Source of the DNA: Ferruginibacter sp.
GTDB taxonomy: Bacteria > Bacteroidota > Bacteroidia > Chitinophagales > Chitinophagaceae
Direction: 5' to 3'
Assembly: GCA_025350645.1 (NCBI GenBank)
Contig: JANXXM010000166.1
Span: 1-42,293, forward strand
Length of the DNA stretch: 42,293 bases
Shown here: positions 1-42,293 of the stretch, in pieces
Position numbering within the stretch: position 1 is the stretch's first letter
How the letters are laid out: every line of letters begins with the position of its first letter
The notes under the pieces: generated by a model
Told to the model about the DNA's origin: nothing
Database searches by the model: none
Seen by the model: the letters and a program-made list of their open reading frames with translations, nothing else
Position numbers and translations under genes: made by a program

Positions 1-77
1 TAAAAAAAGTTGAAAAAATGATTAATAACAGACCCGTTAGAAAGTTTAATTACAAAACTCCTATTGAGGTATATTTA

Positions 78-2054
78 CTAAAAGCAAAAGTTGCACTTAT
101 TGCTTGAACACAGCAATACTTTATTTCGGTTTAAATTTAGAAATGATCCTCCGCTAACATCAAGCCAAATTTTTTTTGATAGCTGATTTTGATAATTTAT
201 TGTGTTGGAAAATCTATATGATTTCAACCCATTATTTGCAAAACTTTTTAATAAACTTGTCGTAGGGTCTACAGTCATATAAAAATCATACTGGTCAAAA
301 TTATAACCAAAATTAATTCCATAAGAAATGATTGCTTTTTTACGCTTTACCCATTCTACACCTGCGCCAAAATATTTACTTGGGATCAATCTAATATTGC
401 CTACCTGTTGTTGTTGAGGATCGTTGAATAATTGAACATTTGAGAGGTAATCTATATTAGGCTTTAGTAGTTCAATTATAAAACTATATCGCAATGAATT
501 AATGCTGTTTAAAATTTTTCTGTATCCAATTGTCAAATTAGGCACAAAAAATGGCTGTGTAATCACACTGCTATTCTTTACTAAATATAATTCAGGGAAA
601 AATGAAACGTTTAGCCGTTTTGTTTTAGAAATATTATTTGCCCATCTTATATAGGGGCGTATTGAGTATTGCTTTGTTGTAAAACTATCTAATTTACTAT
701 ACAGTAGTTGGCTTGGTTCATTGCTGCCATTATCAATATTATATCTTTTAAAATCCTGGTTGAGATCTCTATTATAAATTTTAATCCCAAATTCTTTTGG
801 GTATTTTTGATTTCGTATATCCTGAATATTATATTCCGCCACCCAATATAATTCATTAATAGGAGTTCGTATTGCTGAACTGTCTTGTTGCTTAGCAGCA
901 TAGTATGCAAAGTTATTACCTTTATTTTCTCCTGCATAGGTTATAGCAGCAATAATGCTATAGGTTAGCCCCTTCTTTTTTCTAAATATGTAACTAAAAT
1001 TTGCTCTTAAATTTTCTTTGTTAAATAAATTAGTTACGCCAATTGCATTTATACCAAATTGATAAGTGGGGATATATTTTGTGCTATATACTGTAGACTG
1101 TCCCGAAATGTTTAAACCAAAATCCCTCAAGCTATCTTTTCTAAAACCTATATCTATAGTAGCATATTTAGTTTCAAATATATACTTAGATTTTATTTCT
1201 AAAATTGATTTTAAAATATTATTAGTTAACACTTCTGTTTTTTTACTTCCGTTTTTATTATCCTCATCTCTTCCTACGTTTAAAGATATATCAAAGCGCT
1301 TACGCAAAAATGTGGCAGATGCGGATGTATTTAGATTATTACGTTGGTCATAAAATAATACAGTATTAAAGCTATTGCCATAAATATTTGCTTCAAGTGT
1401 CAAAATATTTATTATTGCAGCATATCCCTGGTTCTTAATTTGTATGGGAACATCTTCTATCAATTCAACTTTATAAACATCCTTACCTTTTATAATACCT
1501 AATATTAATGCCCAATTATTTTCAATTCCGGGTCGTTGCTTCCCGTTTATAGTAAATAAAATTTTGCCATCTTGACGATATTTTGGAACTGTTTGGTCAT
1601 CATATCCATTAATAAAAGGCAATCTTTGTAGCCCCATTAAGATTGATTTTTCTTTCAATAAGCTATCATTCTGCGGAAAATAATCAAACCCTTGAGTATT
1701 TTCTGATACAAGCTTTTTTTTAGTTTTTACTATTACAGTTTCTAAGGCTGTGGCACCTATTATTATGGTAGTATCGGCAAATATTTTAAGGTGTTTTAAG
1801 CCATTTATTAATATGCCAGTATTTATAAAATCTACTGAAAATTCAGCCCCAATTTTTACGTTTATACTTTCATTTAATCCAATTTTAAATATCTTATTGC
1901 CCTGTATTATTTGTACTTTACTATTATTAATTTCGTTACTTATCACTGTATCAAGCATGAATTTAATTGAACCATAATCTTTATGCAACTGTGCATTTAA
2001 GTTTATAGTTTGAAATAAAAATGATAAGAATACCATTATTTTTTTTAGTTTCAT
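78..2054 (-). CDS. TonB-receptor-like outer-membrane beta-barrel protein
   Basis: The 658-residue product starts with a signal peptide (about residues 1-21, ending LNAQ). A plug-like segment follows at about 105-225, with the recognisable stretches INGKQRP and VYKVELIEDVP, and then a long strand-rich region with many aromatic residues, typical of the 'outer membrane protein beta-barrel' family related to TonB-dependent receptors. No carboxypeptidase-like N-terminal domain is evident. The substrate cannot be told. The ATG lies 8 bases after the stop of a decayed upstream frame (2063-2065), so it was probably the downstream member of a coupled pair. The C-terminus is odd: it ends in a short Cys-rich tail (CSSNKCNFCF), while another frame continues strand-like for about 20 codons. 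The barrel may therefore be truncated by a frameshift. The family call is fairly safe; function and intactness are not. Confidence 0.7.
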   Translation of the reverse strand: MKLKKIMVFLSFLFQTINLNAQLHKDYGSIKFMLDTVISNEINNSKVQIIQGNKIFKIGLNESINVKIGAEFSVDFINTGILINGLKHLKIFADTTIIIGATALETVIVKTKKKLVSENTQGFDYFPQNDSLLKEKSILMGLQRLPFINGYDDQTVPKYRQDGKILFTINGKQRPGIENNWALILGIIKGKDVYKVELIEDVPIQIKNQGYAAIINILTLEANIYGNSFNTVLFYDQRNNLNTSASATFLRKRFDISLNVGRDEDNKNGSKKTEVLTNNILKSILEIKSKYIFETKYATIDIGFRKDSLRDFGLNISGQSTVYSTKYIPTYQFGINAIGVTNLFNKENLRANFSYIFRKKKGLTYSIIAAITYAGENKGNNFAYYAAKQQDSSAIRTPINELYWVAEYNIQDIRNQKYPKEFGIKIYNRDLNQDFKRYNIDNGSNEPSQLLYSKLDSFTTKQYSIRPYIRWANNISKTKRLNVSFFPELYLVKNSSVITQPFFVPNLTIGYRKILNSINSLRYSFIIELLKPNIDYLSNVQLFNDPQQQQVGNIRLIPSKYFGAGVEWVKRKKAIISYGINFGYNFDQYDFYMTVDPTTSLLKSFANNGLKSYRFSNTINYQNQLSKKIWLDVSGGSFLNLNRNKVLLCSSNKCNFCF

Positions 2055-2062
2055 AAGTGGTA

Positions 2063-2275
2063 CTATGGTTTAAAAGATTGCTTTACTTTAAATATTCCAT
2101 CTACATTTAATAATAATAGAGGATAAATATCATTATAATTTTCTGGATACTTACAAAGGTTTGCTGTATCCAATATAACATTTTTATGACTAATGAAATC
2201 TATACCAAATCTATCAAATAAATATTTTCAGAGTTTGGAATCGTTAATGAATCTAATTCAAGGCGGATCAAGATT
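2063..2275 (-). pseudogene. Decayed 3' end of an unidentified gene upstream of the receptor
   Basis: Reading the minus strand, an open frame of 54 codons at 2063-2227 has protein-like composition (for example FGIDFISHKNVILD and NVDGIFKVKQSFKP) and stops 8 bases before the receptor ATG. It has no start codon. It is preceded by a TGA, and another frame just upstream also reads protein-like (LELDSLTIPNS). This looks like the C-terminus of a gene broken by frameshifts. The family is not recognised. The rest of the gap up to 2510 holds AT-rich sequence, with ATTTAATACC occurring twice, and a terminator. Confidence 0.4.
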
Positions 2276-2450
2276 TAATACCCCTTCGTTATGAAGATTT
2301 AATATTGGTAAAGGTTGTACATGGCTTTTGCAATTAAAAAAAAATGCCTGTGGCAAGCCAAAAATTAATTAATTTAATTCGGGTCTATCTCAATTTAATA
2401 CCTAATAAAAAATTTATTAATTCTTGGAAATAAATTTTTTCTATGAATTT

Positions 2451-2487
2451 AAAAAAGCGCCTATCAAAAAATGAAAAACGCTTTTTT
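2451..2487 (-). terminator. Rho-independent terminator after the alpha/beta hydrolase gene
   Basis: A nine-base perfect stem (AAAAAAGCG / CGCTTTTTT) encloses a 19-base loop, 23 bases beyond the stop codon of the hydrolase gene. The A and T runs would also let it work for transcripts from the other direction. The large loop makes it a weaker hairpin than the others in this window. Confidence 0.5.
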
Positions 2488-2510
2488 ACTTTTTAAAAAT
2501 ATATCGTTAG

Positions 2511-3338
2511 TTAAATAAATTCAATCAAATCCTGGTTTAATCTCTCCTTAGCGGTAAACCATAAACCGTGTGGCTCTCCTTCATAAATTTTGTAAGATGC
2601 GCCTGGTATTGATGCTGCAGATCTGTTTCCGGTGGGTTCAATGGGAACCGTTTTATCTGCATCGCCATGTATAATAAGTGTAGGTACATTTATTTTTACT
2701 ACATCATCCCTAAAATCTGTAGTAGAAAAAGACTTTGCACACTCAATGGTAGCAATAGGAGATGCTTCCATAGCCTGGTTAGATGCCTGTTGCAAGAAGG
2801 CGTTACTTACCGGGTGGCTCATAAAAGATACTCCGAAAAAATCTTCATTAAAAGCTTCCAAAAAGGCTGGTCTGTCATCCGTCATTTGCTTACCCATTTT
2901 ATCAAATACTTCCTGTGGTACGCCAGCAGGGTTATCAGCAGTTTGTAGCATGTATGGAACTACTGCACTTATAAGAACAACCTTACTCACTCTTGCACCG
3001 CCATACAAAGAAAAGTATTTTGCAATTTCACCACCACCCATACTAAATCCTACAAGGGTTACATCGGTTAAATTTAATTCATCCAGTAAGGCTTTAAGAT
3101 CTGTAGTAAGTGTATTATAATCATACCCTGATAATGGTTTATCAGATTTACCAAAGCCACGCCTGTCGTACGTTATACAGCGCATGCCTTGCTGTGGCAA
3201 TTGGGTAAGCTGGTATTCCCACATAGTACCACTAAGCGGCCAGCCATGAATAAAAACAACATTTTTACCTTTACCAAGGTCTTCATAATAAATTTTTACA
3301 ACATCACCATTGTTTTGTTTTGAATTGATTATAGGCAT
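2511..3338 (-). CDS. Alpha/beta hydrolase, non-heme haloperoxidase / perhydrolase-type esterase
   Basis: The 275-residue protein is a full-length alpha/beta hydrolase of the cofactor-free haloperoxidase (aryl esterase/perhydrolase) group. The oxyanion-hole motif HGWPLS is at 31-36 and the nucleophile elbow GFSMGG at 97-102, giving Ser99. Asp228 sits in HGDADKTVP and His257 in EPHG. These positions are almost the same as the Ser98-Asp228-His257 triad known for this family. There is no signal peptide, so it should be cytoplasmic. It would hydrolyse small esters and may form peracids with hydrogen peroxide; the natural substrate is unknown. It appears monocistronic, with a terminator at 2451-2487. 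The start at MPIINSK fits the family N-terminus. Confidence 0.85.
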   Translation of the reverse strand: MPIINSKQNNGDVVKIYYEDLGKGKNVVFIHGWPLSGTMWEYQLTQLPQQGMRCITYDRRGFGKSDKPLSGYDYNTLTTDLKALLDELNLTDVTLVGFSMGGGEIAKYFSLYGGARVSKVVLISAVVPYMLQTADNPAGVPQEVFDKMGKQMTDDRPAFLEAFNEDFFGVSFMSHPVSNAFLQQASNQAMEASPIATIECAKSFSTTDFRDDVVKINVPTLIIHGDADKTVPIEPTGNRSAASIPGASYKIYEGEPHGLWFTAKERLNQDLIEFI

Positions 3339-3491
3339 AAAATAATAATTAACTGGTTATAAAATTTACAGTATAATAATCAAAGATGCTGCCACTAAAA
3401 TTTTTAATAATGAACACAAATTATTGAAGAGGATTGAGGAAATTATTACGCTATAATGTTTGCGTTGTTACAACAGCATATTTATACCTGG

Positions 3492-3811
3492 CTAATATTG
3501 ATGGTATGCATTGTGGTAGTTATTTAAACGGATAAACTCATCTAGCAAATCAAATTCTTTTTTACCGAAATATAGCGTTGCACTTTTAATGCTACATCTT
3601 CATGGTTTGTTTTCTTTATTGTAAATTTCTTCATTATAATTTTGGCAGGAAAGAAAATAGATAAAAAAACTAAATCTGATTCAAACGATTCATAATCGAA
3701 AATCTCTCCGTCCGCTCCGTAGTTTGATCCATAGGTTGAAATTTTTATACTTTCATTTTGTTTAAAATACCATTTTACCTTTATTAATCCGAAGAAATAA
3801 TATTTCGATAT
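3492..3811 (-). pseudogene. Frameshifted remnant of an unidentified gene
   Basis: The 703-base gap between the two neighbouring genes is not empty. On the minus strand an 89-codon frame (3545-3811) without a start codon reads protein-like, for example YGSNYGADGEIFDYESF followed by a hydrophobic stretch. Near the run of A in the codons for ALK (about 3590), a one-base shift would carry it into a second frame reading YFGKKEFDLLDEFIRLNN and ending at a TAG at 3492-3494. A hydrophobic stretch in yet another frame lies further upstream (to about 3950). Together this looks like one gene of roughly 110-150 codons broken by several indels. No family was recognised. Confidence 0.45.
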
Positions 3812-4041
3812 TTAAAAGGAAGCAGAAAATATAATAAGGCCATTAATCTTTATAAGACTTGTAGTTCCGATAGTTACAACAATAAAATATCTAGGATTTA
3901 TAAAACTAATTTTAAAACAGAAAATATAACTTACTAAAAAAAAATAGCTTTGTCTTAATCTTTCTTTTATAAATCATAACAAGACAAAATGACCTTGCTA
4001 GCAATTACAAAAAAACAAACTAATTTTTTTTAAAACCTTTT

Positions 4042-4935
4042 TTACCTACCCACTTCAACCGTCCAATCACCCCCTGTTTGTATATGATGTACTGCCGCAA
4101 AATTGTCCATGTTTAGCGCAAAAGACAATTGCAGTAAACTATTAAGATAGGCAAGCGGTTTACCTTTTGCTACAGCACCAAATGTTGCAGTGTAAGGCAT
4201 CTTTGCATTATATACTTTTATATTTTTATGAAAAATAGTTAGGTTTATTATTTCGCCTTTTTGTATACCTAATTGCTCAAACAAAACTGCATCAATATTT
4301 GTCCACAAATTACCATACTGCACATCCAGTATATAAATGGTTCCTTTTAATTTTTTATTTTCCAGCATGGGTTTTTGGTAGGCTATGCTCATCACATTTT
4401 TTGGCAATAATTTTCCTACCTGTTCATAACTAATAGTGCCACTTGCCAGCCTAGCTGCTGTATAGGCGTACACATCTCTTCCATGAAAAGTGTACGACTT
4501 TTCGGAACCTTTTCTCCTGTTAAATACTTCATCTATTTCCCGTATTTCTGCAATGCCTTCGCTTTGTGCAATAAGTGTGAGGGTACCATTATCCGGTGTT
4601 ACTATAAAGTGGCCTGCATTGGTTTTAAGTACTACAGATTTTCTTTGTGTGCCTACACCAGGGTCTACTACGCTTACAAACACAGTACCTGCAGGCCAGT
4701 ACATAACCGTTTGCTCCAGCCTGCATGCGGCTTCCCATATATTGTATGCAGGTATTTCGTGGGTAAGGTCAAATAATTTAAGGCTGCTATCTACACCCAT
4801 TGCCACACCCTTCATTGCAGATACTGCACCATCCTTTAACCCAAAATCTGATTGAAATACTACAGTTTTATTTTGCCCGAAAAGTAAAGAAGTAGTAGCA
4901 AGAAAAGTAATAAATAGTGCAAGAATATTTTTCAT
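4042..4935 (-). CDS. Exported SAM hydroxide adenosyltransferase family protein (DUF62, SAM hydrolase-like)
   Basis: The 297-residue protein belongs to the S-adenosyl-L-methionine hydroxide adenosyltransferase / fluorinase-like family, whose characterised members split SAM into adenosine and methionine using water. Motifs are QSDFG at 28-32, DLTHEIP at 56-62, DPGVGT at 91-96, PDNG at 114-117 and FHGRDV at 150-155. The Asp-Arg-His triad of the family maps to Asp91, Arg98 and His151, with almost the spacing known for the archaeal enzyme. Unlike the cytoplasmic enzymes, it starts with a clear signal peptide (residues 1-20, ending LLFG-Q), so it is probably periplasmic. Whether it meets SAM there is unknown. 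The gene stands alone between decayed sequence and a repeat-rich gap. Confidence 0.85.
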   Translation of the reverse strand: MKNILALFITFLATTSLLFGQNKTVVFQSDFGLKDGAVSAMKGVAMGVDSSLKLFDLTHEIPAYNIWEAACRLEQTVMYWPAGTVFVSVVDPGVGTQRKSVVLKTNAGHFIVTPDNGTLTLIAQSEGIAEIREIDEVFNRRKGSEKSYTFHGRDVYAYTAARLASGTISYEQVGKLLPKNVMSIAYQKPMLENKKLKGTIYILDVQYGNLWTNIDAVLFEQLGIQKGEIINLTIFHKNIKVYNAKMPYTATFGAVAKGKPLAYLNSLLQLSFALNMDNFAAVHHIQTGGDWTVEVGR

Positions 4936-4980
4936 AAAATGATTTGAAAGAGGTAGTATAAAAAAATTACAAAATTTAAT

Positions 4981-5175
4981 TTAGCCACTAAGGCATAAAG
5001 ACAAAAAGAAACACAAGAAAATAACAAAAATCTGTGTAGATCCGAAAAATCTGTGAGCATTATTTTGAACCACAGCCACTAACAAAGCACAAGTTTCAAC
5101 AGAACATTTAAGTTTTAAAAATCCTTGTGAGCTTTGTGTTATGCTTTGTATTATCTTTTGTATTCTTCGTGTTTA
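4981..5175. repeat. Dispersed-repeat-like intergenic segment (ACAAAG/CTTTGTG type)
   Basis: The gap between the SAM hydrolase-like gene and the TonB receptor is made of short phrases: GCCACTAAGGCATAAAGACA at the left, AAATCTGTGTAGATCCG with AAATCTGTGAG in the middle, and GAGCTTTGTGTTATGCTTTG with CTTCGTG at the right. The left and right phrases are roughly reverse complements in style, so the segment could fold. Similar phrases are widespread between genes in many environmental bacteria; that is from memory and was not searched. No coding frame is seen. Confidence 0.4.
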
Positions 5176-5204
5176 CAGCATTTCTAAACAATTAATATAT
5201 TTCC

Positions 5205-8024
5205 TTAAAAATTAAAAGCCAGCTTGGTAAATAACCTGCGACCGTTAAAGCCCATCTGCACACTATCCCATGCACCACCGCTTTCATTATCGCCGGCATA
5301 TCCTCTTGCTGCCGGGTTTACACCATAATCGGAGTGTATATTCAACAGGTTATCTGCGCCAATAAATAAACTTAGTTTTTTGCAAAATTTGTATGATACA
5401 AAAACATCTGTTACCAATTTGCCATTGTAATTAAAGTTTTCCGGCACAAGTGTTCCGTCTTTATCGTTAGGCACTTGTGGGTTTATGCCAGATGCATTAG
5501 GGTTCTCCGGCGTAGAAGTTCCAAAACCTTTCAACACAATTTTGCCCATATAGGTAAGGTTAGTTCCTACACCAAATTTGTTCATGTTGTAAGACAGGCT
5601 TAGCGCAAGCTTTTGATTAGGCGCAGATGCTTTTATGAAAGCCTCTTCCCTGTCGCTGAAAAAAGTTTTTTTATTTACCTCATTGGTGTTTAATGCAGCA
5701 GGCACTTTAATTTCATCTATGGTAATCTTCTGCAGATTGCCTGCCAGCAAGGCTTTAAACGTTCCCTTATTTAGTTTTACACTATAGTCTGCCACAACAT
5801 CTAGTCCATAGTTTGTGGTGTTTACAGCATTGGCAAAAAACTGTGCAGTGCTCACATCAATATCCTGCAGGGCGTTTGTAAGTGCGGCAGGCAAGGTTGC
5901 ATCATCTTTACTAAATAGGCCGGAAAGCACCACTCTGTCTTTTACTTTAATGGTATACCCATCTACTGTAAGCGTGAGGCCTTTCATAGGCTTCCACGAA
6001 AAACCAAAACTTCCGTTTATAGAAGTTTCTTCTTTTAATGCCGGGATGCCAGCCAATTTTGTAACTGCATCGTTATTGCGGGCAATGCGGGATTGCACTA
6101 ATGCCCCACCACTAAAAGAAGTAAGGGTATTACTAAAATTTATTTGTTGCAATGATGGTGCTCTAAAACCAGTACTGGCAGATCCACGCAAATTAAAATT
6201 ATCCCTGATCTTATAGCGTGTGGCAAATTTTGCAGTAAGTACCGATCCAAAATCTGTATAATTTTCAAACCTTGCTGCTGCATCTACCAGCCATTTATTG
6301 GTAATGTTTAATTCTACATCTGCATACAACCCAATGGTGCTGCGCTTTGCAGTAATAGTATCGGCAGGGCTAAAACCGGGGAAACCCTGTGCACCGCCTG
6401 CAAGCCCCGTACTATCTGCCGTACCCTGGTAAAAACGTATGGCTTTATCATACGTAAGGTAAGATGCTTCTTCTCCTTTATTTATACTGTATTTTTCATT
6501 TCTATATTCCGCACCGTAAGCAAAATTTAAACCCTGCGCTACTTTAAAAGATTTACTAAGGTCAATATTTAATGTGGCCTGCCTAAAACGAAAACCGCCA
6601 TCATCAAAATCTGTTTTGGCAGTATTACCCAAAAGCGATGCATTAAATGTTTTTGATCCGTTATACTGAAAATCATTTTTACCATCGGTTAAACTTACAT
6701 CCCAATTCCAGTTTTTTACTGACACACCTTTAAAACCAAAAGCTATGGATGCATCATTTATTTGTGTACCAATATGGGGATTGTAAAAAGTATCTTTTGT
6801 GCTGGATACCTGCATAATTGATGGAACAAAAATGACATTATTGGAGGCATCGGTAGGGAATCGATTTGGCCTGGCCGAAAGATTTCTACTGTATGCAAAT
6901 GCATCGGATGTTTTATGATTGTAGCCACCAAAAGAATAAAAAATTGTTTTGCTGTTTGCAACCGGTAGTTCCATGTTCAGCATTAAACCATCTGTTTGCA
7001 CAGAGCCATCGCCAAAGGCACGCCTGCCGCCGTTTAAGGGCAATGCATTTTTATTTGTGCCGATATTGGTATCCGGTACCTGGCGGAATGTTTTTCCCTG
7101 CGTTAAATAATCAAAAGAAAAATTTACAAAGCCTCCATTTTTGCCAAGGCTAAGCCCATTGTTTGCTGATAGTGAAAATGTACCGCCATCTATTTTTTTA
7201 CCCGTTACATATTGTGTGGGGTCGTAGGCTTTAAGCGAATTATATTTTGTATCGTAGTATCCGCTCCAGCCGGTGTTTACCGTCCAGTGGTTTACATCTT
7301 TTCTTAGCCTTAAATTTATTACACCTGCCATAGCATCGCTGCCATATTGTGCAGATGCACCATCTCTTAAAATTTCTATTCTATCTACGGATGATTGAGG
7401 AAATGCATTCAGATCTGTGCCGGAATTACCCCTGCCTCTTGTACCAAATAATGCTACAAATGCAGTTTGGTGGCGGCGTTTGCCATTTATTAATACCAGC
7501 GTTTGATCTGGCCCAAGACCACGGAGTGTGCCCAAGTCCACATGATCTGCACCATCGCTGCCGCTTTGTTTGTTGTAATTAAAAGAAGGTGCTGCAATAT
7601 TTAAAACAGAGGTTAGATCCATTTTTGCGGTGCTTTCACCAACACTATTTATTTTAATTACATCTACCGGTACAGCAGTTTCGGTTTTAGCTCTTGCATT
7701 GCCCCTCGTACCGATTATTACCACATCAATAAGATCTACAGAACTGGCTTCCAGCAGTACAACAATATCTGTACCTGCGGTAAGTTTTATTGTTTGTGTT
7801 TTATAACCAATACTGCTTATCTGCAGCAAATCATCAGCCGCAGCCCTTATGCTTAGCACGCCTTCGCTGTTAGTGCTGGCACCTACTTTTTTTGAAACAA
7901 TACTGGCAGAAGCTTTTGTTATGGGATTGCCTGTTTGCGCATCAGTAACTTTTACGGTGTATGATTGCTGTGCTACAGCACTGCCCGCTATAAAAACAAA
8001 GAGAGCCAGAAAAAATTTTTTCAT
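5205..8024 (-). CDS. TonB-dependent receptor with N-terminal carboxypeptidase-like domain
   Basis: The 939-residue outer-membrane receptor has a signal peptide at 1-18 (SAVAQQ), then a carboxypeptidase-regulatory-like beta-sandwich at about 20-105 (VTDAQTGNPITKASASI; ISSIGYKT). The plug domain is at about 110-240, with LRGLGPDQTLVLINGKRRH, VDRIEILRDGASAQYGSDA and GVINL. A 22-strand-type barrel follows and ends in a typical terminal Phe (LFTKLAFNF). The plug resembles siderophore or vitamin receptors more than SusC, and no SusD-like partner lies next to it. It should import a ligand using TonB energy; the ligand is not evident. It looks like a single-gene unit. Confidence 0.9.
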   Translation of the reverse strand: MKKFFLALFVFIAGSAVAQQSYTVKVTDAQTGNPITKASASIVSKKVGASTNSEGVLSIRAAADDLLQISSIGYKTQTIKLTAGTDIVVLLEASSVDLIDVVIIGTRGNARAKTETAVPVDVIKINSVGESTAKMDLTSVLNIAAPSFNYNKQSGSDGADHVDLGTLRGLGPDQTLVLINGKRRHQTAFVALFGTRGRGNSGTDLNAFPQSSVDRIEILRDGASAQYGSDAMAGVINLRLRKDVNHWTVNTGWSGYYDTKYNSLKAYDPTQYVTGKKIDGGTFSLSANNGLSLGKNGGFVNFSFDYLTQGKTFRQVPDTNIGTNKNALPLNGGRRAFGDGSVQTDGLMLNMELPVANSKTIFYSFGGYNHKTSDAFAYSRNLSARPNRFPTDASNNVIFVPSIMQVSSTKDTFYNPHIGTQINDASIAFGFKGVSVKNWNWDVSLTDGKNDFQYNGSKTFNASLLGNTAKTDFDDGGFRFRQATLNIDLSKSFKVAQGLNFAYGAEYRNEKYSINKGEEASYLTYDKAIRFYQGTADSTGLAGGAQGFPGFSPADTITAKRSTIGLYADVELNITNKWLVDAAARFENYTDFGSVLTAKFATRYKIRDNFNLRGSASTGFRAPSLQQINFSNTLTSFSGGALVQSRIARNNDAVTKLAGIPALKEETSINGSFGFSWKPMKGLTLTVDGYTIKVKDRVVLSGLFSKDDATLPAALTNALQDIDVSTAQFFANAVNTTNYGLDVVADYSVKLNKGTFKALLAGNLQKITIDEIKVPAALNTNEVNKKTFFSDREEAFIKASAPNQKLALSLSYNMNKFGVGTNLTYMGKIVLKGFGTSTPENPNASGINPQVPNDKDGTLVPENFNYNGKLVTDVFVSYKFCKKLSLFIGADNLLNIHSDYGVNPAARGYAGDNESGGAWDSVQMGFNGRRLFTKLAFNF

Positions 8025-8382
8025 GTTAATGGAATTTAGTTTTGGTAAAAGAGGGTATACTTGTTGCGAATTTAATCATTAAATAATAGCAATAAAAAAA
8101 TTTTATGGTACATACACTATTAAAAGTATGCGCTCAAGTATTGGATGCAAACGGAAAGATGAATAATTAATAATGTAAATCCTTGGATAGCGCTGATCAT
8201 TTTATTAAATTTCGTAATTAAAAAAACAATCATTTTTTTGTGTGAAAATTAATGCACTTTTGATTTGTTAAATCATTTTAAATTTAAAAATATACAAATG
8301 AATGGCATAGTTTTTATAATGTATTGTCATCTTTAAAAAAGATAAAAATTTCAACAACATTATTAAACTAAAAACTACAAAA
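8025..8382. other. Divergent intergenic region without a gene
   Basis: This 358-base AT-rich gap separates the receptor gene (minus strand) from the secreted-protein pair (plus strand), so it must hold both promoters. No protein-like frame was found. No clean TAnnTTTG box was found for either gene, only near-matches such as CACTTTTG around 8250. Confidence 0.5.
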
Positions 8383-9108
8383 ATGAAAAAACTATTTTTA
8401 CTTTTATTGGCATTTGCCGGAACGAGCCTGGCTTTTGCACAAAACAGTCGTAGTTGGATTGTGGGTACTTATGATCAAAAAACCATAATGGCACCGGATG
8501 AGCTAAAGGATGCAGAAGCTGATGTGGAGATAATGCAGGATCCTACTTTATCTAAAAAAATATGGATAAAGCATTTAATAAGCGGCGAAAGGGTTTATGC
8601 ACTCTTACACACCAATGGCGAAGATGCCCTTATTTATAAAGTGCCGGCACAAACAGTAGGAGGGTATTTAATACAATTTGGCTGTGTAGTATTTAATAAA
8701 GATTTAAATAATTGCGTAGTAGCTTTAAATAATAAAAGTGCCTGCTTTGGTATGAGCCAAAAGGACTATGACAATGGTGTAATTATTTCTAAAAAAGGAA
8801 AAGTAAAAGCAGGTAACGTTGATATAGATGGTACTACCGGCACAGTAAAGACAGGCAGTGTAGATGTAAATAGTGACGGTGTAAAAGTAGACACAAAAAA
8901 AGTAATGGCTGGAGTACAGTATGTAGGTGAAAAAATAGGCGGCAAAAAAATAGCAGATGATGATGATGCAGATGTAAACAACAATACAGGCTCAGATACA
9001 GGTGGTGCCGTAAAGGTAAAAAATACTTCATCCAACGTATCGGTAAATAAAAAAGATGTAAAAGTAAACGACAAAAAAATTATTATTAAAAATAAAAAAC
9101 AAAACTAA
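8383..9108 (+). CDS. Secreted protein with low-complexity Lys/Val/Asp repeat tail, unknown function
   Basis: The 241-residue protein starts with a signal peptide (1-20, SLAFAQ). A compact region at about 21-125 contains RSWIVGTYDQK and several Cys and aromatic residues and may be a folded domain; no family was recognised. The rest is a basic and acidic repeat tail of short valine strands separated by G/D/N turns (KAGNVDIDG, KTGSVDVNSDG, VKVDTKK), an aspartate run (ADDDDAD), and then VKVKNTSSNVSVNKKDVKV. The tail resembles the next protein, which starts 2 bases after this stop, so the two are co-translated. The pattern could form a beta-solenoid or a disordered surface tail; that is inference. 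Confidence 0.7.
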   Translation: MKKLFLLLLAFAGTSLAFAQNSRSWIVGTYDQKTIMAPDELKDAEADVEIMQDPTLSKKIWIKHLISGERVYALLHTNGEDALIYKVPAQTVGGYLIQFGCVVFNKDLNNCVVALNNKSACFGMSQKDYDNGVIISKKGKVKAGNVDIDGTTGTVKTGSVDVNSDGVKVDTKKVMAGVQYVGEKIGGKKIADDDDADVNNNTGSDTGGAVKVKNTSSNVSVNKKDVKVNDKKIIIKNKKQN

Positions 9109-9110
9109 CG

Positions 9111-9518
9111 ATGAACATTGTAAAAATGACTTTTATGGCTGCGTGTATTGCCGCCACTATTGTAAGTTGCAATACTAAAAAAGAAGAAACACCTGTACAA
9201 TCCGGCATTGAAGTTAAAACAAATGATGCTGATGTAAAAGTAGGTACCGATGCTGTAAATATTACGACTAATACAGGTGCAGATAGCAACGATACAAAAG
9301 ATGCGGCATCAGATGAAACCAAAAAAGGAACTATCGTTGTAAAAAATACTGACAGTGATAGTGTTTCTATAAATAAAAATGGTATAAATGTAAAGGGAAC
9401 GGGCAGTGAAGTTAAAATTGATAAAGGAAATATTAAAGTAAAATCAAAAGATGGTAAAAGCGACGTAGAAATAAACGGCAATAAGATAAAAGCAGGAGGG
9501 GTAGAAATTAAATATTGA
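9111..9518 (+). CDS. Small lipoprotein with the same Val/Lys repeat pattern as its upstream partner
   Basis: The 135-residue product has a lipoprotein signal with the Cys in TIVSC at residue 20, so it should be lipid-anchored in the envelope. The mature part is almost entirely repeats such as IEVKTNDADVKVG, VVKNTDSDSVSINKNGINVK, VKIDKGNIKVKSKDG and VEINGNKIKAGGVEI. These alternate hydrophobic and polar residues between Gly/Asp/Asn turns, as expected for short beta strands. The element VKNT(D/S)S followed by VS(I/V)NK is shared with the preceding protein. ATG follows the upstream stop by 2 bases, and a strong terminator lies downstream. Function unknown; a shared structural role with its partner is likely. 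Confidence 0.7.
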   Translation: MNIVKMTFMAACIAATIVSCNTKKEETPVQSGIEVKTNDADVKVGTDAVNITTNTGADSNDTKDAASDETKKGTIVVKNTDSDSVSINKNGINVKGTGSEVKIDKGNIKVKSKDGKSDVEINGNKIKAGGVEIKY

Positions 9519-9535
9519 GTACCGTATTCATAATT

Positions 9536-9567
9536 AAAAGCCCCCTAATTTTTTTATGGGGCTTTTT
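9536..9567. terminator. Bidirectional rho-independent terminator between the lipoprotein gene and aroQ
   Basis: The stem AAAAGCCCC / GGGGCTTTT is perfect over nine bases, with T and A runs on both sides, and sits between two convergent genes. It can terminate both. Confidence 0.85.
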
Positions 9568-9585
9568 AATAAGTAAAAATTTTGC

Positions 9586-10011
9586 TCAATTATTTTTTTC
9601 AATAAAAAATCGAACTCCCAATTCGTACCCCTTTAAACCTAACCCACTAATAACACCTACGCACTTTGCAGAAATATAAGAATACTTCCTAAAATCTTCT
9701 CTGTTAAAAATATTAGAAATGTGTACCTCTACAACCTTTGCAGGTACTGCTGCTACTACATCTCCAAGTGCTATAGAGGTATGGGTATAACCACCAGGAT
9801 TAAAAATTATCCCGTCTGCCATAAAACCAAATTGTTGAATAGCGTCTATCAGTTCTCCCTCTACATTACTTTGAAAATAATTAAACTCCACCGATGGAAA
9901 TTGTTCTTTCAACTTTTTAAAATGATCTTCAAAAGTTTCATAGCCATATATTTCCGGCTCTCTTTTACCCAGCAGGTTTAAGTTGGGTCCGTTTATGATG
10001 GCTATTTTCAT
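9586..10011 (-). CDS. aroQ: Type II 3-dehydroquinate dehydratase
   Basis: The enzyme dehydrates 3-dehydroquinate to 3-dehydroshikimate in the shikimate pathway, in the cytoplasm, as a dodecamer of small subunits. The 141 residues are the normal length. Signature elements are NGPNLNLLGKREPEIYG at 8-23, FQSNVEGELI at 46-55, NPGGYTHTS at 71-79 and VEVHISNIFNREDFR at 94-108. By comparison with the Mycobacterium enzyme, Asn10, Arg17, Tyr22, Asn71, His77, His97 and Arg108 fill the active-site positions, so it should be active. It lies downstream of carA on the same strand but 430 bases away, and shares the terminator at 9536-9567 with the convergent gene. Confidence 0.96.
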   Translation of the reverse strand: MKIAIINGPNLNLLGKREPEIYGYETFEDHFKKLKEQFPSVEFNYFQSNVEGELIDAIQQFGFMADGIIFNPGGYTHTSIALGDVVAAVPAKVVEVHISNIFNREDFRKYSYISAKCVGVISGLGLKGYELGVRFFIEKNN

Positions 10012-10159
10012 TTTGTATTTTTTAACATTTTAATACCTGCATAATTTTTTATAGCAGCAATTTGATATAGGTAATTAACCGGTTGGTGTAAAAGAATTTA
10101 TTTATTGTAAAGCAAAATTTATTTTCACAATAATTATTAAGAACATAAAATTACGATAT

Positions 10160-10282
10160 ATGAAAAAGAAACTGGTATTTCTCTTTTTACTTACGTTATC
10201 AACACAATTTATAATTCCCAGAAAAAATTATTTTTTAAATATTACTCTTACAGAAATTAAGCTAACAAATACCGTTTCATAA
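10160..10282 (+). other. Possible 40-residue leader-peptide-like ORF in the aroQ-carA gap
   Basis: The gap from 10012 to 10441 has one notable frame: an ATG followed by KKKLVFLFLLTLSTQF, which looks like a signal peptide, but the frame ends after 40 residues without a domain. Downstream frames read briefly protein-like and then stop. It may be the broken 5' end of a secreted-protein gene or chance. Nothing else was recognised in this gap. Confidence 0.25.
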
Positions 10283-10441
10283 GTTTATGCGGTACACAAA
10301 TTATTTATTGTTTCCCTTGCAAAAATTATGACAATAGAAGGCAACAGCATTTTACTCAAAAATAGTTAGCCTATAGAAATTATAATCGGTGAAAGTTATA
10401 AAGCAGCTTTCCTCAAAAGAATGACAAATAAATTAATTTAA

Positions 10442-11539
10442 TCATTTTATCTCCTTCATCATCGTCACAAAATCATCAAATAAATATCTGCTGTCGTGCG
10501 GGCCGGGTGTGGCTTCGGGATGGTATTGTACTGAGAATGCTTTTTTATTTTTTATGCGTATTCCTTCTATACTATCGTCATTTAAGTTGATGTGCGTTAT
10601 TTCAATATTACTGTTATTTTTTACGCTTTCAGGGTCTATACCAAAGCCATGGTTTTGTGTGGTTATCTCACATTTACCGGTGATAATATTTTTTACAGGA
10701 TGGTTTAACCCACGGTGACCATGATGCATTTTAAATGTAGAAATACCATTAGCGAGTGCAAGCAATTGGTTTCCCAAACAAATTCCAAACAAGGGTTTAT
10801 TTATTTCCAATATTTGTTTTATTGTTTTTACAGCATAATCCATTGGTGCAGGGTCTCCCGGCCCATTGCTTATAAAATATCCTGTAGCAGAAAATTTTTC
10901 CAGTTCTTCAAAAGATGTTTTTGCATTAAAAACCTTTACAAATATGCCTCTTTCTACAAAGCATTTTAAAATGTGTTGCTTTATTCCAAAATCCAGCACA
11001 GCTACTTTTATATCACTTTTTTCATCGCCCATGGTATAAGAAGAATTTGTGCTTACCACTGAGGCCAGTTCTAATCCATTCATTGAAGGCACTGCTGCCA
11101 GTTGCTTTTGCAGTAATGTTATATCATCTGTTTCAGATGATATAATACAATTCATCGCACCTTTTGTACGCACATGTTCTACAAGCGCCCTCGTATCTAC
11201 ACCACTTATTGCTACTACATTTTCATTCTCAAAATAATCCTGCAAAGATCCATCTGCCATAAAACGGCTAAAACGTTCTTCCAGGTTTCGCCCTATTATT
11301 CCTTTTACTTTTACGTTATCGCTCTCCACATCTCCGGCTTTTACACCATAATTGCCTGTATGCACACAATTCATTATCACTACCTGCCCGTAATAACTTG
11401 GGTCTGTAAATACTTCCTGGTAACCCGTCATGCCTGTATTAAAGCACAATTCCCCGGTTGTAGTTCCTCTTTTACCAAAAGCGTTTCCATACATTACCGT
11501 TCCATCTTCCAACAATAAAACTGCCTTTTTATTTACCAT
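10442..11539 (-). CDS. carA: Carbamoyl-phosphate synthase small (glutaminase) subunit
   Basis: This subunit releases ammonia from glutamine and passes it to the large subunit CarB, supplying carbamoyl phosphate for arginine and pyrimidine synthesis. The N-terminal half has the CarA signature LCFNTGMTGYQEVFTDPSY, and the C-terminal half is a class I glutamine amidotransferase: FGICLGNQLLALA with the nucleophile Cys254, and QYHPEATPGPHDS with His340 and Glu342. The start is placed at MVNKKAVLLLEDGT, which matches the family N-terminus; an in-frame ATG 21 bases upstream would add an unlikely extension. Length (365 residues) is normal. carB is not next to it. It lies downstream of rplQ beyond a terminator, so it probably has its own promoter. 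Confidence 0.95.
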   Translation of the reverse strand: MVNKKAVLLLEDGTVMYGNAFGKRGTTTGELCFNTGMTGYQEVFTDPSYYGQVVIMNCVHTGNYGVKAGDVESDNVKVKGIIGRNLEERFSRFMADGSLQDYFENENVVAISGVDTRALVEHVRTKGAMNCIISSETDDITLLQKQLAAVPSMNGLELASVVSTNSSYTMGDEKSDIKVAVLDFGIKQHILKCFVERGIFVKVFNAKTSFEELEKFSATGYFISNGPGDPAPMDYAVKTIKQILEINKPLFGICLGNQLLALANGISTFKMHHGHRGLNHPVKNIITGKCEITTQNHGFGIDPESVKNNSNIEITHINLNDDSIEGIRIKNKKAFSVQYHPEATPGPHDSRYLFDDFVTMMKEIK

Positions 11540-11631
11540 GTTTTTATAATTATACTGCAAGTAAAATAATTTGTTTCAAAATATTGTTTTATTTAATATT
11601 GGTTATACAAAACATTTAAAATAGATTTTAC

Positions 11632-11660
11632 AAAAAAAGCAAACCGATTAAAGTTTGCTT
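11632..11660 (-). terminator. Terminator at the end of the ribosomal-protein operon
   Basis: On the minus strand the sequence forms an eight-base stem (AAGCAAAC / GTTTGCTT) with an eight-base loop followed by a run of T, 26 bases after the rplQ stop. It separates the operon from carA. Confidence 0.8.
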
Positions 11661-11685
11661 TGTATAAATTTTGCATGGTTGCATA

Positions 11686-12465
11686 TTATGCTTCTTTTCC
11701 GCCTTTTAATTTGTCCTGTAATTCTTTTAATTCATCCATATTACCATCAGCTGCAAGCTGTGCCTGTTGAGCCCATGTTGCAGGATCAGCCAGTTTAAAA
11801 TTACCTTCTGCCGCATCTAATATTTCCTGTACTTTTTCTGCACTTGATGCAGCAAGGTCGGCAAATGTTACCACACCTGCAGCAGTTAATGCTTCTGCTA
11901 TTTTGGGTCCTATCCCTTCTATCAGTTTAAGATCATCTGCCTTTGCGGCTTTTTTCTTTGCGGCGGGTACAGATTCTACTACTTCTGCAGCAGCAACTTC
12001 TTCCGTTCCTTCTGTTTTCTTTTTGGCACTACCTGCTCTCCTAGTTTTTTTAGCTGGCTCTGCTTCTGTAGCTACTGTTTTACCGTATACATCGTTAAAA
12101 TCTACCAATTCTATCATTGCCATTTCTGCATTATCCCCTATCCTTGCACCAAGTTTTATAATGCGGGTATAACCTCCTGGTCGTCCTGCTACTTTTGGGG
12201 CTACCACAGTAAATAATTCTTTTACAGCAGCTTTATCATTTAGGTAACTAAACACAATACGGTGATTGTGCATGATAGACTCTTTACTTTCTGTAGCTTT
12301 AGTTTTAGTAATAAGCGGCTCAATATATGTACGAAGCGCTTTTGCTTTTGCTACAGTGGTAGTAATTCTTTTATACGTTATTAACTGGCAACCCAAGTTC
12401 ATAAGCAATGCTCTTCTGTGAGAGGCAGTTCTGCTGAGGTTGTTATTTTTGTTTCCGTGACGCAT
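11686..12465 (-). CDS. rplQ: 50S ribosomal protein L17 with C-terminal helix-hairpin-helix extension
   Basis: Residues 1 to about 125 are a normal L17 ([20 protein letters not shown], then [21 protein letters not shown]), a protein near the peptide exit tunnel. The usual protein is about 115-130 residues; this one has 259. Residues 130-175 form a Lys/Ala/Glu-rich linker. Residues 177-225 carry a helix-hairpin-helix element ([20 protein letters not shown]), and 226-259 end with a motif often seen after such domains ([11 protein letters not shown], then ELQDKLKGG). The tail could bind nucleic acid or another protein. Similar tails occur on other Bacteroidota ribosomal proteins, from memory. Last gene of the infA-to-rplQ operon. 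Confidence 0.95.
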
Positions 12466-12533
12466 GACTTTGTTTGTTTTTTACCCTATACCGTGTCAGG
12501 AATTACAGAGTGAATGTGTAAAATACGAAAATA

Positions 12534-12645
12534 TGCTAATGTACAAATTTTCTAAATTCAATGCAATTTTAAGAATTGCAAAACTATTTATTTATGAAAG
12601 GAACTTTTAAATTTAAGAAACTAATTTTCAAATTTGCACATCAGC
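12534..12645. repeat. Inverted repeat in the rpoA-rplQ gap
   Basis: The phrase GCTAATGTACAAATTTT (12535-12551) is nearly the reverse complement of AAATTTGCACATCAGC (12630-12645), so the 197-base spacer can fold into a long hairpin. Similar TTTGCACATTTGC-type phrases are dispersed in other Bacteroidota genomes (recollection, not searched). No gene lies here. Confidence 0.45.
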
Positions 12646-12663
12646 AAGTTTGCTAATTTGCCT

Positions 12664-13662
12664 TTAGTTTTCATCATCTAATTTTAATTTGCTCAGGTCC
12701 ATTCCAAAACTAAGGCCTCTGTCCTGCAATACAGAATCTATTTCGCTTAAAGATTTCTGACCAAAGTTTCTAAACTTCATCAGGTCTTCCTGCTCATATT
12801 GTACCAGTTCGCTCAAAGAATTTATTTTAGCAGCTTTTAAACAGTTGAATGCTCTTACAGAAAGATCAAGATCTTCCAAAGGTGTTTTTAGCGTTTTGCG
12901 TAACTGCAAAGTTTGCTCATCTACAAGATCTTCTTTTTTATCTTCTTTAGTATCGAAAGTAATATTCTCATCTGTAATAATCATCAAGTGCTGTATAAGA
13001 ATGCGACTTGCTTGTTTTACAGCTTCTTCCGGGTGTATAGTACCATCTGTTACTACATCCATAACCAGCTTTTCAAAATCTGTACGCTGCTCTACCCTTG
13101 TATTTTCTATTAGATATTTTACATTCTTTATAGGCGTGTAAATAGAATCTACTGCTATATAACCAAACTGAGAACTTTTTTCTTTATGCTCTTCTGCAGG
13201 TACATAACCACGGCCACGACCAATGGTAATATCTATATCCAGCTTTGCACTGTTATCCAAAGTACATATCAATAATTCAGGGTTCATTACTTCAAACATA
13301 GGAGATGCTTCTCCTATCATGCCTGCGGTAAATTCAGTTTTATTTTTTATAGAAAGACTTACTTTTTCAGAAGTAATTTCATGATCACCATTAAGTTTAA
13401 AACGTACTTGTTTTAAATTCAAGATCATTTCTGTTACATCTTCTGTAATTCCTTTTAATGTTGCAAATTCATGATCTGCACCAGCAATGTTAATACCGGT
13501 AATAGCATACCCTTCTAAAGAGTTAAGTAATACACGGCGAAGTGCATTACCAATAGTTACACCGTACCCTGGCTCCAACGGACGAAATTCAAACTGAGCT
13601 TCGAAATCGGTTGCTTTTTGTAGAACTATTTTATCTGGTTTAACAAAATTAAAAATGGCCAT
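12664..13662 (-). CDS. rpoA: DNA-directed RNA polymerase alpha subunit
   Basis: The 332-residue alpha subunit forms the dimer on which beta and beta' assemble and contacts upstream promoter DNA and activators. The N-terminal domain (about 1-230) has FRPLEPGYGVTIGNALRRVL, the dimerisation segment, and GRGRGYVPAEEHK. The C-terminal domain (about 255-325) has LDLSVRAFNCLKAAKINSL and FRNFGQKSLSEIDSVL, the two helix-hairpin-helix segments that bind DNA. Length is normal. It sits between rpsD and rplQ as in most bacteria. Both spacers around it are unusually long (about 130 and 200 bases) and hold inverted repeats. Confidence 0.98.
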   Translation of the reverse strand: MAIFNFVKPDKIVLQKATDFEAQFEFRPLEPGYGVTIGNALRRVLLNSLEGYAITGINIAGADHEFATLKGITEDVTEMILNLKQVRFKLNGDHEITSEKVSLSIKNKTEFTAGMIGEASPMFEVMNPELLICTLDNSAKLDIDITIGRGRGYVPAEEHKEKSSQFGYIAVDSIYTPIKNVKYLIENTRVEQRTDFEKLVMDVVTDGTIHPEEAVKQASRILIQHLMIITDENITFDTKEDKKEDLVDEQTLQLRKTLKTPLEDLDLSVRAFNCLKAAKINSLSELVQYEQEDLMKFRNFGQKSLSEIDSVLQDRGLSFGMDLSKLKLDDEN

Positions 13663-13698
13663 TTTTATTTGTTGATTTTAATTTAAAAATTTGTGATT

Positions 13699-13798
13699 AT
13701 TAGTAATGAGTATTTAGTACCTGGTATTAAGACGGGACTTTACAATTTTAAATCTTGTACCTAATATCTTTGTCCAATATCTCATGTCTTACATCTTA
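13699..13798. repeat. Repeat-like spacer between rpsD and rpoA
   Basis: The left part (ATGAGTATTTAGTACCTGG) and the right part (TACCTAATATCTTTGTCC, then AATATCTCATG) are imperfect reverse complements. The right part closely resembles the TACCTAATATCTTGTGTC phrase in the next spacer (14534-14552), so the same repeat family occupies two gaps of this operon. Confidence 0.4.
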
Positions 13799-14401
13799 CT
13801 TAGAATACAATTCCACAATAAGTTGTTCTTTAATATTTTCAGGAACACTTTCTCTTTCCGGATAGGTGATGAACGTTCCTTTCATATCGCTTTCACTCCA
13901 CTCTACCCAGCTATGTTTAGGATTTTTGCCACGAAGGTTATCTGTAATAGATTTATTAGCTGCACTTTTATTTTTAAGACCAATTACATCTCCAGGCTTG
14001 CAACTGTAAGAAGGAATATTCATTACTTCGCCGTTTACCGTAATATGCTTATGACTTACCAACTGGCGTGCGCCGGAGCGGCTTATAGAAATACCCATTC
14101 TATAACAGGTATTGTCTAAACGTGCTTCTAATAATTTTATTAGATTTTCACCAGTCACACCTTTTTTACGTGCAGCTTCGTCAAAAGTTTTACGGAATTG
14201 TTTTTCCAGCAAGCCGTAAGTGTACTTTGCTTTTTGCTTTTCTTTTAATTGGATAGCGTATTCACTGGGTGTTTTACGCTTTTTTGTTCCACCGTGCATT
14301 CCCGGAGGATTGCTGTTTTTTGATAACCATTTACCGTTACCGGTAATTAATTCTCCGAAAATTCTGGAGATTCTGGTTTTGGGACCTGTGTACCTTGCCA
14401 T
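13796..14401 (-). CDS. rpsD: 30S ribosomal protein S4
   Basis: The 201-residue S4 is an early-binding 16S rRNA assembly protein. The N-terminus is MARYTGPKTRISRIFGEL, and the S4 RNA-binding domain at about 92-155 has LEARLDNTCYRMG, RSGARQLVSHKHITVNG and KPGDVI. It lacks the N-terminal zinc-binding cysteines of some S4 proteins, as is usual in this phylum. Length is normal. Operon member between rpsK and rpoA. In some bacteria S4 represses this operon by binding its mRNA; nothing in this sequence proves that here. Confidence 0.98.
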   Translation of the reverse strand: MARYTGPKTRISRIFGELITGNGKWLSKNSNPPGMHGGTKKRKTPSEYAIQLKEKQKAKYTYGLLEKQFRKTFDEAARKKGVTGENLIKLLEARLDNTCYRMGISISRSGARQLVSHKHITVNGEVMNIPSYSCKPGDVIGLKNKSAANKSITDNLRGKNPKHSWVEWSESDMKGTFITYPERESVPENIKEQLIVELYSK

Positions 14402-14490
14402 AATTTATTGTTATGAGATTTTTTAGTGACGATTCAGCATCATAAAAATCTTAAAAATCGATGCTAAACCCTTTTTATAAAATAGATTTC

Positions 14491-14566
14491 AGATGTAAGT
14501 TGTAAGACACAAGAAAACAAGTTTAAACATAGTTACCTAATATCTTGTGTCTAAAATCTTATATCT
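14491..14566. repeat. Inverted repeat (hairpin) between rpsK and rpsD
   Basis: The arms are 14491-14513 (AGATGTAAGTTGTAAGACAC plus AAG) and 14544-14566 (CTTGTGTCTAAAATC plus TTATATCT). They pair at 19 of 23 positions around a 30-base loop. The right arm ends 2 bases from the rpsK stop codon. There is no T run, so it is not a standard terminator and more likely a mobile or structural repeat or an RNA-processing site. Confidence 0.55.
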
Positions 14567-14568
14567 TT

Positions 14569-14991
14569 TTAAACTCTTCTTTTCTTTGGAGGCCTGCAGC
14601 CATTGTGGGGCATTGGCGTAATATCTTTTATAGATGCTACTTCAATTCCGTTTTGAGATAAAGAACGTATAGCACCTTCTCTGCCGCTGCCTGGCCCTTT
14701 TACCAAAACATCTACTCTCTTTAAACCAGCATCCAGCGCTACTTTTGCAGCATCTGCGGCTGCCATTTGAGCAGCGTAAGGTGTATTTTTTTTGCTGCCT
14801 CTAAAACCCATTTTACCTGCAGAAGACCAGGAAATAACCTGACCTTGTTTATTGGTAAGGCTAATGATGATGTTGTTGAAACTGGCTACGATATGTGCAT
14901 CGCCATGCGCTTCTACTTTTACTACTCTTTTTTTAGAAGTTGCTTTACCGCCCTGCTTTCCGCCCTGTCCTTTAGCTTGTACTTTTGCCAT
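14569..14991 (-). CDS. rpsK: 30S ribosomal protein S11
   Basis: S11 forms part of the small-subunit platform near the mRNA exit and contacts the anticodon-side rRNA. Recognised by [55 protein letters not shown] and the C-terminal [15 protein letters not shown]. The start is set at MAKVQAKGQ (140 residues). A longer frame beginning 42 bases upstream would add an unrelated N-terminus ([13 protein letters not shown]), which does not fit the family. Operon member; the upstream gap to rpsM contains a palindrome. Confidence 0.97.
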
Positions 14992-15023
14992 GTTGTTATT
15001 ATAGGTATTCGTTATAAATTTTT

Positions 15024-15140
15024 CCGGTAACATATACCGGATCTGCGCAACCCTCCTGCTGACCTAAAAAGCTATCTGGCGTTGTGTAGAAAAAATCGAG
15101 GTCTGTATAAATGAATATACCGGATAAAAATTATCCGGTA
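15024..15140. repeat. CCGGTA palindromes between rpsM and rpsK
   Basis: Two hairpins lie in this 160-base spacer. One is a perfect ten-base stem (TACCGGATAA / TTATCCGGTA) with a three-base loop at 15118-15140. The other is a six-base stem (CCGGTA / TACCGG) with a five-base loop at 15024-15040. Both use the same CCGGTA element. Neither is followed by a T run. They could be RNA-processing or regulatory structures, or small repeats. Confidence 0.55.
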
Positions 15141-15151
15141 CAAATTCAATA

Positions 15152-15532
15152 TTATTTTTTTGCAACTTTTTTCTTACCTGCAACTGTTTTACGTTTCCCT
15201 TTTCTTGTACGGCTGTTTGTACGGGTACGCTGCCCACGCAATGGTAAACCCTTACGATGACGAAGACCACGGTAACAGGCAATATCCAACAAACGCTTAA
15301 TATTCATCTGTGTTTCGCTGCGCAATGCACCTTCGGTTTTAAACTCCCCATTTATGATGTTACGAATAGATGTCTGCTCTTCATCGTTCCACTGATTCAC
15401 TTTTTTGTTAACATCTATTCCTGCTTTACCAAGAATATATTTAGCAGTGTTTGGACCAATACCATAAATATAAGTAAGTCCTATTTCACCTCTTTTGTTT
15501 TTTGGCAGATCTATACCGGCAATACGAGCCAT
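15152..15532 (-). CDS. rpsM: 30S ribosomal protein S13
   Basis: The 126-residue S13 sits in the head of the small subunit and contacts the P-site tRNA and L5. It starts [19 protein letters not shown], contains the helix-two-turn-helix region ([15 protein letters not shown]), and has the signature [18 protein letters not shown] followed by the basic tail. Length is normal. It follows rpmJ by 36 bases in the operon. Confidence 0.98.
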
Positions 15533-15568
15533 ATACTTTTTATTTTAAAATTTTCTGTTTAAAATTAC

Positions 15569-15685
15569 TTACCCTTGCTTTTGTTTAAAACGAGGATTTT
15601 TTTTGTTTATAACATACAGACGCCCTTTTCTTCTTACAATTTTGCAATCTGCACTGCGTTTTTTAATTGAAGCTCTAACCTTCAT
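15569..15685 (-). CDS. rpmJ: 50S ribosomal protein L36, zinc-free type
   Basis: This 38-residue gene begins [20 protein letters not shown] and ends NPRFKQKQG, the L36 pattern. The classical protein binds zinc with three Cys and one His. Here only Cys14 remains: the others are Ser11, Asn27 and an aromatic or basic residue, so zinc cannot be bound in the usual way. This form is common in Bacteroidota. It lies between infA (39 bases away) and rpsM, the conserved order. Confidence 0.95.
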
Positions 15686-15724
15686 TCTAGTTTGTTTTTA
15701 TTTTTATACTTAAATAACGTAATT

Positions 15725-15943
15725 CTATTTGTAACGGAAAATAATACGCCCCCGGGTAAGATCGTAAGGACTCATTTCCACACCAACCTTATCCCCCGGC
15801 AAAATACGGATGTAGTGCATCCTCATTTTACCTGATATTGTTGCCAGTATTTCATGACCATTTTCCAACTTTACTTTGAACATAGCATTGCTCAACGCTT
15901 CTACTATTGATCCATCTTGTTTAATGAGTGCTTGCTTGGCCAT
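15725..15943 (-). CDS. infA: Translation initiation factor IF-1
   Basis: The 72-residue protein is a single S1/OB-fold domain that binds the A site of the small subunit during initiation. Features are [11 protein letters not shown], the RNA-binding core [19 protein letters not shown] and the C-terminal [11 protein letters not shown]. It is the first gene of the operon here. Upstream lies an unrelated OmpA-type gene rather than the usual map or secY. A promoter box at 15957-15964 leaves only a very short leader. Confidence 0.98.
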
Positions 15944-15956
15944 AAATTTCGGAGCG

Positions 15957-15964
15957 CAAAGATA
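15957..15964 (-). promoter_or_regulatory. Bacteroidota -7 promoter box for the infA operon
   Basis: On the minus strand TATCTTTG matches TAnnTTTG exactly. Its last base is 14 bases before the infA ATG, so the leader should be only about 5-9 bases. The -33 part is weaker (a TTTT-rich stretch about 22 bases upstream). Confidence 0.65.
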
Positions 15965-16137
15965 GGAGTAAATATTTAATTAATTACTAAAAAATTGCAT
16001 TATGAGCAACTTGATAAAATTTATACGGGGTTTTGTATATAAACTTTTGTAATTATTCTTGTTTAGTAATAAAATTACGGTTGTTATAATAATGAATGCT
16101 ATAATTAAAAATGTCACATTAAGATTATTTACCGAAA

Positions 16138-16851
16138 CTATTCTAATATTTTCACCTCTGTTCTTCTATTTTCTGCTCTTCCTTCCGGCGTAGCGTTGGT
16201 TGCTATTTTTTGGGTCATTCCATAGCCTTTTGCAGTAAGCCTGCCGGCGTATATACCTTTAGATATAATGTAAGCCATTACACTTTTAGCCCTTTCCATA
16301 GATAATAGCAAATTTGCAACAGGTTTGCCTACATTATCTGTATGGCCACCAATTTCTATGCGCTCATCATCTTTTCTGTTAAGATAAGTTACCAGTTCGT
16401 CCAGTACAGGAAATGATTCCGAGGTAAGGTTTGCCTTACCAGTTTCAAAATTTACATTATCCAGTATAAATGTTTTTGCAGGCTGAAATTGTATATCTAC
16501 CACAAAAGGTTTTTTATACGAAGCATTTGCCTGCAATGAAGGAATATCCAATATATTATAACTCGTAGAATCTTTAAAACCAAGGATAAAAATTTCGTAA
16601 CGATCCCCCGCAGGTAATCTTAAGGAAAATGATCCATTATCCTGGCTCATACCTTGGTACTCTTTTTGCGTAAGCTGGCTTCGGAAAATAATGATTTCGT
16701 GCGGTAACATATTTTTTTTAAAGTCTGCTATGCTTACATCTACAGGTGCGTCTTTTGCCTGAGATGAATTTTGCTGTAAAGTATTGGTTTGAGAAAATAA
16801 GAAACCATGTAATACAAAATTGAGGAAGAATAAAATAAAGATTCTTTTCAT
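16138..16851 (-). CDS. OmpA-family peptidoglycan-binding outer-membrane/periplasmic protein
   Basis: The 237-residue protein has a signal peptide (1-20, FLFSQ). A small beta-rich region at about 37-120 contains DNGSFSLRLPAGDRYEI, similar to carboxypeptidase-regulatory folds. The OmpA C-terminal domain is at about 127-237. In that domain, ILDNVNFETGKANLTSES opens the fold, and HTDNVGKP, LLLSMERAKSVMAYI and NRRTEVKILE include the Asp172 and Arg187 positions that hold the diaminopimelate of peptidoglycan. There is no eight-stranded barrel, so it probably tethers to the cell wall as a soluble or partner-bound protein. A TATCTTTA box at 16878-16885 may be its promoter. Confidence 0.85.
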   Translation of the reverse strand: MKRIFILFFLNFVLHGFLFSQTNTLQQNSSQAKDAPVDVSIADFKKNMLPHEIIIFRSQLTQKEYQGMSQDNGSFSLRLPAGDRYEIFILGFKDSTSYNILDIPSLQANASYKKPFVVDIQFQPAKTFILDNVNFETGKANLTSESFPVLDELVTYLNRKDDERIEIGGHTDNVGKPVANLLLSMERAKSVMAYIISKGIYAGRLTAKGYGMTQKIATNATPEGRAENRRTEVKILE

Positions 16852-16989
16852 GGAGTAGGTTTTAAATTATTAGTGCCTAAAGATAAAAATAAATTTAAAT
16901 TAACCACTTTATGGTACTGAACTAAATAAAATTGCAATCTATCTTTACATTTTTTAAATATTTAACCTTCATTATAATCAGCTCATTTT

Positions 16990-17922
16990 ATGAAAAAAAT
17001 AATACTGTCAGCTATTCTGTTTTTATTTTTTACCGCTTCTTCCTATTCGCAGCTAGATAATATAATTGGAAAAGCAGGAGGCCTTTTTAATAAAGGAATA
17101 AATTCAAAAATACACAAGGAACCTATTACCACCAGCTTTGATGACTGTGATAAAAATGCAGTAAAGCCTGTAAACTTTGGGGATGGTGCGCCAAAAAAAC
17201 AACTGTGCAACATGCCTTTTATTGCAGGAAAAGGTTACCAATTATAGCCGGGATATTATGAGTGTACTATACAAAGCTTTTGTTTGAAAGCCGGCACTTA
17301 TGCGCCCAGCAAAGGCGATGGTTATTTATATGCTCCGCTTAAAGGACCTAAAGAAAAAATTGTTTATAAATTAATAGACAACTGGTATAATCACAATGAA
17401 GTAGACCAACATGACTTACAACTTATATTATGGGCCATTATAGCCAAAACCAAAATAAGTAATTTATCGCCTAAATTAAAAGCAATTGTGGTGCTGTTAA
17501 TTGGTGAAGACGATGTAAAAGAGTTGAGTAAAGTAGGACTAGATATGCTATCTGCAGAAGCATTTAAAAGATCTGTAGCCAACCTGCCAGCACCAGTACA
17601 AAAAGTGGCAGAAATAGAAAACCAGATGCGGTCTAGATTTTATGCTGCAACCGTAAATTATAATGAAATAGAAAACCTTGCCATATTGGGCGGGGAGCAA
17701 ACCGAAAGTTCTTCTATTGCACGGGGTACCTGGACGAAATTACCTAATGGCTGTTTTATAAAATACCTGCCGCAGGGCTACCAACGCACAGATATTGTAT
17801 ATTATGTACCAGAAACAATAGCAGGGACGGATATATTTTATTATGGGCCTGGCACTATTGCAATGCCCGCCAGCACAGGATCTCAGCGGCTGGCGCAATC
17901 TAATAAATTGGTATGTAAATGA
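16990..17922 (+). pseudogene. Secreted protein of unknown family interrupted by one in-frame TAG
   Basis: Codons from the ATG at 16990 run through a signal peptide (ASSYSQ, about residues 1-20) and a domain ending KGYQL, then meet TAG at 17245-17247. The same frame resumes immediately as PGYYECTIQSFCLKAGTY and continues without another stop to 17922, giving 310 codons in all. The phrase across the stop (YQL-x-PGYYE) reads as a single conserved stretch, so one base change (for example from AAG or TTG) explains it. The second half contains GDGYLYAPLKGPKEKI, WAIIAKTKI and a repeated YYVPETIAG / YYGPGTIAM at the end. The function is unknown. It may be a recent pseudogene, a sequencing error, or suppressed. 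Confidence 0.65.
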
Positions 17923-18054
17923 TGTATGCAACAGCAAATAACCCTTGCAAATATTTATCTTAAAACTATATAGCTTAATTGCCACAAAATAAATTCACCG
18001 GCATAATATTGATAATAATTTAGTAATATTTTTTATTAACAGTTGTTAGTTTTA

Positions 18055-18085
18055 TTTGGTAAAATGATTTGAAAGTTTACCTTTG
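18055..18085 (+). promoter_or_regulatory. Promoter of pckA
   Basis: A -33 TTTG at 18055-18058 and a -7 box TACCTTTG at 18078-18085 are separated by 19 bases, exactly the Bacteroidota consensus. Transcription should start near 18091, which rules out the upstream TTG start and supports the ATG at 18111. Confidence 0.85.
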
Positions 18086-18110
18086 CGCCCTCACTAAACG
18101 ATTGCATGAT

Positions 18111-19715
18111 ATGTCAGTAACTCAAATGCCTGAAACAATAAACGTTTTGGCAAAAACGGGTATTACAACTAGCAAAGCACTTCATTATCAGGAAACTCCT
18201 GAGCAACTTTCTAAAACAACAATAAGCAGAGGAGAAGGACAATTAAATGATACTGGCGCATTACTTATAAATACGGGAGAATTTACCGGCAGAAGCCCCA
18301 AAGATAAGTTTTGCGTAAAAGATGAAATAACGGCTGATACTATTTATTGGAATGAATTTAATATTGCCACAACCCCCGAAGTTTTTGATAATATGCATCA
18401 AAAACTTTTAAAGCATTTAAGCGAAAAAGAATTGTGGATTAGAGATTCTTATGTATGTGCAGATCCAAAATACAGATTAAACATTCGTGTGGTAAACGAA
18501 AATCCATGGAGTAATTTATTTGCACATAACATGTTTCTACGACCTACAGAAAATGAATTAGAAAACTTTACACCGGAGTGGATAATTCTACATGCTCCAA
18601 ATTTTCATGCAGACCCAGCCGTAGATGGTACTCGCCAGCATAATTTTGCCATGACGAGTTTTACAAAAAAAATAATATTGATTGGTGGAACAGGTTACAC
18701 TGGCGAAATTAAAAAAGGAATTTTTACTATTCTTAATTTTATTTTGCCACATCAAAAAAATGTACTGAGTATGCACTGCTCTGCAAACGTAGGTGTGGAT
18801 GGGGATACAGCCATTTTTTTTGGACTAAGTGGTACCGGAAAAACAACCCTGAGTGCAGACCCTAACCGTAAATTAATTGGTGATGATGAACATGGCTGGA
18901 CAGACGATACTGTATTTAATTTTGAAGGTGGTTGTTATGCTAAAATGATAAACCTAAGTGCCGAAAATGAACCAGAAATTTACAATGCTATTAGGCCAGG
19001 TGCGCTTGTAGAAAATGTTGGGTTTTTACCAGGTACAAATAAAATTGATTTTGCTAATAAAGAAATTACAGAAAATACAAGAATAAGTTATCCGCTTAAT
19101 TTTATAAGTAATGTTTTGAAACCATCAATAGGAAAAACACCTCAAAATATTTTCTTTCTTACGGCGGATTCTTATGGCATTTTTCCTCCTATAAGTAAAC
19201 TTACTGCAGGGCAAGCCATGTACCAGTTTATAAGTGGCTACACTGCTAAAGTTGCAGGTACAGAAGCCGGGGTAAAAGAACCTTCTGCTACATTCAGCGC
19301 ATGTTTTGGTGCACCATTTTTACCCTTACATCCTGGCAAGTATGCAGCTATGCTTGGTAAAAAAATGACGGCTGCAAACGTAAATGTATTTATGATAAAC
19401 ACCGGCTGGAGTGGCGGCCCTTATGGCATTGGTAGCCGTATGAAACTGGCTTACACCCGTGCCATGATTACTGCGGCACTAGAAGGTAAACTAGATAATG
19501 TGGAGTACGAAGCGCACCCTATATTTGGAATGATGATGCCGAAAGAGTGCCAGAATGTGCCCAGCAAAATACTGAACCCACGCAATACATGGGCAGATAA
19601 AAATGCTTACGATGAAAAAGCAGTTTCATTAGCAAAACAGTTTGTAAAAAACTTTGAAAAATATGCAAGCGGCGTAAGTGAAGAAATTTTAGCTGCTGCG
19701 CCTTTAATCAATTAA
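18111..19715 (+). CDS. pckA: Phosphoenolpyruvate carboxykinase (ATP)
   Basis: This enzyme converts oxaloacetate and ATP to phosphoenolpyruvate, ADP and carbon dioxide, the entry to gluconeogenesis; it can run in reverse. The 534-residue protein carries GEFTGRSPKDKF at 57-68, the P-loop GLSGTGKTTLSADP at 238-251 and the metal-binding kinase-2 element LIGDDEHGW at 255-263. Further on come the substrate segments INLSAENEPEIYNAI and NTGWSGGPYGIGSRM. The start is set at MSVTQMPET because the promoter -7 box lies inside any longer frame. It appears monocistronic and converges on the T9SS esterase gene only 38 bases away. Confidence 0.97.
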   Translation: MSVTQMPETINVLAKTGITTSKALHYQETPEQLSKTTISRGEGQLNDTGALLINTGEFTGRSPKDKFCVKDEITADTIYWNEFNIATTPEVFDNMHQKLLKHLSEKELWIRDSYVCADPKYRLNIRVVNENPWSNLFAHNMFLRPTENELENFTPEWIILHAPNFHADPAVDGTRQHNFAMTSFTKKIILIGGTGYTGEIKKGIFTILNFILPHQKNVLSMHCSANVGVDGDTAIFFGLSGTGKTTLSADPNRKLIGDDEHGWTDDTVFNFEGGCYAKMINLSAENEPEIYNAIRPGALVENVGFLPGTNKIDFANKEITENTRISYPLNFISNVLKPSIGKTPQNIFFLTADSYGIFPPISKLTAGQAMYQFISGYTAKVAGTEAGVKEPSATFSACFGAPFLPLHPGKYAAMLGKKMTAANVNVFMINTGWSGGPYGIGSRMKLAYTRAMITAALEGKLDNVEYEAHPIFGMMMPKECQNVPSKILNPRNTWADKNAYDEKAVSLAKQFVKNFEKYASGVSEEILAAAPLIN

Positions 19716-19753
19716 TAATTTTTAAAATAAATAAATAGGACAGTTTTAATAAA

Positions 19754-22700
19754 CTACCATTTTAAAAATTTATAACTGATATGTTGCATTTTTGTTTGAA
19801 GCTGCAAAATATACAGCCCCTGCTTCAAATTTTTTATATCAATTAAATTAGGCGTTACTTCATTTTTTTTGTGATGAACTTTACGGTACACTGTACTACC
19901 CATTTCGTTTGTAATGGTAACCAAATACTCGTTTTCTAATGCTGGAGGTAATTTTACTGTAACTACATCTCCGGCAGGGTTTGGGTATAACAAAAGTTCA
20001 TTATTTTGTTTTGTTTTTTCTGCAATATTTTCATCTGATGCGTCCGCTGCTGTTTTGTTTGTTCTTGCCAATAACGGTGGAGGGTTAATACTTGCTTCTT
20101 TAATAATAAAACCTGCAATGTAATTCCAGGTTCCTATCCGGCTAATAGTTACCAAAATTTTTCCGGCACTGTTTGGGGAGATATTTATAAACTTTGCAAA
20201 ATCATTAATATTATTGTCAGTAGAAATTGTATCTAGTAAAGTGCCTATCTGATAAATACTGCTATTGCCCGTATTGCCCCGGCTTGCATAAAATTCCAGA
20301 TTGTATTTGATCGCAGGATCCAGTCCGTTTAATGTTAGTGTTCTGTAACTTGTGTTGGCAGAATTATACCTAAGCACCTGTGTTGGACAAACAGTAGCAG
20401 TAGTTGCATAAGCAGATCCATTGTCTGATATTAATCCGGATGCCGTTATTACTGCATTTATAGAACTTGCACTTCCATCATCATAGTAAAAAATGCTGCT
20501 AGATAATCCAGCACTCATATTCCAATTATTCCATTGAGCAATATTGTAGGGGTTGCTTCCTCCATAAATATTTACATTTATTTTTTTTGCAACTTGTACT
20601 TGTGCATTTACTGTCACCAGCACCGTATCTTTTGCAATGCCACCCACATTATCTGTTACTGTTAGTTGATAAGCATAAATGCCTTGCAGCAACCCGCTTG
20701 CCGTGGCTGTTGCTGTAGTTGCATTTGCAAGTGTGCCAGTAGCAGGGCCAGAAATTTTTACCCAATTATAAGATGCAATTGTGCCGTCAGCATCTGTACC
20801 ACTGCCAGTTAATGTTGTGGTATTTACTGGGAGTGTAATGCTAATATCTGAACCAGCATTGGCTATGGGTAAAATATTGGCAGGAGGTATTCCGATATGT
20901 ACCGTTACCAGCACCGTATCTTTTGCAATGCCACCCACATTATCCGTTAATGTTAGTTGATAAGCATAAATTCCTTGCAGCAACCCACTTGCTGTGGCTG
21001 TTGCTGCAGTTGCATTTGCAAGTGTGCCAGTAGCAGGGCCAGAAATTTTTACCCAATTATAAGATGCAATTGTGCCGTCAGCATCTGTTCCACTGCCTGT
21101 TAATGCTGCGGTATTTATTGGAAGCGTAATGTTAATATCTGCACCGGCATTGGCAATGGGTAAAATATTGGCAGGAATATTATTGCGTATGCAAATAGTA
21201 TCCCCTATTTTTTCGGCTGCCATTCTTGTAAATAAAATATGATGCCCGTAATTATTTAAATGTACACCATCACCTGCACTATAAAAAGAATTAATTGTAC
21301 CATCGGCATTTGCAATACCCGTCCAAAAATCCACAGCCTTATTTCCATAAGTAGTATTTATCCAATCCCTCAAATCCATTTGCAATATATTTTCTGAAGG
21401 GCTCAATCCATCTCTTGGCTGTGTTGTGCTTACCCACACAGGAATGTTTTGGTTATTTGCAAGCGTTGTTATGTTTATAAAATTCTGATGAATGTTATTA
21501 GTTGGAATTCCTCTTGCCACATCATTAGAAGGTAGGTTTAAAATAATAGCATCGGGGTTTAAAGAAAGCGCTTTTGTAATATTGCGCATAGTATCTACTG
21601 AAAAGGGTGCTGGTATAATAGTTCCCGTTGCAGATACATCATAGGATGTGAGCCCAGGAGTGGCAATATTGATAACCTGTATTTGTGGATTTTGTAGGAG
21701 CAGGTATGATGTAAATTTTTTTGCCCAGGAACTATCAATAGGGTTTGCACCAGTACCATACGCTGTGGAAGATCCTACAATAACTATCTTATAAGCACGG
21801 TTGCATAATGGTGTAACCTGCGGTGGCCATGCAAAACTAAAGTATGGCAAAACAACAATGTTTACAGAATCTTTTGCTGTAAGCCCCGCTGTATCGGTTA
21901 CTGCGAGCTCAAAAATATAATTACCTGCAACAAGATTTTTAATTTTTGTTGCACAAAGGGTGTCATTTATAATTTGAAAAGATGCAGGACCTGCTATTTT
22001 TTTCCATTTGTATTTTAATATTCCATTCTCAGGATCTGATGATGCGCAGCCTCTAATCGTTAATGAATCTGTAGGTAATTGCAAACTTGTATCTGCGCCT
22101 GCACGTGCAATGGGAGGAAGATTTACAGTAGCAATGGTAGTGTCTGAACCATAAAAAATATCCAGCACGTTGATGCACGAAAAGTCGCTGCCAGCTTTTG
22201 TTCTTATATCAAAATCCATTACTGTTTTTCCTGTAACTACAAAAACTGCCGCATTATTAAAATTGCTGTTACTTGTAGCGTTGTAGGTTTTCCATATATT
22301 ATCATCTGTTCTTTTTATTTCTGCACTCCTTGCGGCAGTAGTATTGGTGCGGCTTCCCCAAAATTTTATGGTATAAATTTTATTGGCCTGCAATCCTTTT
22401 ATCCGCCATTTTCCATTGGTTGCACTACTGTGTATAAGCGCATGATCGGTAGTGGCACTTGCAGGATAATCGCCCACAACACCGGTTGTATTACCATTAC
22501 CTGTACCTGGCGAACTGGCACTATTGTATGTACCATCCACCCTGTTAATTACTTCAACGGCAATACCTGATAACTGATTCGCTATGGTAAGTGCGTTGCT
22601 TACATTTACACCTGCTCTGGCATCAGTCATATTATTCCATGTGTTGCCATTTATATTGGGAGATGAAGTGATAGTGCCACCAAAATTGGCATTGCCGCCA

Positions 22701-23839
22701 ACATCGATTAGTATGCGCTGCTGTGCACCTGCTGGTAAAGAATGGTACACATTTACCGTTAATGAATCTTTGCTTACGGCTCCCATATTATCTGTTACAG
22801 TAAGTTCAAATTGATAAACACCTTCTGTAAGATTAGAAATAACGGGGCTTACCGCTACAGAGTCTGAAAATGTATAAGAAGAAGGTCCATTTACTTTGCG
22901 CCATTTGTAGGCTACGATAATGCCGTCTTGGTCCACAGAGGAGCTTCCATCCATTATTGCATTTGCGGGAAGCACCACACCTATATCCTGCCCCGCAGCG
23001 GCTAATGGAGGCAGGTTTACATTTACTGTTCTTTGCCTGTAGCCAAGCATCCATTCATAAATATTAATACCCTCTGGTTTATAACCTGGCAATGTTGCCT
23101 GGCTCCAGCATTCATGGGCTATAATAGCATCAGAACTTATTAAGGGGAATTCAGTAAGTTTTGTTTGTGGATTTGGCGTAGGAGTATAATTGTTGATGTA
23201 CGTTTTCCAGTTTCTGGAATATGCCACTGGTACTGTTCCATCATTAGTATTATGAAATGCCCATACGGGCAAGTTAGCTGCTGCTATTCTGTTTGCTAAA
23301 GTTTGTGTAGGAGCAAATGCACCACAAAAAGGTATCATTGCTGCAATTTTATTACTGTTGGTAATATTTAAACTTGCAAACTCCCACGCCGCACCACCAC
23401 CGGCACTTATGCCCATCAAATACACCCTGGTTGGGTCTACCCTGTAGTTACTCATAGCGTATGTTAGTATTGCACCAACATTACCACCAGAAGGCCAGCC
23501 GGTAAACTGAGGAGAAATAACTATAAAAGAAAAACTACTGTCGCCAACAGAAAAACTTGCAGGAAAACCGCCTTCACTTATGATTTTAGGTACTCCCCAT
23601 TCAAGCACTTTTGGTAAATCTGCTATATTACCTTCGCCCACTTGCCCTGCACCATGCACCCAAATAATGAGTGGATAATTTTTTATATCTGCGTTATAAT
23701 TTGGTGGCAGGCACTGGTAAAATCCTTTACAGCTAGCACCGGTTATAGATTGCGATAAATACACCTGGGTTTGTGTTTGAGAAAATAGCATTGTTCCCAC
23801 AAAAAGAAGCGCAAAGAATAATGTAAATTTCTTTTGCAT
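19754..23839 (-). CDS. Large T9SS-secreted protein with an alpha/beta hydrolase and an SGNH hydrolase domain
   Basis: The 1361-residue mosaic has these parts in order: signal peptide (1-20); an esterase of the PHB-depolymerase/feruloyl-esterase type (about 25-270) with GISAGG (Ser145), Asp200 in NTNDGTVP and His242; a K319/PKD-like beta-sandwich (275-365); and a malectin/CBM-like domain (372-565). Then follow a second PKD-like domain (572-665), an SGNH hydrolase (682-880) with Ser690 in VGSST, SND at 771-773 and Asp857/His860 in DGVHLNNYGH, two nearly identical PKD-like repeats (890-982 and 987-1078) and another carbohydrate-binding-like domain (1085-1250). A type IX secretion sorting domain (1282-1361, LLLYPNPAGD, GLYILQL) ends the protein. 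It probably removes ester groups from a polysaccharide outside the cell. No partner glycosidase gene is nearby. Confidence 0.88.
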   Translation of the reverse strand: MQKKFTLFFALLFVGTMLFSQTQTQVYLSQSITGASCKGFYQCLPPNYNADIKNYPLIIWVHGAGQVGEGNIADLPKVLEWGVPKIISEGGFPASFSVGDSSFSFIVISPQFTGWPSGGNVGAILTYAMSNYRVDPTRVYLMGISAGGGAAWEFASLNITNSNKIAAMIPFCGAFAPTQTLANRIAAANLPVWAFHNTNDGTVPVAYSRNWKTYINNYTPTPNPQTKLTEFPLISSDAIIAHECWSQATLPGYKPEGINIYEWMLGYRQRTVNVNLPPLAAAGQDIGVVLPANAIMDGSSSVDQDGIIVAYKWRKVNGPSSYTFSDSVAVSPVISNLTEGVYQFELTVTDNMGAVSKDSLTVNVYHSLPAGAQQRILIDVGGNANFGGTITSSPNINGNTWNNMTDARAGVNVSNALTIANQLSGIAVEVINRVDGTYNSASSPGTGNGNTTGVVGDYPASATTDHALIHSSATNGKWRIKGLQANKIYTIKFWGSRTNTTAARSAEIKRTDDNIWKTYNATSNSNFNNAAVFVVTGKTVMDFDIRTKAGSDFSCINVLDIFYGSDTTIATVNLPPIARAGADTSLQLPTDSLTIRGCASSDPENGILKYKWKKIAGPASFQIINDTLCATKIKNLVAGNYIFELAVTDTAGLTAKDSVNIVVLPYFSFAWPPQVTPLCNRAYKIVIVGSSTAYGTGANPIDSSWAKKFTSYLLLQNPQIQVINIATPGLTSYDVSATGTIIPAPFSVDTMRNITKALSLNPDAIILNLPSNDVARGIPTNNIHQNFINITTLANNQNIPVWVSTTQPRDGLSPSENILQMDLRDWINTTYGNKAVDFWTGIANADGTINSFYSAGDGVHLNNYGHHILFTRMAAEKIGDTICIRNNIPANILPIANAGADINITLPINTAALTGSGTDADGTIASYNWVKISGPATGTLANATAATATASGLLQGIYAYQLTLTDNVGGIAKDTVLVTVHIGIPPANILPIANAGSDISITLPVNTTTLTGSGTDADGTIASYNWVKISGPATGTLANATTATATASGLLQGIYAYQLTVTDNVGGIAKDTVLVTVNAQVQVAKKINVNIYGGSNPYNIAQWNNWNMSAGLSSSIFYYDDGSASSINAVITASGLISDNGSAYATTATVCPTQVLRYNSANTSYRTLTLNGLDPAIKYNLEFYASRGNTGNSSIYQIGTLLDTISTDNNINDFAKFINISPNSAGKILVTISRIGTWNYIAGFIIKEASINPPPLLARTNKTAADASDENIAEKTKQNNELLLYPNPAGDVVTVKLPPALENEYLVTITNEMGSTVYRKVHHKKNEVTPNLIDIKNLKQGLYILQLQTKMQHISYKFLKW
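20614..21175. repeat. 291-base tandem duplication inside the T9SS esterase gene
   Basis: Two copies (about 20614-20885 and 20907-21175) with a period of 291 bases (97 codons) encode consecutive PKD-like domains. Long stretches are identical, for example GCCAGTAGCAGGGCCAGAAA. The few differences suggest a recent duplication or ongoing gene conversion. Confidence 0.85.
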
Positions 23840-24130
23840 CGGTTTAGTTTTATTGAATTAATGTATTGGGGTCTAACAGATATTATTAAAATATCCTGTA
23901 TAGGTGGGAGTTTAAAGCTGAAACTAAAACTAAGAAAAATGAGCGAAATTGTTATATAAATTTTTTAGTTATATTATGATTATCTTCTTTTTTTAACAGC
24001 ATAGTTCCTCATAATGATTTAATGAAAAGGATTTCGCAAAAAATTTTTAATTGTTTGATGCGGGAGTAAATAAACTTTTAAAATCCTTTCTGCTAACTTT
24101 ACAAAATGCATATTTAATAACGATTATTTT

Positions 24131-24514
24131 ATGGAAAAAGAAAAATTACGGATAGATAAATATTTGTGGAGTATACGATTATTTAAAACCCGCAGCTATG
24201 CCAGCGAAGCTTGCGAAAAGGGTAAGGTAAAATTTAATGGCGTATCTGTAAAGCCGTCTAAACAGGTACACGAAAATGAAGAATATGAAGTAAAAACAGA
24301 AGCAAAAAAATGGGTAATAAAAGTAACCGGGTTATTGCACAACAGGGTTCAATTCAGCGAAGCCATTAATTTTTATATAGATATTACACCTGCGGAGGAA
24401 ATAGAAAAAATGCAGTTTATGGCCGCAGCATTTCATACAGGCAAAAGACTAAGTAAGGTAGGGCGCCCTACAAAAAAACAACAGCGGGATTTGAGTGAGT
24501 TTAAAGGAGAATGA
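24131..24514 (+). CDS. S4-domain RNA-binding protein, Hsp15-like
   Basis: The 127-residue protein starts with an S4 RNA-binding domain at about 7-65 (LRIDKYLWSIRLFKTRSYA, EACEKGKVKFNGVSVKPSK), followed by a basic tail (GRPTKKQQRDL). The layout matches the Hsp15 (HslR) family, which in E. coli binds stalled 50S subunits carrying nascent chains. It is probably cytoplasmic. It is followed on the same strand by trmD after 64 bases and may be co-transcribed with it. A TAACTTTA element at 24094-24101 is a possible -7 box. The family call is good; the exact role is inferred. Confidence 0.8.
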   Translation: MEKEKLRIDKYLWSIRLFKTRSYASEACEKGKVKFNGVSVKPSKQVHENEEYEVKTEAKKWVIKVTGLLHNRVQFSEAINFYIDITPAEEIEKMQFMAAAFHTGKRLSKVGRPTKKQQRDLSEFKGE

Positions 24515-24578
24515 GCGTAATAGGCATAAAACATTTAGCAAAACCGGGCTGTACTTTTTTAGATTTAAATTTTACATA

Positions 24579-25256
24579 ATGCAAATAGATATTATTAGTG
24601 TGGTGCCGGATTTACTTACATCACCCTTTGCACATTCTATTATGAAACGTGCTGCAGATAAAGGCTTGCTTACGGTAAATGTAATAAACCTGAGGGAACA
24701 TACCACCTATGCCCGTGCGCAGGTAGATGACTACCAGTTTGGTGGTGGTGCAGGTATGGTAATGATGATAGAGCCTCTGGTAAATGCAGTAGAATATTTG
24801 CAAAAAACAACCCGGTACGATGATATTATTTATCTTACACCTGATGGAGAAACATTTAATCAGAAAATGGCCAACAGCCTTTCTTTAAAAAAAAATCTGC
24901 TAATGATATGCGGGCATTATAAAGGAATAGACCAGCGGTTTAGAGATCATTTTATTACCACAGAAATTTCTATAGGCGATTATGTACTGAGCGGTGGAGA
25001 ACTGGCAGCAGCGGTACTTACAGATGCTATAGGCCGTTTGCTGCCGGGTGTTTTAAATGATGAAAGCTCTGCCCTTACTGATTCGTTTCAGGACAATTTA
25101 CTGGCACCACCTGTGTACACCAGGCCAGAAGTTTTTAGAGAAATGGGTATACCTGAAATATTAAAAAGCGGCAACCATAAAAAAATAGAGGAATGGCGGT
25201 ACGAGCAGGCTGTAGAAAGAACAAGAGATAGAAGACCAGATTTGCTGAAGGATTAA
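24579..25256 (+). CDS. trmD: tRNA (guanine-N1)-methyltransferase
   Basis: TrmD methylates N1 of G37 next to the anticodon using SAM and so prevents frameshifting. It is a homodimer with a trefoil-knot SAM site. The 225 residues contain MQIDIISVVPDLLTSPF at the N-terminus, DDYQFGGGAGMVM at 50-62, LTPDGETFNQ at 86-95, CGHYKGIDQRF at 111-121, EISIGDYVLSGGELAA at 129-144 and the catalytic-loop Asp168 in DSFQD. The start is set at MQIDII; a longer frame beginning at 24495 would overlap the previous gene and add a non-family N-terminus. rpsP, rimM and rplS, its partners in many bacteria, are not adjacent. Confidence 0.96.
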   Translation: MQIDIISVVPDLLTSPFAHSIMKRAADKGLLTVNVINLREHTTYARAQVDDYQFGGGAGMVMMIEPLVNAVEYLQKTTRYDDIIYLTPDGETFNQKMANSLSLKKNLLMICGHYKGIDQRFRDHFITTEISIGDYVLSGGELAAAVLTDAIGRLLPGVLNDESSALTDSFQDNLLAPPVYTRPEVFREMGIPEILKSGNHKKIEEWRYEQAVERTRDRRPDLLKD

Positions 25257-25391
25257 TCCACTTAGATAACACTACAGCATTTTGTAAGTATTGTGTTTAC
25301 TAAAATTTAATGAAAAATCTTTTTAATAAAGTAAAAGTATAAAATAGGTTAGTCTCCATTACAATTGGATAAATTTCAAATAAAGTTGTCT

Positions 25392-26207
25392 ATGAAAGTT
25401 ATTTCTCTGCTTCTAATAATTGTTATACTATTTTCCTGTTCTCCTAATCCATATTCAGCTACCAATAAAATATATAAAAAGCAGGCAAGAATTTTTGCTA
25501 AAATATTATCTTCCACCCCTACAGATTCTATTTGGGCAGATTCATTGAAACGCCCTTCTCATAATGCGAACACAACCAATTTTGGAATGCGCAAACCGAA
25601 TATGGTTATCATACATTTTACAGCACAAAACAGTTGTGAGCAAACGCTCCAAACTTTTACCAAGCCTGCAACACAGGTAAGTGCACATTATGTAATTTGT
25701 AAAGATGGAATGCTGCAGCATATACTAAATGATTACCTGCGTGCATGGCATGCAGGTGTAGCAAAATGGGGAAACAACAATGATATTAATTCCACTTCTA
25801 TAGGTGTAGAAATTGACAATAATGGCATGGATAGTTTTTCAACAGCGCAACTAAATACCTTATATGGTGTGCTGGCATTTTTAAAAAAGGAATACAACAT
25901 TCCTACTGCAAATTTTATTGGACATAGCGATGTTGCGCCCACCCGTAAGCCAGATCCCGGTATTTTATTTCCATGGAAATCATTGTCAGCAAAGGGTTAT
26001 GGCAACTGGTATGCAGATACAACAGGAAAAGTTATACCAGTTGATTTTAATACACTTTATGCTTTAAAAATTATTGGGTACGATTTAAAAGATTTACCTG
26101 CAGTTTACCGTGCTTTTAGAATGCATTTTTTAGGCTATAAAAATGATGCTGAACTTACAGAGACTGAGAAAAAAATATTGTATATGCTTATGCAACAATA
26201 TTTATAA
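25392..26207 (+). CDS. AmiD-like N-acetylmuramoyl-L-alanine amidase, lipoprotein
   Basis: The 271-residue protein has a lipobox (LFSC, Cys16), so it is membrane-anchored. It carries an Amidase_2 domain at about 65-195 that cuts the bond between muramic acid and the peptide stem. The zinc ligands are expected at His75 (IHFTAQ), His178 (GHSDVAPTRKPDPG) and Asp188, with spacing like E. coli AmiD; Glu140 (GVEIDN) lies in the active site. The C-terminal part (about 225-271, VYRAFRMHFLG) resembles a peptidoglycan-binding domain. It likely works in cell-wall turnover. The start is at MKVISLL; an upstream TTG is less likely. The stop lies back to back with the stop of the convergent gene. Confidence 0.88.
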   Translation: MKVISLLLIIVILFSCSPNPYSATNKIYKKQARIFAKILSSTPTDSIWADSLKRPSHNANTTNFGMRKPNMVIIHFTAQNSCEQTLQTFTKPATQVSAHYVICKDGMLQHILNDYLRAWHAGVAKWGNNNDINSTSIGVEIDNNGMDSFSTAQLNTLYGVLAFLKKEYNIPTANFIGHSDVAPTRKPDPGILFPWKSLSAKGYGNWYADTTGKVIPVDFNTLYALKIIGYDLKDLPAVYRAFRMHFLGYKNDAELTETEKKILYMLMQQYL

Positions 26208-27209
26208 ATCTTTTATTAAATCTTCTAGCAAAATTTCTTCGAGTACTTTTCTTTTGGAGCCATTTTCTTCATCATACCATTTTATTAAACGAATAAAACC
26301 ATCCGAAATTTCTATACCGGTTATATCGCCATCATCAAAACAACAACAACCTGTATTAAAATATGAAGGTTTTAAAAGTTCCTGTATTTTACCCGGAATA
26401 TTATTAGAGGGATGATTAAAATATTTGCCCGATGCAAATACAGGAACATGCGTATGACCCGTAATGAGTAAAAGATTTTCTTGTGCCGCACTCCATTCGC
26501 TCATCATAATATTATGTTTATTGCGAAGCGAATAATCGTTGCTTGGCGTGTTTACATTTATGCGGAGATAGCGTTGCATCGGCATCCACACATGCGCAAT
26601 AACCCAGGTACTAAAGCTATTGTTATCACTCATTATATCTCCCTGATGCCCATGCGTAAGAAGTATACGAAGTGTAGAGGCTGATGCTTTTAATTTGATA
26701 ACCATGCCCTCATAAACTACGAGCGGCATAGTAAAATATTTTTTGAGATTAAGTAAAACATCCAGTTTGTTTTTCCAGATAATATCGTGGTTGCCAAAAG
26801 TTTTAAAAAGTTTATCAGGTTGAAATGCAGCTTCGGCAGCCAATGCATTTTCGTTTGCCGGTAAAATTTGTTGCGGAGTAAATTTCCATAATTCTTCTGT
26901 ATCGCCCAATGCTATAAAACTAAAATTATTTTCGTTGTAATATTTTAATGCTGCCAGATAATTGGTTTCATTATTTTTAAAATCATCACCCCAGCTTTTA
27001 TCTCCTTTATGCTGATCGCTAAATATGATAAATTTTGCATTAGCTGCATCTGCTTCCAGAATGATAATTCTTTCTTTACTTTCTTCCTCACTATCTGCCA
27101 GTAAATCTGATAGTGACTTAAGTACCACTTCTTTTTGCGGTGCCGCAGAAAAATGATTGGCAAACCAAAGTAAAGGACGTTTCAAAAAATATAACAGAAA
27201 TCCCCTCAT
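26202..27209 (-). CDS. Calcineurin-like metallophosphoesterase
   Basis: The 335-residue protein has the full metallophosphoesterase motif set: FSDQHKGD (Asp65, His67), LGDTEE (Asp103), GNHD (Asn140, His141), THGHQGD (His186/His188) and GHTHVP (His252, His254). These bind two metal ions and a phosphate ester. The N-terminus (MRGFLLYFLKRPLLWFANHF) is hydrophobic and may associate with the membrane. The substrate is unknown; UDP-diacylglucosamine hydrolases have a related layout but the match is not close enough to name it. The ATG overlaps the stop of the flippase gene (TAATG), so the two are translationally coupled and may serve the same envelope pathway. Confidence 0.85.
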   Translation of the reverse strand: MRGFLLYFLKRPLLWFANHFSAAPQKEVVLKSLSDLLADSEEESKERIIILEADAANAKFIIFSDQHKGDKSWGDDFKNNETNYLAALKYYNENNFSFIALGDTEELWKFTPQQILPANENALAAEAAFQPDKLFKTFGNHDIIWKNKLDVLLNLKKYFTMPLVVYEGMVIKLKASASTLRILLTHGHQGDIMSDNNSFSTWVIAHVWMPMQRYLRINVNTPSNDYSLRNKHNIMMSEWSAAQENLLLITGHTHVPVFASGKYFNHPSNNIPGKIQELLKPSYFNTGCCCFDDGDITGIEISDGFIRLIKWYDEENGSKRKVLEEILLEDLIKDL

Positions 27210-28729
27210 TAAATTGCTTCATTTTTTCTAAAAAAATATTTTCCCACAATGGGAAGTTTTGCAAACTCTTTGTGCTCTACCAGTGTAAGAAAGCGGCAAT
27301 AAAAAAATAATAGTATTGTCGCCACTGTTATGCTAAAATATTTGTTGGAATACAAGTGTGTAATTCCTTTGTGCATAAAAAAGATAATGACAACAATGCT
27401 AATATAAGCCAATAATTTTTTCCATGCATAAGGGATACGATAATGCTTTTGCCCCCATACAAAAGAAATGACCATCATACTACCATAAGTTATACATGTA
27501 GCCCATGCACAAGCCATATAACTAAAATAAGGAATAAAAGCAGCATTAATAACAAGGGTAATTACTGCACCGGCAACAGTTATCCATGCACCATATTTTG
27601 TTTTGTTAATAATTTTATACCAAATGGAAAGGTTGTAATAAATGCCCAGGAACATATTTGCTAAGAGTAATATAGGAACTACTTTTAGCCCTGCCCAAAA
27701 ACTTTCTTTGCGAATAAAATATTTCCAGATATCCAGGTAAAGTGCAACGACCAAAAACATTACAGTAATGGTAATCACAAAAAACTTCATTACTCTTGCA
27801 TACGTTTTTTGCGGGTTTATGCCCTCTGCCTGTTTAAAAAAGAATGGCTCTGCACCCATGCGAAAACCCTGTATAAAAAGACTTATTAAAATAGACAGTT
27901 TATAACAGGCGCTGTAAATGCCCACTTCATTTTTTGCTGCTTCTACGCTGTGTACGGGTGCCCACCAGCCCAGCATAATTCTGTCAAATGTTTCATTTAT
28001 CATTCCGCCAAAACCCGCAATGAGCAAGGGTAATGCATAAATCATCATTTGTTTCCAAAGGGTTTTGTTAAACCGGAAATTTATGCTAAGAAACTCTTTA
28101 AAAAGCAATAGTAATGTAACAGTTGATGCTATTATATTTGCAATGATTACGTAACCCACGCCATAATCTTTTATATACCATTTTGCTATAAACCCACCAG
28201 GGGTTTTTGCAATTATACCCGGGCAGATGCTTATAAAAAAATAGGTAAGAAAAATAGTAAGAAAAATATTTATAATTCTGGTAAGCGCAAATTTTACCGG
28301 GCGCCCATCCTGCCGCAGTTTTGCAAAAGGTAGTGTAGCAAGTGCATCCATGGCAATAATAATAATACTATAGCGCATAAACTCCGGGTGATCATTGAGC
28401 TTTAAAAAACCAGAGAGCGAAGTATTGCAGGCAAACAAAAGTACAGTAAGCAATAGGGTAGATATAAATATGGAAATACTTGCTGTGCTGTAAATATCTT
28501 TTTTAAACTCCAGCTTTTGAGAAAAACGAAAGTAGGCAGTTTCTAAGCCGTATGTAAATAGCACATTTAAAAAAGGAATGGCGGCGTATATAAGGCTCAT
28601 TTCTCCATAGCCCGGCCCGGATAATTTATACGTAAGATAGGGAGTAAGAAGATAATTTAAAAAGCGTGCTGCTATTGAGCTGCCTCCATACCACAATGTA
28701 TCTCCTGCTAATTTTTTAATGCTGCTCAA
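27209..28729 (-). CDS. Polysaccharide/lipid-linked oligosaccharide flippase (Wzx/MATE-like)
   Basis: The 506-residue integral membrane protein has about 12-14 hydrophobic segments and the opening common to Wzx-type exporters (KLAGDTLWYGGSSIAARFLNYLL, YGEMSLIYAAIPFLNVLFTYGLETAYFRF). Such proteins move lipid-linked glycans across the inner membrane. No glycosyltransferase cluster surrounds it, so the cargo is unknown. Its stop overlaps the start of the phosphoesterase gene by one base. A duplicated segment lies just upstream (28784-28968). Confidence 0.85.
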   Translation of the reverse strand: MSSIKKLAGDTLWYGGSSIAARFLNYLLTPYLTYKLSGPGYGEMSLIYAAIPFLNVLFTYGLETAYFRFSQKLEFKKDIYSTASISIFISTLLLTVLLFACNTSLSGFLKLNDHPEFMRYSIIIIAMDALATLPFAKLRQDGRPVKFALTRIINIFLTIFLTYFFISICPGIIAKTPGGFIAKWYIKDYGVGYVIIANIIASTVTLLLLFKEFLSINFRFNKTLWKQMMIYALPLLIAGFGGMINETFDRIMLGWWAPVHSVEAAKNEVGIYSACYKLSILISLFIQGFRMGAEPFFFKQAEGINPQKTYARVMKFFVITITVMFLVVALYLDIWKYFIRKESFWAGLKVVPILLLANMFLGIYYNLSIWYKIINKTKYGAWITVAGAVITLVINAAFIPYFSYMACAWATCITYGSMMVISFVWGQKHYRIPYAWKKLLAYISIVVIIFFMHKGITHLYSNKYFSITVATILLFFYCRFLTLVEHKEFAKLPIVGKYFFRKNEAI

Positions 28730-28783
28730 TGACTCAAAATATTTGTATAAAAATAGGAAATTGAAATGGCATGCTGCTGACGA

Positions 28784-28968
28784 CAGTCTTTTTTAAGGCT
28801 CTATAAAAATGAAGTTTAATACACTTTTTTAGTTTGAATAAATGTATGCTTACAAATCATCCTCTTCTGCAGTCTTTTTTAAGGCTCTATAAAAATGAAG
28901 TTTAATACACTTTTTTAGTTTGATTAAATGTATGCTTACAAATCATCCTCTTCTGCAGCCTTTTTTAA
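28784..28968. repeat. 86-base tandem duplication covering the 3' end of the rhomboid-like gene
   Basis: Copies at 28784-28869 and 28870-28955 have a period of 86 bases and differ at one base (GAATAAA against GATTAAA). A third partial copy begins at 28956 inside the rhomboid-like gene. The unit contains the last codons and stop of that gene (EEDDL-stop) plus downstream sequence, so a spare gene end now lies between it and the flippase gene. Near identity implies a recent event. Confidence 0.9.
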
Positions 28969-29892
28969 AAAGTTTTTTTCTTCATCTGTAAGAAAATTAT
29001 ATCCTTTCTGGTTTATTTTATCCAGTATTTCGTCAACCCTTTTTTGGGTAACGTTGGTAGTTTTTACATAAGGTTTTGTATCGCCGGTGTTATAAAATAT
29101 TTTTTCTTTTGCTGTAGTCTTTTTTGTGCGGGCAGCAGGGTTAAATAAATCCATCATCCATGTCCAGCTTTTGTTCATCCACACACTGCCATCTTTGCCC
29201 TTACGCAAAAAAACTACAAATAAAAACCCGGCAAGTGCAGCACCGAGGTGAGACAAACTATACGCTGCACTATAGCCAGCCACACCTGCAAAATCTATAA
29301 GAACATATACTGCCATAAGCACCCATATAGGTATGCCGCCACGAATTTGTGTAAAAAATCTAAAATTTGGCTCCAGCGTTGTAGTAGCCATAGCTACGGC
29401 AAGCACACCCGCATTAGCGCCCATTATACCGGCAGTATCCCTCATGGGTGCAAGTGGTGCCAGTACATAATTTGCTACTATAAAAAATATGCCGCCCAGT
29501 AGCCCGCCGTAAATATATACAGGAATTATTTTATCATTGCCAGCCATTTGCTGCAGGATATAACCAAATGCCCACAACCAGATCATATTGCTTATTGCAC
29601 GCATAATACCAGCACCGGTATCTGTAAACATATAGATAAAAAAAGTCCAGGGGCGCTCACTAAGCCGGGTAAGACTTGCGGGGAGTTCAAACCATTTTAC
29701 CACGTGGGTATAAAAAAACTCCGGTGTTTTTTCGCTGGCAAACATGCCTACCTGCACCACCATAAGCACCAGAAAAAAAATAACATTTATGGCAAACAGC
29801 GATACAATGGCATTGCCATCTGCACCCAGTGTAAATTTATTTTTGTACCGCCATCTTTTTTCTTCGGGGTTAAAACGATCAGATTCTCCCAT
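28936..29892 (-). CDS. Rhomboid-family protein lacking catalytic residues (pseudoprotease)
   Basis: The 318-residue membrane protein has the rhomboid six-helix layout (about 28-230), followed by a cytoplasmic tail (231-318) with KRVDEILDKINQKGY and DEEKNFLKKAAEE. In active rhomboids the serine lies in GASG; here the segment reads GANAG, with Asn160 in its place. The helix-2 His (four residues before NM) is Arg98. The second catalytic His is kept (LSHLGAALAGF, His215). It is therefore probably inactive as a protease and may bind or chaperone membrane proteins. An intact rhomboid gene lies about 500 bases upstream on the same strand. The DNA at its 3' end is tandemly duplicated. Confidence 0.85.
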   Translation of the reverse strand: MGESDRFNPEEKRWRYKNKFTLGADGNAIVSLFAINVIFFLVLMVVQVGMFASEKTPEFFYTHVVKWFELPASLTRLSERPWTFFIYMFTDTGAGIMRAISNMIWLWAFGYILQQMAGNDKIIPVYIYGGLLGGIFFIVANYVLAPLAPMRDTAGIMGANAGVLAVAMATTTLEPNFRFFTQIRGGIPIWVLMAVYVLIDFAGVAGYSAAYSLSHLGAALAGFLFVVFLRKGKDGSVWMNKSWTWMMDLFNPAARTKKTTAKEKIFYNTGDTKPYVKTTNVTQKRVDEILDKINQKGYNFLTDEEKNFLKKAAEEDDL

Positions 29893-30023
29893 GTTTGTAT
29901 TTTTGTAAAATTACAAAGTAAAAGCAGATGGGCAATGGTAAATTAAATACTAAAATATATTGGTAAATTTATTGAGAAATGACTAAAAGATTAATTTAAC
30001 TCAACCATTAAAACCGGGGAATT

Positions 30024-30425
30024 ATGATAAAAAAAATTGTACAAATCCTTATAATCTTATATTGGGTTTCCCCATGCTTTGCACAAACAAAAAGGGAACA
30101 AAGTTTTTCTGAGGCAGCAATTTGTTTTACCTGGAAAGCAGATTCTATTTTTGTAAATAAAATAAAAAAACAATTGCCGGTAGAAGGTGAAAATAGTTCA
30201 GTACGATTTAATAAAAACCATACTATGGTAAATACAGACAAAGGCCATATAGAAACAGGAATATGGGTTTATGATGATAAACTACAGGAAATTGTAATTA
30301 CTTTAAATGGTGATAATGCTAAAATAACTTTAATGATACTTTCGCTTGACAAAACGAAAATGATTGCAATTTTAAAATATCCTGTGGTTAAAGATAAAAT
30401 AAAAATGTATTTGGGACATCAATAA
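30024..30425 (+). CDS. Small secreted protein of unknown function, possibly lipocalin-like
   Basis: The 133-residue product has a signal peptide (1-20, PCFAQ) and about 110 mature residues rich in alternating strands (HTMVNTDKGHIETGIWVYDD, KLQEIVITLNGDNAKITLMIL). This layout, with a phrase like 'IETGIWVYDD', is seen in small lipocalin-like proteins that end a stress or copper-type domain, but no family is certain. It sits between the two rhomboid genes on the opposite strand and its stop overlaps the end of the active rhomboid gene by 7 bases. Confidence 0.65.
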   Translation: MIKKIVQILIILYWVSPCFAQTKREQSFSEAAICFTWKADSIFVNKIKKQLPVEGENSSVRFNKNHTMVNTDKGHIETGIWVYDDKLQEIVITLNGDNAKITLMILSLDKTKMIAILKYPVVKDKIKMYLGHQ

Positions 30426-31117
30426 AATGTACTCTTATTTTTTTTATTCCAATACAATACAATTAAAAAACCGGTGAGTGCGCCGCCTATATGTGCAAAG
30501 TGTGCCACATTATCGCCGGGGTTGCCGGCAATACCGCTAAATACATCTATCAATATAATACCCGTTACTGCCCATTTTGCTTTTATAGGAATAGGTATGG
30601 GTATTATCATCATTTCGGTATTAGGAAATAAATAGCCAAAAGCCGCCACCACACCCATTATAGCGCCAGATGCACCTACAGTGGCATTCATCCGTAATAT
30701 TTGCTGGTATTTCATCAGTTCATCAAAACTTAAAGTAGCTTTATCTATTGCATGAAAATCGTACGCATAAGAAATCATTTGCACCGCTGCTGCCCCTAAT
30801 CCACAAATAAAATAAAATAGTAAAAATCTTTTTGGCCCCCAAACCCTTTCTACTATGCTACCAAACATCCATAAAGCAAACATATTAAACAGCAAATGAA
30901 AAAAGCTGCCATGCATAAATAGGTGCGTTATTAACTGGTACAAATGAAACGAATCGGATTTATAATGATGCAAAGCAAACAGATCTGTTACCTTACTCTC
31001 CGCTTGTAGCCCACCAAATAAAAATTGTGCAACAAACACAATCGTATTAATAATGATGAGATTTAAAACTGCCGGCGTTGTTTGTTGAAACCGGTTTCCG
31101 TATTGGTTAAATGACAT
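30419..31117 (-). CDS. Rhomboid intramembrane serine protease
   Basis: The 232-residue six-helix protein has all rhomboid hallmarks: LFMHGSFFHLLFNMFALWMFG with His74 and Asn78, the nucleophile Ser150 in GASGAIMG, and His209 in AHIGGALTGF. These proteases cut transmembrane helices inside the membrane. It has a short N-terminus and no extra domains. Substrates are not evident; the neighbouring catalytically dead paralogue could be a partner or regulator. Its 3' end overlaps the convergent small secreted protein gene by 7 bases. Confidence 0.92.
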   Translation of the reverse strand: MSFNQYGNRFQQTTPAVLNLIIINTIVFVAQFLFGGLQAESKVTDLFALHHYKSDSFHLYQLITHLFMHGSFFHLLFNMFALWMFGSIVERVWGPKRFLLFYFICGLGAAAVQMISYAYDFHAIDKATLSFDELMKYQQILRMNATVGASGAIMGVVAAFGYLFPNTEMMIIPIPIPIKAKWAVTGIILIDVFSGIAGNPGDNVAHFAHIGGALTGFLIVLYWNKKNKSTFY

Positions 31118-31310
31118 GTTTGTTTTTTAAAATTGCGTGCAAAATTATTGTTTGTTTGATACAAAAAAATGATAAATGTTTTTCTTTTTTTATAATGACG
31201 ATTAAATATCTATTGTTGAAAAGCGTATTACTTTCCACTACATCAACACTTAAAATACAGGCCCACATTACTTCTTAGCCTGGTTACGACATATATTCTC
31301 CGCCAGGTTT

Positions 31311-32801
31311 TTACTTTAATACCAGCCTTGCCACGCACTCAATATGGTGCGTATGCGGAAACATATCTACCGGCTGCGTTTTTTCTACTGCATACTTTTC
31401 GCTTAGCAGTAAAATATCTCTTGCCATGGTGGCGGTATTGCAACTTACATACACTATTACCGGGGCTTTTATTTCTAATAATTTTGTAACTAATTTGTCG
31501 TGCATGCCCGCCCGTGGCGGGTCTGTAATAACCACATCCGGCCTGCCATGCGTTGCAAAAAAATCATCATTGCATATTTTTATTACATCGCCTGCAAAAA
31601 AATGAGCATGCTCAATGTTATTTATAGCAGCATTTTTTTTTGCATCTTCAATCGCTTCTTCTATCAGCTCTACCCCTATTATTTTTTTTGCCAGCGGGCT
31701 CACAAAAATACCAATACTGCCCGTGCCGCAATAAAGATCGTACACCGTTTCTTTGCCCGATAGCTGCGCAAAATCCCTGGTGATGCGGTATAATTTTTCT
31801 GCCTGTTTGGTGTTGGTTTGAAAAAATGATTTGGGACTTATGATAAATTCAAAATTTTCCCCATGGAGTCCTGTGGACAGTTTTTCAATTACGTATCCTT
31901 TTCCAAAATATACTTGTGGTGTAAGGTCATATATCGTATCGTTCCATTTCGGGTTTATGGTGTAAAGCAAAGTGGTAATCTCCGGCACTTTCAATAGTAG
32001 CGCATCTAATATTATTTTTGTGGCAGGTACATCTTCAAAATTTATACAAAGATTTACCATAAGCTCGCCGGTGCTGCAGTAGCGTACAATAATGTTTCGC
32101 AGCCAGCCGGTGTGCAGGCGTATATCGTAGAAAGAAAAATTATTTTCTATTGCTATTTCCCGCAGTGTATTTCTTATGTGGTTGTTTACATCATCCATTA
32201 AAAAGCATTCAAAAATATTAATGGTTTTATCAAATATGCGGGGAACGTGAAAACCCAAAGCCCCCGGGCTCTGTAAACGCTGTAACTTAAATGAATCTTC
32301 TTCCATTTCAGGCGCTAAAGTCTCTTCTCCGGGAGAACTTAGGTAGGCTGATTTTAATTCTGGCTGCCTAATCCAATATTCTTTATTACTGAATGTAAAC
32401 TCCAGCTTGTTTCTGTAATGCACAGTTTCTACTGCACCGGCAATGGGCAGCATTTGTGCGCCGGTTACTTTGCCTATACGTATAAGATTTTGCTCTGCCT
32501 CCTGCTGCTTGTATTCCAGTTGTTTTGGGTATGGCAGCATTTGCCATTTGCAGCCGCCACATACCCCAAAGTGTATACAAAAAGGGTTTATCCTGTATGC
32601 AGAGGTTGTTATAATTTTTAATACCCTTGCTTCTGCCCAGTCTTTTTTATTTTTAGTCAGCAGTAAATCTACCCTATCACCCGGCACAGCACCTTCTATA
32701 AATATTACTTTTCCTTCGTGCCTTGCCAGTGCTTTGCCTTGTGCTGCGTAGTCTGTTACCAGTATATTTTCCAGTATTATATGCTTGTTCTTTTTTCTCA
32801 C
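31311..32801 (-). CDS. rlmD: 23S rRNA (uracil-C5)-methyltransferase, RlmD/RumA family
   Basis: This protein methylates C5 of a uracil in 23S rRNA using SAM. A TRAM RNA-binding domain comes first (IILENILVTDYAAQGKALA), followed by a Cys cluster CIHFGVCGGC plus a later Cys (FECF), which fits the iron-sulfur site of RlmD. The methyltransferase domain has DLYCGTGSIGIF, ITDPPRAGM and the nucleophile Cys in VSCNTATMARD. The start is proposed at a GTG giving VRKKNKHIIL, which matches family N-termini; an ATG 63 bases upstream (32864) would add an unrelated segment, and a TATTTTTG box lies between. Exact target position within the RlmC/RlmD/RlmCD group is inferred. Confidence 0.88.
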   Translation of the reverse strand: MRKKNKHIILENILVTDYAAQGKALARHEGKVIFIEGAVPGDRVDLLLTKNKKDWAEARVLKIITTSAYRINPFCIHFGVCGGCKWQMLPYPKQLEYKQQEAEQNLIRIGKVTGAQMLPIAGAVETVHYRNKLEFTFSNKEYWIRQPELKSAYLSSPGEETLAPEMEEDSFKLQRLQSPGALGFHVPRIFDKTINIFECFLMDDVNNHIRNTLREIAIENNFSFYDIRLHTGWLRNIIVRYCSTGELMVNLCINFEDVPATKIILDALLLKVPEITTLLYTINPKWNDTIYDLTPQVYFGKGYVIEKLSTGLHGENFEFIISPKSFFQTNTKQAEKLYRITRDFAQLSGKETVYDLYCGTGSIGIFVSPLAKKIIGVELIEEAIEDAKKNAAINNIEHAHFFAGDVIKICNDDFFATHGRPDVVITDPPRAGMHDKLVTKLLEIKAPVIVYVSCNTATMARDILLLSEKYAVEKTQPVDMFPHTHHIECVARLVLK

Positions 32802-32941
32802 AGCACAAAAATAATCTTTTAGCGGCTGCAAACCGTACTTGCCAAAGCTCTTATCATTTACCAAAAATTATCGGCATGTTAAAGAGATGTTATCGGCCCT
32901 GCGGCAGTTATAACAAATGCATAAAAGCGGGCATTTTTAAA

Positions 32942-32949
32942 TACATTTG
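32942..32949 (+). promoter_or_regulatory. -7 promoter box for the thioredoxin/prolyl-isomerase operon
   Basis: TACATTTG matches TAnnTTTG and lies 21 bases before the ATG at 32971. No good TTTG is seen at -33, so activity may need a regulator or be weak. Confidence 0.45.
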
Positions 32950-32970
32950 TCAAAATTTTTTTTAAGCTAA

Positions 32971-34389
32971 ATGAGAAACTTTACTATTGTATTTTTTTTA
33001 TGCCTTGGTAATTTTGTAAGCCATGCGCAAGGATATAATATAGCCGTACAAAGCAATTACAGGCAGGGTATATGTTACCTTACTTATTACCGTGGCAAAG
33101 ATTATGTATTGCAGGATAGTGCTGCGGTAAGTAATACCGGGCTTGCTGTTTTTAAAGGTTCTCCAAAACTTGTGGGCGGTATATATTCCATAATTTTTCC
33201 TGGTAAAAGAATGAGTACAGATGTGCTTATTGATAAAGATCAAAACATCAGCATAAAAGCAGATACCAATAACCTTGCAAAAATAGAAATAAAAGGTGCG
33301 CCTGTAAATGATTTGTTTAAGCAATACCAGCTTTTTGTAACGGCAAAAGGAACCCAGTTGCAAAAAGAAAAATTAGCATTTGCAGCAGCTAAAACAAAGG
33401 CAGATTCCGCACAGCACGAAGCCGCTTACCAGCACTATAATAAAGAGCTTAACGACTACAGGGAGGCTATTATTAAAACAAAACCAAGTGCTATGATGGC
33501 CGTTTTGCTTACTGCAATGAAAGAGCCTGCGGTTCCTAAAAAGAAAGCGGTAACCCATGAAGATTCTCTTGCAAATTATATTTATTTTAAAGATCATTAT
33601 TGGGATGGGGTAAGTTTTATGGATGACCGGATTATACGTACGCCTTTTTTTCAACCAAAACTGGAAACCTATTACAGAGAAGTGTTGTCTCAATCTGCAG
33701 ATAGTTTAATAAAAGATATCGATTACAAATTATTGCTAGCCCGCAATAGCCCAGAAATGTATAAATATTTATTAAACTGGTTTACCGATGAATATATTAG
33801 GCCAAAATATATGGGGCAGGATGCAGTGTTCGTTTATTTGTTTAACCAATATCACAGCAAAGGGCTTACGAACTGGCTTAATGAAAAACAAGTGAAACTC
33901 ATTACAGAAAGGGCTTTCATGCTCATGTCTAACTTAGTAGGGGAAAAGGCTGCCAATCTGGAATTTTTAAATACTGCAGAAAAAGTTACCCCTTTGTATG
34001 ATGTAGTGGCAGAATATACAGTGGTTGTTTTTTGGGATCCATCTTGCGGGCATTGTAAAGAAGAATTGCCGAAAATAGATTCTATTTACCGGGCCTCATG
34101 GATAAAAAAGAATGTAAAAATATATGCCGTACTATCCGAAAACAACAAGCAACTTTGGCTGGACTATATTAAAAAACACAAAATAGAAGACTGGTACAAT
34201 GTGTATCAAACAAAAGAAATGGCGGCAGCCGATATTAAAAGCGAGAAGCCCGGCTTTAGACAGTTGTATGATGTAACCCAAACTCCTACTATCTATTTGC
34301 TGGACAAAGAGAAAAGAATTATAGGAAAAAAACTTACGCTGGAGCAGATAAATGATTTAATAGAAGTAAAAAGAAATAACAAAAACTAA
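32971..34389 (+). CDS. Secreted thioredoxin-fold (TlpA-like) oxidoreductase with DUF4369-type N-terminus
   Basis: The 472-residue protein has a signal peptide (1-20, FVSHAQ). A beta-rich N-terminal domain (about 22-110) resembles DUF4369 found before thioredoxin domains in this phylum. A long helical middle (115-345) precedes the thioredoxin fold (about 345-465) with VVVFWDPSCGHCKEELPKI, active-site Cys359 and Cys362, and TQTPTIYLLD with the cis-proline. It should act on disulfides in the periplasm. The next gene, a prolyl isomerase, follows after 20 bases, so both are probably one envelope protein-folding operon. Confidence 0.88.
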   Translation: MRNFTIVFFLCLGNFVSHAQGYNIAVQSNYRQGICYLTYYRGKDYVLQDSAAVSNTGLAVFKGSPKLVGGIYSIIFPGKRMSTDVLIDKDQNISIKADTNNLAKIEIKGAPVNDLFKQYQLFVTAKGTQLQKEKLAFAAAKTKADSAQHEAAYQHYNKELNDYREAIIKTKPSAMMAVLLTAMKEPAVPKKKAVTHEDSLANYIYFKDHYWDGVSFMDDRIIRTPFFQPKLETYYREVLSQSADSLIKDIDYKLLLARNSPEMYKYLLNWFTDEYIRPKYMGQDAVFVYLFNQYHSKGLTNWLNEKQVKLITERAFMLMSNLVGEKAANLEFLNTAEKVTPLYDVVAEYTVVVFWDPSCGHCKEELPKIDSIYRASWIKKNVKIYAVLSENNKQLWLDYIKKHKIEDWYNVYQTKEMAAADIKSEKPGFRQLYDVTQTPTIYLLDKEKRIIGKKLTLEQINDLIEVKRNNKN

Positions 34390-34409
34390 TTACCAAAAAC
34401 GATATAGTG

Positions 34410-36353
34410 ATGAAGCAGTTTTTTATTTTATGTGCCATAGCACTGGGCAGCAGCAACTCTTTTGGCCAAGCACTTTTTACTTATGGCAACAGCCAGGTAA
34501 GTAAACAAGAATTTTTAAGAGCTTACAATAAAAATAAACCAGTAGTTACTGATAAAGAAAAATCTATACGGGATTACATAGAATTGTACAGCAACTTCAA
34601 ATTAAAAGTAAAAGCCGCAGAGGAATTGCGTATGGATACTATTGCGCAAATTAAATATGATGTTCAGAATTTTAGAGAGCAGGTTACTGAAAATTATCTT
34701 GGAGATGAAAAAGGAATACAGGCACTCGTAGATGAAGCTGCAGCAAGGGCTGCAAAAGATGTGCATGTTTTATTGTTTAGCATACCAGTAGCTGCAAATG
34801 CAGCACCTGCAGATACTTTAAAAGCCTTTGCCGCAGCAAAAGAAATGTATGCTGCACTGCAAAAAGGTAACGAAGATTATGCAGCCATTGTAACCGATAT
34901 AACCGCTAAATATTTACCTGCAAAATATGCCGATGCTGGTTTTATTACTGCATTTTCTCTGCCTTATGAACTTGAGAATATTGTGTACAGTACAAAACAG
35001 GGAAACAGCAGTGCCCCTTACCGCAGTACCAAAGGCTGGTACATATTTAAAGTGGCAGCACAGCGCCCAGATGCTGGTAAATGGAAAATAGCACAGGTGC
35101 TTTTTGCCTACCCGCCCAATGCAGATTATACTGCAAAGCTTGCCATAAAAGCAAAGGCAGATTCCGTATATAACTTATTGCAGAAAGGCTTACCGTTTGC
35201 AGATGCTGCAAAGCAATACAGCGATGACAGAATAACGTATTTAACAGAAGGCGAATTACCGGAATTTACTACCGGTAAGTTTGATCCTCTCTTTGAAACA
35301 GTGGTATTTAAATTAAAAGTGATAAATGCGCTTACTGTCCCTTTTGAAACCAGTTATGGTTATCATATCGTAAAAAAACTGGCTCAAATGCCCATCCCTG
35401 CTGATGCCAGCGATGCTACTTACCAGTTTGACATTAAACAAAAAGTAATGCAGGATGCAAGAATAAATATTATAAAAGAAAAATTTGCAAAAGATATTTT
35501 CATAAAAACCGGCTTCAAAAAAAATAATGCCGTAAGCGATGCAGATATTTACCGCTATGCAGATACTTTAATGAAAAACCCCAGTATAGAAAATACCAAT
35601 GCACAACCCATCAGTAAAAAAACGATTATCAGTTTTAAAGATGGCTCTATAATAAAGGGGGATGAATGGTTAAAATTTGTACGGGAATTAAAATCTAACC
35701 AGGAGCAAAACAAAGGGGAAAACAATAAAAAACTATGGGAAAAATTTAGCACCGAAACGGTATTAAATTATTACAAAAAAAACCTGGAGATGTATAATAA
35801 TGATTTTAAATTTCAGATGCAGGAATTTAAAGAAGGCAATATGCTTTTTGAAATAATGGAAAAAAATGTATGGGGAAAAGCAGGGGCAGATAATGTACCG
35901 CTAAAAGGATATTACAATGACCATAAAGCAAATTACAAATGGGCTGCCAGCGCAGATGTTATTATTTTTAACTGCAGCAACGAAACTGCTGCTGCAAAAA
36001 CGCTGGCACTTTTAAAACAAAACAAAACACCGTTATTTATTATAGACAGCAGCAATGCAGAAGTACAATTTGACAGTGGCAGATATGAACTGATTCAGAT
36101 TGCAGATAAAAACTTTTCTGCAAACAATGCAGTGCCTTTTTACAGCAGTATTATAAAAAATACGGATGGCACTGCTATCGTAATAAAATACCTTAAATTA
36201 TATCCGGCCGGTGATCAGCGTACTTTTGAAGAAGCACGGGGGCTGATAATAAATGATTACCAGAATGTACTGGAGCAAAAATGGATCACTTCTTTAAAAT
36301 TAAAATATCCGGTAAAAATTAACGAGGCTGTTGTAAAAGAGCTTATACGGTAA
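34410..36353 (+). CDS. Periplasmic parvulin-type peptidyl-prolyl isomerase (SurA/PpiD-like)
   Basis: The 647-residue protein has a signal peptide (about 1-19, SNSFGQ). A SurA-like N-terminal helical region (FKLKVKAAEELRMD) is followed by two parvulin-like domains at about 115-220 (GWYIFKVAAQRPD) and 225-335 (ADAAKQYSDDR, SYGYHIVKKLAQMP). A long C-terminal part (350-647) probably forms a chaperone arm. Such proteins help outer-membrane proteins fold. The start is set at the ATG; a GTG directly before it is also possible. It is the second gene of an operon with the thioredoxin-fold protein and ends at a strong terminator. Confidence 0.88.
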   Translation: MKQFFILCAIALGSSNSFGQALFTYGNSQVSKQEFLRAYNKNKPVVTDKEKSIRDYIELYSNFKLKVKAAEELRMDTIAQIKYDVQNFREQVTENYLGDEKGIQALVDEAAARAAKDVHVLLFSIPVAANAAPADTLKAFAAAKEMYAALQKGNEDYAAIVTDITAKYLPAKYADAGFITAFSLPYELENIVYSTKQGNSSAPYRSTKGWYIFKVAAQRPDAGKWKIAQVLFAYPPNADYTAKLAIKAKADSVYNLLQKGLPFADAAKQYSDDRITYLTEGELPEFTTGKFDPLFETVVFKLKVINALTVPFETSYGYHIVKKLAQMPIPADASDATYQFDIKQKVMQDARINIIKEKFAKDIFIKTGFKKNNAVSDADIYRYADTLMKNPSIENTNAQPISKKTIISFKDGSIIKGDEWLKFVRELKSNQEQNKGENNKKLWEKFSTETVLNYYKKNLEMYNNDFKFQMQEFKEGNMLFEIMEKNVWGKAGADNVPLKGYYNDHKANYKWAASADVIIFNCSNETAAAKTLALLKQNKTPLFIIDSSNAEVQFDSGRYELIQIADKNFSANNAVPFYSSIIKNTDGTAIVIKYLKLYPAGDQRTFEEARGLIINDYQNVLEQKWITSLKLKYPVKINEAVVKELIR

Positions 36354-36372
36354 ATTATTAAATGATTTTTAT

Positions 36373-36410
36373 AAAGCCTGCCCAAATCGCTTGGCAGGCT
36401 TTTTGTTTTT
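36373..36410 (+). terminator. Terminator of the thioredoxin/prolyl-isomerase operon
   Basis: A ten-base perfect stem (AAAGCCTGCC / GGCAGGCTTT) with a ten-base loop is followed by a run of T, 20 bases after the stop. Confidence 0.9.
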
Positions 36411-36441
36411 ATAATAGCACATTTTAAACAAAAAATAATCC

Positions 36442-37137
36442 ATGAAAAAAGTACTCACAGCTATTGCTATTGTAGCAATAAGCATTAACGCAAACGCACA
36501 GTCTTTTTACGCACAGGGCGGTGCAAATTTTGCCAACATCAGTAATACAAACTCCGGTGGAACAGATAACAGTAAAACGCTTGTATCCTTCAATGCAGGT
36601 CTCCTTACAAGGTTTGATATCTCATCTGTAGTTGATATTGAAACTGGCTTACTATTAACGGGTAAAGGAGCAAAAGCAGAATCTTTTTTTAATAATGGGG
36701 CAGATTATGTAAAGGCAAAATTTAACCCACTTTATGTGGAAGTTCCTGTAAACCTTGTGGTAAAATTTCCCCTTGAGAATAAAGCAAAAACAAATATTTT
36801 TGTTTACGCCGGTCCTTATGCAGCGGTAGGTGTGGGCGGTAAGTCTAAACTGGATACTAAAATAGGTCCACTAACTTCTTCCAGCGAAAGCACCATTAAA
36901 TTTAATAATGATGATCCGCTTACTTCAGGGCAGGAAGATGCTGCGTATAACAAATTAAAGCGTTTTGATTTTGGCCTTAACGGCGGTGCAGGTATTCAGC
37001 TAAAAGGATTTATGATTAAAGCAAATTATGGTTTTGGCCTTGCTAAAATAAATTCTACACAATCAAATAACAATGCTAATGATAAAAATAAATACCGCAC
37101 AGCATCTGTTTCAATAGGAATACCATTAGGTAAATAA
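36442..37137 (+). CDS. Outer-membrane beta-barrel protein (PorT-type/OMP_b-brl_2)
   Basis: The 231-residue protein has a signal peptide (1-19, NANAQ) and a mature part with the outer-membrane barrel pattern: alternating hydrophobic strands, Gly-rich turns (YAQGGANFANIS, VDIETGLLLTGKG, YVEVPVNLVVKF, VYAGPYAAVGVGGK) and a terminal strand (ASVSIGIPLGK). The length is normal for this eight-strand-type family, which includes PorT of the type IX secretion system and many proteins of unknown role. It is flanked by terminators on both sides and is monocistronic. Specific function unknown. Confidence 0.82.
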   Translation: MKKVLTAIAIVAISINANAQSFYAQGGANFANISNTNSGGTDNSKTLVSFNAGLLTRFDISSVVDIETGLLLTGKGAKAESFFNNGADYVKAKFNPLYVEVPVNLVVKFPLENKAKTNIFVYAGPYAAVGVGGKSKLDTKIGPLTSSSESTIKFNNDDPLTSGQEDAAYNKLKRFDFGLNGGAGIQLKGFMIKANYGFGLAKINSTQSNNNANDKNKYRTASVSIGIPLGK

Positions 37138-37155
37138 ATTATGTTTTCTATAAAT

Positions 37156-37195
37156 AAAAAGCTTTCCATAAATTAATTTATGGAAAGCTTTTTTT
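37156..37195. terminator. Bidirectional terminator between the barrel-protein gene and metF
   Basis: A nearly perfect palindrome (AAAAAGCTTTCCATAAATT and its complement) is bordered by A and T runs and lies between two convergent genes. It should stop transcripts from both. Confidence 0.88.
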
Positions 37196-37215
37196 ATTGG
37201 AAAAAATTGCAGTGT

Positions 37216-38169
37216 TTACATAATTTCCTTTACCACATTTGCTACGAGATTAGGCTTACCTAATGTATAATAATGCAGCGCAGGCACGCCCCCTTTTTTT
37301 AACTCACGGGATTGTTGCAACAACCATTCTGCGCCCACCAGTTCTACATCTTCATCTGTTTTGCATCGTATCATTTCCCGGGAAAGATCTGTAGGTAAAT
37401 CTATATGAAATACTTTTGGGAGCATAGTTATTTGCTTTTGGCTATACACTGGTTTAAGACCGGGTATTATAGGAACCGTTATACCAATTGCCCTGCAGGC
37501 TTCAACAAAAGAAAAATATTTTGCATTATCGAAAAACATTTGTGTTACAATATAATCTGCACCAGCATCTACTTTTTGTTTTAAATATTGAAGGTCGGTA
37601 TCCATATTTGGTGCTTCAAAATGTTTTTCCGGATAGCCCGCAACACCAATACAAAATTTAGTTTTCATAGTGTTCTTAAGATCTTCTTCCAGGTATACTC
37701 CATGATTAAGATCCTGCACCTGCTTTAGCAAATCTACAGTGTATTTGTGGCCGCCCGGCTCTGGTTCAAAGTTGGCTTCGTTTTTTGCAGCATCGCCACG
37801 CAGCACCAGCACATTATCTATACCCAGGTAATTTAAATTTATTAACGCATCTTCTGTTTCGTTTATGCTAAAACCGCCACAAATAAGGTGCGGCACAGTA
37901 TCCACATTATATTTGTTCATTATAGCCGCACAAATAGATTCTGTACCAGGTCGCTTTCGCACCACTACTTTTCTAAAATTACCATCGGCTGTTTTTTTAA
38001 ATACATGCTCACTGCGATGGTAGGTTACATTTATAAATGCAGGTTTGCATTCCATTAAAGGATCTAAATGTGTGTAGAGGGATTGAATACCTTTTCCTTT
38101 TAAAGGAGGTAGTATTTCGAAAGAAATAACAGTGTCCGCAGCGTTGGTAATGTGATCAGTAACTCTCAT
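37216..38169 (-). CDS. metF: 5,10-methylenetetrahydrofolate reductase
   Basis: The enzyme reduces methylene-THF to methyl-THF using FAD and NADH, feeding methionine synthesis. The TIM-barrel protein shows ISFEILPPLKGKG at the N-terminus with the catalytic Glu, FINVTYHRSEH, the flavin-binding region NVLVLRGDAA, and YIVTQMFFDNAKYF. The start is set at MRVTDHITN (317 residues). A longer frame up to 38277 would cover the promoter and adds a hydrophobic non-family stretch. It diverges from lptB with 134 bases between the start codons. No SAM riboswitch is visible in the short leader. Confidence 0.95.
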   Translation of the reverse strand: MRVTDHITNAADTVISFEILPPLKGKGIQSLYTHLDPLMECKPAFINVTYHRSEHVFKKTADGNFRKVVVRKRPGTESICAAIMNKYNVDTVPHLICGGFSINETEDALINLNYLGIDNVLVLRGDAAKNEANFEPEPGGHKYTVDLLKQVQDLNHGVYLEEDLKNTMKTKFCIGVAGYPEKHFEAPNMDTDLQYLKQKVDAGADYIVTQMFFDNAKYFSFVEACRAIGITVPIIPGLKPVYSQKQITMLPKVFHIDLPTDLSREMIRCKTDEDVELVGAEWLLQQSRELKKGGVPALHYYTLGKPNLVANVVKEIM

Positions 38170-38186
38170 TGGTAAAAATATATTTG

Positions 38187-38218
38187 CAAAATTACTGAAG
38201 CATTGTCCAAATATCAAA
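38187..38218 (-). promoter_or_regulatory. Promoter of metF
   Basis: On the minus strand a TTTG (38215-38218) is followed after 20 bases by TAATTTTG (38187-38194), the Bacteroidota consensus. The leader would be about 12 bases, which supports the metF start at 38169. Confidence 0.8.
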
Positions 38219-38276
38219 ACTAAGGTGCTGCGTGTTAAAAAATATTGAGTATATAACAGCCGCCAAAGTTCTTTCA

Positions 38277-38284
38277 TACATTTG
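38277..38284 (+). promoter_or_regulatory. -7 promoter box of lptB
   Basis: TACATTTG matches TAnnTTTG and lies 20 bases before the GTG proposed as the start. No convincing -33 TTTG is seen at the right distance. Confidence 0.55.
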
Positions 38285-38303
38285 CTGTACTAAAATTTAT
38301 ATA

Positions 38304-39065
38304 GTGAGTTTAGTTATACAAACAGAAGGACTGGTAAAAAAATATGGCAGCCGCACAGTGGTTAACAATGTTTCTTTTAATGTAAAGCAAGGAGAAATAG
38401 TGGGGTTACTCGGGCCGAATGGTGCAGGAAAAACAACTTCTTTTTACCAGGTGGTAGGGTTGGTAAAACCTGATGATGGAAAAGTTTTTTTAAATGATAT
38501 TGATATTACCCGCATGCCAATGTACAAACGTGCACGCATGGGTATAGGTTATTTGCCGCAGGAGGCAAGTGTATTTAGAAAACTTTCTGTAGAAGAAAAT
38601 ATAACCGCAGTATTGGAAATGACCGCTCTAAAAAAAGATGCTCAAAAAGAAAAGCTGGAATCGCTGCTGGATGAATTTCGGCTACAGCATGTACGTAAAA
38701 ATAACGGAGATACGCTTAGTGGCGGTGAACGAAGAAGAACAGAGATAGCTAGGGCGCTTGCTGTGGATCCAAAATTTATTTTGCTGGATGAACCCTTTGC
38801 CGGTGTAGACCCTATAGCCGTAGAAGATATTCAGGAAATAATTGCAAAACTAAAGTATAAAAATATTGGAATTCTCATAACAGATCACAATGTAAATGAA
38901 ACGCTATCCATCTGCGATAGAGCGTACCTGCTTATTGATGGAAGTATTTTTAAACATGGCACTGCAGAAGAACTTGCGGGAGATGAGCAGGTGCGCAGGC
39001 TTTATCTTGGCAGAAATTTTGAACTTAAAAGAAAAGATTATCTGCACGATCAGGCAGCAAAATAA
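38304..39065 (+). CDS. lptB: Lipopolysaccharide export ABC transporter ATP-binding protein
   Basis: LptB drives extraction of lipopolysaccharide from the inner membrane with LptFGC. The protein has Walker [11 protein letters not shown], a Q-loop in [17 protein letters not shown], the signature [15 protein letters not shown], Walker [14 protein letters not shown] and the switch His in ITDHN. The phrase [15 protein letters not shown] is typical of LptB. The start is set at a GTG giving [17 protein letters not shown] (253 residues); an ATG 72 bases upstream lies before the -7 box and adds an unrelated segment. The other lpt genes are not adjacent. Confidence 0.94.
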
Positions 39066-39177
39066 TAATTGTATAAATTTATAAAAATTAAAGAATTAAA
39101 ATAAACATAATTTATACCGAATAAAAAACAGTTCAACAGTATTAAACCGTCCCAGGAATATTCTCGTTTATGTAATC

Positions 39178-39768
39178 ATGAAAAAAAATTTTACCCTTAG
39201 CGTTATACTCGCCTTTTCCTTTCATTTATTTGGGCAGCAAACCACACTTACTGCCTATAATATACAGCGGCAAAAAATAAGTAATACTGGTTTAAAAATA
39301 CTGTCCTCTTATGCTGCTGCCAATGTTATTTATGGCAGTATTGCTGCATCGCAGTCAAATGGAAGTAATAAATATTTTCACCAGATGAATGCCATCTGGA
39401 ATGGCGTAACCCTTGGCATTACAGGCATTGGTGCACTCATTCAAAAAAAAGAAGGCATACTTTCATTTGCACAAACATTAAAAAAACAAAGCGGTGTAGA
39501 AAAATTATTTCTGTTTAATGCCGGGTTAGATGTGGCGTATATTGCCGGGGGAGCATATATTAAAGAACGTTCCAAAAACAGTACAAAAAATCCTGAAAAA
39601 CTAAAAGGTTATGGGCAAAGCATCATGCTGCAGGGCGGAGTATTATTACTTTTTGATGCAATAATGTACAGTATACATGCCAGGCACAGTAGTAAACTGG
39701 ATGCCATTTCTTTAAAGATGCAATTTGGCATAACCAACGATGGTATTGGCTTACAGGTAACATTATAA
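39178..39768 (+). CDS. Small membrane protein of unknown function (possibly DUF6992-like)
   Basis: The 196-residue protein has a signal sequence or first helix (LAFSFHLFGQQ) and about four further hydrophobic segments (LSSYAAANVIYGSIAA, WNGVTLGITGIGALI, FLFNAGLDVAYIAGGAYI, GVLLLFDAIMYSIHA). The phrase YFHQMNAIWNG is reminiscent of a Bacteroidota family labelled DUF6992; this is memory, not a search. It resembles no enzyme. A possible short ORF overlaps or follows its end. Role unknown. Confidence 0.7.
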   Translation: MKKNFTLSVILAFSFHLFGQQTTLTAYNIQRQKISNTGLKILSSYAAANVIYGSIAASQSNGSNKYFHQMNAIWNGVTLGITGIGALIQKKEGILSFAQTLKKQSGVEKLFLFNAGLDVAYIAGGAYIKERSKNSTKNPEKLKGYGQSIMLQGGVLLLFDAIMYSIHARHSSKLDAISLKMQFGITNDGIGLQVTL

Positions 39769-39812
39769 TTATTTTCATTTCCTTTTTTCTGTTTTTTATT
39801 GGTGCAATTCAG

Positions 39813-40151
39813 TTGCCTTATGTGTCAGATGCTGGCGGTGCTACAAACCAGGTAAACTGTATTTATAACCTCAATAAAATATTTGTATACCGCCATACTT
39901 ATAATACCTGCAGGTTTACTAGTGCTGTGCCAGAATCTTATCCAGGGCAACCAGTATTGGTTAATCTTCCTCAAGGCCTGGAGTATCGTTATGTGCTTAT
40001 ACCTGGTTTAGTGGCCGGTGGCAGAATGGCTAACGGATCATCTAACGGCGGCGATTTGCATAGTGTAATGATACCGGGCAGTACTACCCCTGTAGATCTT
40101 ACTGCAAAAACATACGCCGAGGTTTGTAATATGCTGGGCATTGTTCAATAG
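39813..40151 (+). CDS. Putative secreted-protein ORF without a normal start codon
   Basis: From 39813 (a TTG) the frame encodes 112 residues with protein-like composition (VNLPQGLEYRYVLIPGLVAGG, SVMIPGSTTPVDL, KTYAEVCNMLGIVQ). The same frame is open upstream to 39696, and the 15 codons just before the TTG read as a signal peptide (IIIIFISFFLFFIGAIQ). That stretch has no ATG, GTG or TTG, only ATT, ATA and CTG. So the gene may use a rare start, be coupled to the stop of the preceding gene at 39766-39768, or be the tail of a frameshifted gene. A terminator follows at 40275. No family recognised. Confidence 0.4.
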   Translation: MPYVSDAGGATNQVNCIYNLNKIFVYRHTYNTCRFTSAVPESYPGQPVLVNLPQGLEYRYVLIPGLVAGGRMANGSSNGGDLHSVMIPGSTTPVDLTAKTYAEVCNMLGIVQ

Positions 40152-40274
40152 TACTTTTTTAATGAGTAAATTTTCCCTTACATTTTCTGATAAGAGAGAA
40201 AAAGATTACAGTTTCCCTGAAAAGTGAGCATTAAAAAATAGAGAGAAAAGTATAATTATAAGCAGGAGAAAATA

Positions 40275-40306
40275 AAAAGCCGCCTCATGTTATGAAGGCG
40301 GCTTTT
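40275..40306 (+). terminator. Strong rho-independent terminator
   Basis: An 11-base perfect stem (AAAAGCCGCCT / AGGCGGCTTTT) with a ten-base loop. It lies 124 bases after the last plus-strand frame and can act in either direction. The rest of the 610-base gap to 40761 holds the promoter-like box and gene remnant listed separately. Confidence 0.85.
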
Positions 40307-40486
40307 GTGTACTGTCTTTTTTAATGTGCAATAAAAGATAAAATAAACTACAGTTTTTAAAACTAGATATAAATAAACTAAGTATTTATGACGTTCTGGT
40401 AATCTCAACCCTGTTAAAAATATGGTTTCAGAAATATTAAAAATCAGGGGGAAACTGCAGCGTATGTTTATTATTGCGGTACTTAA

Positions 40487-40494
40487 TACTTTTG
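40487..40494 (+). promoter_or_regulatory. Promoter-like box before a gene remnant
   Basis: TACTTTTG matches TAnnTTTG and lies 45 bases before an ATG at 40539. The -33 region has TTTA about 16 bases upstream, a weak match. Confidence 0.4.
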
Positions 40495-40538
40495 TGTAAG
40501 ATTTTAGTCAGGTGGTTAATCTGTTTAACTCTTAAAAC

Positions 40539-40732
40539 ATGATAAAAGCATTAAATATTTCAAAGACAGTTACAAAATATCTTTCGAATAGTGTTTTATA
40601 AAAAAGAGAACTATTTCTCTGGTAGAATTTAAAAATAGAAACTTATATTATAAACATCTTCAGCGTTTCGGTGAAAGCGCTCATAATTTCGACGAAACTG
40701 TTTTAAATCAGTTTAAAATAATTGAAAAATAA
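40539..40732 (+). pseudogene. Remnant of an unidentified small gene
   Basis: An ATG at 40539 opens a 20-codon frame (MIKALNISKTVTKYLSNSVL). A second frame then reads protein-like for about 45 codons (ISLVEFKNRNLYYKHLQRF, GESAHNFDETVLNQFKIIEK) to a TAA at 40730-40732. A one- or two-base indel near 40600 would join them into one protein of about 65 residues. The upstream promoter-like box suggests this was once a gene. No family recognised. Confidence 0.3.
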
Positions 40733-40761
40733 AAAAATGCAGTTATTCATTCCACAACGGG

Positions 40762-41682
40762 TTATTCTTTTGGCAGAATACTCCAGTAAAACAATACAAC
40801 CCTTCTTCTTTCATCGTCGTCTTTATAGTCTTTTATTTTATTATTAGGATATTGTTCACCCTTCCCTTTTTCAGCAAAAAGGAAATCAGGATTTTTTTCA
40901 TCATATCCCTTTATTCTTTTTTTAAGAATAGCTTCAATGGTATTGCCAAGGTTTTCTGCCCGCAACTCAGATAATTTTTGATTAACAATTTCTTTCGGAG
41001 GGTTTTCATTTTTTATTTGCTGGGCAGTTTCTAAATACACATCAGATTCTGTATTAAAATTTTGCCCATCTGCAAACCCAAGTATGACTAGGGTAGCTAC
41101 TTTATTTACATCATCGTATTTGTTATAAAATGTAATGAGCGAATCAATAATCGGGCTAAAAGATGCATAGGCAATATCTATTTTGTCTTCTGGTATCTTG
41201 TACTTACCGGGGCCAAAAAAAGCCCCGAGGTCAAATTCATTTTGTTTGGCAATATCCAGGCCATCACTTATTAATGTGTAACGACGCAGCCGTATTGCAG
41301 CTGCAGCAATGTAATTGGTAAGTGTGGTTTCTTTTAACTGTAACTGCCCAAGGCTTTTTTTATAATTTCTTCTGCTGGCAGCAGCCTGCTCCATAAAATT
41401 AATAATTGCAGCGGCAGTATCCTGCTGGTTATTATACCGGGCAAGGCTGTTAATTATATTTGTATTTATAATAGAATCTATGCTGCCATCATCCAGTTTT
41501 TCACTTTTTTTATTGCTGATATGCTGTAGTACTTTTTTTTCCATTACCTGCACTTGTTTAGCATCATTTGCAAGTTTTTTAAGCATAGCTTTTTTAGGCC
41601 CTAAGCATGAGGTAAATAATAGAATACCCGTAAATAAAAAAATGAACCGGGTATATTTTAAATGTAAAAATATTTGTTTCAT
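40762..41682 (-). CDS. Lipoprotein with divergent OmpA-like C-terminal domain
   Basis: The 306-residue protein has a lipobox (LLFTSC, Cys26). The helical region at about 30-140 is rich in Lys, Gln and Asn, and the C-terminal half resembles an OmpA/MotB-like fold: LVILGFADGQNF corresponds to the 'GHTD' strand, LSELRAENLGNTIEAIL to the 'LS-RA' helix, and DERRRVVLFYW to the final strand. Key residues for peptidoglycan binding are not all present, so binding is uncertain. Its ATG overlaps the stop of the preceding gene (TAATG), indicating translational coupling in an operon that continues past the right edge. Confidence 0.65.
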   Translation of the reverse strand: MKQIFLHLKYTRFIFLFTGILLFTSCLGPKKAMLKKLANDAKQVQVMEKKVLQHISNKKSEKLDDGSIDSIINTNIINSLARYNNQQDTAAAIINFMEQAAASRRNYKKSLGQLQLKETTLTNYIAAAAIRLRRYTLISDGLDIAKQNEFDLGAFFGPGKYKIPEDKIDIAYASFSPIIDSLITFYNKYDDVNKVATLVILGFADGQNFNTESDVYLETAQQIKNENPPKEIVNQKLSELRAENLGNTIEAILKKRIKGYDEKNPDFLFAEKGKGEQYPNNKIKDYKDDDERRRVVLFYWSILPKE

Positions 41683-42131
41683 TATCTGGGTACGGGTTTT
41701 ATAAAAAAATCTTCTTTATTTTTTTCAACATATTTTTGTTTTGCCCCGCTGCTTATTCTTTTTATAGCCAATACGTTCTGCTGGCTTTTTTTAGCAGTAT
41801 TTAAATTCTTTTCCATAATATCCATTTCTTCGTTGGATACGAAAGAGGCAAACCTTGTAAGAAAATGTTTCTTATTAATATTTACAAATACAAAAGCGTT
41901 TGAAGTAGCAGTAGATTTTAAAAAAGGATCTGGATTTAGTTTTGAAGTAACAGCAGCATTTTTAATGACGGATAATTGTACGGTATCAATATTTTTAGCA
42001 AAAATAAATCTTACAATATTTAATTTGAAAGAAGGTACAATCAAAAATAAGATCATTAGTAGCCCAAAAAACCACAATAATATTATTGATGCACGATTCT
42101 TTTTTATCAATAATTGAATTGCATAATTCAT
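41682..42131 (-). CDS. Single-pass membrane protein of unknown function
   Basis: The 149-residue protein has one strong hydrophobic segment at about 16-36 (IILLWFFGLLMILFLIV) and a mostly polar region after it with VNINKKHFLTRFASFVSN and a basic C-terminal stretch. It looks like an anchored periplasmic protein with a short cytoplasmic N-terminus. No family recognised. It is the middle gene of a tightly packed operon: 28 bases after the partial gene and a one-base overlap with the OmpA-like lipoprotein gene. A structural or assembly role with those neighbours is an inference. Confidence 0.65.
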   Translation of the reverse strand: MNYAIQLLIKKNRASIILLWFFGLLMILFLIVPSFKLNIVRFIFAKNIDTVQLSVIKNAAVTSKLNPDPFLKSTATSNAFVFVNINKKHFLTRFASFVSNEEMDIMEKNLNTAKKSQQNVLAIKRISSGAKQKYVEKNKEDFFIKPVPR

Positions 42132-42159
42132 GTGATATATTAAAGTTACATAAATAATT

Positions 42160-42293
42160 TTAAGAATTTTCTAATAGCAACTTTGCCTGCGTTTTTACAG
42201 CTTCTACAGCATCAGTTATTTCATTAAGAGATGAGGTAAGCAAAAGTTCATTCGTATTGTATGAAAATGCGGATTCCAGTATTTCTAGCGCTG
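42160..42293 (-). CDS. 3' end of a gene cut by the window edge
   Basis: The minus-strand frame from the edge to a TAA at 42160-42162 encodes about 44 residues, helical and leucine-rich (ALEILESAFSYNTNELLLTS, EITDAVEAVKTQAKLLLENS). It lies 28 bases before the single-pass membrane protein gene on the same strand and is probably the upstream member of that operon. The family cannot be told from this piece. Confidence 0.55.
   Translation of the reverse strand, partial: ALEILESAFSYNTNELLLTSSLNEITDAVEAVKTQAKLLLENS

Follow-up and report, generated by a model that had tools for sequence, protein, structure and literature searches.

Two adjacent genes, here called ORF1 and ORF2, in a 42,293-nucleotide stretch of Ferruginibacter sp. 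DNA (referred to below as the window) may constitute a two-gene envelope cassette, in which a lipoprotein anchor is paired with a soluble barrel protein through a putative contact. This is the best explanation that we can offer, and we hold it tentatively. ORF1 would be exported to the periplasm or beyond, and its N-terminal ~100 residues, a relocated member of a secreted family, may fold into a calycin-like barrel for a small ligand or peptide; behind the barrel would come a V/K/N-rich flexible linker and then a basic tail. As the gap of 2 nt suggests, ORF2 would be made directly after ORF1 by coupled translation. It would then be acylated at Cys20 and lodged in the outer membrane, with ~50 flexible acidic residues leading to an antiparallel sheet of ~60 residues in which V and I alternate along each strand. 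One face of this sheet is probably greasy and would have to be buried, so that the sheet probably self-associates or binds a partner, and the neighbouring ORF1 barrel protein, which could dock onto it, is the natural candidate.

Layout of the gene pair

Both genes lie on the same strand with a stop-to-start gap of 2 nt (Table 1), as the original prediction had stated. Its claims that ORF1 is exported and carries an extra N-terminal domain, and that ORF2 bears a lipid anchor, agree with a signal peptide and a lipobox (TIVS-C20), both recognised by eye, and with a domain at ORF1 residues 22-122. The remark that no known family could be recognised also held, in that neither protein reaches the cut-off in Pfam or NCBIfam. 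Against the MKKt...anaQ start of the profile of the ORF1 family, the longer ORF1 frame gave a weak match of 1.5 bits. The codon usage of the two genes resembles that of the 14 other window genes compared and their GC content is ordinary for the window; a mobile origin was considered and set aside on these grounds, together with the lack of a plasmid match and of a viral-contig match for ORF1.

The hairpin with a U-run found 3' of ORF2 was equalled by 4 of 200 shuffled sequences. It is probably a terminator common to ORF2 and the convergent aroQ, and a scan for consensus terminators, covering loops of 3-8 only, detected none. The Bacteroidota promoter pattern had no match upstream near the pair (3 matches in the window against 5 expected). 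The short gap leaves no space for a terminator between the genes, and the same-strand spacing of 2 nt together with the single hairpin at the end points to one transcript.

Table 1. Features of the ORF1-ORF2 region, with positions in the window
Feature	Position	Strand	Basis or remark
ORF1 (P0001), 241 aa secreted protein	8383..9108	+	codon usage ordinary
ORF1 signal peptide, about residues 1-20, MKKLFLLLLAFAGTSLAFA/Q	8383..8442	+	by eye
ORF1 residues 22-122, divergent uvrA-linked Chitinophagaceae domain, predicted small barrel	8446..8748	+	profile, model
ORF1 residues 123-172, V/K/D/G-rich linker, predicted disordered	8749..8898	+	pLDDT about 23-40
ORF1 residues 173-188, candidate barrel-closing strand (KVMAGVQYVGEKIGGK)	8899..8946	+	strand 178-186, pLDDT 61-68
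ORF1 residues 189-241, acidic then lysine-rich tail, predicted disordered	8947..9105	+	pLDDT 25-43 from residue 191
Element VKNTSSNVSVNK, ORF1 residues 212-223	9016..9051	+	read in sequence
ORF2 (P0002), 135 aa lipoprotein	9111..9518	+	lipobox Cys20 by eye
ORF2 residues 20-72, acidic flexible tether	9168..9326	+	pLDDT mostly <50, three weak strands; net charge -4
ORF2 residues 73-135, predicted beta-meander, 18-19-residue repeat	9327..9515	+	model, repeat profile
Element VKNTDSDSVSINK, ORF2 residues 77-89	9339..9377	+	read in sequence
Hairpin with U-run 3' of ORF2	9536..9566	none	-14.6 kcal/mol, z -2.8

Elsewhere in the window, positions 11686-12465 hold a gene for ribosomal protein L17 with a C-terminal helix-hairpin-helix domain (PF14520), while the complete L17 genes of two genus relatives (L101 and L110) encode only 175-177 aa. 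A 658-aa protein encoded at 78-2054 has no Pfam match at E 1e-4, and a 1361-aa protein encoded at 19754-23839 combines PKD domains, a GDSL lipase domain and a type IX secretion tail.

The ORF1 domain and its uvrA-linked family

Searching 294 Chitinophagaceae genomes with the whole of ORF1 gave three matches besides ORF1 itself, of which one (L002) was believed; the other two (L003 and L004) lie within long frames whose translations resemble RecQ helicases and were taken as chance. When the domain alone was searched among 59 relatives, ten matches were obtained beyond its own genome, all with E 0.027-0.098, and they were not accepted. Profile A1, built from two domains (that of ORF1 and that of one relative), was matched in 50 of 394 Chitinophagaceae genomes, the own genome included and weak matches counted, and these belong to 20 of 101 genera. 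Leaving aside the two rows from which the profile was built, the best E values ranged from 2.5e-20 to about 9e-5. A profile of 25 relatives without ORF1 scores ORF1 at 33.2 bits over residues 26-115 (E 2.9e-9, set size 1167), a test that is not wholly independent because the relatives came from a profile containing ORF1 (A1). The best of 1000 shuffles reached 9.2 bits and the best other frame of the window 9.1 bits, and with the four nearest relatives also left out of the profile ORF1 still scored 23.6 bits (E 2.2e-6). Across 17 aligned rows including ORF1, nine positions are invariant (G28, D53, W61, A73, Y85, P88, Q90, G100 and G123), and the identity of ORF1 to the 16 other members is 23-32%. 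These alignments and profiles place residues 22-122 of ORF1, as a divergent member, in a family of secreted Chitinophagaceae domains.

A search of 198 genomes of the class gave two matched genomes, both Chitinophagaceae; profile A2 gave six further matches among 247 class genomes (E 3e-5 to 1e-4). A sequence search of solved structures returned two matches, none below E 0.35. None of the 17 members scanned has a Pfam match at the cut-off. At E <= 0.1, eight of the 17 match BetaGal_gal-bd (PF21467), the best with 22.6 bits against a cut-off of 27.3, and ORF1 is absent among the listed PF21467 matches. Sub-cut-off galactose-binding matches of this kind with E 1e-4 to 8e-3 were seen in L028, L036, L040, L049, L051, L052 and L035; they are a possible hint at carbohydrate binding or at a common strand pattern. 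Pfam rows such as PapC_C, BetaGal_gal-bd and DUF3188 were rejected, being below their cut-offs where bits were given. Neither ORF1 nor ORF2 has PF13349 (DUF4097 toastrack adhesins) among its listed matches at E <= 10. The protein L008 scores 22.7 bits with that model, just below its cut-off of 22.9, and its match to the JUQZ family (21.2 bits, cut-off 40) was dismissed. In one genus (L061:5748-6911, also L026 and L027), the family protein is lengthened to 302-387 aa by stretches of DTVPKKDTT-like repeats in front of the domain.

The surroundings of 21 family loci were read, 20 of them fetched and one (L060) on the same contig as L002; in a contig scan in which 100 stretches matched a pattern, L060 was the one locus confirmed. 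In all but one of the 21 loci (the 20 are L060-L078 and L080) the family gene has a divergently oriented uvrA as its neighbour; L079, a doubtful family match (E 8e-5) not beside uvrA, was retained in the neighbour count. An OmpA-type lipoprotein gene lies near the family gene in seven of the 21 loci (of YiaD type in L061) and a probable outer-membrane barrel gene, whose model match is below the cut-off, in six, an envelope context that favours the cassette. The OmpA gene of the window (16138-16851) was rejected as the family's companion lipoprotein, as only the OmpA domain matches. Its position by uvrA, its spread among the genomes and its lack of Pfam matches at the cut-off may make this secreted family worth keeping. 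In the genome of the window no family gene stands alongside uvrA (L084), and ORF1 sits by aroQ instead; without the divergent uvrA neighbour, ORF1 is classed as a relative on sequence grounds and not as an ortholog. It is the only family match in 93 genomes of the genus, its own included. A second UvrA-like gene (L082, G000:C22:995-3781), 48% identical to the query UvrA and containing a single TGA within the matched frame, lies on a contig of 3.8 kb.

The structural model of ORF1 was computed from two rows (ORF1 and one relative) and reached a mean pLDDT of 52.3 and a pTM of 0.50; four other models were worse (mean pLDDT 35.6 to 41.3). Confidence is concentrated in residues 21-120 (pLDDT 67-81 in blocks of ten) and, to a lesser degree, in the late strand, with the linker and tail at about 23-43. 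Foldseek gave no match at E <= 0.001 for the models of either protein. Among the re-scored candidates for ORF1, the VIA Z scores were 9.1 for 3rwx, 8.7 for BT_2261, 8.2 for a designed barrel and 7.8 for Cap15, with many FABPs at about 6; these barrel scores barely exceed the level that the comparison tool rates as common, and 2qmi, which is a homologue of a penicillin-binding protein, ties with the barrels (Z 8.7). Most of the barrel alignments extend to residue 184-187 and include the late strand. The model suggests that the ~100-residue N-terminal domain is probably a small calycin-like beta-barrel. The profile of the family's C-strand (WxYxGTK) scored 2.9 bits on ORF1 residues 168-185, a value equalled by 10 of 1000 and 20 of 1000 shuffles. 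If the family's last strand has been kept there, the V/K/D run of ORF1 would consist of a linker within the barrel and a tail behind it, the latter with a net charge of -5 and then +8.

The ORF2 lipoprotein

ORF2 was matched in seven of 288 Chitinophagaceae genomes, its own included, and two of the six other matches (L010 and L011) were left out of the ORF2 alignment. In the genus, four of 93 genomes were matched, namely its own and three weak ones (L086-L088, E 2e-4 to 0.005) that were not accepted as relatives. A reciprocal profile made from two relatives without ORF2 had matches in five of 294 genomes, namely three from a single other genus, G023 and the genome of ORF2, ORF2 being recovered with E 2.7e-6. 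The match in G023 (L117, E 1.4e-6, slightly better than ORF2) was judged unrelated by reading. With these caveats, ORF2 is, as far as its sequence tells, a repeat lipoprotein akin to L114 and L115, in which strand-turn-strand units of 18-19 residues follow the lipobox.

Modelled from one sequence, ORF2 has a mean pLDDT of 62.4 and a pTM of 0.46, with values of 78-88 in the blocks covering residues 81-135 and 66 in residues 71-80. Eight short strands with tight turns between them are predicted from residue 75 onwards. In seven of the eight, aliphatics (Ala and Tyr counted) strictly alternate, so that one face of the sheet is probably greasy, provided that the strands agree in the side they turn. 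The closest folds were the CPAP TCP domain (Z 8.9, rmsd 3.0 over 62 residues), the phi92 spike 3pqh (Z 8.0) and OspA (Z 6.5).

To our knowledge, no lipoprotein surface-export signal has been defined for this family. In Capnocytophaga, the signal is C-X-K-(D/E)2-X directly after the acylated Cys, and its position matters (PMC5080379). ORF2 reads C-N-T-K-K-E-E from Cys20, which places K and EE one to two positions late with respect to the Capnocytophaga signal.

Readings of the pair and comparison with known systems

Nearly as likely as the cassette is that the two genes are chance neighbours, a relocated secreted barrel and a small repeat lipoprotein lying side by side after carA-aroQ, whose likeness reflects the bias towards K, V and N that flexible exported proteins have when the genome is AT-rich. 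The original prediction had looked to co-occurrence of the pair in other genomes, and none was seen in the sampled 288-394 genomes of the Chitinophagaceae, 93 of the genus, and 198 and 247 of the class (all sets are samples, and the Chitinophagaceae sets of several searches overlap). There is thus no conservation to back a joint function. In the genus, 24 further aroQ loci were compared; carA lies nearby in 21, and none contains ORF1 or ORF2. The stretch 3' of aroQ is readable in 22 of the 24 (the other two have at most 272 bases there). Among these loci (L090-L112), the same one gene follows aroQ in 13 of the 22 and is missing from nine of them and from the window. From this comparison the ORF1-ORF2 pair emerges as a lineage-specific arrangement at this place, and this common gene weakens the idea that the place after aroQ is a variable spot.

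The chance-level similarity of the two tails also speaks for chance neighbours. The Smith-Waterman score of the full tails (72) was matched by 211 of 2000 residue shuffles and by 691 of 2000 shuffles in which the hydrophobic positions were kept, BLASTP gave E = 0.048, and the similarity of the tail DNA was equalled by 202 of 1000 and 228 of 1000 codon shuffles. A repeat profile of eight 19-residue units, taken from two ORF2 relatives, scored 21.7 bits on ORF2 (equalled by 0 of 1000 shuffles) and -6.6 bits on the ORF1 tail, a value equalled by 665 of 1000 shuffles, so that the repeat unit does not fit that tail; the test is partly circular because the repeat-lipoprotein relatives were found using ORF2. 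The idea of a strand repeat common to both proteins was therefore rejected, four tests (tail alignment, BLASTP, shuffles and repeat profile) failing to uphold it, and most of the likeness is a common preference for the same amino acids. Two observations weigh against chance neighbours, namely the spacing and single end hairpin that point to one transcript, and the short VKNT element. The latter is indeed present in both proteins as originally described, with 9 of 12 identities and one gap, but it is only slightly above shuffles (as good in 50 of 3000 and 119 of 3000), and borderline because the length compared was picked after the element had been seen.

A trimer of ORF2 residues 73-135, forming a small beta-prism like a spike on the lipid anchor and either capped by ORF1 or carrying it as cargo, is unlikely. 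Of the five rows with Z >= 8, the 3pqh match has the smallest rmsd (1.9 over 56 residues), further spike and VgrG chains are listed, and the alternating aliphatics would suit such a prism; however, the open single sheet of CPAP TCP has a slightly higher Z, rows within 1 Z being tied, and the model is of a lone chain from one sequence.

Still less probable are the beta-solenoids of the original prediction, in which both tails would form one strand repeat and stack on each other at the cell surface. In their favour are the VKNT...NK element and a V-x-V alternation that exceeds shuffles in mature ORF2 (13 of 5000), is less marked in its residues 73-135 alone (219 of 5000) and shows no excess in ORF1 residues 123-241 (1247 of 5000). 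Against them, the repeat profile misses the ORF1 tail, and ORF2 residues 73-135 are modelled as a meander. Disorder of both tails, which the original prediction had itself named as contrary evidence, is predicted for the ORF1 tail (pLDDT 25-43), while the ORF2 tail is modelled as ordered strands. Solenoid chains are not prominent in the fold lists, which proves nothing about the fold. We give least credence to a beta-prism mini-spike of ORF2 on the outer membrane in which the linker and tail of ORF1 would add V/K/N strands to the open edge and the barrel would be displayed on a self-assembling stalk; if true, this would be a display device arisen from domain relocation in one lineage.

Returning to the cassette, we regard the ORF1-ORF2 pair itself as fairly ordinary. 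In the window, ORF1 represents its family outside the usual place, with long flexible tails and beside a lipoprotein anchor, and binding between ORF1 and ORF2, if it occurs, would make the pair a small example of an envelope complex assembled anew.

Among known systems, the membrane-piercing spike of phi92 is a trimer whose fragment 3pqh shares the meander geometry of the ORF2 model; unlike in phi92, ORF1 is without a viral-contig match and ORF2 is modelled as a single chain. The TCP (G-box) domain of CPAP is likewise an open antiparallel meander. Both faces of its sheet are solvent-exposed (PMC3776556), whereas ORF2 probably has one greasy face. The proteins L114, L115 and L116 of a second genus share with ORF2 the lipobox, the tether and 18-19-residue units (xVxIxxxGIxVKxxDG), but their units are more regular and no ORF1-family gene was found within the 3.2-3.4 kb read around them (best E 0.079). 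The Bacteroides proteins 3rwx (BF2706) and 3h3i (BT_2261, 'putative lipid binding protein') resemble the predicted barrel of ORF1; their identity to ORF1 is 7% and they are not among the two sequence matches to solved structures. Finally, ORF1 shares with the uvrA-linked family the signal peptide, the G-Y...D...W...YKxPAQ...G core and possibly the last strand, and differs from it in lying away from uvrA and in having a V/K/D/N-rich linker, an extra tail of 50 residues and a lipoprotein partner gene.
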